NCBI GenBank assembly: GCA_020055655.1
Contig: JAIPUR010000003.1
Location: 2,612-66,611 of the forward strand
Length of the DNA stretch: 64,000 nucleotides
Direction: 5' to 3'
Source of the DNA: Methanosarcinaceae archaeon
GTDB lineage: Archaea > Halobacteriota > Methanosarcinia > Methanosarcinales > Methanosarcinaceae
Shown here one piece after another: positions 1-64,000 of this stretch. How positions within the stretch are numbered: the stretch's first letter is position 1; every line of letters begins with the position of its first letter. Under the pieces are notes generated by a model. It did no database searches and was not told where the DNA came from. It saw nothing but the letters and a program-made list of their open reading frames with translations. The position numbers and the translations under genes were made by a program.

Positions 1-83
1 TGGCCAACTGTTTTAAATCCCGCCCATTCTGCAGCAAGATCAATACCTCCTATTCCTGAAAAACAAGAGAAGTGAGTTAACAT
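1..83 (-). CDS. DNA (cytosine-5-)-methyltransferase, N-terminal fragment cut by the window edge
   Basis: Reading the minus strand from the ATG at 83 gives 27 codons open to the edge. Residues 5-18 read FSCFSGIGGIDLAA, followed by EWAGF. This is the S-adenosylmethionine-binding motif I (F-x-G-x-G-G) that opens C5-cytosine methyltransferases of the Dcm/M.HhaI class. Only this N-terminus is visible, so the catalytic PCQ motif and target-recognition domain cannot be checked. A purine-rich AAAGGAA lies about 8 nt before the ATG. It is probably a restriction-modification or orphan methyltransferase, fitting the accessory look of this end. Confidence 0.8.
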   Translation of the reverse strand, partial: MLTHFSCFSGIGGIDLAAEWAGFKTVG

Positions 84-91
84 ATCAAAAC

Positions 92-210
92 TTCCTTTAT
101 TATGGGTATTTATCGTTCTTTTTGTCTCCCTGGGAGAGGCTACCGTTGCATATTAGGTTAGCCTATCCGGATTCACATTACCTATATTTTAATTTCCTTT
201 ATTATGGGTA
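92..210. repeat. Pair of 17-bp direct repeats in front of the methyltransferase
   Basis: TTCCTTTATTATGGGTA occurs at 92-108 and again at 194-210, a 102-bp period. The copy next to the methyltransferase contains its ribosome-binding site on the minus strand. The second copy lies between the methyltransferase and the next minus-strand ORF. It may be a duplicated leader or a two-site operator. Two units are too few to call an array. Confidence 0.6.
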
Positions 211-274
211 CTTGGAAACACTAATTTTGTTCGATAATCTATTCAAGCTGTTCATTTTGCATAGCTAACGCTAT

Positions 275-694
275 TCAGATTACACGACTATACCTTACTG
301 TGTTATGATTAGATTTAACAGCAATCTTGTGAGTGATACCAAGCTCTTTAAATTCTTTCATTAATTTCTTGGCTTGTTGGTAAGTGTCTACTATGATAGG
401 TTCTAAATCAGGGATTCGTTTAGGCTTAATTGGTTTCAGGTTCTTTTTTCGTTCCTTGTAGGGTCGGATTACACCTGAACCTATGAATACGTGACCAAAT
501 ATCTTTTTGAAACCAATATCAAGAGCAGAGCAGAAATTAATTAGTGGGTCTTTTGTGCTTTCCCATAAGCGTTTTGTTTTGAAGAATACCTTTGTGCAGT
601 GTTCTCTGGCTGGGTCAAGGATGCCTTTAGACTTCCAGTAGATGATATAGCGCCAGAGGGAACGTTCAGGTATTTCTGCATCCAAGCATAACAA
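275..694 (-). CDS. Unrecognised ORF, probably a 5'-truncated gene
   Basis: The ORF encodes 139 residues from a TTG at 694 and is rich in basic residues (a KKNLKPIKPKRIP stretch near residue 85). I do not recognise the family. The reading frame stays open upstream of the TTG to a TAA at 742, and that extension (HLGRLIDRISIW) looks like protein, but it holds no ATG or GTG and has no Shine-Dalgarno. The gene may therefore have lost its 5' end. The segment around residues 8-25 could be a winged-helix-like helix pair, which is a guess. It sits upstream of the methyltransferase on the same strand. Confidence 0.4.
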   Translation of the reverse strand: MLCLDAEIPERSLWRYIIYWKSKGILDPAREHCTKVFFKTKRLWESTKDPLINFCSALDIGFKKIFGHVFIGSGVIRPYKERKKNLKPIKPKRIPDLEPIIVDTYQQAKKLMKEFKELGITHKIAVKSNHNTVRYSRVI

Positions 695-982
695 GCACCA
701 TATTGAAATTCTGTCTATGAGCCGTCCAAGGTGGGGGCTTTAATCGCTTGCAATGATGGCGGTAGGCAGATGCTAAACTAAGTTAGTGTGTCTTTTTGTT
801 TACACTCAGATACGTATACATCACGATTGTTAATGTACAACCCCCTTATTTCCACTGGAGTTCAGGTACCCCTAAAGCATTGGGCGATTAATCACTTTCA
901 TAAAATCAAATAAAAAAGCTTAATTAATCATTGCCAAAATATTTCAGTAATATTTTAATTTCCATTTCCAAAAGGCGATTAA

Positions 983-1282
983 ATGCGGGTAGAACACCTT
1001 GAAAAAGTATATCCTTGTATTGCAGATCCGTGGAAATTGAGGATAATTGCTCATCTTGATGAAGGGCCTGATATTCCTTTGCTTGCTAAATATCTTGACT
1101 GCAAGTATTCGGAAGATCTTGGGATGGTGGCGTATAGGACTGGTATTCGGGAATTGAACTTCTTTGACAATGGGAAGGTTACTATCAGGATGGTAGATTC
1201 AGAACAAGAAGCCATTGATCTTGTTAACCGGACATTGACAATGGCCTATCACAAATCGATGCTGGATGATGATGATCTTTAG
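983..1282 (+). CDS. Conserved-looking small protein of unknown function
   Basis: The product is a soluble acidic protein of 99 residues with an ATG start and an AAGGCGAT Shine-Dalgarno 4 nt upstream. It has two cysteines (C12, C40), one near the N-terminus in YPCIADPW and one in KYLDCKYSED. No signal peptide or membrane segment is visible. The C-terminus ends in a run of aspartates. It converges on the next gene, and the two stop codons overlap by 4 nt. I do not recognise the family. Good coding character and the Shine-Dalgarno argue that it is real. Confidence 0.6.
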   Translation: MRVEHLEKVYPCIADPWKLRIIAHLDEGPDIPLLAKYLDCKYSEDLGMVAYRTGIRELNFFDNGKVTIRMVDSEQEAIDLVNRTLTMAYHKSMLDDDDL

Positions 1283-1569
1283 ATCACCAGCATGTAAATG
1301 GCTGCAAAGGCCATGACTCCAAGCAGGAAGAATGCTCCAAGGGCCAGCATGAGTTTTTTTCTCCTTTCTTCTTCTTCAGGTGGCAGTGGCAGAGGGTCAG
1401 GATTGTATTTCTTCTCCATGATCGCTCCCAGTGTAACACCAATAGCCAATCCAATTGCAGGTCCAATGGCAAGTGTGCCCATGACTATTCCAAGTGGTAT
1501 TCCAAGTGGGAGTCCGATGGCGATGCCAAGACCCATAAAACGGCCTTTTGGGTATCTCTTATTTTCCAT
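1279..1569 (-). CDS. Small glycine-zipper membrane protein
   Basis: The product has 96 residues. A long glycine/leucine/isoleucine-rich hydrophobic stretch (about 12-50) carries repeated small-x3-small spacing typical of packed membrane helices. A charged proline-rich linker (PLPLPPEEEERRKK, about 57-70) follows, then a second membrane helix to the end. I chose the ATG at 1569 rather than the one at 1608. A TATA-like ATTTATATA lies at 1589-1597, which would put transcription start near 1565-1570 and make the message leaderless. The function is unknown; a two-helix inner-membrane protein is all the sequence supports. Confidence 0.55.
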   Translation of the reverse strand: MENKRYPKGRFMGLGIAIGLPLGIPLGIVMGTLAIGPAIGLAIGVTLGAIMEKKYNPDPLPLPPEEEERRKKLMLALGAFFLLGVMAFAAIYMLVI

Positions 1570-1724
1570 GAACTTAAAATAAGGTCCGGGTATATAAATA
1601 TTAATCATACAGTAAAAAATGGATTAAATTTAAGTTCTCAAAAAGGGTGCTATCTTCGTGAACATAAAAAATGCTGCCTCTTTTGTTTTCATTTTAGTTT
1701 CAACCGTTCTCCTGCGCAATAAAT

Positions 1725-1995
1725 ATCCAGTAGCTGTACTGGTTACTCAGGTGAAGAGAGTTTTGTACTGGATGCCGGAAGCTATACGTTCTGGACAGTG
1801 AGGATCTATACCGTTACGGGAACATGGGTAATTTCCAGTATGATAGGTACTATGAGATAGTCTGTCCACAAACGTAGAATTCACTGTTAGTTACGATGCT
1901 TATATTGCTACGTAGTACTGATTAACAACGAAAACCAGGATCTTAGGCTGGATATTAGCTTCGAAGTTAGCCAGGTATCCATCAATTCTTTCTAC
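1725..1995 (+). pseudogene. Decayed secreted/surface protein gene
   Basis: The 390-bp gap between the membrane protein and the ABC ATPase has no intact gene. It does hold protein-like pieces in different plus-strand frames. From 1741 one frame reads GYSGEESFVLDAGSYTFW. From about 1826 another reads NFQYDRYYEIV. From about 1877 a third reads VEFTVSYDAYIAT. From about 1921 a further piece reads INNENQDLRLDISFEVS. Stops and frame changes separate them. The pattern suits a beta-sandwich surface protein that has lost its frame. The parent family is not identified. Confidence 0.4.
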
Positions 1996-2748
1996 TTAGC
2001 GATGGCAGCAGCCGATATCCTCAAGCAGTTTCTTGCGAAGCTCCACAACCTCTTCGCTAAATAAGTAGCGTGGTCTGGGTATTTTCACCTGTTCTTCCCA
2101 GTATATCTCACCGGGACGCGATGCCATGACAAGTATCCTGTCCGCAAGCAGGATCGCTTCCTCGATATTGTGTGTCACGAAGATGACCGTTTTCATATCC
2201 TTTTTCCAGATATTCAAAAGCTCATTATCAAGACGCTGTCGCGTTTGTTCATCCTGGGATGCAAAAGGTTCATCCATAAGCAGCATTTCAGGGTCAAGTG
2301 CCAGGGTTCTTGCAATGGCAGCCTTCTGTTTCATACCACCAGAAAGTTCATGGGGTTTAGCGTGCTCAAAAGATCTCAATCCCACAAGTTCGATATACTT
2401 TCTTGCAATTTCCTCTTGCTTATCGGCTGCAATTCCCTGTACCTTCAATCCAAACTTCACATTGTCCAATACATTCATCCAGGGGAAAAGGCTGCTTTCC
2501 TGGAAGACCACCCCTTTGTCCGGAGAAGGTCCCGTGACTCCCTTGCCATTTAGCAAAATGCTGCCAACATCCTGTTTCTCAAAACCGGCTATCATGTGCA
2601 ATAAAGTTGTTTTTCCACAACCACTGGGCCCTATTATGCAGACAAACTCATTCTTTTCTACAGTCAGGTTGATGTTTCGCAGAGCTACCATTCCACGTCC
2701 GCGATTCTTATCAATATAAGCTTTTGAAACATTTTTCACTTCAAGCAC
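1996..2748 (-). CDS. ABC transporter ATP-binding protein, TauB/SsuB/NrtD class
   Basis: This 250-residue cytoplasmic ATPase powers the importer encoded by the next two genes. Visible motifs are Walker A GPSGCGKTT (40-48), Q-loop VFQESS (81-86), signature LSGGMKQ (135-141), Walker B LLMDEP (156-161) and the switch histidine in THN (about 193). The family (nitrate/sulfonate/taurine/thiamine-precursor importers) is clear from sequence style and gene order; the substrate is not. The gene starts 11 nt after the permease stop, in one minus-strand operon of binding protein, permease and ATPase. The length is normal. Confidence 0.93.
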   Translation of the reverse strand: MLEVKNVSKAYIDKNRGRGMVALRNINLTVEKNEFVCIIGPSGCGKTTLLHMIAGFEKQDVGSILLNGKGVTGPSPDKGVVFQESSLFPWMNVLDNVKFGLKVQGIAADKQEEIARKYIELVGLRSFEHAKPHELSGGMKQKAAIARTLALDPEMLLMDEPFASQDEQTRQRLDNELLNIWKKDMKTVIFVTHNIEEAILLADRILVMASRPGEIYWEEQVKIPRPRYLFSEEVVELRKKLLEDIGCCHR

Positions 2749-2759
2749 ATCAGCACCTC

Positions 2760-3665
2760 CTATGTCAGCTGCTCAGCAACTTTTTTCTCCAGTACCGAAA
2801 AGAGCGTTTTTTCGATAAGCAATCCAATGATACTTATTACAAGTATGCTTACAAAGGCAGCCTCAAAATCAAGAGACCAGCGTGCCTGTATTATTGAATA
2901 TCCAAGTCCCAGTCCCACACCTACTATCATTTCAGCAGCAATCAGCACTCTCCATCCGTTTGCAAGGCCTATTCTCAGCCCGTTTATTATGGAAAGCGCA
3001 GCTGAAGGCAGCATCACCCGTAAAAATATAGTGGCTTTTCCAGCTCCCATCATCCTTGCTGCTCTTACATATACTGTTGGAGCAGCCCGTATTCCTCCAC
3101 TTGTGTTAATGACTATGGGTGCAAAAGCCGTAGCAGCTATCATGAATATGGTGGAGGTGTTTCCAAGCCCGAATATAAGTAGAGCAATAGGTATCCATGC
3201 GAGTCCGGGTATGAGTTGTATCACATAAATTACTGGCATTATTGTCTTTTGCAGCATTTCAGATGATCCAAGGAATAGTCCCATCAGGATACCAGAAATA
3301 ACTGCAATGGAAAATCCGACACACCATCGCATCAAACTGGCATAAAGATGCTCGAATATCGTCCTGCCGTAAAGAGCTTCGCCCTGTAGCATGCTGGAAA
3401 GCCTGTACAATGTTTCCATTGGTGTTGGAAATGGAACTCCTCTGATATGTATTCCCCATTGTGCTACAAAATACCATATAATGAAAACAATGGCCATGGA
3501 TATGATCACATAAAGGGCAGGGTTTGCTATTTTTTTGATCTTACTTTCCTTAAAATCAAATTCGAGCATTTCATAGTTAGAAACACCTTCTTTTTTATCC
3601 CGCATATCTGATAATGGGATAACTTTCATAGGTGCTCCGGCATCCTGCACCATTGAAAGTATCAT
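2760..3665 (-). CDS. ABC transporter permease, TauC/SsuC class
   Basis: This inner-membrane subunit has 301 residues, with a charged N-terminal extension of about 50 residues and then roughly six helices. The cytoplasmic coupling (EAA) loop is visible around AARMMGAGKATIFLRVMLPSA, between about residues 200 and 220. It should form a homodimer with two copies of the downstream ATPase. The 51-nt gap to the upstream binding-protein gene carries no obvious terminator, so the three genes are probably co-transcribed. The N-terminal extension is longer than usual, and an internal ATG could be the true start. Confidence 0.9.
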   Translation of the reverse strand: MILSMVQDAGAPMKVIPLSDMRDKKEGVSNYEMLEFDFKESKIKKIANPALYVIISMAIVFIIWYFVAQWGIHIRGVPFPTPMETLYRLSSMLQGEALYGRTIFEHLYASLMRWCVGFSIAVISGILMGLFLGSSEMLQKTIMPVIYVIQLIPGLAWIPIALLIFGLGNTSTIFMIAATAFAPIVINTSGGIRAAPTVYVRAARMMGAGKATIFLRVMLPSAALSIINGLRIGLANGWRVLIAAEMIVGVGLGLGYSIIQARWSLDFEAAFVSILVISIIGLLIEKTLFSVLEKKVAEQLT

Positions 3666-3716
3666 TTGTTTTTTATTGATCCAAACACCTTCTTCTTTTG
3701 TTTTACAGGACGCAGA

Positions 3717-4688
3717 TTAATTCAGCTCATTTATATATGATCGATCTGCAACAATGTCAAAATCAGGTACTTCTCTTATTTTTTCAATATCCATAAGAAA
3801 CGCTGCTGTTGATTCCAGACTTTCTATTGTTCTATTGGACATATCCAGTTCATAGTCGTGGAGTTCCATTGCATTTTCTATAACTTCAACATCCACTCCT
3901 GCGATATTTGCCTGTATCTGCGCAGCCTCATTTGGATTTTCATTAATGAATTCGGTAGCTTTCTGTAATACTCTGAGGATAGCTGTTACCTTTTCCGGAC
4001 TATTTTCAGCAAATTCATTATTCACTAGTATTGTTATTGGATATGTGTTGTCAAGTCCACCTAGTGTGGTAAGTTCGCGTCCATATCCATTATATTCTGC
4101 AATTGAAGGCGTGGGTTCACTTGCAACTATTGCATCCACTTCTCCAGTTGCAAAAGCTGTTAGTTGCTCAGAAGGTCTTAGGTCAAGCATCTCTTCATCA
4201 AGGTCCAATCCATTTCTCTCTGCGAAAAGAAGAAGTCCTCCATGTGTTGATGTTCCCATTTTGATCCCTATACTTTTTCCTTCCAGATCCTCGATATTAG
4301 TTATTCCACTTTTATCAGAAACGATGAGTCGATGACGATCTTCCCCGCTGCCATGGGATGCTATTATTGTTACGGGATGTCCCTGTGAAACACTGGTGAT
4401 GGCAGTTGTATCTCCCATTGTGCCAAAGTCAGCATCTCCATACAAAAGAGCCTCTGCACATGCAGGTCCACTGCTAAACTGCATTGATCTTATATTCAAT
4501 CCTTCTTCTTCAAAGAATCCTTTTTCGAATGCAATTATAGTTGCAGCACCGGCAACTTTGTCCTGATGCGCAAAAACTATCTCATCGTCACTTTCTTTTT
4601 CTGTATCCAGGCACATGGATGCAGATACGGCAAATAAACTAATCACAAGGAACAGTGCAAATCCTTTAATCTTCTGTTTTTCACTCAT
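3717..4688 (-). CDS. ABC transporter substrate-binding protein, TauA/SsuA/NMT1-like
   Basis: The protein has 323 residues: a basic N-terminus, a hydrophobic helix (about 9-25), then a cysteine (C26) followed by an acidic linker. This fits a lipoprotein anchor, although the residue before the cysteine is Met, which is unusual for a lipobox. The mature part has the type-II periplasmic-binding fold signatures of this family: an early GYFEEEGL-like segment (here EKGFFEEEGLNI), DFGTMGDTTA, a GKSIGIKMGTSTHG strand-loop and a VDAIVASEP hinge. It is first in the operon. The substrate could be a sulfonate, a nitrogenous precursor or similar; the sequence alone does not decide. Confidence 0.88.
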   Translation of the reverse strand: MSEKQKIKGFALFLVISLFAVSASMCLDTEKESDDEIVFAHQDKVAGAATIIAFEKGFFEEEGLNIRSMQFSSGPACAEALLYGDADFGTMGDTTAITSVSQGHPVTIIASHGSGEDRHRLIVSDKSGITNIEDLEGKSIGIKMGTSTHGGLLLFAERNGLDLDEEMLDLRPSEQLTAFATGEVDAIVASEPTPSIAEYNGYGRELTTLGGLDNTYPITILVNNEFAENSPEKVTAILRVLQKATEFINENPNEAAQIQANIAGVDVEVIENAMELHDYELDMSNRTIESLESTAAFLMDIEKIREVPDFDIVADRSYINELN

Positions 4689-4717
4689 TATATCGTTCCT
4701 GTTCAGGGTATATCAAG

Positions 4718-4730
4718 TTCACAATGTGAA
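4718..4730. promoter_or_regulatory. Palindromic operator candidate at the ABC-transporter start site
   Basis: TTCACA-A-TGTGAA is a perfect 13-bp palindrome. It sits where transcription should begin: a minus-strand TATA-like ATATAATATATG lies at 4743-4754, which predicts a start near 4721. A repressor bound here would cover the start of the binding-protein operon. The identity of the regulator is unknown. Confidence 0.5.
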
Positions 4731-4742
4731 TTGTCAAGTAGT

Positions 4743-4754
4743 CATATATTATAT
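4743..4754 (-). promoter_or_regulatory. TATA box of the TauABC-like operon
   Basis: ATATAATATATG on the minus strand is centred about 60 bp before the ATG at 4688. It gives a leader of about 33 nt containing AGGAACGATATA before the start codon. Confidence 0.5.
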
Positions 4755-4872
4755 CTTCGCACAGTTTCAATATTTTTTGATTTCAGTTTATTTTGAAATT
4801 GCACTGCCGAGACTATGCAAATAATTTAATACATCCTTATCATTTTTGCAATCGCCCCTTCCAGTTGTTAGG

Positions 4873-4880
4873 TTTATATA
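4873..4880 (+). promoter_or_regulatory. TATA box of asd
   Basis: TTTATATA lies about 85 bp before the asd ATG. It predicts a start near 4905 and a leader of about 55 nt ending in the Shine-Dalgarno GGAAGGATGA. Confidence 0.55.
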
Positions 4881-4960
4881 AGTTCAGGTAGAACTGCTGA
4901 GAAAAAAGTGATTTATACATTTGGATTATGAATTTCTTGTAATTGGAAGGATGACATATT

Positions 4961-5953
4961 ATGAGCTACAAAGTTGGAATTATGGGTGCTACTGGCGCAG
5001 TAGGCAGAGAGGTTATTGATGTTTTGCACAACAGGGATTTTCCTGTGGAAAAACTAAGGCTTTATGCTTCATCAAGAAGTGCAGGTAAAGTAATGGGTAC
5101 TCCTTATGGGGAGATCACAATTGAAAATGCCGATGAAGCAGATTATTCTGAACTTGATGTCGCATTTTTTGCAATAAGTGGTGAATGGAGTAAGGCAAAT
5201 GCTGAAAAGGCAACATCTGCAGGATGCTATGTAATTGATAACAGTAGTGCTTTCCGCTATGATGACAATGTTCCATTGGTTGTACCTGAGATCAATAGCA
5301 GTGCGATCGGCGATTCAAAATTAATGGCAAATCCAAACTGTACTACAGCTATTGCTGCAATTCCTCTTTATGCCCTTCATAAAGAATATGGTGTCAAGAA
5401 GGTAATAATCAGTACATATCAGGCAACCAGCGGTGCAGGTGCTGCTGGTATGAACGAACTGGAGACAGAGTCGAGAAACTATCTTGATGGTAAAAAGGTA
5501 GGTAACAAGGTGTTTGCATATCCAATAGCTTTCAATGCAATTCCACATATCGACAGTTTCCAGGAAAATGACTATACTCGTGAGGAAATGAAGGTTGTCT
5601 GGGAAACCCACAAGATATTCGGTGAACCTGATATGCCAATCAGCTGTACCTGCGTTAGGATACCTACAATGAGAGTTCATGCTGAAAGCATAGTTGTGGA
5701 AACAGAAAAACCAGTGGATCCAGAAGATGCAAAGAAAGTATTGGGCTCTATTGAAGGCGTGGAACTGAAAGACGATATTGCAAATAACGTCTACCCAATG
5801 CCAATAACTGCTACTAGAAAGTATGATGTAGAAGTTGGCAGGATCAGAAGGAATATCGTTTTCGGTGAAAAAGGGCTTGAATTCTTTGTTTGTGGTGACC
5901 AGTTGCTCAAGGGCGCTGCACTTAATGCTGTGCAGATAGCTGAGAATCTTTGA
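4961..5953 (+). CDS. asd: Aspartate-semialdehyde dehydrogenase
   Basis: The enzyme reduces aspartyl-4-phosphate to aspartate semialdehyde with NADPH, the branch point to lysine, threonine, methionine and homoserine. It has 330 residues, normal for the family. The Rossmann loop GATGAVGRE is at 9-17, and the catalytic cysteine is C127 in NPNCTTAIA. SSAFRYDDNVPLVVPEIN is the substrate-side segment around 95-112. A GGAAGGATGA Shine-Dalgarno lies about 9 nt before the ATG. It appears monocistronic, with its own TATA box and a hairpin terminator. The sequence is of the bacterial/methanogen Asd type rather than the yeast type. Confidence 0.95.
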   Translation: MSYKVGIMGATGAVGREVIDVLHNRDFPVEKLRLYASSRSAGKVMGTPYGEITIENADEADYSELDVAFFAISGEWSKANAEKATSAGCYVIDNSSAFRYDDNVPLVVPEINSSAIGDSKLMANPNCTTAIAAIPLYALHKEYGVKKVIISTYQATSGAGAAGMNELETESRNYLDGKKVGNKVFAYPIAFNAIPHIDSFQENDYTREEMKVVWETHKIFGEPDMPISCTCVRIPTMRVHAESIVVETEKPVDPEDAKKVLGSIEGVELKDDIANNVYPMPITATRKYDVEVGRIRRNIVFGEKGLEFFVCGDQLLKGAALNAVQIAENL

Positions 5954-5972
5954 TCTGTTTTATTGATAAGTC

Positions 5973-6019
5973 GAAGGCAGTATTTGCCTTCAAATTTCGT
6001 TTTTCATTTTTTAGCTGTT
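5973..6019 (+). terminator. Terminator of asd
   Basis: GAAGGCA (5973-5979), loop GTATT, TGCCTTC (5985-5991) form a perfect 7-bp stem. It starts 20 nt after the asd stop and is followed by a T-rich run to about 6019. Confidence 0.7.
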
Positions 6020-6148
6020 TACACGCAGTGAAATTCGCATGGAACAGTTCGAACTTAGAAGTTGAATGATATATTTTGAACAAAATCCTTATGTGACTTT
6101 ACTTTCATAATAATAATTCTTAGTTTATTATTTAGTTTGGTGATATGT

Positions 6149-6559
6149 ATGGTGGAAATTGATATCTATTTCAAGAAGCTAGATCAGAGGTCATTCAAAT
6201 CATCTGATATTCCTTTGGTTACAAAAGCGATTCTTCAGGATTCTAAGGCCGGCGCGGCTAAGGCTAGTAAAGATGATTTCCAGTGGCTCCAGAACTATCA
6301 TTTTGCATTGGAACAACTGGAGCTTGCCGAGGGAACAGCCTCCTCTGCTGTTCATACGGGAGACTGGAGGGGTGTTATAGATGATTTCAGTAAGCTCAAA
6401 ATGATGATTGATGAAATGTCAGAAAAAGCTGTGATAACTAATGTGTCATGGTCAGCAGGTGGAATGGCGATATTTGATATACCCGATGCAGAATGTTACA
6501 GGGAACATGTTTATTGCCTTGTACGTGCTCATCTGAAAAAGATCTATGGATTGCAATAG
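6149..6559 (+). CDS. Conserved hypothetical protein
   Basis: The product is a soluble protein of 136 residues. I chose the ATG at 6149 because GGTGAT, a good match to the archaeal anti-Shine-Dalgarno, ends 4 nt before it; the frame is open further upstream from a TTG at 6137. The sequence looks mostly alpha-helical (residues 20-90) with a C-terminal segment containing two cysteines (ECYREHVYCLV). No signal, membrane segment or catalytic motif is recognised. It stands alone between asd and the thermosome gene. The function is unknown. Confidence 0.6.
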   Translation: MVEIDIYFKKLDQRSFKSSDIPLVTKAILQDSKAGAAKASKDDFQWLQNYHFALEQLELAEGTASSAVHTGDWRGVIDDFSKLKMMIDEMSEKAVITNVSWSAGGMAIFDIPDAECYREHVYCLVRAHLKKIYGLQ

Positions 6560-6620
6560 GCTATATAGTCTCTTTTTCTTCTTTTTTAGTCCTTCTTTTT
6601 TTCATGTCTGATTGGTTACA

Positions 6621-6628
6621 TTTATATA
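6621..6628 (+). promoter_or_regulatory. TATA box of the thermosome gene
   Basis: TTTATATA predicts a transcription start near 6650 and a leader of about 75 nt that contains the hairpin at 6658-6674. Confidence 0.55.
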
Positions 6629-6657
6629 GAACTGCCTGCATCTAGATTCAGCGGCAT

Positions 6658-6674
6658 GAGTATTTACGATACTC
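6658..6674 (+). promoter_or_regulatory. Hairpin in the thermosome leader
   Basis: GAGTAT-TTACG-ATACTC is a perfect 6-bp inverted repeat just after the predicted transcription start. It could be an operator for a heat-shock repressor or an RNA stem. The sequence does not decide between them. Confidence 0.4.
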
Positions 6675-6728
6675 TATCGCTCATAATTACATTAACAATT
6701 TGATCTATTATTTCAGGAGGTTATTTAT

Positions 6729-8384
6729 TTGGCAGGACAACCCACATACGCTTTAAAGAACAAAAGCATGAGCACTCGTGCAAGAGATTCTCAAGCTGTT
6801 AATATATTGGCTGGAAAAGCTGTTGCAAAGGCAGTAAGAACCACCCTTGGTCCAAAAGGTATGGACAAGATGCTTGTAGATGGACTTGGTGACATTGTAA
6901 TTACCAACGACGGTGCTACAATTCTCAAGGAAATGGATATCGACCATCCGGCAGCAAAAATGGTAGTTGAAGTAGCAAAGACACAGGACGATGCAGTCGG
7001 AGATGGTACAACAACTGCAGCTGTACTTACTGGTGAATTGCTTAACATGTCAGAAGAACTGATGAACAAAGGTGTGCACCCAACTATTATTGCAACCGGT
7101 TACAGACATGCTGCAGAAAAGGCAACTGAGATCCTTGATACGATCACTATCGATGTTTCCCCCGATGACAGGGAAACACTGGCAAAGTTAGCCAAGACCG
7201 CCCTTACTGGTAAAGGTGCTGGTGAATACAAGGAGTTTCTCGCAGAGGTCGCAATAGATGCAGTTCTTTCAGTAGTTGAAGAGACAGAAGAAGGCCTTAA
7301 AGTAGACGTTGGGGACATTACTATCGAGAAGAGAGCTGGCGGAAGCATTCTTGACACTGAACTCGTTGAAGGTCTCATCATTGACAAAGAACGTGTAAGA
7401 CCTAACATGCCAAAGAGGATAGAAAACGCAAAGATCCTTCTTGCAGGTTTCGCTCTTGAATTCCAGAAGATCGAAAAGGATGCAGAGATCAAGATCAAAT
7501 CACCTGATCAGATGCAGCTTTTCATCGACCAGGAAGAGAAAATGGTCAAGGAAATGGTTGACAAGGTAATTGCAAGTGGTGCAAATGTTGTTTTCACACA
7601 GAAAGGAATTGACGACCTTGCTCAGTACTACCTTGAGAAAGCTGGTATCTATGCATGCAGAAGGATCAAGAAGAGTGACCTCCAGAAGCTTTCAAAGGCA
7701 ACAGGAGCAACTTTGTTCCAGGACATTGCAGATATGAGTCCAGAAGACCTCGGTCATGCTGACTTAGTAGAAGAGAGAGATGTAACCGGTACAAAGATGA
7801 CCTTCTTCACAGGATGCAAAGAAGAAAAAACCTCTTCACTTATCCTCCACGGTGGTACAACCCATATCGTTGATACACTCAGCCGCGCACTTCACGATGC
7901 ACTATGTGTGATCGGTGTAGCACTTGAGGATAAGAAGATCGTAGCTGGTGGCGGAGCACCTGAGATCGAGCTTGCACTCAGACTCAGAGAATATGCATCA
8001 ACACTCAAAGGCAGAGAGCAGCTTGCAGTAACTAAGTTTGCAGAAGCATTTGACGTGATTCCACAGACCCTTGCTGAAAATGCAGGTCTTGACCCAATAG
8101 ATATGCTTGTAGATCTCCGTTTACAGCACGAACAGGGTAACAAGAATGCTGGTTTTGATGTGTTCACCGGAAAGGTTGTAGACATGTATGATAACGATGT
8201 CCTCGAACCACTCAGAATCAAGACCCAGGCAGTCAACTCTGCAATGGAAGCAACAGTTATGATCCTCAGGATCGACGATGTTGTTGCAGCATCCAGAAAA
8301 CCAAGTTCAATGCCACCTGGTGCAGAAGGAATGCCACCTGGTGCAGAAGGAATGCCTCCGGGTATGCCACCTATGGAAATGTAA
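6729..8384 (+). CDS. Thermosome subunit (group II chaperonin)
   Basis: This 551-residue ATP-driven protein-folding subunit assembles into the double-ring archaeal chaperonin in the cytoplasm. Start is TTG at 6729, supported by GGAGG 8 nt upstream and by the typical N-terminus [13 protein letters not shown]. The ATP-site segments [14 protein letters not shown] (about 38-51) and [10 protein letters not shown] (about 90-99) are present, as is the apical/intermediate architecture. The C-terminal tail is a Gly/Met/Pro repeat (GMPPGAE units) that projects into the folding chamber. It is monocistronic. Other thermosome paralogues usually exist in these genomes but are not in this window. Confidence 0.96.
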
Positions 8385-8399
8385 ATACATTTTTTCTTT

Positions 8400-8437
8400 T
8401 GTGCTGGACAATTCCGGCACAGAACCTTTCTTTTTTG
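8400..8437 (+). terminator. Terminator of the thermosome gene
   Basis: TGTGCTGG (8400-8407), loop ACAATT, CCGGCACA (8414-8421) form an 8-bp stem with one G-U pair. It is followed by a run ending in TTTCTTTTTT. Confidence 0.6.
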
Positions 8438-8482
8438 TAACTAAATATCATCTTTTGTATGTTTCACTTTTTTGTGGTAAAG

Positions 8483-8494
8483 TATTTATTATAT
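8483..8494 (+). promoter_or_regulatory. TATA box of the biotin transporter operon
   Basis: TATTTATTATAT lies directly before the biotin operator. The predicted start, near 8515, falls inside the operator. Confidence 0.5.
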
Positions 8495-8526
8495 TGTAAA
8501 CTATAGCGACAATCACAGTTTACAAT
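8493..8526. promoter_or_regulatory. BirA-type biotin operator
   Basis: The site is ATTGTAAACT (8493-8502), a 14-bp spacer and AGTTTACAAT (8517-8526), a perfect 10-bp inverted repeat. The layout matches the known BirA operator (TTGTAAACC, 14-16 bp, GGTTTACAA), which has been reported in bacteria and some archaea. It lies between the TATA box and bioY and would cover the transcription start. A biotinylated or biotin-AMP-bound BirA repressor is therefore the likely regulator; birA itself is not in the window. Confidence 0.8.
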
Positions 8527-8581
8527 ACTGTTGTGATTCTTGATTTAAGAAGCACCTTTCTTGATATTAGGTGAATACAGA

Positions 8582-9139
8582 ATGGATTATGTAAATTCAT
8601 ATAATAGTGATATAAGAAAAATGGCGTATGCTTCCCTTTTTGCTGCATTGGTTGCAGTAGGTGCATATATTGAGATACCTTTACCTTTGGTCCCAATTAC
8701 GTTACAGGTACTATTCGTCTTGCTTGCCGGAGCAATGCTTGGTGCAAAATGGGGTTCATTGAGTATGGTTGTATATGTTCTTCTGGGTCTGGTAGGCCTT
8801 CCTGTATTTTCAGGTGGGTCCTCCGGTCTTGGTGTGATCCTGGGACCTACGGGTGGATATATTTTCGGATTTATAATAGCTGCATTTGTAGTCGGTTATC
8901 TATCTGATAAAAAAGGCATCTCAAGTATACTGTGGAATACTGTTCATATGGTCGTAGGGCTTTCTATGATATTCCTTCTGGGTGCTACTTATCTTATGCA
9001 TGTAGCAGACCTTAGTATCCCAGGGGCAGTAGCAGCAGGTATTTTACCTTTCATTCCAGGTGGTATTATCAAAATACTTCTTGCAGCATTCATTGCTTCG
9101 AGATACTCTCTAGACAAACAAAATGATACAGATAAATGA
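8582..9139 (+). CDS. bioY: BioY, biotin-binding S component of an ECF transporter
   Basis: This membrane protein of 185 residues with about six helices binds biotin for uptake. The family signatures are present: an IEIPLPLVPITLQ segment (about 32-44), VVYVLLGLVGLPVFSGG, and GPTGGYIFGF. I chose the ATG at 8582 with AGGTGA 7 nt before it; a TTG 21 nt upstream is in frame but less likely. It is first of four translationally linked genes (S component, two ATPases, T component). The 17-nt overlap with ecfA1 suggests coupled translation. The upstream BirA-type operator independently supports biotin as the substrate. Confidence 0.92.
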   Translation: MDYVNSYNSDIRKMAYASLFAALVAVGAYIEIPLPLVPITLQVLFVLLAGAMLGAKWGSLSMVVYVLLGLVGLPVFSGGSSGLGVILGPTGGYIFGFIIAAFVVGYLSDKKGISSILWNTVHMVVGLSMIFLLGATYLMHVADLSIPGAVAAGILPFIPGGIIKILLAAFIASRYSLDKQNDTDK

Positions 9140-9944
9140 TCTCAGCCATCGCTTTCCAAATGGAAACCTTGCTCTTGATTCAGTGAACCTGAATATCAAA
9201 AAGGGAGAATTTGTAGTAATTGCTGGCAGGAATGGCAGTGGTAAATCCACTCTTGTAAGGCACATGAATGCCTTGCTCTTACCATCCAGTGGGAATGTGA
9301 TTGTTAATGGTATGGGTAGCTCCGATCAAAAAGATCACTGGGATATCCGGCAGGCAGTTTCAATGGTGTTTCAGAACCCCGATTCCCAGTTTGTAGGAAT
9401 GACAGTCGAGGAGGATGTGGCATTTGGCCTTGAGAACCTAGGTATGGCTTCTGATAACATCCGTGAATCTGTAGACCGCTGTCTGCAATTTGCTGGTCTT
9501 TCGGAATACAGTAAAACATCTCCAATACACCTAAGTGGTGGGCAGAAACAAAAAGTTGCAATTGCATCTGTACTCGCAATGTATCCGGAATGCATTATCT
9601 TCGATGAAGTAACCTCTATGCTTGATCATGCTTCATGCAACGATGTTATGGATCTTATCAACAGTGTTCACAAAGCTGGAAAAACAGTTATCCATGTAAC
9701 TCATCGTCTTGAGGAGGCTACCACTGCCGACAGGCTAATTGTTATGGATGCAGGCCGAATCGTTCTCGATGATACTCCTTCCAATATTTTTCTGTCCGGT
9801 AAAGTTTCCGACTTTGGTCTGGAGCTCCCGCCTATAATTGCTCTTGCAAAAAAGTTCAAAGATTCTGGTATTTTGCAGGGGTATCTTGCTCTATCAAAAG
9901 ATGAACTGCTGGAGGATTTATGTCAATTGATATTAAAAACCTGA
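9123..9944 (+). CDS. ECF transporter ATPase 1 (EcfA1)
   Basis: The first of the paired ABC ATPases of the biotin importer, 273 residues. Walker [10 protein letters not shown] is at 35-43, the Q-loop in MVFQNPDSQF near 82-91, and the signature LSGGQKQK at 137-144. Walker B is IIFDEVTSMLD, with the catalytic glutamate at 162. The usual DEATSMLD is DEVTSMLD here, and the following proline is His. The switch histidine is in VTHRLEE. The pair with the next gene forms the A-A' heterodimer that drives EcfT. Start ATG overlaps bioY by 17 nt. Confidence 0.92.
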   Translation: MIQINDLSHRFPNGNLALDSVNLNIKKGEFVVIAGRNGSGKSTLVRHMNALLLPSSGNVIVNGMGSSDQKDHWDIRQAVSMVFQNPDSQFVGMTVEEDVAFGLENLGMASDNIRESVDRCLQFAGLSEYSKTSPIHLSGGQKQKVAIASVLAMYPECIIFDEVTSMLDHASCNDVMDLINSVHKAGKTVIHVTHRLEEATTADRLIVMDAGRIVLDDTPSNIFLSGKVSDFGLELPPIIALAKKFKDSGILQGYLALSKDELLEDLCQLILKT

Positions 9945-10750
9945 TTTTCAGCTACAACAGATCAACATCTCTTGAGAAGCATGCACTCAATGATGTGAGT
10001 TTATCCATTAAAAAAGGGGATTTCGTTCTCATAAGTGGTGAGGTGGGCTCAGGCAAATCAACACTTATCAAACACATGAACGGGTTGTTGAAACCATGCT
10101 CTGGTTCAGTTGAAGTGGATGGTATTCCAACTCACAAAAAAGATATTAGATCAAAGGTAGGGATGCTTTTTCAATTCCCACAAAAACAACTTTTCGGAAA
10201 AACGGTAGACGAAGACATTTCCTTTGGTCCTGCTAATTTTGGTATAAAAGGCAATCAACTTAAAAAACAGGTTCATGAAGCAATGGATCTTATGTTCCTT
10301 GATGAATCCATAGCTTCAGTTTCACCTTTTGATCTAAGTGGTGGGCAAATGAGACTTGTGGCAATGGCAGGTGTTCTGGCATCAAAACCGGATTACCTTA
10401 TACTGGATGAACCTGCCTCAGGACTTGATGCTAAAAACCGTAAGATCCTTTTCTCTATACTTAAAAAGCTGAACTCTAAAGGCATTTCCATTATTGTTGT
10501 TTCTCATCAGATATCTGATGTTCTGCCGCTTGTCGACAGGTTATTCTTGATAGACTCAGGAAAGATTGTTTTTAAAGGAAGTCCGGATGAATATTTACGC
10601 TCGACCAATTTATATCTTCCAGACATTCCATGGATTATGAAAGAACTTCATGACAGGGGCTTTGATGTAAAGTTTGATATTTTTGATATCGATGAGGCCT
10701 TTTATGAGGTCTCATCTTTGTTAAACCCACAGAAGGTGGATGAACAATGA
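9920..10750 (+). CDS. ECF transporter ATPase 2 (EcfA2)
   Basis: The second ATPase of the biotin ECF module, 276 residues, overlapping ecfA1 by 25 nt. Walker A is GEVGSGKST (about 34-42), Q-loop LFQFPQKQLF, signature LSGGQMRLVAMAG and Walker B LILDEPASGLD. It has the extra C-terminal domain typical of Ecf ATPases (about 215-276). Its Walker B is canonical while that of ecfA1 is not, so the two sites of the heterodimer may be asymmetric. It overlaps the start of the T-component gene by 4 nt. Confidence 0.92.
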   Translation: MSIDIKNLIFSYNRSTSLEKHALNDVSLSIKKGDFVLISGEVGSGKSTLIKHMNGLLKPCSGSVEVDGIPTHKKDIRSKVGMLFQFPQKQLFGKTVDEDISFGPANFGIKGNQLKKQVHEAMDLMFLDESIASVSPFDLSGGQMRLVAMAGVLASKPDYLILDEPASGLDAKNRKILFSILKKLNSKGISIIVVSHQISDVLPLVDRLFLIDSGKIVFKGSPDEYLRSTNLYLPDIPWIMKELHDRGFDVKFDIFDIDEAFYEVSSLLNPQKVDEQ

Positions 10751-11538
10751 CTGGCATGTTCTTTAGCTACATTCCGGGCAATTCCCTGCTTCACAGGCTG
10801 GATCCCCGCAGTAAGATCATCGGTATTATGCTGGCAAGTATTCTTATTTTCAGAGCAATGAGCGTTTATGAAATGCTGGCAATTGGAGTTGTTTTCTCTA
10901 TTCTTTTTCTCCTATCATCAACTACAGTAAAAGCGGTATATAGCTCCGTATATCCGATGCGAATAATTCTTATTTTCATTTTCACGATTCATCTCTTCTT
11001 CACTGAAGGGTCATCTATACTATCTGTATTTGGAATGAATATAAGCTATGAGGGACTCTTGAAGGGTTCAACCGTTACTTTAAGATTTATCTATTTGTTG
11101 ATGTTCGCATCATTATTGACCTCAAGTACTCCCTCATCTTTGATAACAGTTGGAATAGAAAGACTCCTGCGACCATTTCCTCTTAAAGTATTGGGTATAT
11201 CTTCATTTGACTTGGCGGCTATGATGTCAATGTCTCTCTATTTTGTGCCTTTGTTGCACGGTAGTTTTAATGATCTGAAAGATGCTCAATTATCAAGAGG
11301 ATTGGATATGAAGAGACATCCTTTCAAAGCTATGTATTCCCTGACAGTACCAATGATCAGAGTGGCTTTTCGTATGGCGGATGATCTGGCAATGTCAATG
11401 GAAAGCCGCTGTTATCAGGGTGTGCATAGAACTTCTATCTTTGATCTGAGATTTGGCAGAATGGACTTTCTGTGTATTTCGATTTTCGGGCTTTTGTCTG
11501 CAATAATATTTTTCATGCCAGTTCTGCAGGATTTTTGA
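10747..11538 (+). CDS. ecfT: ECF transporter T component (EcfT/BioN-like)
   Basis: The transmembrane coupling protein, 263 residues, with about five helices and a cytoplasmic helical domain. Family marks are the N-terminal GNSLLHRLDPRSKI motif and the two short coupling motifs contacting the ATPases (around AQLSRGLDMK and MSMESRCYQG). It ends the biotin operon. It could in principle also serve other S components encoded elsewhere. No terminator hairpin is obvious in the 59 bp before the next promoter. Confidence 0.9.
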   Translation: MTGMFFSYIPGNSLLHRLDPRSKIIGIMLASILIFRAMSVYEMLAIGVVFSILFLLSSTTVKAVYSSVYPMRIILIFIFTIHLFFTEGSSILSVFGMNISYEGLLKGSTVTLRFIYLLMFASLLTSSTPSSLITVGIERLLRPFPLKVLGISSFDLAAMMSMSLYFVPLLHGSFNDLKDAQLSRGLDMKRHPFKAMYSLTVPMIRVAFRMADDLAMSMESRCYQGVHRTSIFDLRFGRMDFLCISIFGLLSAIIFFMPVLQDF

Positions 11539-11575
11539 TCGCACTTTCCTACATCTTTGTTTTTCAGCAAAGCAT

Positions 11576-11583
11576 CTATATAT
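11576..11583 (+). promoter_or_regulatory. TATA box of the arsR-permease operon
   Basis: CTATATAT overlaps the left half of the operator palindrome. The predicted start, near 11605, would make the arsR message leaderless or nearly so. Confidence 0.5.
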
Positions 11584-11599
11584 GAACATATATTCATAT
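11580..11599. promoter_or_regulatory. ArsR/SmtB-type operator
   Basis: ATATGAA (11580-11586), 6 bp, TTCATAT (11593-11599) form a perfect inverted repeat. It resembles the 12-2-12 operators of metal-sensing ArsR/SmtB repressors (half-site ATATGAACA). It overlaps the TATA box and the first codons of the arsR-like gene, so autorepression is likely. Confidence 0.65.
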
Positions 11600-11954
11600 G
11601 ATTATGGATAGTTCTCCAGAGCATATATGCGCCGATGAAGTTACAATCTCTAAAAAAGAATATGGACTTCCATCATCTGATGTATTACTAAAAATGTGTA
11701 ATATTTTCAAATCCTTGCAATCTGAAACCAGGTTAAATATTTTGTTTCTCTTGTCTAACAATGACCTATGTGTTCGAGAACTTGAGCTTGCACTGGGCGT
11801 ATCTCAATCTGCTATCTCCCATAGCCTGAGGTTGCTTCGGCAATTAGATCTTGTGAGAGTTAAAAAAGAAGGTAGATTTGCTGTATATTCAATTGCAGAC
11901 AAACATGTTGAGCAACTGATCAATGTGTGTCAGGAACATGTGCTGGAGGAATAA
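11598..11954 (+). CDS. ArsR/SmtB-family transcriptional repressor
   Basis: The protein has 118 residues: a winged-helix DNA-binding domain with the family core LQSETRLNILFLL (about 39-51) and recognition helix VSQSAISHSLRLL. Cysteines stand at positions used by CadC/ArsR-type metal sites: C12 in the N-terminal tail, a cysteine in NDLCVREL at the start of helix 3, and one near the C-terminus. A thiol metal or metalloid sensor is likely; the metal is not determined. The ATG at 11604 is an alternative start. Its stop overlaps the permease ATG (TAATG), so the pair is translationally coupled. Confidence 0.88.
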   Translation: MIMDSSPEHICADEVTISKKEYGLPSSDVLLKMCNIFKSLQSETRLNILFLLSNNDLCVRELELALGVSQSAISHSLRLLRQLDLVRVKKEGRFAVYSIADKHVEQLINVCQEHVLEE

Positions 11955-13057
11955 TGATACAACTGAATGATATACAGGCAGTTATTATTGGGATTGCTGC
12001 AGAGTCATGGTATATGTTTGAGGAAGCTGCTCCTTATCTTTTTCTTGGTTTTACGATTGCAGGTTTGCTGCATGTTTTTGTTCAGGATGAACAGATCATG
12101 AAGTACCTTGGGAGTTCAGCAGGTAAAGTGCGCTCAGCACTCAATGCAACGTTAGTGGGTATTCCTATTCCACTTTGCTCATGTGGTGTGATCCCTGCTG
12201 CACTATCTCTTAAAAAAAGAGGTGCTACAAAGGGGGCAACGTTGTCATTTCTAATATCAACTCCGGAAACAGGTGTAGATTCGATTGCTATCACCTACGC
12301 ACTGCTTGATCCTATCATGACGATCTTCCGACCGATTGCAACCCTCATTACGGCTTTATCTGCAGGTATAGCAGAGAATTATCTTGGCAGAAAAGAAATA
12401 CAAGAACCAGAAAGATCTGCAAAAAAAGATATTCTTGTTATGCAAGCTCCATTGTCATGTAGTGATTCCTCGTGCTCATGTGGATCTGATTCTGTGGATC
12501 TATCTGAACTTTCTGCAAAACAGCGTATTATGGAAGGCATGAGGTATGCATATGTTGAACTTCTGGGCGATATTTCCAAATGGCTGATTGTCGGTATTGT
12601 CTTTGCAGGAGTTATTTCGTACATGATCCCGGCAGATCTCATCCACACGTATTTTGGGGGTGGTATTCTCTCAATGTTAGCTATGTTGCTTGTGGGAATT
12701 CCACTTTATATATGTGCAACCGCCTCTACACCCCTTGCAGCAGCGCTTATCGCTAAGGGAATGAGTCCAGGTACAGCTTTTGTATTCTTGCTTGCAGGCC
12801 CTGCTACAAATGCTGCAACAATAACAATGGTTACTAAATTTTTGGGAAAAAGAACTGCAGTGCTCTATCTTGGAATGATCGCACTTTGTTCGATGGGATT
12901 TGGGTTCTTGCTTGATTATGTTTATTTCAATCTTGGCATAGAAGCAAGCTCCATTGTAGGAAGTGCTAGTGAAACAATGCCCGAAGAAATAAAAACAGCA
13001 TTTGCAGTGCTATTGATACCATTGATGATATATGGTATCTATAAAGAAATGAAATAG
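11954..13057 (+). CDS. SO_0444/ArsP-type permease (DUF318)
   Basis: A polytopic membrane protein of 367 residues in two homologous halves. The family motif GIPIPLCSCGVIP is at 69-81 (C75, C77), and the second half carries GIPLYICATASTPLAAAL. Known members export organoarsenicals (ArsP) or are predicted Cu/Zn exporters. Between the halves is a cytoplasmic loop with C169, C174 and C176 (CSDSSCSCG), a plausible metal-binding patch. The start is ATG 11954 with GGAGGA upstream; an upstream GTG lies inside arsR. Control by the adjacent ArsR protein suggests inducible metal or metalloid efflux. Confidence 0.85.
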   Translation: MIQLNDIQAVIIGIAAESWYMFEEAAPYLFLGFTIAGLLHVFVQDEQIMKYLGSSAGKVRSALNATLVGIPIPLCSCGVIPAALSLKKRGATKGATLSFLISTPETGVDSIAITYALLDPIMTIFRPIATLITALSAGIAENYLGRKEIQEPERSAKKDILVMQAPLSCSDSSCSCGSDSVDLSELSAKQRIMEGMRYAYVELLGDISKWLIVGIVFAGVISYMIPADLIHTYFGGGILSMLAMLLVGIPLYICATASTPLAAALIAKGMSPGTAFVFLLAGPATNAATITMVTKFLGKRTAVLYLGMIALCSMGFGFLLDYVYFNLGIEASSIVGSASETMPEEIKTAFAVLLIPLMIYGIYKEMK

Positions 13058-13084
13058 GATAATTGATATAAATGGAACAAACTT

Positions 13085-13291
13085 TCAGTCGTCTTTGTGA
13101 AGTTCCTGAGAAAGTACCTTTGCTACTTTCTCTTTGAACTCGTCAATGGCCATGTCTGTGTGTAGTTCCTTATCTAGCAGATCATCCTTTTTGTTGTTAT
13201 CTGGGTCTACAGGTATTGTTACTATATTCCCAGTTTTGTGGGTGTCAGTAACTCTTTCCTTTCCCCACGAGTAGTCACTGTGATATGACAT
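13085..13291 (-). CDS. Small hydrophilic protein of unknown function
   Basis: The product has 68 residues and is very hydrophilic, with no cysteine or membrane segment; the C-terminal third (about 45-64) should form an amphipathic helix. A GGTGAT Shine-Dalgarno ends 4 nt before the ATG, which supports translation. It is transcribed toward the permease gene from its own promoter region. The family is not recognised. Confidence 0.5.
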   Translation of the reverse strand: MSYHSDYSWGKERVTDTHKTGNIVTIPVDPDNNKKDDLLDKELHTDMAIDEFKEKVAKVLSQELHKDD

Positions 13292-13414
13292 CGGATCACC
13301 GTATAGGATTTATGTGTCCTCGTAAAATCAACTTCAATGTAATATATCCATTTTTAAATTATATACACTTATCGCAGTTCAGCCTTGGATCAATATTTCT
13401 CAGAGATCCTACTT

Positions 13415-13951
13415 TTAATTGCTCTTGCCCACAAGTACCTCAGTAGATTTAATGATTGCAAAAACCTGGTCTCCTTCTTTCAGTTCCAGTCTGTCTACTG
13501 CATCGCTGGTGATTATTGATGTTAGAACAGAAGGATCTACTTCGATGGTGACCTTTGATACAAGTCCTTCTTTTTCCACTCTGGTAATTCTTCCTGGTAT
13601 TTTGTTGCGTGCAGACAATTTAAGGCCGATATTTTCCCAGGATACTTCATCTTTCATGGTATCCTGGACGAACTGGTCGTTCCTTTCGTACTCTTCGATG
13701 AGTTTTCTTCCTTTATCTGTGAGAAATGTTCCCTGGTTCTTTCCGCCACGCACGGTCCTGACCACATCCTCACCTATTCTTTCGTTCATTGTGTTGAGTA
13801 CATTCCATGCATGCTTGTATGATATCTTGAGCTTTTCACATGCTTTTTTCAGGGAACGCTCTTCATCTATCACCTTTAACAGGGCAACTTTTCCGGCACC
13901 TATTATGGGCTTTCCATCTTCTGCAATCCATACCTTTGTTCTTGCTTCCAT
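13415..13951 (-). CDS. ModE-family molybdate-responsive regulator
   Basis: The protein has 178 residues. The N-terminal winged helix (about 15-85) is of the ModE type: IGAGKVALLKVIDEERSLKKAC, then SYKHAWNVLNTMN, and GKNQGTFLTDKG in the wing. A C-terminal TOBE/Mop-like domain (about 112-176, SARNKIPGRI to VFAIIKSTEVL) should bind molybdate or tungstate. I chose the ATG at 13951 because GAGAGGAAG precedes it and the family starts here; the frame is open upstream. It is last in a minus-strand operon with the XRE and DUF2178 genes, 16 nt after XRE. The single TOBE is shorter than E. coli ModE, which has two. Confidence 0.85.
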   Translation of the reverse strand: MEARTKVWIAEDGKPIIGAGKVALLKVIDEERSLKKACEKLKISYKHAWNVLNTMNERIGEDVVRTVRGGKNQGTFLTDKGRKLIEEYERNDQFVQDTMKDEVSWENIGLKLSARNKIPGRITRVEKEGLVSKVTIEVDPSVLTSIITSDAVDRLELKEGDQVFAIIKSTEVLVGKSN

Positions 13952-13967
13952 TTTCTTCCTCTCTGTT

Positions 13968-14174
13968 TTATGCGAGGTCTTCTTCTTCAAATATGAACAG
14001 GTCTTCGATAGTTGTTTCAAGACGTCTTGCAACTTTATATGCAAGTTTTAGGGACGGGTTATATTTTCCCTTTTCCAGAAAACCGATGGTCTCTCTTCTG
14101 ACTCCCACCAGCTCAGCAAGATCTCCCTGGGTGAGGTCATGCCTTGCTCTTAGTTCTTTCATTCTGGTCTTCAT
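13968..14174 (-). CDS. XRE-family HTH regulator, minimal
   Basis: A bare Cro/CI-type helix-turn-helix of 68 residues (about 5-60: [29 protein letters not shown]) with an acidic C-terminal tail. The start is the ATG at 14174 with AGGAG 6 nt before it. In archaea and Firmicutes these one-domain regulators are commonly encoded beside a small DUF2178 membrane protein, as here, and probably respond to its state. A palindrome upstream of the operon (14607-14617) is a candidate binding site. Confidence 0.88.
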
Positions 14175-14187
14175 GCGATGCTCCTGT

Positions 14188-14583
14188 CTATTCCACATCT
14201 CCTTTTCTCAGGAGGTGCCACTGGAATCCCTTTGCTGTTACTATCATCACAAAGAACATGATGCCAAGCACCTGTGGAACCGTGGGCTTTAGGAGTGCCA
14301 TGTTGTCTATCCAGAACAATAGGTTGAGCACAAGGAAGCTGACAAACCAGGAGTAAGAAAGTCCGTATGCGCCTATTCTTACAGTTCTTTCATCCTTTAA
14401 GGGTCCACTGCGATATCTTTTTACTCTGAAGAATGTGACAAAGAGGATAATTGCTCCTACATTTATCAGGCTAATGCCGCCCTGCTGATAATTCTCAAAC
14501 AGGGTCAGCAAAGCTACACCTATCAGGATGAGGGCAGTGGCCAGTGAATAACTGATCTTTATATATACTTCCTGTTTTTCCAT
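14188..14583 (-). CDS. DUF2178-like membrane protein
   Basis: The protein has 131 residues and four predicted helices in two pairs. A central cytoplasmic segment ([20 protein letters not shown], about 60-79) carries the DERT motif typical of the family. It is first in the DUF2178-XRE-modE operon, with AGAGGAATT before the ATG. Its stop lies within 14 nt of the XRE start. The likely role is a membrane partner of the XRE regulator, inferred only from recurrent pairing. Confidence 0.75.
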
Positions 14584-14606
14584 ATAATTCCTCTATATCT
14601 TATTCT

Positions 14607-14617
14607 AACATTATGTT
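14607..14617. promoter_or_regulatory. Palindrome at the DUF2178-XRE-modE promoter
   Basis: AACAT-T-ATGTT lies about 25 nt downstream of a minus-strand TATA-like AAATATAC (about 14645), at the expected transcription start. Partial copies (CATGTTATG, TTAACATTG) follow at about 14633-14656. It is a candidate autoregulatory site for the XRE protein. Confidence 0.4.
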
Positions 14618-14766
14618 GGATATTTGTATTATCATGTTATGTATATTTAACATTGCCTGAGTAATATTATATCTTAGCCTGAAAAAGAGGTCATCTATTT
14701 ATTCTACAAGTTCCCAGATACAATGGATAATTGTTATTATGGGTAACAGTCAAACAGGTGGGAATA

Positions 14767-15381
14767 ATGAAAATAAGCATAGTTTTTTACAGCCTTTATG
14801 GCCATATCTATGATATGGCAGAGGCAGTGGCAGAAGGTGCCAGAGAAGTCGAGGGAGCGGAAGTAGAACTCTATCAGGTAGAGGAAACCTTTACTCCGGA
14901 GATACTTGAGAAGATGGGGGCAACAGAAAGTAAGAAAAGATTCGAGCATCTTCCAATTGCTACCACTGATATCCTTGCAGGATCAGATGCCGTGATATTT
15001 GGTACTGCAGCACGATTCGGAATGATGGCAGCCCAAATGCGTGCTTTTCTGGACAGGACCGGAGGAATCTGGTCTCAGGGAGATCTTATCGGCAAAGTGG
15101 GTAGCGTGTTTGTCTCCACCGCCACGCAACATGGCGGACAGGAATCTACGATCCTGAATTTCCATACATCCCTGTTGCATCATGGTATGGTCATCGTGGG
15201 TGTTCCCTATTCGGAAAAAAGGCAAACAATTCTTGATGATATCACAGGTGGTAGTCCATATGGGGCAACTACCGTTGCAGGTAATGGTCCTGATATGCGC
15301 CATCCAAGCGAAAATGAACTGGCAATAGCCAGGTTCCAGGGCAGGCACGTGGCGGATATCACGAAGAAGCTTGTGGATTAA
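14767..15381 (+). CDS. wrbA: NAD(P)H:quinone oxidoreductase, WrbA family
   Basis: The enzyme has 204 residues and a flavodoxin-like FMN-binding fold that reduces quinones by two electrons; in quinone-free methanogens the acceptor may be another oxidant. The phosphate-binding loop [11 protein letters not shown] is at about 7-17. The WrbA signatures [22 protein letters not shown] and [12 protein letters not shown] are clear. The start is the ATG at 14767, behind AGGTGGGA. It has its own plus-strand promoter region shared with the divergent DUF2178 operon. Confidence 0.92.
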
Positions 15382-15542
15382 TAGTCTATTTACTTCAGGC
15401 TAAATTTGAACTTAATGAGCCTCTAATTCCTTTTTATTTTTACATAACTGCGAACATTGTTGAAGTTTAAGCAAAGTATATACCATTTTGTCTCTAACAT
15501 CTTATCATAAAGATATTGAAAATGAAAGATGCAAGTGATAAT

Positions 15543-18500
15543 ATGGTATTTAAAGGAAACAAACTTAAATCGTATCTACTGATTGCTCTGCTTTTAGTTG
15601 TACCTTTTTCGGGGTGCGTGGAAGAAGGTGGACTAAGTTCTAATGTTGCAGAAGATTGCAGTGGACAGCTTGCAGATGCAGGTGATGATTTCCTGATTCT
15701 CGCACCAAAGATGCTATTCTCAGGTGGGGAAAGCTCGGTGACCATGGCAGCCTTCTCTGATGAAGAAACTGTTAGTCGCTGTGTGGAATATGTGCTTATT
15801 GATGAGGATAACAATGAAATTCCCTTGCTTACAGCCTCTACATCAGAAGCAGGTAATTCTGTAGCAGCCTTTGAGGTGCCGGATGTTGAAGAAGGCCGTT
15901 ATGTGCTCAGTGCAAGGCCACAGGGCTATGATAAGGATTTTAAGGCAACTGTTGAAGTTGTCAGGAACAATCCTCTTTTCATTGAAACCGATAAACCGAT
16001 TTACAAGCCCGGACAGACAATTCATGGCAGGATACTTTCTCTGAACAACAACCTTGTGCCTGTGGAACAGGATATCACAGTTGAGATAACCGATGCCAAG
16101 GGGATCAAAGTCTTCAAGAAGGAAATGAGTTCCAATGAATACGGCGTGGCATCCTTTGATCTTCCACTTGCAAGCGAGCTTAATCTGGGTACGTGGAAGG
16201 TAAAGGCAAGTGCCGGTGAATCAGTTTCCAATGTTGATATTCAGGTCGATAAATACGTGCTTCCGAAATTTGATGTATCTTTAGAAACTCCTCAGGAATG
16301 GTTCCTTGTATCAGATGAGATAACCGGCACGGTTTCAGCGGAATATTTCTTTGGAAAAGATGTTGATGGTCAAGTTCTCGTTGAAGCTTCCAGATATGTG
16401 GGTGAATGGGAGCAATATGCCACATTCAGCGGAAAACTTGAAGCTGGGTCAGTGGAGTTCGAACTTCCTGCAGTAGAATATGCAGCAGGTACCTATGGTG
16501 CAGGTGGGCAGGCAAGTCTCATGCTCAACGTTACAGTTACTGATACTGGCAATCATAGTGAAACAAGCAACAAGTTGCTCATCATTGCGGAATCCCCGCT
16601 TGTTATGCAGATTATTCCTGAATCCAACTACGTCAAACCGGGTATGCCACTTCAGGTACTTGTGGTGACAAAGGATCCGGGTGGCAATCCGGTTGATGCT
16701 AAGGTCGAGATAGACACAAGATCCAGAGATGAAAACTATCAGGAGAAAGAGGTTAGTGAATCCGTAAGTACGGAAAACGGTATTGCACTATTGAGTTTTG
16801 AGATTCCAGAATCCACAACTGAATTCTACATTAACGCACGTTCAGACGATGCTTATGCTAACAAGGAACTCGGAGCTGTGTATTCTCCAAGTGCAAGCTT
16901 CATCCATATCAGCCAGACCAGCGATGGAGTTGCTGAAGTCGGGGAGAGCATCAGCTTCAGAGTTTATTCCACCAACAAAGGCACTGTGTTCTACGATGTT
17001 TTTGCAAATGGCAGGACTGTGTATTCCGCAACCAGTGATGAACAGGATATCAATATTCCTGTAAGCCCCCAGATGAGTCCGCAGGCAAAGGTTGTTGCTT
17101 ACATGATAAATCCCAACAGCGAGGTATCAGTGGATGTAATGCCCTTTGATGTTCAGTTCTCCACACAGGTCGACCTTTCCAGTTCATTTGACAGCGAGTC
17201 CGTAGAACCGGGTGCTGATGTCACCGTTAATTTTGATGCAGGCAGCAGATCCATGATCGGCTTTTCCATAGTTGATGAATCAGTTTATGCTCTCAGTGAA
17301 GGAAGGCTAAATCTCAAACAGATATTTGATGAACTTGAATTGCGTTTCCAGGAGCCTCAGGCAGAATCACATCCAGTATGGCATCACGAAGGCGCATACG
17401 ACCTGCTTGATAGCACTGGTATGGTAGTCATGGCATCACAAGGTCTTCAAGTGCCAAAGTCAGAATCTGATTCTACTGATTTTAAGGTAAATGGTTGGGA
17501 GGTGGCAGTCGAAGATGAGATGATGCTAGACGCTGATATGCCTGAAATGGAAATTCCAGTTGAGGAGGTTGTAGAGGAAGAAGCAATGGATGGAGACACT
17601 GGGGAGCTTGCAGAGGTGCAGCGTGTGCGCCAGTTCTTCCCTGAAACATGGGTATGGATGCCGGAACTTCTCACGGATGCTAATGGACTTGCAAGCCTTG
17701 AGCTGAATGCTCCTGACAGCATCACTACGTGGAGATTGCATGCTGTATCATCAGGACCAGATGGTATTGGCATTTCCAAATCACAGCTTACGGTTTTCCA
17801 GGACTTTTTTGTTGATCCTGATCTACCTTATGCAGTGACCAGGGGTGAAGTGTTCCCGGTACAGGTGCAGGTATACAATTATCTGGACAGGCAGCAGGAT
17901 GTGAAACTCACGCTTTCAGGCGCGGACTGGTTCGATATCATCGGTGAAGATGTACAGACCGTGAGCGTGGATGCAAATAGTGTTGGCCATGCTACATTCA
18001 TTATCAGTCCCACAGAAGTTGGTAAACAGATCGTTGAGATCACAGGACAGACCACTGAGAAAGCAGATGCAGTTCGAAAGGATATGATAGTTGAAGCTGA
18101 AGGTGCAACCCGTGAACTGGTGGACAACGGTATTTTGAAGAATGCTACAGTTGTACTGGACCCAACTCTTCCGGAGGGTATAGTTCCGGATTCCGGAAAG
18201 GTGCTCGTGAGTTTCACTCCAAGTATTGTGGCTCAAACCATCAATGGTGTTGATGATCTGCTGGGTATGCCATACGGCTGCGGTGAGCAGAACATGATGC
18301 TCTTCTCAACTGATGTTGAGGTGCTGAGATACCTTGAAGCAACAGGACAGGATGATCCAGAGCTGAAGGCCAAAGCCGAGATGTTCATCACCACTGGATA
18401 CCAGCGTGAACTTACATACATGCGCAGTGATGGCTCCTTCTCAGCATTCGGAGAAAGCGATCCTGAAGGCAGCCTCTGGCTAAGTGCTTTTGTGCTCTCC

Positions 18501-19742
18501 CAGTTCAGTGTAGCAAGGGACCTGACAACAATTGACGAGGATATTCTTGCAGATACTGCAAGCTGGATAGCATCTCATCAGCAGGAAGATGGCTCATGGG
18601 AGTCTGTGGGCTTTGTTATCCATCAGGACATGGTTGGGGGTGTGAATGGTGCTTATGCACTTACAGCATACGTTACTCTGGCATTGGATGAATATGGTTA
18701 TGCAAGTCCTGTTGTCATGGCTGATGCCCAGAAATATCTTGAGCACAATCTTGCAGACCAGGATGATCCCTATGCTCTGGCAATTGGCACTCTGGCATTG
18801 CAGAAACTTGATAGCCCATTCGCGGATGAAGGCATCAATGAACTGCTGGCAATATCAAAGCAGGATGATGATGGCACTTATTGGGGATACGGTGACGGGG
18901 CTGTCACTCTGCCATACGAGCATGGTGGATACAACTACATTGCTCCATCCAGCAAGAATGTGGAAACCACTGCATATGCAACCCTTGCACTGATCGAGGC
19001 AAAGAATCCAATAGCCAGCTCATCATTGAAATGGATATCCGCACAACGCAATTCCAATGGAGGCTTTTCCAGTACTCAGGATACAGTCATGGCATTTCGG
19101 GCACTGATGAGTGCAGCAGCAAGTGCTGGTCGGGATATTGATGCTAATGTAAAAGTGATAGCTGATGGAACTGAGCTCAGGTCAGTTGAAGTAAATCCAC
19201 AGAACTTTGATGTGGTGCAGATAATCGAGATTCCAAAAGGCAGTTCAGAAGTTAAGCTTGAAATGCAAGGCTCAGGGGATTTGAAATATCAGCTTCTCAG
19301 GCGTTTCAATGTGATACTTCCAGAGATCATCAAGCAAAATGAGATCGAGCTTGACGTGGACTACGATTCCACCGATGTTGCTGTGAATGATATTGTCACT
19401 GTGGGTACTCGTGTGAAGTACAACGGTATCCGTGGAATTGATGGCAGTTCAACTTCCAGTGGAATGATGATAGTGGACATCGCAGTGCCCACAGGATTCA
19501 CGCCTGTCTCATCAAGCCTTGAAGATCTCAAGGAAGATGCTGTGATAACCCGCTACGAGATCGCAGGTCGCAAGATCATCCTCTACATTGATGAGATGCA
19601 GGCAGGAGAGGAGATCAACTTTGAGATCCAGGTTAAGGCATTGTTCCCTGTAAGGGCTATAGTGTCCGAGAGCAAGGCTTACTCTTACTACAACCCTGAG
19701 CTTGTGGCTGAGAGTAAGGGAATGGATGTGACTGTGGTTTGA
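15543..19742 (+). CDS. Alpha-2-macroglobulin/complement-like thioester lipoprotein
   Basis: A very large exported protein, 1399 residues from the ATG at 15543 (15522 is an alternative). A signal helix ends in FSGC at about 22-25, suggesting lipid anchoring. It carries the metazoan-style domain marks in order: TDKPIYKPGQ (about 149), KYVLPKFDV (about 236), an acidic protease-bait-like stretch (about 640-697), FFPETWVWMPE (about 698), the thioester GCGEQ (912-916), VIHQDMVGG with H1027 at the place of the complement C3 catalytic histidine, and a receptor-binding-like domain (about 1270-1399). The expected role is trapping foreign proteases or covalently tagging targets. It stands alone with its own terminator. 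No PBP1C partner is nearby, unlike many bacterial homologues. Confidence 0.9.
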   Translation: MVFKGNKLKSYLLIALLLVVPFSGCVEEGGLSSNVAEDCSGQLADAGDDFLILAPKMLFSGGESSVTMAAFSDEETVSRCVEYVLIDEDNNEIPLLTASTSEAGNSVAAFEVPDVEEGRYVLSARPQGYDKDFKATVEVVRNNPLFIETDKPIYKPGQTIHGRILSLNNNLVPVEQDITVEITDAKGIKVFKKEMSSNEYGVASFDLPLASELNLGTWKVKASAGESVSNVDIQVDKYVLPKFDVSLETPQEWFLVSDEITGTVSAEYFFGKDVDGQVLVEASRYVGEWEQYATFSGKLEAGSVEFELPAVEYAAGTYGAGGQASLMLNVTVTDTGNHSETSNKLLIIAESPLVMQIIPESNYVKPGMPLQVLVVTKDPGGNPVDAKVEIDTRSRDENYQEKEVSESVSTENGIALLSFEIPESTTEFYINARSDDAYANKELGAVYSPSASFIHISQTSDGVAEVGESISFRVYSTNKGTVFYDVFANGRTVYSATSDEQDINIPVSPQMSPQAKVVAYMINPNSEVSVDVMPFDVQFSTQVDLSSSFDSESVEPGADVTVNFDAGSRSMIGFSIVDESVYALSEGRLNLKQIFDELELRFQEPQAESHPVWHHEGAYDLLDSTGMVVMASQGLQVPKSESDSTDFKVNGWEVAVEDEMMLDADMPEMEIPVEEVVEEEAMDGDTGELAEVQRVRQFFPETWVWMPELLTDANGLASLELNAPDSITTWRLHAVSSGPDGIGISKSQLTVFQDFFVDPDLPYAVTRGEVFPVQVQVYNYLDRQQDVKLTLSGADWFDIIGEDVQTVSVDANSVGHATFIISPTEVGKQIVEITGQTTEKADAVRKDMIVEAEGATRELVDNGILKNATVVLDPTLPEGIVPDSGKVLVSFTPSIVAQTINGVDDLLGMPYGCGEQNMMLFSTDVEVLRYLEATGQDDPELKAKAEMFITTGYQRELTYMRSDGSFSAFGESDPEGSLWLSAFVLSQFSVARDLTTIDEDILADTASWIASHQQEDGSWESVGFVIHQDMVGGVNGAYALTAYVTLALDEYGYASPVVMADAQKYLEHNLADQDDPYALAIGTLALQKLDSPFADEGINELLAISKQDDDGTYWGYGDGAVTLPYEHGGYNYIAPSSKNVETTAYATLALIEAKNPIASSSLKWISAQRNSNGGFSSTQDTVMAFRALMSAAASAGRDIDANVKVIADGTELRSVEVNPQNFDVVQIIEIPKGSSEVKLEMQGSGDLKYQLLRRFNVILPEIIKQNEIELDVDYDSTDVAVNDIVTVGTRVKYNGIRGIDGSSTSSGMMIVDIAVPTGFTPVSSSLEDLKEDAVITRYEIAGRKIILYIDEMQAGEEINFEIQVKALFPVRAIVSESKAYSYYNPELVAESKGMDVTVV

Positions 19743-19744
19743 GA

Positions 19745-19771
19745 AGGGAATGTATTTCCCTCTTTTTCTTT
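19745..19771 (+). terminator. Terminator after the macroglobulin gene
   Basis: AGGGAA (19745-19750), loop TGTAT, TTCCCT (19756-19761) form a 6-bp stem. It starts 3 nt past the stop and is followed by a T/C-rich run. Confidence 0.6.
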
Positions 19772-19850
19772 CTCCTTGCGCTTTTAGTTTTCCAATGCAA
19801 ACACAAAAATACTAACAGCCAGATATTTTGCCAAGATAAGTTTTGCGTGA

Positions 19851-22520
19851 ATGATCATGAGTAAAATAACCCCTGCAATGCAGCAGTTCTATGCTGCCAA
19901 GGAAGAGCACAAGGATGCCCTCATATTTTTCAGGATGGGCGATTTTTATGAATCCTTTGGAGAGGATGCAAAGACCATTGCAAAGGAACTTGAGATAACT
20001 CTGACCACCCGAGGAAAGTCTAAAGATGGCGAGAAAATGCCTCTGGCTGGCATCCCCTATCATGCAATTGATGCTTATCTTCCACGGCTTGTGAAAAAGG
20101 GTTATAAGGTAGCCATATGTGAGCAACTCGAAGACCCAAAAAAAGCGAAGGGAGTAGTCAAAAGGGGTGTAGTTCGTGTTGTTACGCCGGGAACTGCAAT
20201 GGACTCTTCCATGTTCAGTGATGCTGCCAATAACTATCTCATGAGTATTTACGGAGAAGGAAATATTTTCGGCATCTCGTTTTTGGATATTTCCACTGGT
20301 GAATTCCTGACTACACAGTTTGCTGATACCGCTCCGTATAACAAGATTATCAGTGAGCTTGTCCGCATGTCTCCTGCTGAGTGTATCATAGTTCCTTCAC
20401 TGCTTGAGAATGATGTGCTGACAGAACGTATGAAGGAAATGCGAATAATTATCCATGAATACGAAAGTTATGCCTTTGAAAGTGAAACAGCAAACAAGCT
20501 ACTCACAGAGCACATGTCAGTGAGTACTCTTGAAGGTATGGGTTGCATGGAACTCCCATTTGCAGTTTCAGCTGCAGGTGCAGCATTACAATATGCAATG
20601 GATACACAGATGAGGGAATTGTCCCATATCCAGCACCTTAAGACATATTTTGATTCCGAGTTCATGATACTTGATGCCATCACCCTGCGAAATCTGGAAA
20701 TTGTAAAAAATGTCATGGGTGAAGGCAACGACTCATCCTTACTCAAAGTTCTGGACGATACAAAAACTCCAATGGGTAGCAGACTTTTACAGAAATGGCT
20801 GCTCAAACCGCTGATATCGGCAGATAGTATTAATGCCCGGCTGGATGCTGTCTCAGAACTTGAGAAAAATACACTAATACGTTTTGAATTGAGGTCACAA
20901 CTATCTTATGTAAGCGATATGGAAAGGCTGCTTGCCCGGATCATGTATGGGAATTCCAATTCAAGGGATCTCGTTTCTTTGAAAAGTTCCCTGGAAACCA
21001 TACCTCAGGTAATTTCTTCATTGCATGAGTGTGCAGACCCGGAACTTCTTTCTCATATTTTGTCTCAATTTCTGGAATTCAGTGAATTGGATGAACTGGC
21101 ATCGCTCATAGCTAATGCCATTGAGGATGAACCACCGGTCAGTGTCAGAGACGGAGGGATGATAAAACATGGTTACAACTCTGCATTGGATGAACTAAAG
21201 GACCTGTCAAAGAACGGAAAGCAGTGGATTGCAGAGTTCCAGCAGCAAGAGCGTGATAGAACTGGAATAAGATCACTGAAAGTGGGCTATAATAAGGTAT
21301 TTGGATATTATCTTGAAGTTACAAAAGCCAACATTTCTCAGGTTCCGGAAGATTACATCCGCAAGCAGACCATGACAAATGCTGAAAGGTTCTATACTCC
21401 ACAGCTCAAGGAGCGTGAAGGTGCAATACTTTCAGCAAATGAGAAGATGATCGCGCTTGAATATGAGCTCCTTTGCGAATTGAACTCAATCGTTGCTTCT
21501 CACTCAAAGAAGTTGCAGAATACAGCACAAATGATCGGTATGCTGGATGTACTGGCAAATCTTGCAGAGGTGGCAGCAAATAACAATTATGTTCGACCAT
21601 CTATCACGCCCGACTGCCGACTTTTAATAAGGGATGGCAGACACCCGATAGTCGAAAGTACTGTCTCCGGTGGCTTTGTTCCAAACGATACCGAGATGAA
21701 TTGCAGTGACAATCAGTTCCTGCTACTCACCGGGCCTAATATGGCTGGTAAATCTACTTATATGCGGCAAATTGCCATGATAGTGATCATGGCACAGGTG
21801 GGTTCTTTTGTGCCTGCTACACATGCATCCATAGGGATTGTTGACAGGATCTTCACAAGGGTCGGAGCCTTCGATGACCTTTCAAGTGGACAGAGTACCT
21901 TCATGGTGGAAATGGTAGAACTTGCCAATATCCTGAACAATGCAACTCCAAAAAGCCTTGTCCTTCTGGACGAGGTGGGTAGAGGTACCAGTACTTATGA
22001 CGGTTACAGTATTGCAAAAGCTGTGGTAGAATACATTCACAATAAGGGTAGGGTGGGCGTACGCTCGCTATTTGCCACCCATTACCATCAACTTACAAAT
22101 GTTTCAAACACTCTGAATAGGGTTAAGAATTTCCATATTGCAGTAAAAGAGGAAGGAGATGGCCTTGTATTTTTGAGAAAGATCGTACCTGGTGCAACAG
22201 ACAAAAGTTATGGTATCCATGTAGCCAGGATTGCCGGTGTTCCGCATAATGTTACAAGCCGTGCAAAAGAGATACTTGATGACATTGAGAATGAAGATTC
22301 AATTAGTATAGATGATTCAAAAGCTGGCAAAAAACATAAGGCATCTGCCAAATACACACAGTTGATATTTGATCAGCAAAGTAACTACAATGAAAATAAG
22401 CCAGATCCTGTAATTGATGAGTTAAGGTCTCTGGATCTCAATTCAATTACTCCGTTGGATGCTCTTAATAAACTCAGTGAGCTTAAGAAAAATCTATCAA
22501 ATGGTGGTGGCGATCAATGA
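19851..22520 (+). CDS. mutS: DNA mismatch recognition ATPase MutS
   Basis: The protein has 889 residues, full MutS1 length. The mismatch-sensing Phe-X-Glu is in GDFYESF (about 29-35). The lever and clamp domains follow. Walker A GPNMAGKST is at about 628, Walker B LLDEVGRGTSTYDG at about 705, and the C-terminal helical tail continues to the end. It starts repair by binding mismatches and recruiting MutL. The ATG at 19857 is an alternative start. Its stop overlaps the mutL start (ATGA). Mesophilic Methanosarcinaceae carry this bacterial-type pair, usually explained by transfer from bacteria; codon use here does not stand out by eye. Confidence 0.97.
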   Translation: MIMSKITPAMQQFYAAKEEHKDALIFFRMGDFYESFGEDAKTIAKELEITLTTRGKSKDGEKMPLAGIPYHAIDAYLPRLVKKGYKVAICEQLEDPKKAKGVVKRGVVRVVTPGTAMDSSMFSDAANNYLMSIYGEGNIFGISFLDISTGEFLTTQFADTAPYNKIISELVRMSPAECIIVPSLLENDVLTERMKEMRIIIHEYESYAFESETANKLLTEHMSVSTLEGMGCMELPFAVSAAGAALQYAMDTQMRELSHIQHLKTYFDSEFMILDAITLRNLEIVKNVMGEGNDSSLLKVLDDTKTPMGSRLLQKWLLKPLISADSINARLDAVSELEKNTLIRFELRSQLSYVSDMERLLARIMYGNSNSRDLVSLKSSLETIPQVISSLHECADPELLSHILSQFLEFSELDELASLIANAIEDEPPVSVRDGGMIKHGYNSALDELKDLSKNGKQWIAEFQQQERDRTGIRSLKVGYNKVFGYYLEVTKANISQVPEDYIRKQTMTNAERFYTPQLKEREGAILSANEKMIALEYELLCELNSIVASHSKKLQNTAQMIGMLDVLANLAEVAANNNYVRPSITPDCRLLIRDGRHPIVESTVSGGFVPNDTEMNCSDNQFLLLTGPNMAGKSTYMRQIAMIVIMAQVGSFVPATHASIGIVDRIFTRVGAFDDLSSGQSTFMVEMVELANILNNATPKSLVLLDEVGRGTSTYDGYSIAKAVVEYIHNKGRVGVRSLFATHYHQLTNVSNTLNRVKNFHIAVKEEGDGLVFLRKIVPGATDKSYGIHVARIAGVPHNVTSRAKEILDDIENEDSISIDDSKAGKKHKASAKYTQLIFDQQSNYNENKPDPVIDELRSLDLNSITPLDALNKLSELKKNLSNGGGDQ

Positions 22521-24430
22521 CAGATGAAGCATGTGATATTTCAGGGTCCAGAATAAGGCAACTGGATGAATCTACAATAAATAAGATAGCTGCGGGTGAG
22601 GTGATAGAAAGGCCTGCTTCTGTTATCAAGGAACTTATTGATAATTCCATTGATGCGCATGCTACTGACATTCGAGTGGAAATAAAGGGATCAGGCACGA
22701 AAAGTATTCATGTTGTTGATAACGGTGTGGGTATGAGTCATGCTGACGCTTCTCTTGCTTTTAAGAAACATGCTACAAGCAAGATAGGTGCAATAGGGGA
22801 TCTGGATAATATTCTAACTCTTGGTTTCAGAGGTGAGGCTCTTGCATCTATTTCATCTGTTGCCAAAGTGGAAATGGTAACCCGTCAGGAAGGTGATATC
22901 TCTGCCACCAAGGTCGTAGCTGATGGCAGTGGTATACTTAGTATTTCCTCAGCAGGAGCACCAGTTGGCACATCTATCCTTGTAAATGATATTTTTTATA
23001 GTACACCTGCACGGAAAAAGTATCTTAAAAGCATGCGTACGGAACTTGCTCAGATCACAGATGTGATTGCAAAACATTCACTGGCTCACCCTGATGTTTA
23101 TTTTACTCTTGTAAGCGATAGTAAACTCATAATACGTTCTCCAAGCAAAGGCGACCTGTTTGATGGCATCGTGCATCTTTACGGGGCAGAAGTGGCGCGT
23201 TCACTTGTTCCGCTGGAATATGAGTCCGACCTTGTTTCAATATCGGGATATATTTCAAAACCAGAGCTCACAAGAAGTGGAAATGACCTGCAATCTCTCT
23301 ACATAAATGGCCGGAATATTTCCTCCCGGGTACTTAGTGCTGCAATAAGACTTGGATACTACACCCTTCTTCCCAAAGGCCGATATCCCGCCGCATTTCT
23401 CAAATTCAGTATCGATACGAAAAATGTGGATGTAAATGTGCATCCAACTAAAAAAGAAGTCCGCCTAAGTCATGAAAAAAAGATTGAATCGGCTGTAATC
23501 TCCGCAGTTGAACAGGCTTTAAAGAATGCATCTCTTGTACCTGATGTGAATCTGGAAAGTAAAGAAAAGCACGTGCAATCCTTAATATCAAATTCCAATG
23601 TCCCTGGGGCAAATATAAGCCCTGACAAAGGCTGTTCTTTCAAATGCGGTTCCAAGTATGATTTTCTTCAGGAAACTGCTGATCAGCAGGAATTAAGTAA
23701 AGCTGAGAATGCCTATGGTAAAAATGAATTGCCAGAGCAGACATCGATCATCCATGAAAAGAAGGATGCTTATAATTATTCTGCAAAGGATACTCAGAAA
23801 CGCCTGAAAAGGAGTGAGCGTCTCCAGATGAGGGATGTGCCGGAAGTGGATGTAGCACATGATGTTGATCTGAAGGTGTTGGGGCAGTTTGCAGATCTTT
23901 ACATAATACTTGAAATGGATGCTAAACTTGTTCTGGTGGATCAACACGCAGCACATGAGCGTGTGATGTATGAACAGGTATTGAAAATGCAGGATATGGG
24001 GTGGCAGGAGCTTATTACGCCCATTACACTTGATCTGACCCTTAAAGAAGTTGTAATTATCGAGGATTATATACCGCAACTGGAAAAAATGGGCTTTGCA
24101 GTATCGGAATTTGGTAAGAACAGTTATGTGGTCACCACTGTGCCAAGTATGTTCGGCAAATTTGAGGACCCGCAGATCATCCATGATATCATTTCAGACC
24201 TGTTGTCGCATGGCAGGGTCAAAGGTGACACTGAGATATATAACAATCTTTGTAGTACTATGGCATGCAGGGCGTCTATCAAAGCAGGTGCCCCCTGTAA
24301 TCTTGAGCAAATGGATGGGCTGATGGGCCAATTGATGACATGCGATAATCCGTATACATGTCCACATGGGCGTCCTACAATGATTTCCTTCTCTAAGGAT
24401 GAGCTTGGGAAAATGTTTGGCAGGACTTGA
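22517..24430 (+). CDS. mutL: DNA mismatch repair endonuclease MutL
   Basis: The protein has 637 residues. The GHKL ATPase domain shows KIAAGEVIERPASVIKEL with the catalytic glutamate, DNGVGM, KHATSKI and GFRGEALASI. A variable linker (about 350-450) follows. The C-terminal dimer domain has the latent-endonuclease motifs: D475-Q-H-A..E....E, ACRASIK (about 583) and CPHGRP (about 615). It should therefore nick the error-containing strand itself, as in organisms lacking MutH. It is coupled to mutS by a 4-nt overlap. Confidence 0.97.
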   Translation: MTDEACDISGSRIRQLDESTINKIAAGEVIERPASVIKELIDNSIDAHATDIRVEIKGSGTKSIHVVDNGVGMSHADASLAFKKHATSKIGAIGDLDNILTLGFRGEALASISSVAKVEMVTRQEGDISATKVVADGSGILSISSAGAPVGTSILVNDIFYSTPARKKYLKSMRTELAQITDVIAKHSLAHPDVYFTLVSDSKLIIRSPSKGDLFDGIVHLYGAEVARSLVPLEYESDLVSISGYISKPELTRSGNDLQSLYINGRNISSRVLSAAIRLGYYTLLPKGRYPAAFLKFSIDTKNVDVNVHPTKKEVRLSHEKKIESAVISAVEQALKNASLVPDVNLESKEKHVQSLISNSNVPGANISPDKGCSFKCGSKYDFLQETADQQELSKAENAYGKNELPEQTSIIHEKKDAYNYSAKDTQKRLKRSERLQMRDVPEVDVAHDVDLKVLGQFADLYIILEMDAKLVLVDQHAAHERVMYEQVLKMQDMGWQELITPITLDLTLKEVVIIEDYIPQLEKMGFAVSEFGKNSYVVTTVPSMFGKFEDPQIIHDIISDLLSHGRVKGDTEIYNNLCSTMACRASIKAGAPCNLEQMDGLMGQLMTCDNPYTCPHGRPTMISFSKDELGKMFGRT

Positions 24431-24472
24431 GAGTCGGTAAATTTTAAAACTATTAACAACAATTGATTTCAG

Positions 24473-25489
24473 ATGATCGACCCGGTTAATAAATCCAAGA
24501 TACCTGATGAATGGATAGAAAAGTCCAAAATTCCACGCAAAGAGCTGGAAGAAGGTATAAAGGGCGGAATGCTCGTTGTTTTGAGTGATGGTTCTATACT
24601 TAAAAGAGGTTACACGACCGGAACCACAGCAGCAGTAGCTGCAAAGACTGCGGTACTTTCCCTTGCAGGTGATGTGACGCATGTTTCAGTTCCAACTTTA
24701 GTTGGTATTCGTGCTGAAATGGATGTAGAGGGCAGCAAGGGTCACGGAGTTGCTGTGAAACTTTATAATGATCATGAATCCGATATCACTCGTGGCCTTG
24801 CGTTCATGGCTGATGCCAAAGAGGCTGATGCTATTTCTGTGTATGCAGGTGAAGGTATTGGTATTGTCACAAGGAGTGGTCTTGAATCTAAAAAAGGACA
24901 TCCTGCAATAAATCCACGCCCAATGGAGCAGATCAAGGCTTCAATTGCAGAAGCTGTTGAGGAACTGGGTCTTCGTGGCGCAGAGGTGACAATCTATCTT
25001 CCAAGAGGCAAGGAAATTGCAAAGGAAACCCTGAACAGTCGAATCGGTGTCATTGATGGTATCTCTATCCTCGGGACTACAGGTTTTGTGGAGCCATGGA
25101 ACGATCATCTTGGTGAAATGAAAGGTGATCTCATTCGTGACTCTGATAAAGTTGTGCTGACCACCGGCAGGATAGGTATTAGGTATTCTACCATGCTTTT
25201 CCCGGAACATACCGTTGTGTTAGCAGGAAGTAGGATTTCCGAAGCACTTGATGCAGCTCATGGTGACATTGTTATATGTGGTCTGCCTGGGCTTGTTTTA
25301 AAATGGGGAGATCCCGAGATGCTTAAGGACAGTGGATTTGCAACAGTTGTAGAGATGCTTGACCTTGATCCTGAAAATAATCGGCTTAAACAGGCTTTTA
25401 ACATGGCAGTTGAAAAAGGCAAAGGTGCACGCATAGTTGTTGTCGCAAGGGATGGCACTGTGTTGATGGACAGTGGAGAGAAAACATGA
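24473..25489 (+). CDS. cbiD: Cobalt-precorrin-5B C1-methyltransferase CbiD
   Basis: CbiD methylates C1 in the anaerobic corrin pathway using S-adenosylmethionine. It has 338 residues, normal length. The family segments [17 protein letters not shown] (about 43-59) and the glycine-rich [12 protein letters not shown] (about 125-136) are clear. The gene begins 42 nt after mutL and overlaps cbiE by 4 nt (ATGA). The cofactor is needed for methyl-transfer corrinoid proteins, central to methylotrophic methanogenesis. The N-terminal 35 residues precede the conserved core, as in other methanogen CbiD proteins. Confidence 0.95.
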
Positions 25490-26067
25490 TAGTCGTTGGT
25501 GTGGGTGTTGGTCCTAAAATGCTCACCCAAGAAGCCATTGAAGCTATTAGCAATGCTCCTGCTGTTTATGGCTCCAGAAGGGGAATTGAGATTGCACAGA
25601 AATATATTGAATGTGAAGCTCAGCCCATTAAAAGCTTCAAGAACCTCCATCTTCTTCCAGAAGATGCTGTGATCCTCTCCACCGGCGATCCTATGTTCTC
25701 AGGACTTGGGAAGTTTGCAGGTGAGAATGACCATATTATCACTGGCATATCATCCATACAGGCATCATGTGCTAAATTCCATGTAGGGCTTTCAAATCTT
25801 GCAATGATCACTGCACATGGCAGGGATCCTGAACCTGCAAAAGAAGAAATGATCAGAGAACTTGAATTAGGTAAGAATATATTCCTGCTTCCAGCCGATG
25901 GACTCGGTCCACAGGAGATTGCATCTATTCTTAAAAAAATGGATATTGATGCGAAGATATGCATCTATGAGGATATTGGTTATCCGTATGAGAGGGCTGT
26001 AGTTGGCTCTGTGGCTAATCCTCCATTGAACAAGTCTGACATGTATTGTATGATGGTGGTTCGATAA
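25486..26067 (+). CDS. cbiE: Cobalt-precorrin-7 C5-methyltransferase CbiE
   Basis: The enzyme has 193 residues of the tetrapyrrole (corrin/porphyrin) methylase fold. The N-terminal [10 protein letters not shown] loop and the central [11 protein letters not shown] (about 66-76) bind S-adenosylmethionine and substrate. The [10 protein letters not shown] segment follows, as expected for CbiE. The partner CbiT, which methylates C15 and decarboxylates, is not fused and not nearby. It is co-transcribed with cbiD. No clear terminator is visible after it. Confidence 0.95.
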
Positions 26068-26241
26068 CTCATCAAGCAAACTTTTCTCGATTTTGGACTT
26101 AATGTCACTGTGCAAGGGGAGCTCTCTTTGCCATTTTTTATGGGTTTTGATTTTTTATATTGTGTTACAATGTGGTATGTTGTTTTTTTGCAGATGGTTA
26201 TTATCCAATGTAATAATAATCATTAATCAAATATAGAATCG

Positions 26242-26253
26242 TTATATTTATAT
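26242..26253 (+). promoter_or_regulatory. TATA box of cbiMN
   Basis: TTATATTTATAT precedes the cbiM TTG start by about 90 bp. The rest of 26068-26334 shows no intact gene and no cobalamin-riboswitch-like structure that I could recognise. Confidence 0.45.
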
Positions 26254-26334
26254 GCAATAACATTTAACAGTGTCTCATTCAATTCAATTTAACTTGATTT
26301 GTTGTACTTATACAAAAAAAGAAGGTGATATTAA

Positions 26335-27030
26335 TTGCATATATTCGAAGGTTTTCTGCCCTCTCCCTGGTGGCAGATATGGTTTGTGGTATCTATTCCG
26401 GTGATACTGTTCGGTATGTATCAGCTTAATAAGCTGGTAAATGAAAGGCGTGAGGTAGTTCCTCTTCTGGCAGTAGCAGGTGCTTTTATTTTCGTATTAT
26501 CATCATTGAAACTTCCATCTGTTACGGGTAGTTCATCCCACCCAACGGGAACTGGTCTTGCAGCAATTCTCTTTGGACCTGCTATCACAGCAGTTCTTGG
26601 TGTAATAGTCCTGATCTACCAGACACTTTTCCTGGCACACGGTGGTCTTACAACACTTGGTGCAAACACTGTATCAATGGGTATAATCGGTCCTCTGGTT
26701 GCTTTTCTTTTCTACAAGGCAGCATCAAAGGCAGGAGTGAACTTCTATCTGAATGTATTCCTTGCAACAGCAATTGCTGATTGGGTTACCTATGTTGTTA
26801 CATCGGTACAACTTGCGCTGGCATTCCCACATCCTGAAGGTGGAGTGCTGGTATCACTGGCTGGATTTGCTGGTATATTTGCAACCACTCAGGTGCCACT
26901 TGCAATTCTGGAAGGTGCTCTCACAGCACTGATTATGAAATATGTTGTGCAGATCAAGAGTGACGTACTAGTAGATCTTAAAATTCTAACTCCTGAGGCT
27001 GTTGCTAAGCTTAAGGAGGGAATGAAATGA
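26335..27030 (+). CDS. cbiM: CbiM, substrate-binding membrane protein of the cobalt ECF transporter
   Basis: The protein has 231 residues and about seven helices. It starts with TTG, supported by GGTGAT 6 nt upstream and by the obligatory N-terminus M-H-I-x-E-G. In CbiM/NikM the N-terminal amine and His2 coordinate the metal, so this start must be right. The segments TGSSHPTGTGLAAILFGP (about 65-82) and HGGLTTLGANTVSMGIIGP are typical. It overlaps cbiN by 4 nt. Confidence 0.95.
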   Translation: MHIFEGFLPSPWWQIWFVVSIPVILFGMYQLNKLVNERREVVPLLAVAGAFIFVLSSLKLPSVTGSSSHPTGTGLAAILFGPAITAVLGVIVLIYQTLFLAHGGLTTLGANTVSMGIIGPLVAFLFYKAASKAGVNFYLNVFLATAIADWVTYVVTSVQLALAFPHPEGGVLVSLAGFAGIFATTQVPLAILEGALTALIMKYVVQIKSDVLVDLKILTPEAVAKLKEGMK

Positions 27031-27308
27031 AACTCGAGTATATAGTAGCTATAGTCGTGGTGCTTTTTGCTGCTCAGTTCTTTTACGGTGTTTCAATAAA
27101 TCCTGATTCTGAGTTTGGTGGAGCCGATGGTGCTGCAGGTGATATAATTGGTGAGATCAGCCCTGGCTATGAACCATGGTTTGAGGGTATCGGCTTTGAA
27201 CCACCTGGCGGAGAAACCGAAAGTCTGCTATTCGCACTACAAGCAGCATTTGGTGCTGTAGTCATTGGTTATACCATCGGCTACTACAAGGGCAAAAGTA
27301 GCAAATAA
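27027..27308 (+). CDS. cbiN: CbiN, small accessory subunit of the cobalt transporter
   Basis: The protein has 93 residues and two helices flanking an extracytoplasmic loop with the family segment ADGAAGDIIGEI and YEPWFEGI. CbiN is required with CbiM for cobalt loading and distinguishes cobalt (CbiMN) from nickel (NikMN fusion) importers. Its transcript probably ends at the hairpin just downstream. Confidence 0.95.
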   Translation: MKLEYIVAIVVVLFAAQFFYGVSINPDSEFGGADGAAGDIIGEISPGYEPWFEGIGFEPPGGETESLLFALQAAFGAVVIGYTIGYYKGKSSK

Positions 27309-27317
27309 TGTTTTTAT

Positions 27318-27347
27318 GCAAGGGGGTTCCCTTTGCTTTCTATTTTA
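27318..27347 (+). terminator. Terminator between cbiMN and cbiQO
   Basis: GCAAGGG (27318-27324) pairs with CCCTTTGC (27329-27336), with one bulged base, and a T-rich run follows. It implies that cbiQO has its own start within 27348-27557, an AT-rich stretch with no gene. Confidence 0.55.
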
Positions 27348-27557
27348 GCTTTTATCAATTCGTTTTGTTTTATTTTCATTTCTGCGTGGTGTATATTTAT
27401 TTGCATATATGCTTGATTCTCATCATTTTGTAATATCGTGTTACTGATGCCGTTTTTAACCATAATGCTTATGTATGAAGTGGCTCCTTTCTAAAACAAT
27501 TGCATCGGATAAATAAAGTAAAGTTTATTCCATTATTATATGAAAACGTGATGTGTC

Positions 27558-28340
27558 ATGGCATATATTCTTGATGACTATGCGATCTTAAGTCCTTTGA
27601 GGACTAAGAACAACTGGCTGAAACTGTCTATTGTTGCTTTCGGCGTGCTTATCGGAGTTTCCTCTCCTTCACCAATTACTCCGTTCTTAATTGCAGTGTG
27701 TATGAGCTTTGCGACAATATTTCTGGCTAAGATCCCTGCAAAATTCTATTTCAAGATACTTTCAGTTCCTGCAGGATTTGTACTTGTCAGTGTTATTATC
27801 ATAGCCTTTTTTTTTGGAGGAGGAACTTATCTTTTCTCTTTTGATGTGTTTGGATACACACTTGGTGTGAGTTCCTCGGGACTTAGCATGGCTTTATTGG
27901 TACTGGCAAGAACGCTAGGTGGCATGTCATGTCTGTTCTTCCTCTCTCTCACAACACCCATGGTAGAGCTTTTCTCAGTTCTCAAAGCAACAAAATTCCC
28001 GGATTCCTTCATTGAGATAGCCATGATGATGTATCGCTACATCTTTGTATTCCTTGATGTTGCAATGGGTATCAGAAATGCACAAACTATGCGCCTGGGC
28101 TACAAAGATTTCAGAACATCATTCCGGTCCATGGTAATGCTGGGGACGAATCTTTTTATAAGGTCATGGGAGCAGGGTGAGAAGCTCTATTTGTCTATGA
28201 ATTCAAGATGTTATGATGGAAAGCTGATAGTATTTGATGAAAAAAGGCCAGTAAAAGCTTCCGAATTTCTGCTTACTTCTCTTTACTTTAGTTTTATAAT
28301 CATCATGTTCTATTATACAAGGGGCATTTTCGTAGTCTGA
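27558..28340 (+). CDS. cbiQ: CbiQ, T component of the cobalt ECF transporter
   Basis: The coupling membrane protein has 260 residues and about five helices. The cytoplasmic coupling motifs are visible near the C-terminus (EIAMMMYRYIFVFLD, then SWEQGEKLYLSMNSRCYDG). It links CbiM to the CbiO ATPase. It has its own upstream region, separated from cbiN by a terminator. Nine nt separate its stop from the cbiO start. Confidence 0.93.
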   Translation: MAYILDDYAILSPLRTKNNWLKLSIVAFGVLIGVSSPSPITPFLIAVCMSFATIFLAKIPAKFYFKILSVPAGFVLVSVIIIAFFFGGGTYLFSFDVFGYTLGVSSSGLSMALLVLARTLGGMSCLFFLSLTTPMVELFSVLKATKFPDSFIEIAMMMYRYIFVFLDVAMGIRNAQTMRLGYKDFRTSFRSMVMLGTNLFIRSWEQGEKLYLSMNSRCYDGKLIVFDEKRPVKASEFLLTSLYFSFIIIMFYYTRGIFVV

Positions 28341-28349
28341 GGTGAAAAA

Positions 28350-29681
28350 ATGGTAATACTGGAAACAAAAGATCTTAGTTACTCTTATCCCGATGGGACT
28401 CTTGCTCTTGAGAACATCAACATAAAAATTGAAAAAGGTAAGAAGATAGCCTTTGTTGGTCGAAATGGCTCCGGTAAATCCACACTTTTCCTTTCCCTCA
28501 ACGGTACTAACAGGCCACAAAAAGGCCAGGTGCTTTTCCATGGCGAACCTGTGAAATATGATTCAAAGTCTCTTCGGGATCTTCGAAAAAATGTAGGTAT
28601 CGTTTTTCAGAGCTCCGATGACCAGATATTTGCACCTACTATCTATCAGGATGTTGCCTTCGGGCCTACAAACCTGGATTACCCAAAGGATAAAGTGGAA
28701 CAGATAGTGCATGAGACCCTTGAGTACGTAGGACTGACCAGTATTAAGGACAAACCTCCTCATCATCTAAGCGGCGGTCAGAAAAAGAGGGTTGCAATTG
28801 CAGGCATTGTCGCCATGGACCCTGAGCTTATCATTCTCGATGAGCCTCTTTCCAATCTGGATCCGGTGGGTGCGGATGAGGTAATGGACTTGCTAAATGA
28901 ATTGAACTATTTCGGGAAAACCATCATTATCTCCACTCATGATGTTGATCTTGCATATCGTTGGGCTGATTATGTTTTCTTAATGAATGAATGTAAGGTC
29001 GTCAGTGAGGGCAGTCCCGAGGACATATTCACTCAGAATGACGATCTGAAAGACGCATATCTGAGGAAACCCACTACTCTTGAAATGTATGAGGAAATCA
29101 AAAGGCGTGGACTTGCCCGTTCTCAGTGCTGTCCCCGGGATATTCCTGATCTAGTTCATACATTGCGTCCGCAGCACTTGATGTGGGTTGATGTACCGCC
29201 TGAGCTTAAGGAGGGTGACAGCATTAATCTGGGAATACTATATGGTGAGTTTGCCCAGAATTCTGCTTACGAAGCTGTGAATGGTAAAGTTCTCCATCTT
29301 CATGATGATGGTCTTGCAATAGTGGAACTGGATAAGAAAACATTCAGAGCTGGTTCAATTGGCATATATAATACTACTGATTACTCCAGGGATGAATTAC
29401 TGGGTATAATGAAAAGAGATGGGATCGAATGCCTTGGTGCCATGGGTAAAAAGAGCAAGCTGCTTGCTGAACAGGATGATATTTATCTTGACGTGACCGC
29501 TGGTGTTATCGATCGTTCTATCCTAAATGCATTGTCCGGTCAACGCTGTCTTATAATGACAAGTGGTGGGATGGTCGATCATGCACTTGAGCGTATAAGG
29601 GGATATATTGAGAAGAGTGGTATCAATCTTCCTATAAGTGTCGTGAATGGCGACGATGGCCAGCCTGAATCTAAAATTTGA
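28350..29681 (+). CDS. cbiO: CbiO, cobalt transporter ATPase with a long C-terminal extension
   Basis: The protein has 443 residues; a standard CbiO has about 275. The ATPase part (1-275) has Walker [10 protein letters not shown] (36-44), Q-loop [10 protein letters not shown], signature LSGGQKKR and Walker [14 protein letters not shown]. From about 285 an extra domain begins ([19 protein letters not shown]). It has a beta-rich first part and an alternating alpha/beta end ([22 protein letters not shown], near 390-412). It could sense metal or nucleotide state, which is inference. It ends the cbiQO unit. Confidence 0.9.
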
Positions 29682-29698
29682 TTAAAAATAATTAATTC

Positions 29699-30541
29699 TC
29701 AGAGTGCATAAAATGATTCTTTTAACAACAGCGCATCTCCTTCATTATCAGGGCTTTCGCATATTGCAGTTCCTTTTACCTTATAATCTTTCAAAGCCTG
29801 TAGGATGCTCTTGTAATCCATGTCCGAAATTTCAAGGTTAAGGTGATTTTTCTCACCTTTTGGACCATATTCAATACCTGAAATATGCATATGCATATCG
29901 TTCAGTGCAGTTTTGCCAAGCTCTTCTTCTATTTTACCAAGGACTGCTGAAAAATCATCATAGCAGTTATGCTCTCCGCAACTACGTGCATAGAGATGTG
30001 AAAAATCAATGCATGGGAGTAAATTCTCAATTTCACTGGCCAGCTTTATTGTTTCTTCCAGACTTCCAAACTGTGAAGCTTTACCCGTGGTCTCAGGCCT
30101 GAGGATCACATTGACTCCCTCGTCTTCAAGGCGTTCTGAAAGCTGTTTCAACAACATGGAGACTTTTTCGAAAACAGTATCTGAACTATTACTATGGTAA
30201 TATGCCGGATGGAATACAATATTCCTTGCTCCGCAAAACCCTCCGATCTTTGCTGCTCTGTATATCCTTTCAAGACTGGCATCTACCTTTTCGGATTCCT
30301 GGGAATTAAGGTTGATGTAGTATGGTGCATGTACGCTCAAAGAGATATTTTCAGCATTTGATTTTGTAAGTACATCTCTGGCTGTTGCTTCACCCATCTT
30401 GACTCCACGGACAAATTCCAGTTCCATACAGTCAAGTCCAAGCTCTTTCACTCTCTCTATACCAGCAAGACTGCTTCTTTTAGTGGAACTCTTTGGAGTA
30501 CCAGCAGTTCCAAAAAGTAGTTTATCGGGGGATGAACTCAT
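29699..30541 (-). CDS. Endonuclease-IV-like TIM-barrel protein (AP endonuclease family 2)
   Basis: The protein has 280 residues and an xylose-isomerase-like TIM barrel. Candidate metal ligands are in SVHAPYYINL (H~70), FHPAYYH (H~110), LRPETTGK (E~145), CIDFSHLYAR (D, H~180) and HMHISGIEYGPKGEKNHL (His cluster ~215-232). This spacing follows the trinuclear zinc site of Nfo. The arginine before PET is atypical and the protein may be a divergent archaeal paralogue. It should repair abasic sites if active. It overlaps the upstream gene by 4 nt. Confidence 0.8.
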   Translation of the reverse strand: MSSSPDKLLFGTAGTPKSSTKRSSLAGIERVKELGLDCMELEFVRGVKMGEATARDVLTKSNAENISLSVHAPYYINLNSQESEKVDASLERIYRAAKIGGFCGARNIVFHPAYYHSNSSDTVFEKVSMLLKQLSERLEDEGVNVILRPETTGKASQFGSLEETIKLASEIENLLPCIDFSHLYARSCGEHNCYDDFSAVLGKIEEELGKTALNDMHMHISGIEYGPKGEKNHLNLEISDMDYKSILQALKDYKVKGTAICESPDNEGDALLLKESFYAL

Positions 30542-30870
30542 GCAAATCCAAGTGCTGCTTTCAGTTCCTTTAGTCTTTCAGTTGATATCTTTTCTTCAAC
30601 AAGTTCCATGATCGAATCAATATCATCTTCATCCAGTGAGCGAATATCTTCTATTCCGTCAATAGCAAGCTGAACAATGTAATCGAGTTCCTCTGCCTCG
30701 AGTTTCTCAATTCTTTCCTTGAAATCTTCAGCTGACTCAGCTACTTTATGAGATATCGGTCTTAGGATGAATGGGTAATTATGTCCTGAATTTGACATGA
30801 GGTTTCCCTGAAGTTCAGGTGCAAGCTTGTTAAATATCTGGATATCCATTTCAGTAAATTCTCGGCCCAT
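30538..30870 (-). CDS. Conserved archaeal hypothetical protein
   Basis: An acidic, helix-rich soluble protein of 110 residues with no cysteine, signal or membrane segment. Residues 45-100 are strongly charged with heptad-like spacing. It precedes the Nfo-like gene with a 4-nt overlap, so the two are translationally coupled and may act together. I do not recognise a functional family. Confidence 0.7.
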   Translation of the reverse strand: MGREFTEMDIQIFNKLAPELQGNLMSNSGHNYPFILRPISHKVAESAEDFKERIEKLEAEELDYIVQLAIDGIEDIRSLDEDDIDSIMELVEEKISTERLKELKAALGFA

Positions 30871-30929
30871 GCGTCTTAGTTGTCAGGAATAGTAAATAAA
30901 TTATGTCCTTCTGTTCACAAACACAAATT

Positions 30930-31391
30930 TCAGTCCTTCAAATGTCCGTGTATGTCAATTTCCCCACCAGCAATTCGGGTGGAGGATATTGGTTTTTCAT
31001 CATCTGCCAATAGAAAATCAACCTCAACAATGGAAATTTCTGATTTGCCATTATCTTTTCTGATCTTGTTTATTTCAAGTGCAACAGGGTATGTTTCGGG
31101 TGATACGACAATAGTATCATAATCTTCATCAAGTGTTTTGCCATATGGGTCGTCAAGTTGGATGATGCTAAAAGGCTGTTTTTTGCTTGAGATAGTATTA
31201 AGATAGATTCGAAGTTTTTCTTCCCGGGCGGAATAATCTGGTATGTGGCGCTCTCTTTGGTTTGCCATTTCGTTGGAAGTCAGTCCTATGTCAATGATAT
31301 CACCATTGGCAAGCTCAAATGCCTTTTTGAGAAGCTTTCGGTGCCCATCATGTAGACACTCGAAGGTTCCACCTACCACTACCTTTGCCAT
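30930..31391 (-). CDS. coaD: Phosphopantetheine adenylyltransferase, archaeal type
   Basis: The penultimate enzyme of coenzyme A synthesis transfers AMP from ATP to 4'-phosphopantetheine. It has 153 residues. The nucleotidyltransferase motif GGTFECLHDGHRKLL (7-21) contains the H-x-G-H signature, here in the HDGH form, and ISSTRI (about 137-142) is the KMSKS-like C-terminal motif. It is the archaeal/eukaryotic-type enzyme rather than bacterial CoaD. It is transcribed divergently from radA. Confidence 0.93.
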   Translation of the reverse strand: MAKVVVGGTFECLHDGHRKLLKKAFELANGDIIDIGLTSNEMANQRERHIPDYSAREEKLRIYLNTISSKKQPFSIIQLDDPYGKTLDEDYDTIVVSPETYPVALEINKIRKDNGKSEISIVEVDFLLADDEKPISSTRIAGGEIDIHGHLKD

Positions 31392-31496
31392 GGTTTCGTA
31401 ATATCTGCTTCATATGATAAGTCTTTGTGTGCTCTGAATACTTTCACTCCGCTTACTCCAGGTATAAATACTCAAAAGTCATTCAAGTGAATAACT

Positions 31497-31523
31497 GTGC
31501 ACCACAAGGAAACATGTGCACCA
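31497..31523 (+). repeat. Duplicated GTGCACCA element in the radA leader
   Basis: GTGCACCA occurs at 31497-31504 and 31516-31523, each followed by an AAGGA-like stretch. The second carries the radA Shine-Dalgarno. A TATA-like GTATAAATA lies at about 31462-31470, so both copies would sit at the start of the message. Confidence 0.4.
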
Positions 31524-31535
31524 AGGAGTAATAAT

Positions 31536-32516
31536 ATGTCTGACGAAATTTTATTAGAAGATCTTGATCATGTAGGTCCGGCAACAGCACAAAAATTAAT
31601 TGAAGCTGGATTTACGACCATCGAAGCAATCGCTGTATCATCACCTGCAGAACTTGCAACTTCGGCTGATGTTGGTGAATCTACAGCTGCAAAAATAATT
31701 CTGGCTGCACGACAGTCTGCTGATATTGGCGGCTTTGAGACCGGCGATATTGTTATGGAGCGCAGAAAGCTTGTTGGTAAGCTATCCACAGGTTGTGTGG
31801 AATTTGATGAAATGATGGGCGGTGGAATTGATTCTCAGGCAATTACTGAAATGTATGGTGAATTTGGTTCCGGTAAAACACAGGTGGCACACCAACTGGC
31901 AGTCAATGTACAGCTACCCCATGAGCAGGGTGGTCTTGATGGCTCAGTTATAATTATTGATACTGAGAATACTTTCAGACCTGAAAGGATCAAGCAGATG
32001 GTTGAAGGTATCTCAGCTAAATATGGCGTAGAATATGATGCTGAAGAATTCCTCAAGAACATTCATGTGGCACGTGCTTATAACTCCAATCATCAGATAC
32101 TCCTTATTGATTCAGCGATGGAACTTGCAAATGAATTGAAGGATGCTGATAAACCTGTTCGCCTTCTCGTAGTTGATTCTCTCACTGCACATTTCAGGGC
32201 AGAGTACATAGGAAGAGGAACTCTTGCAGACAGGCAGCAGAAATTAAACAAACATTTACATGGCCTACAGAGGTTCGGTGACCTCAATAATGCCGTTGTA
32301 CTTGTAACTAATCAGGTTATGTCAAAACCGGATGCCTTCTTTGGAGATCCGACAAAACCTATCGGTGGGCATATTCTCGGTCACACTTCCACATTCAGAC
32401 TCTATTTGCGAAAATCCAAAGGTGATAAGAGGATCGTTAAGCTAGTTGATTCTCCAAACCTGCCTGATGGGGAAGCAATTATTTCTGTGACCACTCCTGG
32501 ATTGCAGGACCCATGA
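31536..32516 (+). CDS. radA: DNA repair and recombination protein RadA
   Basis: The archaeal RecA/Rad51 recombinase forms filaments on single-stranded DNA and drives strand exchange. It has 326 residues. An N-terminal helix-hairpin-helix domain (about 5-60, [20 protein letters not shown]) is followed by Walker [10 protein letters not shown] (about 107-115) and Walker [17 protein letters not shown] chose the ATG at 31536 with AAGGAG upstream and normal family length; a GTG 39 nt earlier is in frame but lies in the leader repeat. A weak hairpin (GCTTGC/GTAAGC) follows the stop. Confidence 0.97.
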
Positions 32517-32673
32517 TGCTTGCATATTTGTAAGCAATCTTTCCTTTTATTTTCCTCTCTTTTTTCTTTTTTCAATATATTTTTGTATTTTAAAACAAGC
32601 ATCAACCTGTTATTCTCTGGTGTCCAGTGCTCTAATAGAAACATTTTAATCTGTTTCCTTTTATCTGTTGTTT

Positions 32674-33354
32674 ATGAAATTCAAAGCTCTGGCAGTTGAT
32701 ATCGATGGTACGATCACTCACCTTGATAGAAGCCTTAGTCTCGAGGCAGTAGCTAAATTAAGATTATTGGATGTGCCGGTTGTTCTTGCTACTGGCAATA
32801 TTCTCTGTTATGCAAAGGCCGCTTCCAAGATGATAGGAGTTTGCTGCAATATAATTGCAGAAAATGGTGGTATAGTCACCACTGGATTTGATAGTGAACC
32901 AGTGATGTCTGATGGGATCGGAGAATGCCAGAAAGCATATGATTTCCTTGTAAATGAATTTGATCTGACAAAGCTTGATCCTGTGCACAGGCGAACAGAA
33001 ATAGTACTCAGGAACGATTTTGATTTTGCCGGAGCAAAGAGATTGCTTGATGATCAGGATTTCGATGTAGAGATTATCGATACTCATTTTGCCGTTCACA
33101 TAAAGAGCTCCCGAATTAACAAGGGTACCGGGCTCTTAAAAATAGCAGAATTAATGGGCCTGAAACCATCTGATTTTGTTGCAATAGGTGATTCCATCAA
33201 TGATGTGGAGCTTCTTGAAACTGCTGGATTTGCAGTTGCAGTCGGAAATGCAGATGATTTTGTAAAGGACATTGCAGATTATGTGGCAAAAGGATCTTAT
33301 GGTGATGGCACAGCAGAAGCTATTGACTATCTGCTTTCCGAAAAGATGTTCTAA
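32674..33354 (+). CDS. Phosphoglycolate phosphatase, archaeal HAD type
   Basis: A HAD hydrolase of 226 residues with a C2-type cap, dephosphorylating 2-phosphoglycolate. The nucleophile motif is VDIDGTITHL (9-18 region) and motif IV is GDSINDVELL (about 172-181), with the conserved lysine in NKGTGLLK. It is homologous to the Thermoplasma TA0175 enzyme. The ATG at 32674 is preferred over a TTG 6 nt upstream; there is no Shine-Dalgarno, so a leaderless message is possible. Sugar-phosphatase activity is an alternative. Confidence 0.85.
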   Translation: MKFKALAVDIDGTITHLDRSLSLEAVAKLRLLDVPVVLATGNILCYAKAASKMIGVCCNIIAENGGIVTTGFDSEPVMSDGIGECQKAYDFLVNEFDLTKLDPVHRRTEIVLRNDFDFAGAKRLLDDQDFDVEIIDTHFAVHIKSSRINKGTGLLKIAELMGLKPSDFVAIGDSINDVELLETAGFAVAVGNADDFVKDIADYVAKGSYGDGTAEAIDYLLSEKMF

Positions 33355-33404
33355 TTATAACTGGATATTTAAAAACAAGTGAAGCAAAGTGAATTCACTT
33401 TGCA

Positions 33405-33683
33405 TCATACTTCCATATGTGGTTCTTGTGGTATACCTTTTGCAAGATTCTTATCTACTACAATGTAGTCTTTGATAGCTCTTACTGACTCAAAAGGCAA
33501 CATAATATATTGACCATCTGCCTGATATCTGGATGTATCCAGACTCATGTCAGGCTTTACTATCAGATTGATAAGGTCTCCAGTTTTAACATCCATCACT
33601 ATGTTAAATAAGATACCAATCTCTGTTCCATCGGTTGCCATAACCTGCTTACTGGAAAGGTTTTTTGCAAAAACTTTTACCAT
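33405..33683 (-). CDS. PRC-barrel domain protein
   Basis: The protein has 92 residues and is entirely one PRC-barrel: KVFAKNLSSKQVMATDGTEIG, then VMDVKTGDLINLIVKPD and MLPFESVRAIKDYIVVD. In archaea such stand-alone PRC barrels are widespread; roles in RNA processing or in cell division (CdpB type) have been proposed. The gene lies 47 nt downstream of cdc48 on the same strand and may be co-transcribed. The specific role is not visible in the sequence. Confidence 0.85.
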   Translation of the reverse strand: MVKVFAKNLSSKQVMATDGTEIGILFNIVMDVKTGDLINLIVKPDMSLDTSRYQADGQYIMLPFESVRAIKDYIVVDKNLAKGIPQEPHMEV

Positions 33684-33730
33684 ATCATTTGCCCCTGGAT
33701 ATATCCATGTTAATAAAATTTTTCATATAT

Positions 33731-35968
33731 TTATCTGTATCCTATATAAGAACTTCCTTCTTCTTTTCTGAGACCGCCTTTGAATTGTGCCTTAATCTTC
33801 TCATAGTATTCGACAAGATTCTCGGATAGGGTAGGTCTGACTTTGTTCATTGCTTCATTAAAGTATTTCATTTCTATTTTATCATTCTCGAAATCATTTC
33901 TCAGTGAAATCATTACTGCTTCCCTGCATACCGATTCGATATCTGCTCCTACAAAACCTTCCGTAGCCTTCGCCATTTCATCAATACTCACGTCATCTCC
34001 CAGAGGGATGTTTCTTGTGTGTATCTTGAATATCTTTTTCCTGCCTGATAATGTTGATTGCCCAACAAGTACCATTCTGTCAAAGCGTCCTGACCTTAAA
34101 AGTGCAGGATCGATTATGTCCGGTCTGTTGGTGGCAGCAATGACTACTATTTCTTTAAGTGGTTCCAGTCCGTCAAGTTCGGTGAGTAATTGATTTACCA
34201 CTCTTTCTGAAACCTTTCCATCTTCTGATGTTGCATTTCTCATAGGTGCAATGGAATCGATCTCATCAAAGAATATTACGCAAGGAGCTACCTGTCTTGC
34301 TTTTTTGAATGTTTCACGAATGGCTTTTTCAGATTCACCTACCCATTTGGACAACATCTGTGGCCCTTTGACACTAATGAAATTCGCATTTGCCTCATTG
34401 GCAACGGCTTGGGCGATGAGTGTTTTTCCAGTGCCCGGTGGTCCGAATAGCAACACTCCTTTTGGAGGTTTTATTCCCATATCTACAAATTTATCAGGAT
34501 CTGTTAATGGCCATTCAACTGCTTCCACAATTTCCTGTTTTACTTTTTCCAGTCCACCGACATCTGTCCATTTAACAGATGGTATCTCAACCAGCACTTC
34601 TCTCATGGCAGAAGGCTCTATCTCACGAAGCGCACCTTCAAAGTCCTCTTTGGCCACTGTGATGGTGTCAAGTACTTCCTGCGGGATGTCATCATCTTCA
34701 AGATTAATGTCAGGCAGTGCCCGACGTAGTGAGCGCATTGCAGATTCCTGTACCAATGCAAGCATGTCCGCACCTACGAATGCCTGGGTATGGTTTGTAA
34801 GGTAATCCATGAATGCTTCATCCACATCTTCATTGAGTGGTACTCCTCTTGTGTGGATCTGCAATATCTCAAGTCTGTCACCCTTATCTGGCACAGCTAT
34901 CTCGATTTCCCTGTCAAATCTTCCCGGTCTGCGCAGTGCAGGATCGATCGCATCAATACGGTTCGTAGCACCTATTATGACGACCTGTCCTCTTTCCTCA
35001 AGACCATCCATCATGGTCAGAAGTTGAGCAACAACTCTTCTCTCTACTTCACCTGTTACATTCTCTCTCTTAGGTGCTATGGAATCAATTTCATCAATGA
35101 ATATTATGGAAGGTGCATCTTCTTCAGCTTCTTCGAATATCGCGCGGATCTTCTCTTCACTCTCTCCGTAGTATTTACCCATGATCTCCGGTCCGGCAAC
35201 ATAGAGGAAATTTGCCCTTGATTCATTGGCTACTGCTTTTGCAATAAGGGTTTTTCCTGTTCCGGGTGGCCCGTATAGGATGATACCTTTTGGTGGTTCG
35301 ATATTCAATCTCTGGAAAAGTTCCGGATGTTTCAAAGGAAGCTCTATCATTTCTCTTACGCGCTGGATCTCAGTACCAAGTCCACCTATGTCTTCGTAAG
35401 TAATTCCCCTTGCAGCGTTATCATATCCCCTTGCAGGTTTCTGACGAAGCTCTATTTCGGTAAAATCTCCTATAATAAGAATACTATCACTTGGATCAAC
35501 ATCCACTGCAATAAGTGGTATTGCCTGCCCACCATTCATCTGACTGGCCATGGGATGTGTCATAGAGCTAATGATCGGAATGACGTCACCTTCCACAAGA
35601 GGGCGTTTCATAATGTTCCTTTTGATTATCTCACTTATGTGGTCGCCGAATTCCATAGTTACGCCTTCTGGGGGTGCAAGGGTAACTTTATTGGCTGTAA
35701 CAACATCCGCCTTTCTGATGGTGACTCTCTCTCCAATTCCTACGCCTGCATTTTGTCGGATAAAACCATCAATGCGGACAATGCCTAGGCCCCAATCCTG
35801 TCTTTCTGCCCTCCATACCTTGGCGGCAGTTATTCCCTTCCCTTCGATCTCAATGATATCTCCGGGTGATAATTGTAGACTTAGAAGTGTCGTGGGGTCC
35901 AGTCGGATGATTCCCCTTCCAAAATCATTTGGATGTGCCTTCTCCACTTTAATTTGTACTTCGTCCAT
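33731..35968 (-). CDS. CDC48/VAT AAA+ unfoldase
   Basis: The p97-type hexameric unfoldase that feeds proteins to the proteasome; 745 residues. The N-domain (1-190, double-psi barrel plus beta-clam) is followed by two AAA modules. Each has Walker A GPPGTGKT (about 228-236 and 506-514), Walker B FIDEID or FFDEID, and arginine-finger segments ([28 protein letters not shown]). The C-terminus ends in a tyrosine-containing tail that could bind the proteasome. A TATA-like element lies near 35993-36003 and AGGATG precedes the ATG. Confidence 0.96.
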
Positions 35969-36093
35969 TGATTACATCCTTTTAATTATTTGAAATATAT
36001 AATTTAATCGTTATTTGCAATACTTATTTCATTCCAATACTTAAAATAGGTATGGGATTGGCGTTGTTCTTCACTGCCATTCCATCAAGTAAG

Positions 36094-36105
36094 TTTAAAT
36101 ATATG
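36094..36105 (+). promoter_or_regulatory. TATA box and long leader of the TRAM gene
   Basis: TTTAAATATATG predicts a start near 36130 and a leader of about 95 nt before the TTG at 36223. Long leaders are common on archaeal cold-responsive messages, so the leader may be regulatory. Confidence 0.4.
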
Positions 36106-36222
36106 TTTTGTATAGTATAAGTTAGAGATTGGATACTATTCTGGCATATCTGTAAATTAATTTATTTATGGCATTATTTTAGCATAGTTGAATATTTCTG
36201 AAATTTTAGGACGTGCATTAAT

Positions 36223-36435
36223 TTGTTTGACAACAACACAGAATCAACAGCTCCTGTAGACGCTGGAGAAACATACGAAGTAACGATCGAAGATATTGCA
36301 AGAGAAGGCGACGGAATCGCTCGTGTAGAGGGTTTTGTTATATTTGTACCCAACACAGAGGTCGGAGACAGCGTAACAATCAAAGTTACAAAGGTTCTTC
36401 GCAAATTCGCTTTCGGTGAGGTAGTAGAGGAATAA
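36223..36435 (+). CDS. TRAM-domain RNA-binding protein
   Basis: The protein has 70 residues and is almost wholly one TRAM beta-barrel (about 16-68: YEVTIEDIAREGDGIARVEGF, VFVPNTEVGDSV, FAFGEVVE). In methanogens such single-TRAM proteins act as RNA chaperones with a cold-shock role, replacing bacterial CspA. The start is TTG at 36223, which gives the usual acidic N-terminus. It is divergent from cdc48 and ends at a strong terminator. Confidence 0.9.
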   Translation: MFDNNTESTAPVDAGETYEVTIEDIAREGDGIARVEGFVIFVPNTEVGDSVTIKVTKVLRKFAFGEVVEE

Positions 36436-36448
36436 TTCTTCTCAATTC

Positions 36449-36491
36449 AGATGGATATAATATCCATCTACCTTTCATTTCTTTTTTACAT
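36449..36491 (+). terminator. Terminator of the TRAM gene
   Basis: AGATGGATAT-A-ATATCCATCT is a perfect 10-bp inverted repeat (36449-36469) with a one-base centre. It is followed by a T-rich run ending TTTCTTTTTT. The tract could also be a protein-binding palindrome, but its place 14 nt past the stop favours termination. Confidence 0.7.
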
Positions 36492-36544
36492 CTTTTAATT
36501 TGTAGCAGATAGATTTTTATGTTATTACAATCCCATTATTATAT

Positions 36545-37195
36545 ATGGGGTTAAAAGCAATTTTTTTAAACTGTACCTTGAAAAGCTCTCCTGAAGTATC
36601 TAACACGAGGGTTCTCATAGATAAAGCGGCCAAGCTATTTGCAGAAATGGATGTCGAAAGCGAGGTAGTGAGGGTTGCAGACTACAACGTGAAATTTGGT
36701 GTTTCATCTGATGAGGGAGATGGAGATGAGTGGCCTGTTATTCTTAAAAAGATACTGGAAAGTGATATTATAGTCATCGGCTCACCAATATGGTTTGGTG
36801 TTCGCTCATCCGTGGCTCAGATGGTACTGGAACGGCTCGATGGTACTTATGAAGATTTGGATCCGGTGACCGGTCAGTTTCCGCTTTATGGCAAGGTGGG
36901 AGGAGTTCTCATAACTGGAAATGAGGACGGTGCCCATGATGTTGCTGCAAATACATTGTTCAATCTGACACATCTTGGGTGTACTGTACCGCCAAATGTG
37001 GATAGTTATTGGGTGGGTCCTGCAGGTCCCGGTCCAAGCTATATTGAGGCAGGTGGGGAAAGACATCTCTACACCAATAAGACCGTTCGCTTCATGGTTC
37101 ACAATACTACGTTCTTCGCAAAACTGCTAAAAGATAATCCAATTCCTACAAATATCAGGGAATTACATTCAGAAGCTGCTGAAGAAAGCGACTGA
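36545..37195 (+). CDS. Flavodoxin-fold NADPH-dependent FMN reductase family protein
   Basis: The protein has 216 residues and a flavodoxin-like fold with the N-terminal phosphate loop in LNCTLKSSPEVSNTRVLID (about 8-26) and SDIIVIGSPIWFGVRSSVAQMVLERLDG (about 74-101). Unlike Isf it lacks the compact cysteine cluster, so it should carry only FMN. The electron partner is unknown. It converges on purL. It may start leaderless at ATG 36545, because a TATA-like stretch lies about 25 nt upstream. Confidence 0.82.
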   Translation: MGLKAIFLNCTLKSSPEVSNTRVLIDKAAKLFAEMDVESEVVRVADYNVKFGVSSDEGDGDEWPVILKKILESDIIVIGSPIWFGVRSSVAQMVLERLDGTYEDLDPVTGQFPLYGKVGGVLITGNEDGAHDVAANTLFNLTHLGCTVPPNVDSYWVGPAGPGPSYIEAGGERHLYTNKTVRFMVHNTTFFAKLLKDNPIPTNIRELHSEAAEESD

Positions 37196-37247
37196 AATAA
37201 TAGCTCTGCTAAGAAAAATGCCAGATAATATTTTTAATTGAAAAAGC

Positions 37248-37269
37248 GATGATGGATTATTCCATCATC
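37248..37269 (-). terminator. Terminator that contains the purL stop codon
   Basis: On the minus strand GATGATGGA, loop ATAA, TCCATCATC is a perfect 9-bp stem. It is followed by GCTTTTTC. The TAA stop of purL lies in the loop, so the last codons form the stem. Confidence 0.7.
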
Positions 37270-39404
37270 AAGTGCATGAGGCTGTTTCTTGCCTCATTGA
37301 TCTCATCTATTGAAAGCGTGATGTCCAGCTCTTTTCCTTTTATGCTGAGCTTATCTCCACCAGTTGTTCCGATAACTGTGTAAGGTATTTCCTTTAACAT
37401 TTCCTTTACAGATTCCGGTTCTGAACTTGTGATTATGGCTCTTGTGTATGATTCAGAGAACAAAAGGTCGTCAGCTCTCAGGTCATCAGCAACAGTTGAA
37501 AGGTCCACTTCTGCACCAATACCTTCACACATCTCGCAAAGTGCTGCTGCAAGCCCACCAAGGGATAGATCATGGGAAGCTGTCAGTTTTCCGCTGTGTA
37601 CTACATCAATAAGTGTGTTAATAATGGCAGCTGTATTTTCCGGTACATTTGGTACTTCTCCATTTGAGGCCATATCTTTGAGGCTATAGTATTCTGAACC
37701 ACCAAGCTCATCCTTTGTAAGGCCCACAAGGATTATTGTGTCGCCTTCATTTGTGAAGATGCCTGAAGGTGCTGCATTGACATTTTCTGTATGTCCTACA
37801 AGACCGATGGATGGGGTTGGAAGGATCGCAGTGTTGAATTCACCACTCTCATTATAGAGTGATACATTTCCACCAACTACTGGTATTGAAAGAGCCCTTG
37901 CTCCATCTCCAAGCCCGAGAATTGCATGCTTGAACTGCCAGTAAATGTCCGGTCTTTCCGGGTTACCAAAGTTCAGACAGTCCACGATGGCAATGCCACT
38001 TGCACCTTTCACTGCAAGATTCATTGCATTTTCAATAATTGTTCCTTTTCCACCCTGGTATGGGTCAAGTAGTGTGTGTCTTGGATTGCATCCACAGGAC
38101 AATATGATACCTTCATCTCCGTCTATGCGTAGAACACCTGCATCATCTCCTGGTTTGACTACAGTTCTGATCTGAACTTCATGGTCATATTGTCTGTATA
38201 TCCATTCTTTTGATGCAACATTATGGGATGAGATAAGATCGAGCACAGCTTGCTTGATGTCTGCTGTTAATTCTGGTTTACTACCAATGTCGCGTGGTTG
38301 AGGTGCTTCGGATGGGCGTTCAAAGGTAGGTGCACCCTCTGTCAGGAGTTTGACTGGAATGTCAGCAACGACTTCACCTTCAAATTCAATTGTGTAATCC
38401 ATGTTCTCGGTGAGGTCACCGATCAGGCTGGCATTGAGGTCGTATTTATCTGCAATAGCCAAAACATCATCTACATTTTCAGGCTCAACTTCCAGAAGCA
38501 TACGTTCCTGTGACTCTGCTATGAGTATCTCATAAGGTGTCATGTTCGCTTCACGCTGGATTACCTTGTCAGCCATAATGCGCATACCAAGGTCACCTTT
38601 GGCAGCCATTTCAGAACTGGCTCCGGCAAGCCCTGCTGCTCCAAGGTCCCTGCATGATTTGACGTATCCTTTTCCGATGGCTTCAAGTGTAGCTTCAATG
38701 GTAAGCTTCTCTGTGAATGGGTCGCCTATCTGGATACTTGGTCTGTCTTCAGCTTCGGAGTCATCTGAGAGGTCTCTTGATGCAAATGATGCTCCTCCAA
38801 GTCCATCCCTGCCAGTGGTGGAGCCCATGAGAATAAGTTTGTTACCTGCCTTATGTGCGCATGCTGTTACAATGTTTTCTTCACGTGCAAGACCAACTGC
38901 TACAACATTTACCAGTGGATTGCCACTGTACGTCTCGTCAAAGAAAGCTTCACCACGAACCACAGGTACTCCAATACAGTTTCCGTATCCTGAAATTCCT
39001 TCTATGATATGCTCAAAAAGATATAGGTTCTTCGGGCTGTAAAGAGGTCCGAAATACAAAGGATCCATCAATGCAATTGGGCGTGCACCCATAGAAATAA
39101 TATCTCGTACGATTCCACCGACACCAGTAGCTGATCCGTTGTATGGGTCTACGTATGATGGGTGGTTGTGACTTTCCATTCCTATTGCAAGAACCCAGCC
39201 ATTTCCGAATTTGATAATTGCTGCATCATCTCCAGGGCCTATAATAACCTTGTCTCCAGTGGTTGTAAAGGTCTTGAGTAATGGTGCACTTGAACGATAT
39301 GAGCAATGCTCACTCCAGAGGTTGAGGAAACATCCCTGTTCTACAAGATTTGGTTCTCTTCCCATCTTTTCAGTTACTATCTTTAAGTCATCTTCAGGTA
39401 ACAT
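37257..39404 (-). CDS. purL: Phosphoribosylformylglycinamidine synthase subunit PurL
   Basis: The FGAM synthase large subunit, the ATP-dependent step four of purine synthesis, works with PurS and PurQ. It has 715 residues, matching the small (Bacillus/archaeal) PurL rather than the 1300-residue fusion. Marks are [18 protein letters not shown] (about 29-46), [21 protein letters not shown] and the second-half repeat KPGDDAGVL. It is monocistronic; purS and purQ are not in the window. Confidence 0.96.
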
Positions 39405-39509
39405 TTATGTGCCTCGGGTATTTAAACTCGTGATTTATAAGGCTGTAAAGCACCCAGGGAGTAATAAACGTTTCTTTAACAAAGAATCCCATTTATTGAA
39501 ATCAACATC

Positions 39510-39866
39510 TCAGCATCTATTTTCAAAGGAAAAAGTGTCCCCTGTTTTGATTCTGTTTTTCTTTACAGTACCGGGATTTGTTTCTATGATGTATTTAATC
39601 TTGGAGCCAGATGAGCATCTTCCAATCCATGGTCTTAGGGTAGATGTTTTGACAACCTTTTTGTTCTCATCTAAAAAAATAGCATCTATCGGGAAATTTA
39701 CAAAAAGCATATGTAATGATATCTTGATCTTTTTCTTTAAAACAAATACCAATGCATAGTCTTCAGGGATATTTTTTCTAAACATCAGTCCCAATATCTG
39801 GCTAAGTATTCCGCAGGCGAATTCGACATCCCCTGCAATTGATTTACCATTAGACTTTAATATCAT
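39510..39866 (-). CDS. DUF192 family protein
   Basis: The protein has 118 residues and a compact beta-fold. The family core is present: GLMFRKNIPEDYALVFVL (about 27-44), HMLFVNFPIDAIFLDENKKVV (about 52-72) and the KYIIETNPG segment. Many archaeal DUF192 proteins are cytoplasmic; no signal peptide is seen here. The function of the family is not established. It is divergent from the aIF1-like gene. Confidence 0.85.
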   Translation of the reverse strand: MILKSNGKSIAGDVEFACGILSQILGLMFRKNIPEDYALVFVLKKKIKISLHMLFVNFPIDAIFLDENKKVVKTSTLRPWIGRCSSGSKIKYIIETNPGTVKKNRIKTGDTFSFENRC

Positions 39867-39950
39867 TGCAGGTTTACTCTATTCATCTATTTTATTATAA
39901 GCTATTGGAGTGTTTGAAATAGATAATAATGTCGGAGGAAATATCACAAG

Positions 39951-40259
39951 ATGAGTTCTGAAATGTGTTCAGTCTGCGGATTGCCAGGAGAACTTTGCAT
40001 TTGCGAAGAAGTAGCAAAGGAACAGCAAAGGATAATTGTCAAAGTTAATAGGCGAAGGTATGGTAAAGAAGTTACAGTTGTAGAGGGCTTCGATGCTCAC
40101 GAAATTGATCTTCACGAACTGTCCACCTACTTAAAATCCAAATTTGCGTGCGGTGGAACCGTAAAAGGTAATTCTGTTGAATTGCAAGGCAATCATATTG
40201 TACGTATGAAACAAGTTCTCATAGATAGAGGCTTCTCTCCGGATCAGATAAAAGATTGA
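39951..40259 (+). CDS. Translation initiation factor aIF1 (SUI1)
   Basis: The SUI1/eIF1 homologue has 102 residues and monitors start-codon selection on the small ribosomal subunit. The N-terminal cysteine knuckle (C6, C9, C16, C18 in [13 protein letters not shown]) is typical of archaeal aIF1. The SUI1 core is [21 protein letters not shown] and [27 protein letters not shown] lies about 13 nt before the ATG. It is monocistronic. Confidence 0.95.
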
Positions 40260-40390
40260 TCTTTTTATTCTGTATAAAATCCGTATTTTATGCAAATTTG
40301 CAGAGCTCGTCTCTGCACAATGACTTTTTTTAAGTTGTCTTAATTGAAGGGTATTTACTATAAGTATTATCTAATTATAATAGGTATGCT

Positions 40391-41539
40391 ATGAAGCAAG
40401 TTTACATGGACCACAGTGCAACTACCCCGGTAGATCCGCAGGTAGTTGATGCTATGCTTCCTTATTTTACCGAGAAGTTCGGGAATTCATCCAGTTTTCA
40501 CTCATTCGGGCGGGAAGCAGCAAAAGCACTTTCTGCTGCACGCCATAAAATAGCAGATTGTATTGGTGCCAAGTCCAATGAAATAATATTTACATCAGGT
40601 GGTACTGAATCTGACAACCTTGCCATTCTTGGAACAGTAGGTCAATATGCAGGGGTTTCGCATATTATCACTTCTGTCATCGAACATCCGGCAGTTCTCA
40701 ACACATGTGCTTATCTTGAAAGAATTGGCCATGAAGTGACCTACATTCCTGTAGACGCTGATGGAATTATCGATATTGAGGCACTTGTTTCATCCATAAA
40801 GGAAAATACTGTTCTGATATCTGTAATGCATGCAAATAATGAGATCGGGAGTATACAGCCGATCAGAGAAATAGCAGATATCGCCAATTCCAAAGGAATA
40901 GTTTTTCATACCGATGCAGTACAGTCACTCGGCAAGATCCCTGTCAATGTGAATGATCTTGGTGTTGATCTTTTATCCATTTCTTCCCATAAGATCCATG
41001 GACCAAAAGGTGCAGGTATGCTTTACATAAAAGATGGCACTTCCATAAGCCCAATAGTGTTTGGTGGGGGACACGAGCGTGGCTTGCGCCCAGGTACTGA
41101 GAACATATCCGGTATTGTAGGTCTTGCAACGGCTGTTGATCTTGCAATGCAACGATATGATGTTGATTCCAGGCATCTACTTGATCTTCGCAACAGCCTG
41201 ATCGAAAAAACAATGGCAACTATCGATGGAGTTCGTCTCAATGGTCATTCTACAAAGCGCCTTCCAAATAATGTAAATTTAAGTTTCAGATCAGTCGAAG
41301 GTGAGTCTCTGCTCATGATGCTTGACCTAAAAGGAATTGCAGTATCTACAGGATCTGCCTGTTCGTCCAAATCTTTAAAAGCATCGCATGTATTGGCATC
41401 TATAGGATTAGCTGCAGATTTCATACACGGTTCGCTCAGGATCAGTCTTGGTAGAGGAAACAGTATGGAAGATATTGATTATCTTGTATCATCTTTACAG
41501 GAAATAGTTTCCAGATTAAGGGAAATATCCGCATTGTAG
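40391..41539 (+). CDS. Cysteine desulfurase, NifS/IscS family
   Basis: This PLP enzyme strips sulfur from cysteine for Fe-S assembly. It has 382 residues. The N-terminal MDHSATTPVDPQVVDAM, the PLP-lysine segment SISSHKIHGPKGAG (about 196-209) and the mobile-loop catalytic cysteine in STGSACSSKSLKASHVL (about 317-333) are all present. It is first of a run iscS-iscU-HTH-nre with short gaps; the iscU start is 31 nt downstream. Many methanogens make cysteine and Fe-S clusters with sulfide and lack this enzyme, so its presence is informative. Confidence 0.94.
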   Translation: MKQVYMDHSATTPVDPQVVDAMLPYFTEKFGNSSSFHSFGREAAKALSAARHKIADCIGAKSNEIIFTSGGTESDNLAILGTVGQYAGVSHIITSVIEHPAVLNTCAYLERIGHEVTYIPVDADGIIDIEALVSSIKENTVLISVMHANNEIGSIQPIREIADIANSKGIVFHTDAVQSLGKIPVNVNDLGVDLLSISSHKIHGPKGAGMLYIKDGTSISPIVFGGGHERGLRPGTENISGIVGLATAVDLAMQRYDVDSRHLLDLRNSLIEKTMATIDGVRLNGHSTKRLPNNVNLSFRSVEGESLLMMLDLKGIAVSTGSACSSKSLKASHVLASIGLAADFIHGSLRISLGRGNSMEDIDYLVSSLQEIVSRLREISAL

Positions 41540-41570
41540 TAACTTGAATTATATCATTCAGGAGAACAGG

Positions 41571-41942
41571 ATGTACTCAAAGAAAGTCATTGAACAATTC
41601 ACAAATCCCCTTAATGTCGGTACGATAGAAAATGCCGATGGTATCGGTGAAGTTGGTAGTACTGTAGATGGTGACATCATTACGATATATCTTAAAGTGG
41701 ATAACGGTGTTCTAAGCGAGGTAAAGTTCAAAACATTTGGCTGCGTTGTAGCAATATCTACATCTACAATAGTCACTCAGCTTGCAAAAGGAAAGACAAT
41801 TGAAGAAGCGCAAAAGATTACAAATGATGATGTTCTAAATGCACTGGATGGGTTGCCTGAAGGTAAAGACAGGTGTTCCGGATTTGCTCTTGATGCTCTT
41901 AATAAAGCGATCGATAATTACATTGAATTCAAAAAAGATTAA
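41571..41942 (+). CDS. IscU/NifU-N scaffold homologue lacking one ligand cysteine
   Basis: The scaffold for Fe-S cluster assembly has 123 residues. Two of the three usual ligand cysteines are present: C58 in KFKTFGCVVAIS and C102 in KDRCSGFALDAL. The first, normally in GAPxCGD, is replaced: the segment is G-S-T-V-D33-G-D35. The GCGSAI motif is also GCVVAI. The start is ATG 41571 with AGGAG 7 nt upstream. Either the cluster has an aspartate ligand or the protein is a carrier rather than a scaffold. No IscA or HscAB gene is nearby. Confidence 0.9.
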   Translation: MYSKKVIEQFTNPLNVGTIENADGIGEVGSTVDGDIITIYLKVDNGVLSEVKFKTFGCVVAISTSTIVTQLAKGKTIEEAQKITNDDVLNALDGLPEGKDRCSGFALDALNKAIDNYIEFKKD

Positions 41943-41963
41943 AAATGGAAATGAGGCGATGTT

Positions 41964-42326
41964 GTGAAAACCACTTGTGAGATTATGGTTCAGAAAGTCT
42001 TACCAGCGATCAGAGCTGAAATAGCCCGGATCATTATATTCGAACATGGACGTACCCAGCAGGAAGCTGCAGATGTTTTAGATATTTCAAGGGCTGCGAT
42101 ATCCCAGTATTTGAGTGAGAAACGTGGGGCTGATATTGATTTTTCTGATGTGACAAGAGGCGAGATCAGAACGTTTACTGCAGAACTTCTCGGTGGTCTA
42201 AGCGCCAAAGAGCAGGTCCGGGGTATGTGTGGCGTCTGCAAATATGTCCAGAAATCCGGATGGCTCAATAAAAATGAACCTGATGCAGGTTTCTGTGTAA
42301 TTTGCGGAGATAGTGAAGATAGTTGA
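41964..42326 (+). CDS. HTH regulator with a four-cysteine C-terminal motif
   Basis: The protein has 120 residues. A helix-turn-helix (about 28-52: HGRTQQEAADVLDISRAAISQYL) is followed by a C-X2-C-X18-C-X2-C motif (C89, C92, C111, C114), suitable for a zinc knuckle or an Fe-S cluster. Because it is encoded between iscU and nre, 22 nt after iscU, an Fe-S-sensing repressor of this operon is a reasonable inference. The start is GTG at 41964 behind GAGGCGAT. Its stop overlaps the nre TTG start. Confidence 0.8.
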   Translation: MKTTCEIMVQKVLPAIRAEIARIIIFEHGRTQQEAADVLDISRAAISQYLSEKRGADIDFSDVTRGEIRTFTAELLGGLSAKEQVRGMCGVCKYVQKSGWLNKNEPDAGFCVICGDSEDS

Positions 42327-43546
42327 ATGAAAATCTTTGCGTAAAGTGCAAGGGAAAAGGGCTATGTGGGCGTCCTTATTGCCCAATTTTGGAAAAATTC
42401 AAGTCAGTCGACTCAACTGTTTCTAAAAGTACAGGCTGCACTTCTATTTTTGGTGCATCTCCCCCATCTGTTTTTGTAGGTCGGCATAACTATCCGGAAG
42501 TTATGGCAGGGCCAATGATCCCACCTGAATTAACAGGTGATGAATCAATACAGCTGGAAGACCCCAGAGAACTTTTGAAAATGGGAATTCAGGATGTTAT
42601 TTCTTCCCGTTCACATCTTGTCAGGGCAAGTACCGGTATTAATGTTAAGAATGCCATAAAACCCGACAATTCTCTTATTGAGAAATCCCAGGAGCTGGCA
42701 TTATCTAAAAAACCAGTCGATACGGAAGCTTGGTTCCATAAACCAATACAGAATAAATTAAAATTTGACAATGTTCTGACTCCCATGGGTCCCACAGGTG
42801 ACCTCAAGGATTTCAGTGTCGCAGAAAACCCGAAAGTTCCTAAAAAAGTAGATTATCTGGTTTATGACACGGATGCTCTGGCAAAAGATGCTATATCCGA
42901 ACTATGGGGCAACAATATTCCAACTGAACACATAACTCGTCTTTTTTCCATTGGACTGCTAGGCCAGGAAAGACGTCTTGTCCCAACCAGGTGGTCTATT
43001 ACAGCAGTAGATGACATGGCCGGGAAGAATATATTCGCGAGTGTCAGGGATTTCCAGCAGGTAAATGAGGTAATGGTATTTAGTGGGGGAGTTTTTGGAA
43101 ATCATTTTGAAATAATGTTGATTCCACGTCCATTCTCCTTTGAACTAATAGAAGTATGGATGCCTCGTACTGTCTGGTCTGGGCAGGAAACGTGGATAGA
43201 TTCGGATAGTGAAGGTGTTACTGGTAAAAAGGGCTATTCTAATCTTGCAGGTGGATACTATGCAGCTCGCTTACCTGTGATGGAATATCTAAAGCAGATC
43301 AAAAGGCAGGCCACTATATTTATCGTGCGTGAGATCCGTCCCGAATACTGGGCTCCACTTGGTGTCTGGGTGGTGCGTGAGGGCGTGCGTGAGGCCATGA
43401 ATAACAAACCAATGGTATTCGAATCGGTGGGTAAGGCAGTTGAGAGCATGGCTACCCGCATTAATACTCCGCGTGAAAAATGGATGAAAAAGGCCAATAT
43501 GCTTTCTGATGTAAAAGCTCAGAGAACATTGGATGCATTCATTTAA
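42323..43546 (+). CDS. Nre-family DNA repair protein
   Basis: The protein has 407 residues and joins the DUF650 and DUF651 domains, as in archaeal NreA. It has an N-terminal zinc-finger-like motif (C6, C9, C15, C20). The C-terminus ends QRTLDAFI, a PCNA-interacting (PIP) box that links it to the sliding clamp. NreA of Haloferax takes part in repair of mitomycin-type damage, possibly with UvrABC. The start is TTG overlapping the previous stop. It closes the iscS-iscU-HTH run. Confidence 0.9.
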   Translation: MNENLCVKCKGKGLCGRPYCPILEKFKSVDSTVSKSTGCTSIFGASPPSVFVGRHNYPEVMAGPMIPPELTGDESIQLEDPRELLKMGIQDVISSRSHLVRASTGINVKNAIKPDNSLIEKSQELALSKKPVDTEAWFHKPIQNKLKFDNVLTPMGPTGDLKDFSVAENPKVPKKVDYLVYDTDALAKDAISELWGNNIPTEHITRLFSIGLLGQERRLVPTRWSITAVDDMAGKNIFASVRDFQQVNEVMVFSGGVFGNHFEIMLIPRPFSFELIEVWMPRTVWSGQETWIDSDSEGVTGKKGYSNLAGGYYAARLPVMEYLKQIKRQATIFIVREIRPEYWAPLGVWVVREGVREAMNNKPMVFESVGKAVESMATRINTPREKWMKKANMLSDVKAQRTLDAFI

Positions 43547-43581
43547 GTACACTCCTATATTGATTACGTATAGCTATATAG

Positions 43582-43591
43582 AAATATATAT
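43582..43591 (+). promoter_or_regulatory. TATA box of the phosphate permease operon
   Basis: AAATATATAT lies about 85 bp before the permease ATG at 43674. Confidence 0.45.
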
Positions 43592-43673
43592 GGATATGTA
43601 ATCTAAACAAATCATTTTTATATTCATGAGACTGATTTAGCGGTCTATGTCATACTATAGGGGACCTTAAACA

Positions 43674-44711
43674 ATGGATATCTTAGATCCGACAGTAATC
43701 CTGTTAATATTTGCAGGACTATACATGGCATGGAATATAGGGGCAAACGACCTGGCAAATTCCATGGGGACGTCTGTAGGTAGCGGTGCGCTATCTATAA
43801 AACAAGTTATTATCATAGCCGGAGTTTTTGAATTTGCCGGAGCAATCTTCTTTGGAAAAAGAGTAACTTCCACGATTGCCAAAGGTATTGTGCCCATTGA
43901 TTCAATAAATCTCATTGATCCTCACCTTGTGGCAATTGGGATGCTGGCAGCTATTCTTGCAGCAGGTTTCTGGATCACATTGGCAACATTTTATAATTTA
44001 CCAGTTTCCACAACTCACTCAATAGTGGGTGCAGTACTTGGTTTTGGATTGATAGCCGCATTTCAGGGAATCATTGGTTATGGGGATATCAACTGGTTTA
44101 TTCTTGCAAAGATAGTTGTTAGCTGGCTTGTGTCACCACTTCTGGGGGCTGCTATAGCATTTATCATTTTTTCGCTTATTCGTTATTTCATATTGCAGAA
44201 AGCATATGATCCATATAATATAGAGAAGAAATTCGTTTTCCTGCAAATATTAACTGCATGCTACATCGCCTTTGCACATGGTTCCAACGATGTTGCAAAT
44301 GCAGTGGGTCCAATTTATGCAGGATTGAGCTCATTGAACCTTGTTGGGGAATCAATACCAATATGGGTTATGTTAGTAGGTGGTATTGGAATGGTCATTG
44401 GTCTGGGAACATGGGGCTACCGTGTTATTGAGACAATAGGTACAAAGATAACTGAACTAACTCCTACAAGAGGCTTCTCTGCAGAATTTGCAACGGCTTC
44501 TGTTGTTGTATTTCACAGTTACAGCTCACTTCCAATATCGACAACCCACACTCTTGTGGGTTCAGTTATTGGTGTCGGACTTGCTGGTGGTCTTGCAGCA
44601 GTTGATTTAAGTGTCATTGGTAAGATAGTTGTTTCCTGGGTTATTACCGTACCAGTAGCAGCATTAACATCTGCACTTATATTTTTAGGACTTATAGGGG
44701 TTGGATTATGA
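43674..44711 (+). CDS. pit: PiT-family inorganic phosphate permease
   Basis: The ion-coupled phosphate importer has 345 residues and about ten helices. The two inverted-repeat signatures are clear: [19 protein letters not shown] (about 23-41) and [17 protein letters not shown] (about 201-217), with STTHSIVGA and STTHTLVGS later in each half. It overlaps the DUF47 gene by 4 nt, the usual pairing for low-affinity phosphate uptake. Confidence 0.94.
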
Positions 44712-45400
44712 TTAAGAAAGAGTACATTCGTTCAGTTCTGGACATATTTGCTTCGTCCCCGTTCAAACCTTTGGGAATGCATGCCAGCAAAGGTGGCGAA
44801 GCAGTAAGAAAGCTAAATGAGGCTGTTATAGCTTATTGTGATGGAAACGCCCAAAGGGTTGAGGAGCTAAGCCAGGAGATAGATGTAATTGAACATGAGG
44901 CTGATGTCCTTAAACAGACTATTCGCTCTGAACTTTCGTCTTCAATAATGCTTCCGGTTCATGCAAGCGATCTACTGGATTTCCTTAAGCCACAGGATTC
45001 AATTTCTGATGTAGCACAGGAAGTATCCTACTGGTTTACTTTGAGGGAATTTAATGCTTCTGATGAAGTTCGTCAGAGCCTTTTGGATCTAATGGACAAG
45101 GTACTGGAAACAGTTGAGGTTTATGAGGAATTGGTATCTACCATCAGTGAACTTCTCGAAGCATCCTTTAGTAAAAGAGATGTGGAAGAGACTCTCTCGC
45201 TTGTTATCAAAGTAGAAGAAATGGAACATCAGGTCGATGTAGCCGAAAAAGAATTGATGAGAAAAGTCTTCCAGCAGGAAGATAATATCGGTGGCACAGG
45301 TGTCTACCATTTGGCTCGGCTGGTTGACGGTATTGGAGATATTGCTGATAAGGCTGAACACGCAGCTGATAGATTAAGGACCATGGTAATAAGGAGGTAA
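44708..45400 (+). CDS. PhoU-like DUF47 protein, partner of the phosphate permease
   Basis: The protein has 230 residues and is all helical, of the TIGR00153/DUF47 family related to PhoU. The segments [20 protein letters not shown] (about 17-36) and [20 protein letters not shown] (about 57-76) match the metal-binding first bundle (E/D-x3-D type); a second E-E-M-E-H-Q-V-D-V repeat occurs near 175. It probably gates the permease. Translation is coupled to pit by ATGA. Confidence 0.9.
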
Positions 45401-45443
45401 TCCTTCTCAGTCCATATTAGTTTATTTCTGTTTAATTTCGATT

Positions 45444-46895
45444 TTAATTAAGCCTATGAAGATTTCTATCTTCATTCATCTTTTTCAGCAATTCTATAAC
45501 TGAGTATGCTGCACGTGTTATGCCCATACTGCGCTTATCTGTGTCGGTACCTGCAACATAGAGATTCCTGATGGGTGTTCTGTTATCAGCAAAATAACCA
45601 TCTATGGTAACTGCAGCCTTTTCAGGTATAGTTATCTGGTTGTGTGTCATTTCGATCTTATCTTCAATTCCCGGAATTGCACTGTATATGGTCTCATAAG
45701 AGTCTTTGATCCGCTGACTCTCATTTCCATCTCCATTTAGGATGAATGAGAAACCTACAAGCTGTTTTCCTTTTGGTGCAAGAGATGCATCGTAGTTACT
45801 GATAGGCATTGCCCAGTAAGGCCTTTCTTTGAACCAGATCTCTGAGCCAATATAATTGAATTCATCCATAACTGTATTTAATCCGGTCCATATTGTCAGG
45901 CTCCTTGTATGAACAACACCTTCCAGCTCCTTTACATATGAATGTGGCAGACTTTCTATCATCTGTGGTAGGTCTGTAACAAATCCTGTGAATATCACAT
46001 TATCAGCATAGTATATCTCATCGGCTTCTACGCCAATAGCCTTACCATTTGAAGTAATTATCTTGTTGACCTTACAGCCTGTTCTTATTTCCACGCTGTT
46101 TGGTAATGATGATAGTAATGCATTCAATAAGGCCTTTAGTCCTTTTCGTGGATACCCCTGTGAATATGTGACTTTATTAGTGGCCAGTCTCCCAAGAGAT
46201 GTAAATGGATTGGATAATTTATCCATGCGTGCCTGTAGAGATGTGTGAAGATTAGATGGAAGTATGGATTTCAAAACAGGTTCTGTGTGTTGCTCAGCAT
46301 TATTAACGATACTTTCCATCTGTTCCTGTGGAACACTATCTCTGACAAAACTGCTTCCTGCAAGGATTCTCTGGGCAGATGTCTGTTTCATATCTTTTCC
46401 AGAAAGGAAATATGATATTGTATCCATGAAATCACAGGTATCTTTGCAGAGATTATCCGGCATGAAGTCATATACCGATTGCTTGGAAAGATCCACTCCA
46501 AATGTTGAAAGTGTCAATGCTTTGGTAATTGCCTGTGTTACAATTATCCTGTCTTTCCTTGGAAGTATGTCAAAAGTAACAAGTTCCTTGATATTTGATG
46601 GGACTTTCATAAAATGATCATGAGTTCTAATGAAATAATGCCCATAGTCCTCAAAGACAGGCATGTAATCAAAATAGTTGTCCATTAAATGTCTTAGAGG
46701 TCCTTTTTGAAGATGGGTGATGGCATGTGCGCCCGTATCTACCTGGAAACCATCTACCATATAACTATTACAATTTCCACCTACAGTATGATCTTTTTCA
46801 AGAACAAGAACTCGGTTACCATGCTTTGAAAGTGTGAGTGCGCTAAGCAGACCGCTTATGCCCGCACCCACAACTATGATGTCATATTTTTCCAT
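45444..46895 (-). CDS. FAD-dependent oxidoreductase, phytoene-desaturase (CrtI) family
   Basis: The protein has 483 residues. The N-terminal dinucleotide fold IIVVGAGISGLLSALTLSKHG is at about 6-26, followed by NRVLVLEKDHTVGGNC, and the C-terminal FAD motif LYVAGTDTDKRSMGITRAAYSV is at about 447-468. Members include carotenoid desaturases, isomerases and archaeal prenyl-lipid reductases. No carotenoid gene is nearby, so an isoprenoid substrate is possible but unproven. The gene follows purC on the same strand with a 27-nt gap. Confidence 0.88.
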   Translation of the reverse strand: MEKYDIIVVGAGISGLLSALTLSKHGNRVLVLEKDHTVGGNCNSYMVDGFQVDTGAHAITHLQKGPLRHLMDNYFDYMPVFEDYGHYFIRTHDHFMKVPSNIKELVTFDILPRKDRIIVTQAITKALTLSTFGVDLSKQSVYDFMPDNLCKDTCDFMDTISYFLSGKDMKQTSAQRILAGSSFVRDSVPQEQMESIVNNAEQHTEPVLKSILPSNLHTSLQARMDKLSNPFTSLGRLATNKVTYSQGYPRKGLKALLNALLSSLPNSVEIRTGCKVNKIITSNGKAIGVEADEIYYADNVIFTGFVTDLPQMIESLPHSYVKELEGVVHTRSLTIWTGLNTVMDEFNYIGSEIWFKERPYWAMPISNYDASLAPKGKQLVGFSFILNGDGNESQRIKDSYETIYSAIPGIEDKIEMTHNQITIPEKAAVTIDGYFADNRTPIRNLYVAGTDTDKRSMGITRAAYSVIELLKKMNEDRNLHRLN

Positions 46896-46922
46896 CGTAT
46901 GCCCTCAAATACCCTGGAATGC

Positions 46923-47636
46923 TTATTCGAAAATTTCTGGTACGATGCGCTTTGCAACTTCTTCGTATGTTTTAGAAAGGTCACCCTTGTCGAAGCGGAA
47001 TATGTCTTTGTCCATGGATTCACCGGTACTGATATCCCAGAATCTGCAGGTATCACAGGATATCTCATCAGCTACAACGATCTCTCCATCCTTTCTTCCG
47101 AACTCGAGCTTGAAGTCAGGAAGCAGGAAGCCCTTTTCTTTAAGATAGTTCTTGAGTATGTCGTTGATCTTCAGTGCCATTGAGCGGATCTGTTCTATTT
47201 CTTCATAGCTAGCGATTCCCATTGCGACAGCGATATCCTCATTGAGCATTGGGTCTCCAAATTCATCACTCTTGAAATCGAGTACCATGACAGGGTTCTC
47301 GAAAACAGTTCCTTCTTCTATTGGGTACTTGCGGGTAATGGATCCAGCTGCAATGTTTCTTGGGATGACTTCTATGAGTACTATGTCTACTGCATCGACT
47401 AACATCTCGGTATCAGATACCATGTCAATATAGTGGGTTTTGATACCTTCTTCTTCAAGCATCTCGAATATCTTTTTTGATATTTGAGCGTTGTAGTATC
47501 CTTTTTTAGCGGCTTCACTCATTTTCTTGCCATCAAATGCTGTAAGACTGTCCCTGAATTCTGCAATGAATTGCTTTGGGTTATCTGTCTTATAGATGCT
47601 CTTTGCTTTTCCAGAGTATAGTTCTTCCATTTTCAT
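46923..47636 (-). CDS. purC: SAICAR synthase PurC
   Basis: PurC joins aspartate to CAIR in purine synthesis. It has 237 residues. Marks are [14 protein letters not shown] (about 5-18), the SLTAFDGKK segment, [15 protein letters not shown] and the [13 protein letters not shown] metal/aspartate-site motif. I chose ATG 47636, which has AGGATGAT 5 nt upstream; an ATG at 47645 overlaps that element. It is separate from purL in the same window, so the pathway genes are scattered. Confidence 0.95.
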
Positions 47637-47713
47637 TGATATCATCCTATAGTTGGGACTTATATTATTTTTACTTTGTATGCATTATGTTCTATAATTA
47701 TTTATGTCTTAAT

Positions 47714-47733
47714 TATGTATTAGGAATTACATA
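47714..47733. promoter_or_regulatory. Inverted repeat upstream of nikR
   Basis: TATGTA (47714-47719), 8 bp, TACATA (47728-47733) lies about 45 bp before the nikR start in AT-rich DNA. It is a weak candidate for NikR autoregulation. Its spacing differs from the E. coli NikR operator. Confidence 0.35.
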
Positions 47734-47778
47734 CTATATGTTATTATTATCAGTTTATGCAATTAACAGGTGATTTCA

Positions 47779-48201
47779 ATGGATCAGGAACTTATGCGTA
47801 TTGGTGTGTCTCTTCCAGAGAACCTCTTGACAAAGTTTGACCGAATTATTGAACATAGGGGATACTCATCACGATCGGAAGGTATCAGGGACGCTATAAG
47901 GAGCTATATCACTCATTACGAATGGATGGGCGATGTCAAGGGGAGGCGGGTAGGTACTATATCTCTTATCTATGACCACACAAAACGCGGCCTTTCCAAT
48001 GCTCTGACAGATATACAACATGATCATTCGCAGATTATCCAGTCTTCTATCCATGTACATCTTGACCATGACAATTGTCTTGAGGTCATTATTCTGGATG
48101 GAGAGGGAGAGGAAGTTAAAGGAGTTGCTGAGAAAATAATGGCGCTAAAAGGCGTTCATTATGTCAAGCTAAATACAGCTCTACCAAGTGAGGGCCATTG
48201 A
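47779..48201 (+). CDS. nikR: Nickel-responsive regulator NikR
   Basis: The protein has 140 residues: a ribbon-helix-helix (about 5-45) and a C-terminal ACT-like nickel domain. The nickel ligands align exactly with E. coli H76, H87, H89 and C95 as H81, H92, H94 and C100. I chose ATG 47779 because GGTGAT ends 5 nt before it; the frame is open from a GTG at 47770. Nickel supply matters here for F430 and hydrogenase/CODH enzymes. No nickel transporter is adjacent. Confidence 0.94.
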
Positions 48202-48203
48202 TC

Positions 48204-48551
48204 TTATTTAAAGGATGAATTTATAGTTTCCAGAAGATTTCTTCCAAAATCAGTGAGATAGTATATCTGATAGTTTCTTTCGCGCTTTGATTCCACCATA
48301 TTTGCATCTTTTAGTAACTTTAGATGGTATGAAAGCGCTGAATACTTATAATCTGTAATTTCCACAAGAATACAGACACATAATTCTTTTATTTCCAGTG
48401 CTTTGAGTATATGTATCCTTACAGGATCTGAAAGTAGCTTGAAAAGAGCTGTCATATCGCTCACATCTTCCTTCATTGCCTGTTGTATGTCTTCAGGGAC
48501 AGCATCGGGAAAAATAATCAGCATATCATCAGATTTTTGTTTATCTTTCAT
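48204..48551 (-). CDS. ArsR-family regulator with ELCVC metal-site motif
   Basis: The protein has 115 residues. The winged-helix core is LFKLLSDPVRIHILKAL (about 36-52), and the helix-3 motif ELCVCIL carries the vicinal cysteines of ArsR/CadC-type thiol metal sites. The recognition helix is KYSALSYHLKLLKDAN. It converges on nikR, the stops being 2 nt apart. Its target is not adjacent; an AT-rich palindrome lies just upstream. Confidence 0.88.
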   Translation of the reverse strand: MKDKQKSDDMLIIFPDAVPEDIQQAMKEDVSDMTALFKLLSDPVRIHILKALEIKELCVCILVEITDYKYSALSYHLKLLKDANMVESKRERNYQIYYLTDFGRNLLETINSSFK

Positions 48552-48564
48552 TGCAGAGTATTAG

Positions 48565-48582
48565 TTATTAGTTGATTAATAA
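48565..48582. promoter_or_regulatory. AT-rich palindrome upstream of the second arsR
   Basis: TTATTA, 6 bp, TAATAA lies 14-31 bp before the arsR ATG on the minus strand. It could be its autoregulatory operator, but AT richness makes chance matches likely. The rest of 48583-48729 shows no gene. Confidence 0.3.
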
Positions 48583-48729
48583 GTTTTGCAGGCAAATTAG
48601 ATTGAAATAGGTATGAAAAATAGCTCATTAAGGTCATCATTGAAGAAATTTACATTTATTCTGTCTGCGGACTGAATATGCTTGACAATCCAGTCTTTCA
48701 GGAAATTTGCCAATTAATATATTTGAAAT

Positions 48730-50070
48730 TCAATTCCATATTCTTAATTTATTATTATCGGTTCCAATAGCTATTGTGATACTTCCATCAGGCATCTCGA
48801 TTGCTGCCGTATTAGTAGTTGAACTGGCATCAAGCTCCAGCTCCCCTGCAACTTTTGCACCATTATTTGTGTGCTTAATAATTCCCAATGTCCTGAGATC
48901 CTGTGATGGTAAAAGCACTTCAAAATTTCCATCATTGTCAAAGTCACCTGCAATTCCAATGTCAAGGTTACGGGAGCCTGATACATGTGATGTATATCCG
49001 GAAATGCTGGCTACAACTTTCAATTCGTTGTCTTTTAGCTGGTAGAACTCGGTAATTCCGCCAATATGTGGGGTGAGTACACTGATAATTTCTATTTCTC
49101 CAGCTGGTCCAAAGGGGGCAGCAGCTATCGGATGTCTCCATCTGTATCCAATGCCCACAGAGGGTCCTTCAGCCAGTATTTTTCCTTCCTCACTGAACAC
49201 AGCCAGCCTGGCGCCTTCTTGCTTATTGCTTAAAGTAACAATTATCTCACGAATACCATCAGCATCCAGATCAGCCCATATCGGTGCAATTCCCTCAATA
49301 ACATCCCCCTCAGGCACAACAATGGTTCTTTCAATGGATGCCTGACCTGATGTCTTTATAATTGTCATGCTGCTAGCTTCTATTTTATCTCCAAGCACCC
49401 CATGCCTGTATTCTTGGCTTGCATCGGTAAGGATCAATAGCCTTTCATTCTCATCCATTATCAACCGTGCATCAGGAATCGCATTGAGTTTAAAACGTTC
49501 GATCTCTTCATCGTTGACCCTGATGACAAGATCCCCTTGTTTGTCTACAAACAGATTTCTTCCGGAACTTGCAAGGACTATCGGATGTGTCAACAATGAT
49601 TCATTTGAATTCCCTGGTGCAACAATAAAAGCATCTCCGTCCTTTATCATTAGAAGTGGCGGGCTTTCAGTGTGTATTCTTTCAGGGAGAATGTCAATTT
49701 CTGTAATATTTCCATTTTTATCATTGAATGCCTGCACACTACCGTCTTTCATTACGACTGCCCATACAGGTCCCCTAGCTGTGGACGAGGCAAGCAGCCA
49801 CTCAGGCTCGCCAGACAAGGGTACGTCTACGTAATTCGATCGTAGCAGTTCTATCTGCCCTTCTATTATCCGATTACCATCTGCCTGTTGATGCGTGTAC
49901 GACAGGGTGAAAGGTGCCCAGTAGCTGAAGGTGCAATAGTCACACTCAAGTATTTCCTGTGGAATTATCTCAGTATCTGTTTCTTTATCAACAAAGTGAT
50001 CTGTAGCTGCCAGCATCAATATGCTTCCCAGAAATATGCATATAGTGACAATGAACACAATCCTTTTCAT
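48730..50070 (-). CDS. Exported beta-propeller (FG-GAP/VCBS-like) protein
   Basis: The protein has 446 residues: a signal or anchor helix at about 4-22, then an extracytoplasmic domain. Repeats of the FG-GAP/VCBS calcium type are visible in ADLDADGIREIIVTL (about 270-284) and GDFDNDGNFEVLLPS (about 381-395), where the D-x-D-x-D-G loops would bind calcium. It overlaps the stop of the Ca-ATPase-like gene by 4 nt and is last in that operon. A calcium-dependent surface partner of the ATPase is an inference from position only. Confidence 0.75.
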   Translation of the reverse strand: MKRIVFIVTICIFLGSILMLAATDHFVDKETDTEIIPQEILECDYCTFSYWAPFTLSYTHQQADGNRIIEGQIELLRSNYVDVPLSGEPEWLLASSTARGPVWAVVMKDGSVQAFNDKNGNITEIDILPERIHTESPPLLMIKDGDAFIVAPGNSNESLLTHPIVLASSGRNLFVDKQGDLVIRVNDEEIERFKLNAIPDARLIMDENERLLILTDASQEYRHGVLGDKIEASSMTIIKTSGQASIERTIVVPEGDVIEGIAPIWADLDADGIREIIVTLSNKQEGARLAVFSEEGKILAEGPSVGIGYRWRHPIAAAPFGPAGEIEIISVLTPHIGGITEFYQLKDNELKVVASISGYTSHVSGSRNLDIGIAGDFDNDGNFEVLLPSQDLRTLGIIKHTNNGAKVAGELELDASSTTNTAAIEMPDGSITIAIGTDNNKLRIWN

Positions 50071-52748
50071 TTTAGGCTCCTAGCAACGGACTTGATAGCT
50101 TCAGCAAAGATGAATGTCAAAAATGCCACTCCCATTGGCAGTATCCATTCCACTGGGCTCAGTGGCAGCAATCCGAAAGCTTCGTTTATGGTGGGTATGT
50201 ACATCACTGAAAGAGTGGCAAGGAATGTACATATCACACCAACTATCATTAGCTTGTTTGTGAATATTCCAATACTGTACACAGATCTTTCAAGCGATCT
50301 GAATGCAAGTGGAATAAAGAGTATCATACTGACAATGGTTGCAAATGTCATGGTTCTGGCCATGATGGTATTTGCTTCAGGGTCGTTTAGAGCGAACATC
50401 AAAAATGATGCAATTCCCATGACAAAAGCAAGAACAGTTACCAGGAAAAGATTCCTTCTATTGAGGAAATGGTCCTTTGGGTCTCTTGGATCTTTATCCA
50501 TTATATCATCTGATGCCGGATCAAGGCCCAGTGAGATAGCAGGCATTATTTCATTGAACATATTGATGAAGAGTATCTGGAGGGCCAGAAGTGGTATCAG
50601 GTCGAACCCAAGGAGAGATATTCCCATGAGGATAACTATTACCAGAGTAAAATTCCTTGATATCAGGTAGGTTATGAATTTCTCTATGTTCTCATAGATC
50701 GCTCTTCCACCTTTTACAGCTTCTACTATAGTTGCAAAATTATCATCCTGCAGGACCATATCGCTGGATTCCTTGGATACATCAGTTCCCTTGATACCCA
50801 TAGCAATTCCAATGTTCGCTTTTTTCAGTGCAGGTGCATCATTGACACCATCACCTGTCATAGCTACAATATGTCCTTTATCCTGTAGTGTTTTGACGAT
50901 ACGAAGCTTCTGCTCAGGCATGGTCCTTGCGTAGACGTTAACATTCTCGACCATCTCAACGAGCTCATCATCTTTCAGTTCCTCTAGTTCTTCCCCTGTG
51001 ATCGCACAGTCACTTATTATGCGCTTTATCTTATCATCTTTATACTTGCCACATCCATCTCCATCATCAAAAAGTCCTATATTTCGACCAATTGCTTTTG
51101 CAGTTTCCTGATTATCTCCGGTGATCATAATGACCTTGATGCCTGCTCTGTGGCATGTTTCAATGGCAGCTTTTACTTCTTCCCTTGGAGGATCGATAAT
51201 AGCAATAAGGCCAAGGAAGGTCATATCCTTCTCTATTTTTCTTTCCGGACCATCCTTGAACTTTTCCTTGTATGCCACTCCGAGAACGCGATATGCAGAC
51301 CTTGTGAAATCTAGATTTTTTCTGGAAATAGATTCCCTGTCCTCATCTGTGATATCTCTTACAGCTCCGTCTATCTCAATACGACTGCATCTTTTTAGAA
51401 CGTATTCAGGTGCTCCCTTTGTAAATGAGATAAGTCCATTTTTACTCTCATGCAATGTTGTCATGAGTTTTCTTTCTGAGGTAAATATGATCTCATCCAT
51501 TAGCTGATAATCATCTTCGATGTCATCTTTCCAGATATCAGCCTTTGCTGCAGCAACGGTGAGTGCTATTTCAGTAGGATCTCCCACAACTTCCCATTTA
51601 TTTCCTGTGTTCTCAATAGAAGAGTTATTGCATAGTGCAATGGCCTTGAGCAATTTGAGAGATGTTACATCATTTTTGATATCTGTGATGTTCCCATTTT
51701 TGAGAAAATCTCCCTTGGGAGAGTATCCTGAACCCGATATGTCAAAGGTATCCTCACTAACGAATATGGCTTGAGCCGTCATTTCATTTTTGGTGAGTGT
51801 TCCGGTCTTATCTGTGCATATAACAGTAGTTGAACCAAGTGTTTCCACCGCAAGCATTTTTCTTATGATGGCATTTTGCCCGGCCATTTTCCGCATACCA
51901 TATGCCAGAGTTATGGTGAGGGTAAGGGGCAGACCTTCGGGAACTGCTGCGACTGCAAGGGCAAGTGAAATCAGAAGCATTTCTCCAAACGGCGCCCCAA
52001 TGGAGATGCCAATTGCAAAAGTAAGTGCAGATGCCAAAAGTGCAAGCATGGCTAAACCAAATGATAATTTAGATATCTTCTTTTGCAAAGGTGTGTCTTC
52101 TTTCTTAGTTTGTATCAGACTGGCTATCTGTCCAAGTTTTGTGTCCATTCCCGTGGCATACACAATGGCTTTAGCTTTACCATGTACCACCTGTGTACCG
52201 GTATATATCATATCATTCTGTGATTTCCCAACAGGCACACTTTCTCCTGTCAGGGGGGATTCGTCAACCCTCAGAGCCACCACTTCAAAAAGTTGTGCAT
52301 CGGCAGCAATTTTATCCCCCATTTCCAGAGATAGTATGTCACCGGGAACTATTTTTTTTGTGAGCACCTTTTTGAGTTTTCCATTCCTTATCACTGTTGT
52401 TTCAGGCTGGACGATGTTCTTTAGAGCTTCCATAGCTTTTTCTGCTCTGTATTCCTGCACAAAACCAAGCACTATAACAACAGCTATCGTAAAAGTAATG
52501 ACCCAGAAATCAATGATCTCATCAATAAGCAAGGAGATCACTGCAGCGGCTATGAGTACCCATACTATGAAATTGAAAAATTGGCGGATGAATACTTTTA
52601 GTGGAGTGATCTTTTCTTCCTCTTCAAGTTCATTAAGACCATATTTTTCCAATCTGCTTTTTACTTCTTTCTCGGTCAGACCGGATTCTGAACCATTGTA
52701 TTTCGCAAGCAGATCACTGTTGTCTATATATTCTGTTTCTTCTGCCAT
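50067..52748 (-). CDS. P2-type cation-transporting ATPase (Ca2+ ATPase-like)
   Basis: The protein has 893 residues with ten expected membrane helices. The phosphorylated aspartate is D313 in DKTGTLT. The M4 motif VAAVPEGLPL matches SERCA-type calcium pumps. TGES (actuator), KGAPE (nucleotide domain) and TGDGVNDAPALK (hinge) are present. Start is ATG 52748 after GGTGAGTGA; a GTG 15 nt upstream is in frame. Calcium is the likeliest substrate, though Na+/K+ or H+ transport cannot be excluded. It is third in the CBS-antiporter-ATPase-propeller operon. Confidence 0.92.
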   Translation of the reverse strand: MAEETEYIDNSDLLAKYNGSESGLTEKEVKSRLEKYGLNELEEEEKITPLKVFIRQFFNFIVWVLIAAAVISLLIDEIIDFWVITFTIAVVIVLGFVQEYRAEKAMEALKNIVQPETTVIRNGKLKKVLTKKIVPGDILSLEMGDKIAADAQLFEVVALRVDESPLTGESVPVGKSQNDMIYTGTQVVHGKAKAIVYATGMDTKLGQIASLIQTKKEDTPLQKKISKLSFGLAMLALLASALTFAIGISIGAPFGEMLLISLALAVAAVPEGLPLTLTITLAYGMRKMAGQNAIIRKMLAVETLGSTTVICTDKTGTLTKNEMTAQAIFVSEDTFDISGSGYSPKGDFLKNGNITDIKNDVTSLKLLKAIALCNNSSIENTGNKWEVVGDPTEIALTVAAAKADIWKDDIEDDYQLMDEIIFTSERKLMTTLHESKNGLISFTKGAPEYVLKRCSRIEIDGAVRDITDEDRESISRKNLDFTRSAYRVLGVAYKEKFKDGPERKIEKDMTFLGLIAIIDPPREEVKAAIETCHRAGIKVIMITGDNQETAKAIGRNIGLFDDGDGCGKYKDDKIKRIISDCAITGEELEELKDDELVEMVENVNVYARTMPEQKLRIVKTLQDKGHIVAMTGDGVNDAPALKKANIGIAMGIKGTDVSKESSDMVLQDDNFATIVEAVKGGRAIYENIEKFITYLISRNFTLVIVILMGISLLGFDLIPLLALQILFINMFNEIMPAISLGLDPASDDIMDKDPRDPKDHFLNRRNLFLVTVLAFVMGIASFLMFALNDPEANTIMARTMTFATIVSMILFIPLAFRSLERSVYSIGIFTNKLMIVGVICTFLATLSVMYIPTINEAFGLLPLSPVEWILPMGVAFLTFIFAEAIKSVARSLK

Positions 52749-52793
52749 GAACTCACTCACCACTGGTAATTCTTCGTATTTTTGCTTGCATAT

Positions 52794-53951
52794 CTAATAT
52801 TTTTCTCTGTACTTAATAGCTTTATCAAGAACTATAGGGGATATTATGATGGATGCTACGACCATGAATACGATTGCAGAGAACATTTCCTGGCTGATTA
52901 TTCCCATTTCTTTTCCAATAGCTATGACTACAAGCTCTACCCCTGCTCTTGGCATCATGCCGACTCCGAAAATAAGACTATCTTTCCATTCAAATCCGAT
53001 CAGCTTTGTACCTATCCAGCCACCAATGAGTTTACTGGCAAGGGCAAGTATGAGCACCAGTATGGTGAATTTCCCCGCAGTGAACAATACGGATAGCTCC
53101 ATGGATAGTCCTATGGATGCAAAAAATATGGGTGTGAAAACTCCATATGAAAGTCCACTAACCTTCTTCTGTACATTTTCCAGTTTGGCAAGAGGTATTT
53201 CAGATATCAATACACCTCCAAAAAAAGCCCCTATTACAGCATGAAGTCCGAATACTTCTGCCAGGTATGCAGAGAAAAGTGCAATAATGATCACAAAAGC
53301 AAAGATAGATTCTTTTGTATGCATTTTGTGTACCTGCTGAAAGATACGGGGGTAGATCTTTAGCCCAATGATACTTATCAGGAGGATAAAGATTATGATC
53401 TTTGCCGAGATTCCCAGTAATTGCATTCCCGATGGGAAGTGATTGTAAGTTGCAAAGGATGTTACAACAGACAGAAGAAAGATCCCGATTATATCATCAA
53501 AGATGGCTGAAGTGAGCATCATTGATCCTGGTCTGCTGGATAGATAATCTGCATCTATCAGTGTTTTCACAACAACGCTTATGCTGGTGGGGCTAAATGC
53601 AACTGCCATAAATAAACTCTGGATGAATCCCAGTTCAAAAGCCTGCCCCAATAGAAATCCAAATACAAATGCTACGATAGTCTGGGACAGTGTTGGTATA
53701 AGTGCGGTCTTTGATGCTTCCTTCAGGTCACTTATATGGACTTCCCTGTATCCTGCTGTGAAAAGTAAAAAAATAGCTCCAAGATCAGCGAAGAACTTCA
53801 ATATTTCTGTATTTTCAGGTGCTAATGTCAATGCAAGCATCAAACCGGCGGTAATTTCACCAACAATCGAAGGTAAACCAAGTCTTTCACTCGCTTCACC
53901 AAACAGTTTGGCAAAGAGTAATATCAGAAGTATTTGAAGGAGTGGTTCCAT
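52794..53951 (-). CDS. CPA2-family cation/proton antiporter (Kef/NapA-like)
   Basis: An integral membrane protein of 385 residues and about 12 helices. It opens with LFGEASERLGLPSIVGEITAGLMLA (split here as LFGEASERLGLPS and IVGEITAG). The SAIFDDIIGIFLL segment in helix 5-6 holds the paired aspartates of electrogenic Na+/H+ antiporters, and RAGVELVVIAIGKE lies in helix 10. It lacks the TrkA-N domain of Kef channels. It starts immediately after the CBS gene stop, so the two are coupled, and the CBS protein may regulate it. Confidence 0.9.
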   Translation of the reverse strand: MEPLLQILLILLFAKLFGEASERLGLPSIVGEITAGLMLALTLAPENTEILKFFADLGAIFLLFTAGYREVHISDLKEASKTALIPTLSQTIVAFVFGFLLGQAFELGFIQSLFMAVAFSPTSISVVVKTLIDADYLSSRPGSMMLTSAIFDDIIGIFLLSVVTSFATYNHFPSGMQLLGISAKIIIFILLISIIGLKIYPRIFQQVHKMHTKESIFAFVIIIALFSAYLAEVFGLHAVIGAFFGGVLISEIPLAKLENVQKKVSGLSYGVFTPIFFASIGLSMELSVLFTAGKFTILVLILALASKLIGGWIGTKLIGFEWKDSLIFGVGMMPRAGVELVVIAIGKEMGIISQEMFSAIVFMVVASIIISPIVLDKAIKYREKY

Positions 53952-54446
53952 TCACTCCATTCTCCGTAATGTGAAGGCCTTTTTGATTATATCTGCTTTT
54001 GATATGATCCCTGCGAATTTATCATCTTTAAGCACACATACTCTGTCCACATGGTGTTTTATCATAAGGTCAGCAGCTTCACATAGGCTGGTATCATAGG
54101 GGATCGATATGGGATGCTTTATCATCAGTGTTCTTACATCTTCACTTAATGCCCTTATGGCCATCAGGTGCGTGTGATGACGACGTGGTGTCCTTTCAAA
54201 GAAAAGCAGCTCAAGCATGTTATCCTGATCCACTATTCCTTTTAATTCATCATTGTTTCCTATTACAGGGTAACTGTGATGGGTTTTTTTTGCCATTAGC
54301 TCTATTACATGCTCAATTGTGTCATTTTCAGAAACACTCACCACGTCTGTTATCATTATTTCGCTAATAGGTATCGAATCACAACTTTGTGAGAGACTTT
54401 TAGCCTCATTTTGCTGCCTGTTATGTTTGTGATTGTCTTCATTCAT
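53952..54446 (-). CDS. Tandem CBS-domain protein
   Basis: The protein has 164 residues with two CBS modules: about 24-85 (ISEIMITDVVSVSENDTIEHV) and about 105-160 (MIKHPISIPYDTSLCEAADLM), after a basic/polar N-terminal tail. The pair forms a Bateman module that usually binds an adenine nucleotide. It is first in the four-gene operon and abuts the antiporter with no gap. Ligand-controlled gating of the antiporter or ATPase is an inference. Confidence 0.88.
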   Translation of the reverse strand: MNEDNHKHNRQQNEAKSLSQSCDSIPISEIMITDVVSVSENDTIEHVIELMAKKTHHSYPVIGNNDELKGIVDQDNMLELLFFERTPRRHHTHLMAIRALSEDVRTLMIKHPISIPYDTSLCEAADLMIKHHVDRVCVLKDDKFAGIISKADIIKKAFTLRRME

Positions 54447-54515
54447 CCAATCCCGGCTTTTAATGAATGTTTATACGCAAAGCTAAAGAAAAAATAATGC
54501 TGGTACTCCCCCACC

Positions 54516-54548
54516 AAAAAATACAAGGCCGCTAAGGCCTGTATTTTT
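54516..54548 (-). terminator. Strong terminator after ferredoxin-thioredoxin reductase
   Basis: AAAAATACA-A-GGCC (54516-54530), loop GCTAA, GGCCTGTATTTTT (54536-54548) form a 13-bp stem with one bulge. On the minus strand it ends in TATTTTTT and lies 20 nt past the stop at 54568. Confidence 0.75.
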
Positions 54549-54567
54549 CCTTATATCAATAATTCAA

Positions 54568-54843
54568 TTACTTAATGTAAAGTCCACACTTGCATGCGCC
54601 ACGCTTTTCAATGTCTCTTGCTCTTGCAGCACATGGGCAGATAATCTTTTTATCTTTCTCTGGATCTCCGGTTCTTTTCTGGCAAAAGCAATACCATTCG
54701 CCATATTCCTTCTTGTTGTTGCAGATAGCTTTTACAGCTGTGGTTATTACATCCCAGTCAGTGTTAAGTTTGTAACCATTTTCTTCTGCGTTCTTTTTAC
54801 ATTTCTCATAGAATTCTGCTTCTAGGTCGCCTTCGAATTTCAT
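54568..54843 (-). CDS. Ferredoxin-thioredoxin reductase catalytic subunit
   Basis: The protein has 91 residues and passes electrons from ferredoxin to thioredoxin-like disulfides. Cysteine spacing matches plant FTR: C52-F-C54, C69-P-C71, C84-K-C86. By alignment C52, C69, C71 and C84 bind the [4Fe-4S] cluster, and C54-C86 is the redox disulfide. Archaeal versions work without the plant variable subunit; none is adjacent here. Its own transcript ends at the strong hairpin. Neighbouring FprA and a diiron protein fit an oxidative-stress setting. Confidence 0.93.
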   Translation of the reverse strand: MKFEGDLEAEFYEKCKKNAEENGYKLNTDWDVITTAVKAICNNKKEYGEWYCFCQKRTGDPEKDKKIICPCAARARDIEKRGACKCGLYIK

Positions 54844-54890
54844 ATTATGACTCCTTTTTAACTTTCACAATAAATGTATTTTACATGAAT

Positions 54891-56102
54891 TTAAGTATTT
54901 GCATTTTTCTTTGCCAATTCAGCAAGTCTGTATCCAATTTCACGGCATTTTTCGAGGTCATCTTCATATGGTCTGAACTTTACCTGTAAACTTTCCTCTG
55001 CAAGAACGAATCTGGCAGATTCCATCTCTTTTTCCATTGCCTTTACAGCACCTCCGCCCCATCCGTATGAACCGAAAAGGAAGAAGTTCTTATCCTTTGG
55101 CCTGAGCCCTTTGATATATGTTATGAAACCTGCTATAGTGAAGAACATCCCATTGTTCATTGTTGGTGAACCGATGGCTACAACAGATGCATCCATTAAT
55201 TCTTTTATAATCATGCTCCAGTCATTTTTTCTAAGGTGGCGCAAGCGAACTTCAACATCCTTTGAGCGTACTGCTTCAGCAATTTCCATTGCCATTTTTT
55301 CAGTGCTGCCCCACATGGTGTCGTATATCATAAGGACCTTGGATCTGTTCTTCCCGCTGGCCCATTTGGCATACTCTTGGATGATCTGCTCAAATCCATT
55401 TCTCCAGATGACGCCGTGGGAAGGGGCAATCATCTTTATGTCAATGTCAAGTCCCCTTAACTTTTCAATGTACTTGAGTACTTGTCCTCCAAAAGGCATC
55501 AGGATATTAGCGTAATAAATGGCAGCATCTTCCATTACGTCATCAACTTCATCGTCAAAGCGTTTTGATGTTGCCACGTGCTGGCCAAACGAATCATTGG
55601 AGAATAGTATCCCATCTTCTATCAGATATGTCTGCATACTATCCGGCCAGTGAAGCATAGTAGCTTCTATAAACATCAACGTCTTTTTCCCAAGGTCAAC
55701 AGTATCTCCGGTCTTAACTACCTGGTAATTCCAGTTCTTGCAGCCACTTTCTTCGTAGTGACTGCTCAGTCCGGACTGACCTTTGGAACTTGTAACAAGG
55801 GTTGCATTGGGTGCATGTTCCAATATGGCCGGCAATGAACCTGAGTGGTCCATCTCCACATGGTTTGATATCACATAGTCTATTTTCGAGGGGTCAACTA
55901 TCTGTTTGATCTTTCTGATCATCTCATCGGCAAAAGGTGCTTTGACCGTGTCTATAAGTGCAATCTTCTCATCGACCACAAGATATGCGTTGTATGTGCC
56001 ACCTTTTGGTGTTTCATAACCATGAAAATCTCTTAGGTTCCAGTCGATAACACCAACCCAGTAGACACCAGGGGTAATATTCACAGGTTCAAGCTTGCTC
56101 AT
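54891..56102 (-). CDS. fprA: Flavodiiron protein, F420H2 oxidase (FprA) type
   Basis: The protein has 403 residues. An N-terminal metallo-beta-lactamase-like diiron domain carries H-x-E-x-D-H in NHVEMDHSGSLP (about 80-91) and further ligands in MLHWPDSM and SHGVIWR. A C-terminal flavodoxin domain begins near 255 (VLMIYDTMWGSTEKMA). In methanogens this enzyme reduces O2 to water with F420H2. The start is ATG 56102 with AAGGAA upstream; the frame runs on upstream into the neighbouring gene. The flanking genes are FTR and a ferritin-like protein. Confidence 0.94.
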   Translation of the reverse strand: MSKLEPVNITPGVYWVGVIDWNLRDFHGYETPKGGTYNAYLVVDEKIALIDTVKAPFADEMIRKIKQIVDPSKIDYVISNHVEMDHSGSLPAILEHAPNATLVTSSKGQSGLSSHYEESGCKNWNYQVVKTGDTVDLGKKTLMFIEATMLHWPDSMQTYLIEDGILFSNDSFGQHVATSKRFDDEVDDVMEDAAIYYANILMPFGGQVLKYIEKLRGLDIDIKMIAPSHGVIWRNGFEQIIQEYAKWASGKNRSKVLMIYDTMWGSTEKMAMEIAEAVRSKDVEVRLRHLRKNDWSMIIKELMDASVVAIGSPTMNNGMFFTIAGFITYIKGLRPKDKNFFLFGSYGWGGGAVKAMEKEMESARFVLAEESLQVKFRPYEDDLEKCREIGYRLAELAKKNANT

Positions 56103-56118
56103 GAAAATTCCTTCACAC

Positions 56119-56607
56119 TTATGTCTGCATTCTAAATTCTGTGGCGGCTTCAAGTAATTCATCGATTATGCTATAGTGCATCCTCTCTGCTGCAGCAACG
56201 TCTTCGAAGAATTTGACCTGGTTCTCATTTTCCGCTCGGTTTGCCATTTCCATGTAGAACAATTCACTTTTGTGCTCAAATCTCAAAGCAGCAAGCAGTA
56301 TGCCTATCTCCTCAAGCTCTTCGTTTGAGAATTCCTCTGTAAAAGAAGCTTTGAACTCAGGAATATGAAAATCGATTTCAGGAGTTTCTTTTGAATCTCT
56401 GAACTGTTTCAGATATTGCGCATGCTTTTCCTCTTCGTCTGCAAGGAATTTGTAAATGCTAATTGCAGCGGGATTTTTCATTTTGGATAATCTATCTAAG
56501 TAGTAAGCTCTTCCCTCTTCTTCAAGATCGATTGCCATTGCAATTGCTTCATCCATTGATTTAAGTTGATCAAGTTTTTCTACTATTTCATGTAATACAT
56601 CTTTCAT
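56119..56607 (-). CDS. Rubrerythrin-like ferritin-family diiron protein
   Basis: A four-helix bundle of 162 residues. Ligand motifs are DLEEEGRAYY (about 27-36), DEEEKHAQYL (about 56-65), RFEHKSELFYMEM (about 109-121) and AAERMHYSII (about 138-147), giving the paired E-x2-H pattern of a peroxide-reducing diiron site. The C-terminal rubredoxin domain of classical rubrerythrin is missing. It is 16 nt upstream of fprA on the same strand, so an O2/H2O2 detoxification operon is likely. Confidence 0.9.
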   Translation of the reverse strand: MKDVLHEIVEKLDQLKSMDEAIAMAIDLEEEGRAYYLDRLSKMKNPAAISIYKFLADEEEKHAQYLKQFRDSKETPEIDFHIPEFKASFTEEFSNEELEEIGILLAALRFEHKSELFYMEMANRAENENQVKFFEDVAAAERMHYSIIDELLEAATEFRMQT

Positions 56608-56789
56608 CTAAGAGCCTCCGAAAGGGATCAATGTTCTTGCATGTCCTCCACTATCTCAAGATAAGCTTTCTGCTTAAGATAATGTACTAAAAAGAATCCC
56701 CCTGTATAATATCTATTCAGTTTTGGCTTAATATACCTTTCGAGAACTTCATTTCACCAATTGCTGTTGGTATTGATTACTTTAATATA

Positions 56790-57410
56790 AAACGAAGAGA
56801 ACATGTATCTTTGATTGGAAAGCCATTCTTTTCACCGGCTCCTTTGCTAATAGGAAAGCACTATACCAGGAACCGTAATTTTGAAGGTGTTGTTTATGAG
56901 ATGCTTGCATTCACAGCTGTTAGTGACCAGACTTCGAACAATGAGTTTTTGCTTAATGATGTACATGCATCATGGTCAAATGGAAGTGATCCTTCGTATA
57001 AGCCTCTGGTAAATGCAACGGCTACTTACAATCTGAGCTTTGTGGCACATAACAATACAAATACATTTCTTGTATCTTGGTTAACATGGGGCATGGACTG
57101 TTGATGATGCGCCTCTCTTTGTTCAATGTACTCTCAATGAGAACAGTGGAAGCACCGCTTACGATCTTGCAGGAAATAATAATGCTATAATATATGGTGC
57201 AAGCTGGAGTAGTTGAATGGTCAGCTAATATAGCACCTGGTACTAGCATGCGCGCAGGTAGTTCACTGGTGGTAGGCCAGGAGCAGAATTCTCTTGGTGC
57301 TGGATCTGTTGGCTACCAAGGTATACCGTGGGCAGATGGATGAAATAAGGATATATAATAAGGTATTGGCAGCTGTAGATATTCTACAACATTTTTATAG
57401 AATAAACCAT
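56790..57410 (+). pseudogene. Decayed surface protein with LamG/pentraxin-like domain
   Basis: The 940-bp gap before the inositol-phosphate synthase gene holds a broken gene. One frame (56811-57104) encodes a 97-residue piece ending LVSWLTWGMDC. A second frame from about 57090 reads DAPLFVQCTLNENSGSTAYD and then AGNNNAIIYGASW before a stop. A third from about 57208 reads SSLVVGQEQNSLGAGSVG. A fourth near 57333 reads GQMDEIRIYNKVL, a classic LamG end. At least three frame changes are needed. Such domains are common in methanogen surface adhesins. Confidence 0.75.
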
Positions 57411-57545
57411 ATGTGGGTGGATTCTAATAAAAAAGGATTCCATCTGCTATGTTTGGATACCTTTTTATTTTATTCCCTATATCTGTTTATTACATTTTAG
57501 CAGTACATTTAATGAATCGTATTTGCTACTCAGCGGGGATATTCA

Positions 57546-58649
57546 ATGGACAGGATAAAAATTGCAATTGTAGGTATTGGAAATTGTGCAAGCTCTTTGA
57601 TACAGGGTATCGAGTATTATCGGAAAAAAAAGGAAAGCGATGCAATAGGCCTTATGAATTGGGACATTGCTGGTTACAAACCATTTGATATTGAAGTGGT
57701 TGCAGCATTTGATATTGATACACGTAAGGTAGGCAAGGATGTTGCAGAGGCTATATTTGCATTACCAAATTGCACGACTGTCTTCTGTGAAGATGTTCCA
57801 CTTAACGGTGTATTGGTCAAAATGGGCTGTTTACTTGATGGCTATTCAGAGCATATGGGTGGTTTTGATGAGAAAAGAACCTTTGTTCCCTCAAAAGAAC
57901 CGGCAGCTGACAAAGATTCTGTTGTTCAGGAACTGAGGGATTCCGGTGCCGATATATTGTTGAACTATCTTCCGGTGGGTTCAGAAAAAGCCAGCAAGTT
58001 CTATGCGGATTGTGCACTTGACGCAGGTGTAGCATTGGTCAATAATATGCCTGTGTTCATTGCAAGTGATCCAGAATGGGCTACAAGATTTGAAGAAAAA
58101 GGAATTCCTGTAATTGGTGATGACATAAAGGCACAACTTGGTGCTACCATTACTCACAGAACACTTGCAGATCTGTTCCATAAACGCGGTGTGAAGCTGG
58201 AAAGGACATACCAGCTCAATACCGGTGGGAATACTGATTTTCTTAATATGCTCAACCGCAGCAGGCTTGCTTCTAAGAAAGAATCAAAAACTGAAGCTGT
58301 GCAATCTGTCAGCGGACAGAGGCTGGATGATGATAATATCCATGTGGGGCCAAGTGATTATGTGGCCTGGCAGAATGATAATAAGGTCTGCTTCCTGAGG
58401 ATGGAAGGTAAGCTTTTCGGCGATGTACCAATGAATATCGAATTGCGACTCTCGGTGGAAGACTCTCCAAATTCAGCAGGCGTTGTGATCGATGCAATAA
58501 GGTGTTGCAAAATAGCACTTGATAGGGGCATTGGTGGTGCTCTTAATTCGCCATCATCGTATTTTATGAAACATCCTCCGATCCAGTTCAGTGATGATGA
58601 AGCTCACCTAATGACAACGGAGTTTATTAAAGGTAGCAGGGATCGATAG
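57546..58649 (+). CDS. Inositol-3-phosphate synthase
   Basis: The enzyme turns glucose-6-phosphate into 1L-myo-inositol-1-phosphate, the head group of archaeal phosphoinositol ether lipids. It has 367 residues. The NAD fold IAIVGIGNCASSLIQGIEYY (6-25), NNMPVFIASDPEWA, GDDIKAQLGAT and the catalytic-lysine region LNTGGNTDFLNML mark the archaeal/actinobacterial family. The ATG is at 57546; no strong Shine-Dalgarno is seen. It appears monocistronic. Confidence 0.94.
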   Translation: MDRIKIAIVGIGNCASSLIQGIEYYRKKKESDAIGLMNWDIAGYKPFDIEVVAAFDIDTRKVGKDVAEAIFALPNCTTVFCEDVPLNGVLVKMGCLLDGYSEHMGGFDEKRTFVPSKEPAADKDSVVQELRDSGADILLNYLPVGSEKASKFYADCALDAGVALVNNMPVFIASDPEWATRFEEKGIPVIGDDIKAQLGATITHRTLADLFHKRGVKLERTYQLNTGGNTDFLNMLNRSRLASKKESKTEAVQSVSGQRLDDDNIHVGPSDYVAWQNDNKVCFLRMEGKLFGDVPMNIELRLSVEDSPNSAGVVIDAIRCCKIALDRGIGGALNSPSSYFMKHPPIQFSDDEAHLMTTEFIKGSRDR

Positions 58650-58700
58650 ATTGTTAGCTGCTCATCTTCGAAGATAATAACAAAACATTGTGTACTCACC

Positions 58701-59534
58701 ATGAACCTTGCAGAGATCGGAAAAAAACGCCGTATATTCGGCATTGATTTTAGCGGTGCAAAAAGTGCCTGCAGTAAGATCTGGATCACGGAAGGTTTCA
58801 TGGATGTTGGGACATTTCGGGTCTTGAAATGCTATCCAATAAAGGATATTGTTCCTAATGGCCATACAAAGGCAGATATGCATGCTTGTTTGTTTGCTTT
58901 GAAAGAACTAATTGCTCATAGCAATGATGCAATTTTTGGTGCAGACCTTGCTTTTAGCATCCCTCATGATTTAATGAATTTTGATAAATGGGAATCTTTC
59001 GTACTGGATTTTCCGCAAAGGTATTCGTCTGCTGAACAATTTCGCAATGATCTCCGTTCGGTCACAGGCAATGTGGAATTAAAACGGCTTACTGATCTCC
59101 AGGTAAAAGCCCCATTCTCTTTGTATAACTTATGGGTTTATCGACAGACATACTTTGCAATTCGGGATATTGTTAATCCTCTTTTAGTGGAAGGATCGGC
59201 ATCTATACTACCACTACAAAAAGCATCCGATGATCGGGCGTGGATCATGGAGATATGCCCTGCTTCTCTGCTTAAACAGGAGGGTCTTTATAATTCATAC
59301 AAAGGCAGATCTGAAAAAGAAAGAAGCTCTCGTGAATTTATCCTTGAAAAGTTGATCGAAAAAGGTCTCTCTTTAAACTCTGATATTAAAGCAAAGATAC
59401 TGAAAAATAGTGAAGGGGATGCATTAGATAGCTTAATAGCCGCATTTACGACATCCCTTGTAGTTCCCAGATTAGATGACATCATGTCGGATATTCCTGA
59501 CATATGTTTTCTGGAAGGCTACACCTTTCTCTAA
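58701..59534 (+). CDS. DUF429 family protein (RNase H-like fold)
   Basis: The protein has 277 residues. The N-terminal FGIDFSGAKSA (about 13-23), with an aspartate on strand 1, EICPASLLK (about 174-182) and GDALDSLIAAFT (about 236-247) are the three acidic motifs of the DUF429 family, which resembles an RNase H-fold nuclease. The biochemical role is not established. It begins 51 nt after the inositol-phosphate synthase gene and converges on afpA. Confidence 0.82.
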   Translation: MNLAEIGKKRRIFGIDFSGAKSACSKIWITEGFMDVGTFRVLKCYPIKDIVPNGHTKADMHACLFALKELIAHSNDAIFGADLAFSIPHDLMNFDKWESFVLDFPQRYSSAEQFRNDLRSVTGNVELKRLTDLQVKAPFSLYNLWVYRQTYFAIRDIVNPLLVEGSASILPLQKASDDRAWIMEICPASLLKQEGLYNSYKGRSEKERSSREFILEKLIEKGLSLNSDIKAKILKNSEGDALDSLIAAFTTSLVVPRLDDIMSDIPDICFLEGYTFL

Positions 59535-59544
59535 TCCGTTCATA

Positions 59545-60090
59545 TTATGTTTTGCTAATACCAAGGACTTCGTAGATGTCCTCGGGTTTTTCAAGCACCG
59601 TGATGTTTTCCATTTCCTCCAGCTTTTCGGAGTTCAAAACATCAATCTCTCTCATTTTAAGTTCCATGACCTTTCCTTCAGGTGAAAATGTCTTCACAGT
59701 TCCTCTTTTCTGATCAACCGGTATTATGTATATTGGTGTATCACCTTTTGCGGTTTGTGCAACTACATTTGTAACGAGCGTATCTGCAACACCGTGTACT
59801 ATCTTTGCAACACTGTTTGCAGTTGCAGGTGCAATAATGAGAGCATCATAGTATCCTATCTGTAGTGGACCTGCAATAAATGGTGAATTTGGGCCGGCAC
59901 CAACTTTGAAATTGGTAAAATCCTTCTGGATATCATGCCACATTTGGTACCATTTCATAACGGTCTCTCCTTCTTTTGAGAGGAAGACCATTATTTCAAG
60001 ATTGCTTTTTTCTTTGATATCTACCATGATATCATATGTTTCCTTAATTAGATCTCCAGATCCTGTAATTCCCCATGCTATCCTTTTCAT
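59545..60090 (-). CDS. Archaeoflavoprotein AfpA/DmrB family
   Basis: An FMN protein of 181 residues in the flavoprotein (Pfam) superfamily. The N-terminal WGITGSGDLIKETYDI (about 6-21), GAGPNSPFIAGPLQIG (about 65-80) and APATANSVAKIVHGVAD (about 88-104) match archaeoflavoproteins. AfpA of Archaeoglobus accepts electrons from ferredoxin; the related DmrB reduces dihydromethanopterin. Here it ends the ferredoxin-Isf-FNR-AfpA operon, and the ferredoxin link fits AfpA. DmrB function remains an alternative. Confidence 0.88.
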   Translation of the reverse strand: MKRIAWGITGSGDLIKETYDIMVDIKEKSNLEIMVFLSKEGETVMKWYQMWHDIQKDFTNFKVGAGPNSPFIAGPLQIGYYDALIIAPATANSVAKIVHGVADTLVTNVVAQTAKGDTPIYIIPVDQKRGTVKTFSPEGKVMELKMREIDVLNSEKLEEMENITVLEKPEDIYEVLGISKT

Positions 60091-60114
60091 ACTATGTTCT
60101 CCCTTATCTACGAT

Positions 60115-60813
60115 TTAGTATCCTAATAGTGATTCTTTCCTGATCATTTCGTCAGCAACATTCATTGATCGTAACATTTCTACCACGGAATCCACCATGG
60201 GAGGTGGTCCGCAAATATAAAAAACTCTTTCTGCATAGTCTGGAATTTCCTTATGGATCAACGTATCACATATTCTACCATTACATCCTGGCCATTCATC
60301 GGATGCCCGGGTTAACGTGTCCAATACAGAAATATTGGAATTATTCGACATTATTTCCTGTAGTTCATCAGCAAATACAATGTCATTTTCAGTTTTGTTA
60401 CTGCAAATGAGTTTGATGTCCACATCCATTTTCATATCAGCACAAGATCTGCATATGCTGATCATCGGTGTGATGCCAATACCCCCACTTAGGAGTGCAA
60501 TTTTATCATATTCGCCTTCAAAAGTGAATTTACCATATGGTTTACTGATGATGATTTCATCTCCAATTTCTATTCCATCAAGAGCATTGGAAAATTCATG
60601 TCCTGTAAGCTTCTTGGTAAATTCTATATGATCTTTTTCAGTGGGGCTGCTGGAAAGTGTAAATGGTTTGCTGGCGTTTTTTCCATCGATCACCAGTGTG
60701 ATAATTACGTATTGTCCAGCCTTGTACTCGAAACCATCCGGTCTTGCGAACCTGAAGCTCTTTACATCATGGCTGCGCTTTATAATTTCAGTGACCGTTT
60801 CTGTGTATTTCAA
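60115..60813 (-). CDS. Ferredoxin-NADP reductase-like flavoprotein
   Basis: The protein has 232 residues. The FAD domain shows GFEYKAGQYVII (about 27-38) and SKPFTLSSSP (the R-x-Y-S motif is KPFTLS here). The NAD(P) domain shows LLSGGIGITPMIS (about 107-119) and the terminal FYICGPPPMVDSVV (about 198-211). No 2Fe-2S domain is attached. It should move electrons between NAD(P)H and the ferredoxin or flavoproteins of its operon. Four nt separate its start from the isf stop. Confidence 0.88.
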   Translation of the reverse strand: MKYTETVTEIIKRSHDVKSFRFARPDGFEYKAGQYVIITLVIDGKNASKPFTLSSSPTEKDHIEFTKKLTGHEFSNALDGIEIGDEIIISKPYGKFTFEGEYDKIALLSGGIGITPMISICRSCADMKMDVDIKLICSNKTENDIVFADELQEIMSNNSNISVLDTLTRASDEWPGCNGRICDTLIHKEIPDYAERVFYICGPPPMVDSVVEMLRSMNVADEMIRKESLLGY

Positions 60814-60817
60814 AGTA

Positions 60818-61444
60818 TTATTCCTCTTCCATCTTTTTGATCATCTGGGCTGTTGTAATTACCTTTTTCATTGTTCTACGCAGGCTGCGCAGGCCTTCTG
60901 AATCTTCAGCGGCTCCCTCTGCACCCTTGTCATGTGACCAGAATGTTCCTCCAAGATTTGAGCCAAAAGATCCTCCTGCAACAGGTATCATTTCACTGAT
61001 CACGTAGAAATTATGTATCGTCTGAATGGCAGGTTCCTGCCCGCCTACTCTATCTCCACCCACAGCAGCAGCCGCTCCTACCTTATTCAAAAAGACTTTA
61101 GGGTCACGTGCAACGATTGCCCTGCATCTGTCCATGATGGTTTTTGTCTGGGCACTGAGGGTGCCCTGATAGACGGGAGTGCCAATGATCCATGCATCAG
61201 CCCACATCATCTTGTCATAAAGTTCTACAATATCATCTTTGTGGACGCAACCTTGTTTATTGCGTATGCAGTAATCGCAGTGGATGCAAAAGTTCATTTT
61301 CTTTCCGCTTGCAGAGAAATAGTCGATCTCAACTCCGAATTCCTCCTCTGCGTATTTTAAAGCTTCTTTGACAACATAATCCGTTGATTTTTTTCTGGGG
61401 CTTCCTGAAATACCCAGCAAACGGATCTTTGGCCGATCGGACAT
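60818..61444 (-). CDS. Iron-sulfur flavoprotein Isf
   Basis: The protein has 208 residues with a flavodoxin-like FMN domain. LLGISGSPRKKSTDYVV (about 9-25) is the phosphate loop, and a compact [4Fe-4S] motif C53-X2-C56-X2-C59-X6-C66 is inserted. In Methanosarcina thermophila Isf takes electrons from ferredoxin and can reduce O2 or H2O2. I chose ATG 61444 behind CGGAGTG; the frame extends into the ferredoxin gene. It is the second gene of the redox operon. Confidence 0.93.
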   Translation of the reverse strand: MSDRPKIRLLGISGSPRKKSTDYVVKEALKYAEEEFGVEIDYFSASGKKMNFCIHCDYCIRNKQGCVHKDDIVELYDKMMWADAWIIGTPVYQGTLSAQTKTIMDRCRAIVARDPKVFLNKVGAAAAVGGDRVGGQEPAIQTIHNFYVISEMIPVAGGSFGSNLGGTFWSHDKGAEGAAEDSEGLRSLRRTMKKVITTAQMIKKMEEE

Positions 61445-61463
61445 TTTTGACACTCCGTTATTT

Positions 61464-61655
61464 TTAATCAAGTGTTATTGCTTCTGCAGGGCAGGCATCA
61501 ACACAGGTTCCACATTCTACACAGTCATCAGGTCTTGCAATGACGGATTTCAAATCGCCATTTTCATCTTCCTCGATGTCTATAACGTCTAATGGACATG
61601 CTTCTGCACATGCTCCTATTCCTTCGCATATGTTCGTATCTACTTTTGATGGCAT
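61464..61655 (-). CDS. Ferredoxin with one incomplete cluster motif
   Basis: The protein has 63 residues with two ferredoxin repeats. The second motif is complete (C45, C48, C51, C55 followed by P). The first has C10, C16 and C20 but Ile13 where a cysteine is expected. It may therefore hold one [3Fe-4S] (or a labile site) and one [4Fe-4S] cluster. It begins the operon ferredoxin-isf-FNR-afpA and is the likely shared electron carrier. The gap to isf is 19 nt. Confidence 0.92.
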
Positions 61656-61670
61656 TTCAGTCCTCTTTTT

Positions 61671-63038
61671 TTAATTTCTCTTTCTTTTGAATAGTTGCGC
61701 GATGGCAATGAAAGCTGCTATCGCTGATAATCCGGCAAAACCAGGCGCATTTTCAGTTCTGGACTCGGGGTCAGATTCAGGATCATAGATCGTTCCTGAG
61801 CTTTTTACCATGTCAACAACAGGAACTTCATGTACTCCATCATCGAAAAGATGGTCTATAAGGTCCTGTGGTGCAGATCTGTATTTCAGGGTGGCTTCAA
61901 CAGCTACAGGATATCTTACATCTTCAGGTATTGTGAATATGTATTCTTCAGTCACTGTTTCCTTTGGACCGATCCTGTTATCGGCAAGAACTCTGTCCGC
62001 AAGCCAGAACTTAATGGTTTCATTGCCTTTCTCATTTCCAAGCACATTATTGTAAATAATAGTTTCTTCATCAATGCTTCCTGATCCATCAAGTCCACCA
62101 GTGACATATATTCTATTATTCTCACTGTCTGTGGCCTTGAATTCAAGCCATATTTGCCTGATCTCGGATACGCCAGTTGGGAGGTTATGCCCTGCTCCGG
62201 AATTAGTGATCTGAACATTTACTGCTACATTTTCTCCGACACTTGCAGTTTCAGGGACATCTACCTCAAGAGTTGCAGCCTTTTGCAATCTTTCAATTGC
62301 CAGTCCTTTTTCTTTTTCTGCACCCATCATTTCTGTTATAAACACATTTCCTCCAACTATGCTGTGTTGTGATATATGTTCTCTTTTTGGTGCACCAGAG
62401 CCAGCTCTGCCGGGATTTGCTTCAAATTCAGTAATTCCGGGTGTCATGTGGCAGTCCTGACAATCTACATCTTCATCAGCATAAGAACTGTTTTTCCATG
62501 TGCTATATGTATCATCAATGACAAGTCCATTGACTGGATGAATTACTTCATGACACATTCCACAGAATTCTGACCTTGTCTGTAGCTCCAGGTATTGTGA
62601 ATCATGAAAAGCTGATCTGGAATCATTGAAAGGTCCCCATTTAGTGTCGCCGGGGCTGAGAGTAAATACTCCATTTCCAATACCGGCACTTTCTGATATG
62701 GTATGGCAGAAATCACAGTTAACTCCTGTCTTTGCAATTTCACTCATTTGTGAGCCGTCAATTGGTGGTATCTCTTCTGCAACCACTCCTATGGGTGTAT
62801 GACAACGTGAGCAGAATGTGTCAACAAGCCCGTCTGTATCTTTACTTGCGGCTTCGACTTCTTTTTGGTAAAAGGGGTCAGTGTACGCATAAGAGTGCAT
62901 GGTGCCTTCCCATTCGATGTGTGTGATGGCATGGCAGCTTTTACATTTTTCATTTGATGTGAATTCATCAGATGTGTACTCTCCTGGTGCCGTTGGCTCT
63001 GCTGCATGAGCGCAAAATGCCAGTGCTATCATTGTCAT
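61671..63038 (-). CDS. Exported pentaheme cytochrome c with PGF-CTERM-like tail
   Basis: The product has 455 residues from the ATG at 63038. Five C-x2-C-H haem sites are at 32, 76, 108, 159 and 193 in the N-terminal half, related to the c554 family. A beta-rich domain follows (about 250-425). The C-terminus is a P-G-F motif, a helix and RKRN, the PGF-CTERM signal for archaeosortase anchoring. The visible leader is too short: the signal-peptide frame runs on to 63075, where a G5 tract separates it from an ATG at 63087 (see finding). The cytochrome would face the outside and could exchange electrons there. The soluble redox operon follows 15 nt downstream. Confidence 0.88.
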   Translation of the reverse strand: MTMIALAFCAHAAEPTAPGEYTSDEFTSNEKCKSCHAITHIEWEGTMHSYAYTDPFYQKEVEAASKDTDGLVDTFCSRCHTPIGVVAEEIPPIDGSQMSEIAKTGVNCDFCHTISESAGIGNGVFTLSPGDTKWGPFNDSRSAFHDSQYLELQTRSEFCGMCHEVIHPVNGLVIDDTYSTWKNSSYADEDVDCQDCHMTPGITEFEANPGRAGSGAPKREHISQHSIVGGNVFITEMMGAEKEKGLAIERLQKAATLEVDVPETASVGENVAVNVQITNSGAGHNLPTGVSEIRQIWLEFKATDSENNRIYVTGGLDGSGSIDEETIIYNNVLGNEKGNETIKFWLADRVLADNRIGPKETVTEEYIFTIPEDVRYPVAVEATLKYRSAPQDLIDHLFDDGVHEVPVVDMVKSSGTIYDPESDPESRTENAPGFAGLSAIAAFIAIAQLFKRKRN

Positions 63039-63135
63039 GAAAAAAAGTACCAGTACTCTGGAATTAATGCTAGATCCCCCTTGTCATTAATTATAGGATT
63101 ATTTTATGTTTGAACCAATTGATCAAGGTATGAAA

Positions 63136-63152
63136 AGGGATTGAAAATCCCT
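63136..63152 (-). terminator. Terminator after the AhpD-like gene
   Basis: On the minus strand AGGGATT, loop TTC, AATCCCT is a perfect 7-bp stem followed by TTTC. It lies 21 nt past the stop at 63174 and separates this gene from the cytochrome. Confidence 0.65.
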
Positions 63153-63173
63153 CTTTTACCTTTTACTTTCAGT

Positions 63174-63533
63174 TTATTTCAGTAATTTCAGCGCATCTTT
63201 ACATGCCGCAACTGCAGGAGCACCGGATGTTATGAAAATGATATCCATAGCTTCCATTATCTCTTCTTTCGTGACTCCATTGTTAAGTGCGCTTTTCATC
63301 TGTGATACAACACACTTTTCGCACTGCTTGGATGCAACAACTGCAAGTGCCATAAGTATCTTTGTCTTTGCAGAAAGTGCTCCGTCTTTGAGCAAACTGT
63401 GGTTACACATGTTGTATTTGTTCAAAAATTCAGAATCAAGATCATGTAGAACATTTAATATTTCAGGCGTGAACCCTAATTTGTCCGACATATCCCCTAC
63501 TAATTCTTTTCCACACTTGTCTCCTGTACACAT
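63174..63533 (-). CDS. Carboxymuconolactone decarboxylase/AhpD-like protein
   Basis: A helical protein of 119 residues. The redox motif C71-E-K-C74 is present, but the histidine that follows in AhpD (C-x2-C-x3-H) is Gln78. Additional cysteines C2, C7 and C43 are unusual. It probably handles thiol or peroxide chemistry; decarboxylase activity is unlikely. Its own terminator ends the transcript. It lies between the DUF2180 genes and the cytochrome. Confidence 0.85.
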
Positions 63534-63568
63534 ATTTTATCTCTCCTTCTCCTTGTTAAATACAAATC

Positions 63569-63787
63569 TTAATCAAAACCATCTTCTATTGTTTTTTCGA
63601 TGCAATATTTGCAGATGAGTCTAGGCAATCCTTTTGGCAGCCTTTTTACATTAGGTGGCGTTCCAACTGATACTGGCATTTCCAGTTCTTTTGTGTGGTC
63701 TGCACAAAGACCCTTTCCGCAGGATATGCATATGCATGCTGCTTCATTGTCGCTTCCTTCTTCCATACAGTCATAACATTTCATCAT
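63569..63787 (-). CDS. DUF2180 cysteine-rich protein
   Basis: A zinc-ribbon-like protein of 72 residues: C4, C7, C18, C20, C23 and C28 with H31 in the N-terminal half, then LICKYC near residue 58. The GKGLCADH motif is typical of DUF2180, a family mostly seen in methanogens. GGTGAT lies 3 nt before the first ATG and 6 nt before a second at 63784. It follows a second copy of the family directly upstream. The function is unknown. Confidence 0.8.
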   Translation of the reverse strand: MMKCYDCMEEGSDNEAACICISCGKGLCADHTKELEMPVSVGTPPNVKRLPKGLPRLICKYCIEKTIEDGFD

Positions 63788-63795
63788 GATATCAC

Positions 63796-64000
63796 CTAGT
63801 GGTTCTCCTTAAGAGCTTCATGGCAGGGTGTACAAATGATTTTTTTCCAGTGTTTTACATCGTCATATTTACATTCTACTCCCATGCCGCATTTCAGCTT
63901 AACACTATATTCCCCATCCCATACTGGTGTATCTTCTCTTTCGAGATGGTCTTTGCATACTCCTCTTCCGCAAATGATGCAGACACCTACAGTGTCAGTA
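63796..64000 (-). CDS. Second DUF2180 protein, cut by the window edge
   Basis: Sixty-seven codons are visible, open at 64000 and ending in TAG at 63796. The sequence VGVCIICGRGVCKDHLERED parallels the neighbouring DUF2180 protein, followed by KLKCGMGVEC and a terminal ICTPCHEALKENH. The last motif contains C-T-P-C-H, which here is more likely part of a zinc ribbon than a haem site because no signal peptide is visible. Its stop is 8 nt before the next gene, so the two are co-transcribed. Confidence 0.75.
   Translation of the reverse strand, partial: TDTVGVCIICGRGVCKDHLEREDTPVWDGEYSVKLKCGMGVECKYDDVKHWKKIICTPCHEALKENH

Follow-up and report, generated by a model that had tools for sequence, protein, structure and literature searches.

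The gene at positions 15543 to 19742 raises the question of whether an archaeon encodes a thioester protein of the animal lineage (A2M/CD109/TEP) or an ordinary bacterial A2M of the YfhM type, and what such a protein would do for the cell. The window, which is the whole stretch of 64,000 nucleotides analysed here, comes from contig JAIPUR010000003.1 of a Methanosarcinaceae archaeon. Reading of the frame, together with Pfam and phmmer, shows that the gene is one intact open reading frame on the forward strand, as are all features given below, with 1399 codons from the ATG at 15543 and a TGA stop at 19742. The frame is open back to a TTG at 15516, with ATG codons at 15522 and 15543; residues are numbered here from the TTG, and subtracting 9 gives the numbering from the ATG at 15543. 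An earlier sequence-only reading had named C913, Q916 and H1027 as the residues of the thioester pocket, which is exact from the ATG at 15543 and corresponds to C922, Q925 and H1036, and the motifs that it had listed (TDKPIYKPGQ, KYVLPKFDV, FFPETWVW, GCGEQ and VIHQDMVGG) were each found in the frame where it had put them. A terminator-like hairpin with a T-rich tail just 3′ of the stop (19745..19761) is a pattern match only, with three such hairpins found and 3.5 expected by chance.

Pfam matched MG2, MG3, MG4, A2M_BRD, A2M, TED_complement and A2M_recep in the window protein, in the order seen in animals and all above the curated cut-offs, a likeness far beyond chance. The protein begins with a putative lipoprotein signal peptide (15543..15617), recognised by pattern only, which ends in the lipobox F-S-G-C at Cys34; the SGC is kept in the Methanolobus orthologues. 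The MG1 region (residues 57-150; 15684..15965) is a beta sandwich in the structural model and aligns to C5, CD109 and A2M from model residue 12 on. It is followed by the MG2 domain with TDKPIYKPGQ (15975..16247; PF01835, 1.3e-22), the MG3 domain with KYVLPKFDV (16251..16424; PF17791, 2.1e-13), the MG4 domain (16623..16853; PF17789, 3.8e-10) and an A2M_BRD match in the MG5-MG6 part (16905..17294; PF07703, 1e-21). Beyond a bait-like stretch lie the A2M family domain of the MG7 region, after FFPETWVW (17646..17915; PF00207, 3.6e-29), the thioester domain (TED; 18225..19109; PF07678, 4e-75), and an MG8 or receptor-binding-like domain (19455..19709; PF07677, 1.2e-16). The lipobox, the bait-like insert, the histidine at the C3 place and the MG8 receptor-binding domain, all of which had been proposed from the letters of the gene, are thus each present.

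In a phmmer search of all PDB sequences, human A2M (3e-115), CD109 (2e-113) and A2ML1 ranked first, followed by C4, TEP1 and C3. With the window protein as query, CD109, A2M and A2ML1 scored 287, 249 and 246 bits in their A2M-TED pieces, in contrast to 34.5 bits for E. coli YfhM. Pfam found none of bMG1, bMG2, bMG3, bMG5, bMG6 and bMG10 in the window protein, while the same search found them in the YfhM control, and it also found bMG domains in a YfhM-type protein encoded beside a planctomycete relative (L046). No NCBIfam model matched the window protein. The YfhM assignment was rejected on domains and phmmer scores, and the proposal that the protein belongs to the animal lineage rather than to the YfhM type is borne out by the Pfam order, the bit scores and the trees described below. 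The C3 assignment was also rejected; Pfam found neither an ANA nor a C345C (NTR) domain, and 10 residues are left after MG8. Of the earlier label "alpha-2-macroglobulin/complement C3-like", the likeness to A2M and TEP therefore holds and the likeness to C3 does not. Since the bMG domains, a PBP1C partner, ANA and C345C are all missing, the protein is, judged by its sequence, A2M/CD109-like rather than C3-like. MagD, the type II bacterial A2M that lacks CxEQ and belongs to a six-gene mag operon, was rejected as well, as GCGEQ is present and no such operon was seen among the neighbours examined.

The published view of this protein is different. Makarova et al. 2021 (PMC8416519) described archaeal A2M homologues with CxEQ, among them WP_015053894.1 of Methanolobus psychrophilus, which they took to be a close relative of bacterial A2M that had probably come from bacteria. 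WP_015053894.1 and the product of the window gene are very probably orthologues, so the protein itself had already been reported. That the gene is an ordinary YfhM-type bacterial A2M is very improbable, even though relatives 45-47% identical in Planctomycetota and Hydrogenedentota make a bacterial donor or recipient possible; the low YfhM score beside those of the animal A2M-group proteins and the missing bMG domains both argue against it, and union of the window family with the archaeal YfhM-type rows was weakly rejected in an AU test (p-AU 0.027). The published bacterial-type placement of the Methanolobus protein looks wrong, which suggests that this label needs correction.

We compared 33 aligned full-length orthologues. 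C922 and Q925 of the GCGEQ thioester motif (18276..18290), which is invariant in the family, and H1036 (H1027 from the ATG; 18621..18623) were invariant in 33 of 33. H1036 lies 111 residues after Q925 and aligns with the VIH of C3, in the position of the catalytic histidine of C3, and it is invariant in all animal-type prokaryotic rows. All of these rows contain the motif H-x-[DE]-[ML]-x-GG; CD109, C3, A2ML1 and TEP1 have it with some variation, and the GCFEQ-type and YfhM-type rows have a changed motif or none. In the alignment, the position is occupied by H in C3, CD109, A2ML1 and TEP1, by N in A2M and by D in C4A. Between the signal and the C-terminus, variability is highest in residues 641-706 (17436..17633), an acidic stretch with a conservation of 0.56 within the genus, compared to 0.84-0.92 in most domains and 0.91-0.92 in MG2, MG3, MG5 and TED. 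This stretch is flanked by GRLN..EPQ and VRQFFPETW, which hardly vary, and hypervariability between near-fixed flanks is the pattern of a bait region. No cysteine occurs in residues 600-706.

AlphaFold models of the N- and C-terminal halves were built from alignments of the window protein and its relatives. The N-terminal model (pLDDT 80.7), in which the bait is disordered (pLDDT ~30), aligned to C5 (Z 28.4), CD109 (27.6) and A2M (26.1). The C-terminal model (pLDDT 76.8), with a helical TED, aligned to TEP1 (Z 42.9), A2ML1 (42.4) and native A2M (41.5), with TEP1 at the top and tied with A2ML1 and C5, and the modelled TED gave Z scores of 31-34 to C3d, C4dg and the C5 TED. No bacterial A2M was among the fold-search matches listed, which carries no evidential weight. 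In Foldseek, the C-terminal model reached a TM score of 0.76 against CD109 and A2M in the native state, compared to only 0.37 against activated CD109. This indicates a native-like state of the model, with the TED at its usual place. A normal thioester pocket is consistent with both the sequence alignment and this model.

Taken together, these results place the archaeal protein in the animal-type A2M/TEP lineage, and it probably acts as a membrane-anchored, bait-triggered, single-use covalent protease trap, a reading to which we give a probability of about 0.6. The secreted protein would be tethered by an N-terminal lipid between the membrane and the S-layer, where a foreign or stray protease would cut the disordered bait. 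The MG ring would then collapse and expose the putative thioester between Cys922 and Gln925, until then shielded against MG8, and with His1036 as the catalyst the attacker or a nearby surface would be acylated. With few Lys and Arg residues in the bait, the target may be proteases other than trypsin-like ones. In complement chemistry, this histidine gives C3 and C4B their preference for hydroxyl targets, and His1036 may confer the same preference. A histidine at this position also marks opsonin-like TEPs, and a complement-like role in tagging would make use of it: the cell's own or a partner protease would cut the protein, and the thioester would form a bond with viruses, vesicles or rival cells through their sugars or proteins in the TEP1/C3 mode, with no protease trapped. 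The C3/TEP1-type His instead of the Asn of human A2M fits such a role, as does a C-terminal half that matches TEP1 no worse than A2ML1. We consider tagging rather unlikely, however, as ANA, C345C and a linked convertase-like protease were not found, a lipid anchor would keep the protein on its own cell, and a hypervariable bait fits an open-ended set of proteases.

The named relatives nearest to the window gene are nearly all from Methanolobus, with 75-78% identity in the best segment, and on this ground we assign the window to Methanolobus or to a very close neighbour of it. The gene is found in 24 of the 26 other genomes of the genus (75-79% identity) and at about 54-59% identity in other families of the order; in the sample searched, several sister genera and two families of the order lack it. 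Methanolobus has largely preserved the gene order thermosome, ECF transporter, arsP, modE, wrbA, A2M, mutS, mutL, and the A2M gene of one other genus of the family also lies next to mutS and mutL. These results show that the window gene has been maintained vertically in Methanolobus. A near-universal gene at a fixed locus is unlike typical defence genes, and CD109 is the best animal sequence match in the A2M-TED region; both would suit a CD109-type housekeeping or adhesion/signalling protein of the cell surface for which protease trapping is secondary. This role appears improbable to us in view of a bait that changes fast between otherwise conserved flanks, and we retain the protease trap as the preferred function.

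The direct neighbours of the window gene are wrbA and mutS. The sequence-only reading had remarked that bacterial homologues usually pair with PBP1C; no PBP1C gene is found here, and the Transgly (transglycosylase) domain is absent from the whole genome. A functional partner next door was rejected, as wrbA and mutS/mutL are conserved chromosomal backbone in Methanolobus. No common partner gene was found across the planctomycete and other relatives examined, nor was a gene for a protease or for immunity seen in linkage, and PADLOC gave no match to an anti-phage system. A mobile or viral origin was also rejected, as there was no match in phages or viral contigs and plasmids gave only distant matches (22-32% identical).

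Relatives with the same motifs and 45-47% identity over nearly the full length occur in Planctomycetota and in one Hydrogenedentota genome (L044-L048), and further animal-type A2Ms occur in these two phyla (L085-L090). In one Sedimentisphaerales genome (L046), a YfhM-type A2M gene and a PBP1C-like gene immediately precede the animal-type gene, which hints at a role in envelope protection. More distant relatives were found in two other families of Halobacteriota (L055, L078 and L137), and L078, on a contig of 72 kb, has prokaryotic housekeeping genes of the usual kind around it. The notion that the protein is peculiar to archaea has nothing in its favour, given close relatives in Planctomycetota and Hydrogenedentota and one of them beside a PBP1C-like gene.

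Animal sequences for the trees were taken from PDB alignments and were six only, some of them (TEP1, C3 and C4) long-branched. In maximum-likelihood trees, the window family, the planctomycete/hydrogenedentote family, the genes of the two other Halobacteriota families and the animal proteins form one group, which stands apart from the planctomycete GCFEQ-type and archaeal YfhM-type genes in all trees. The branch that joins the animal TEPs, represented by these six sequences, with the animal-type prokaryotic proteins has a support of 81-86 / 98 where bootstrapped. A tree that places the window protein among YfhM-type proteins did not appear, and the kinship of the window family with the animal proteins is clear. 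In the best tree, the animals are one clade (96/94) beside L055, L078 and L137 (98/99), inside the prokaryotic spread. AU tests weakly rejected the archaea as one clade (p 0.036), and both the prokaryotes as one clade (p 0.453) and the genes of the two other Halobacteriota families nested inside animals (p 0.461) stand, so the trees fix neither the root nor the order inside the group and give no firm direction of descent. That nesting and the high similarity to animal TEPs would agree with gene transfer from an animal to a methanogen. Such transfer is already unlikely for the window gene, and as a recent event it seems extremely doubtful, since the Methanosarcinales family is old (57-79% identity across families of the order) and has planctomycete sisters; the family as the animals' own sister, and with it a window gene taken straight from an animal, was rejected (p 0.0002).

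According to PMC13069473, which recounts Budd et al. 2004, a standing hypothesis is that bacterial A2Ms were derived from animals by gene transfer. We tentatively propose that the animal A2M/complement family may go back to an animal-type thioester protein of prokaryotes, such as Halobacteriota and Planctomycetota still carry. If this is true, bait-triggered covalent capture existed in full in prokaryotes before its immune use by animals.

A separate observation concerns the planctomycete GCFEQ-type A2Ms, many of which have a single in-frame TGA exactly at the thioester cysteine. In 12 of the 13 genomes with such genes, SelA gave a strong match, a high-scoring tRNA-Sec is present in most, and several of the genes carry a hairpin at an equal distance 3′ of the UGA, one of them strong. 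These patterns suggest selenocysteine at the thioester position and possibly a selenoester. Our literature search found no description of UGA or selenocysteine at this position in A2M.

A literature search also found no paper that describes an animal-type prokaryotic lineage. The present analysis adds the placement with the animal type, a histidine of the C3 type, a hypervariable bait, relatives in planctomycetes and in further archaea, and models with a native-like fold. The origin of the animal A2M/complement family is an open question that can now be tested with a prokaryotic family. This family, which is widespread, animal-like in every domain and much nearer to the animal proteins than YfhM is, supplies the missing comparison and can be produced in the laboratory. 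If the trap reading is true, archaea gain a surface system for protease capture.

Among known proteins, human CD109, A2M and A2ML1 share with the window protein the MG1-MG8 order with CUB, TED and bait, the GCGEQ motif and the predicted native fold, with ~34% identity over ~546 alignment columns. The window protein differs from them in having an N-terminal lipobox, not a GPI anchor or free secretion, in a bait that is acidic over much of its length, and in its C3-type His where human A2M has Asn. Anopheles TEP1 has the same layout and the same His at 29% identity but is soluble. Complement C3, C4 and C5 have in common with the window protein the MG ring, the TED and the C3 His (VIHQ[DE]M), with 30-31% identity to C3 and C4, whereas the window protein is without ANA, C345C and cysteines in the bait stretch. 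Of the planctomycete/hydrogenedentote relatives, L044-L046 have a shorter bait than the window protein. E. coli YfhM (ECAM, a type I bacterial A2M) resembles the window protein in its lipobox, bait, CxEQ thioester and presumed protease-trap mechanism, in contrast to the bMG domains and PBP1C that the archaeal protein and its genome lack. The role proposed here under the S-layer would thus be similar to that of YfhM in the periplasm, for which the mechanism has been described (PMC3328433, PMC5764988) and whose gene in E. coli adjoins pbpC.

Many GCFEQ-type A2M genes of Planctomycetota, a type that falls outside the animal-type group in trees, carry one in-frame TGA each, precisely at the codon of the thioester cysteine (loci L091, L094, L096, L097, L100, L102, L103, L105, L107 and L108). 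The motif around this TGA is G-U-[FM]-EQ, and some relatives of the TGA-bearing genes have a cysteine at the same position. SelA was found in 12 of the 13 genomes with a TGA at the thioester site, tRNA-Sec is present in the majority of these genomes, and SECIS-like hairpins were found in some of the TGA-bearing genes. Judged by sequence, selenocysteine appears to replace the thioester cysteine in these proteins.

In a Sedimentisphaerales genome, the YfhM-type and animal-type A2M lineages co-occur as close neighbours, with three consecutive genes (L046, 304-12113) encoding a YfhM-type A2M with bMG domains, a PBP1C-like transglycosylase/transpeptidase and an animal-type A2M.

Two genomes of the window's genus have an apparently broken A2M copy (L006/L041 in G012 and L028 in G015); one of them carries an in-frame TAA, while in the other genome the reading frame is split close to residue 1081, and either gene decay or a sequencing error may account for these lesions. 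Halobacteriota also hold a second archaeal A2M type (L080-L084), with reading frames of 1700-1990 aa and a GCPEQ motif in L080 and L084, which is distant from the animal type and scores merely ~40-60 bits against the animal-type profile. Animal-type genes were found in two further Halobacteriota families (L055/L130 in G179, L078/L131 in G195 and L137 in G699), and in the tree these genes group closest to animal TEPs.
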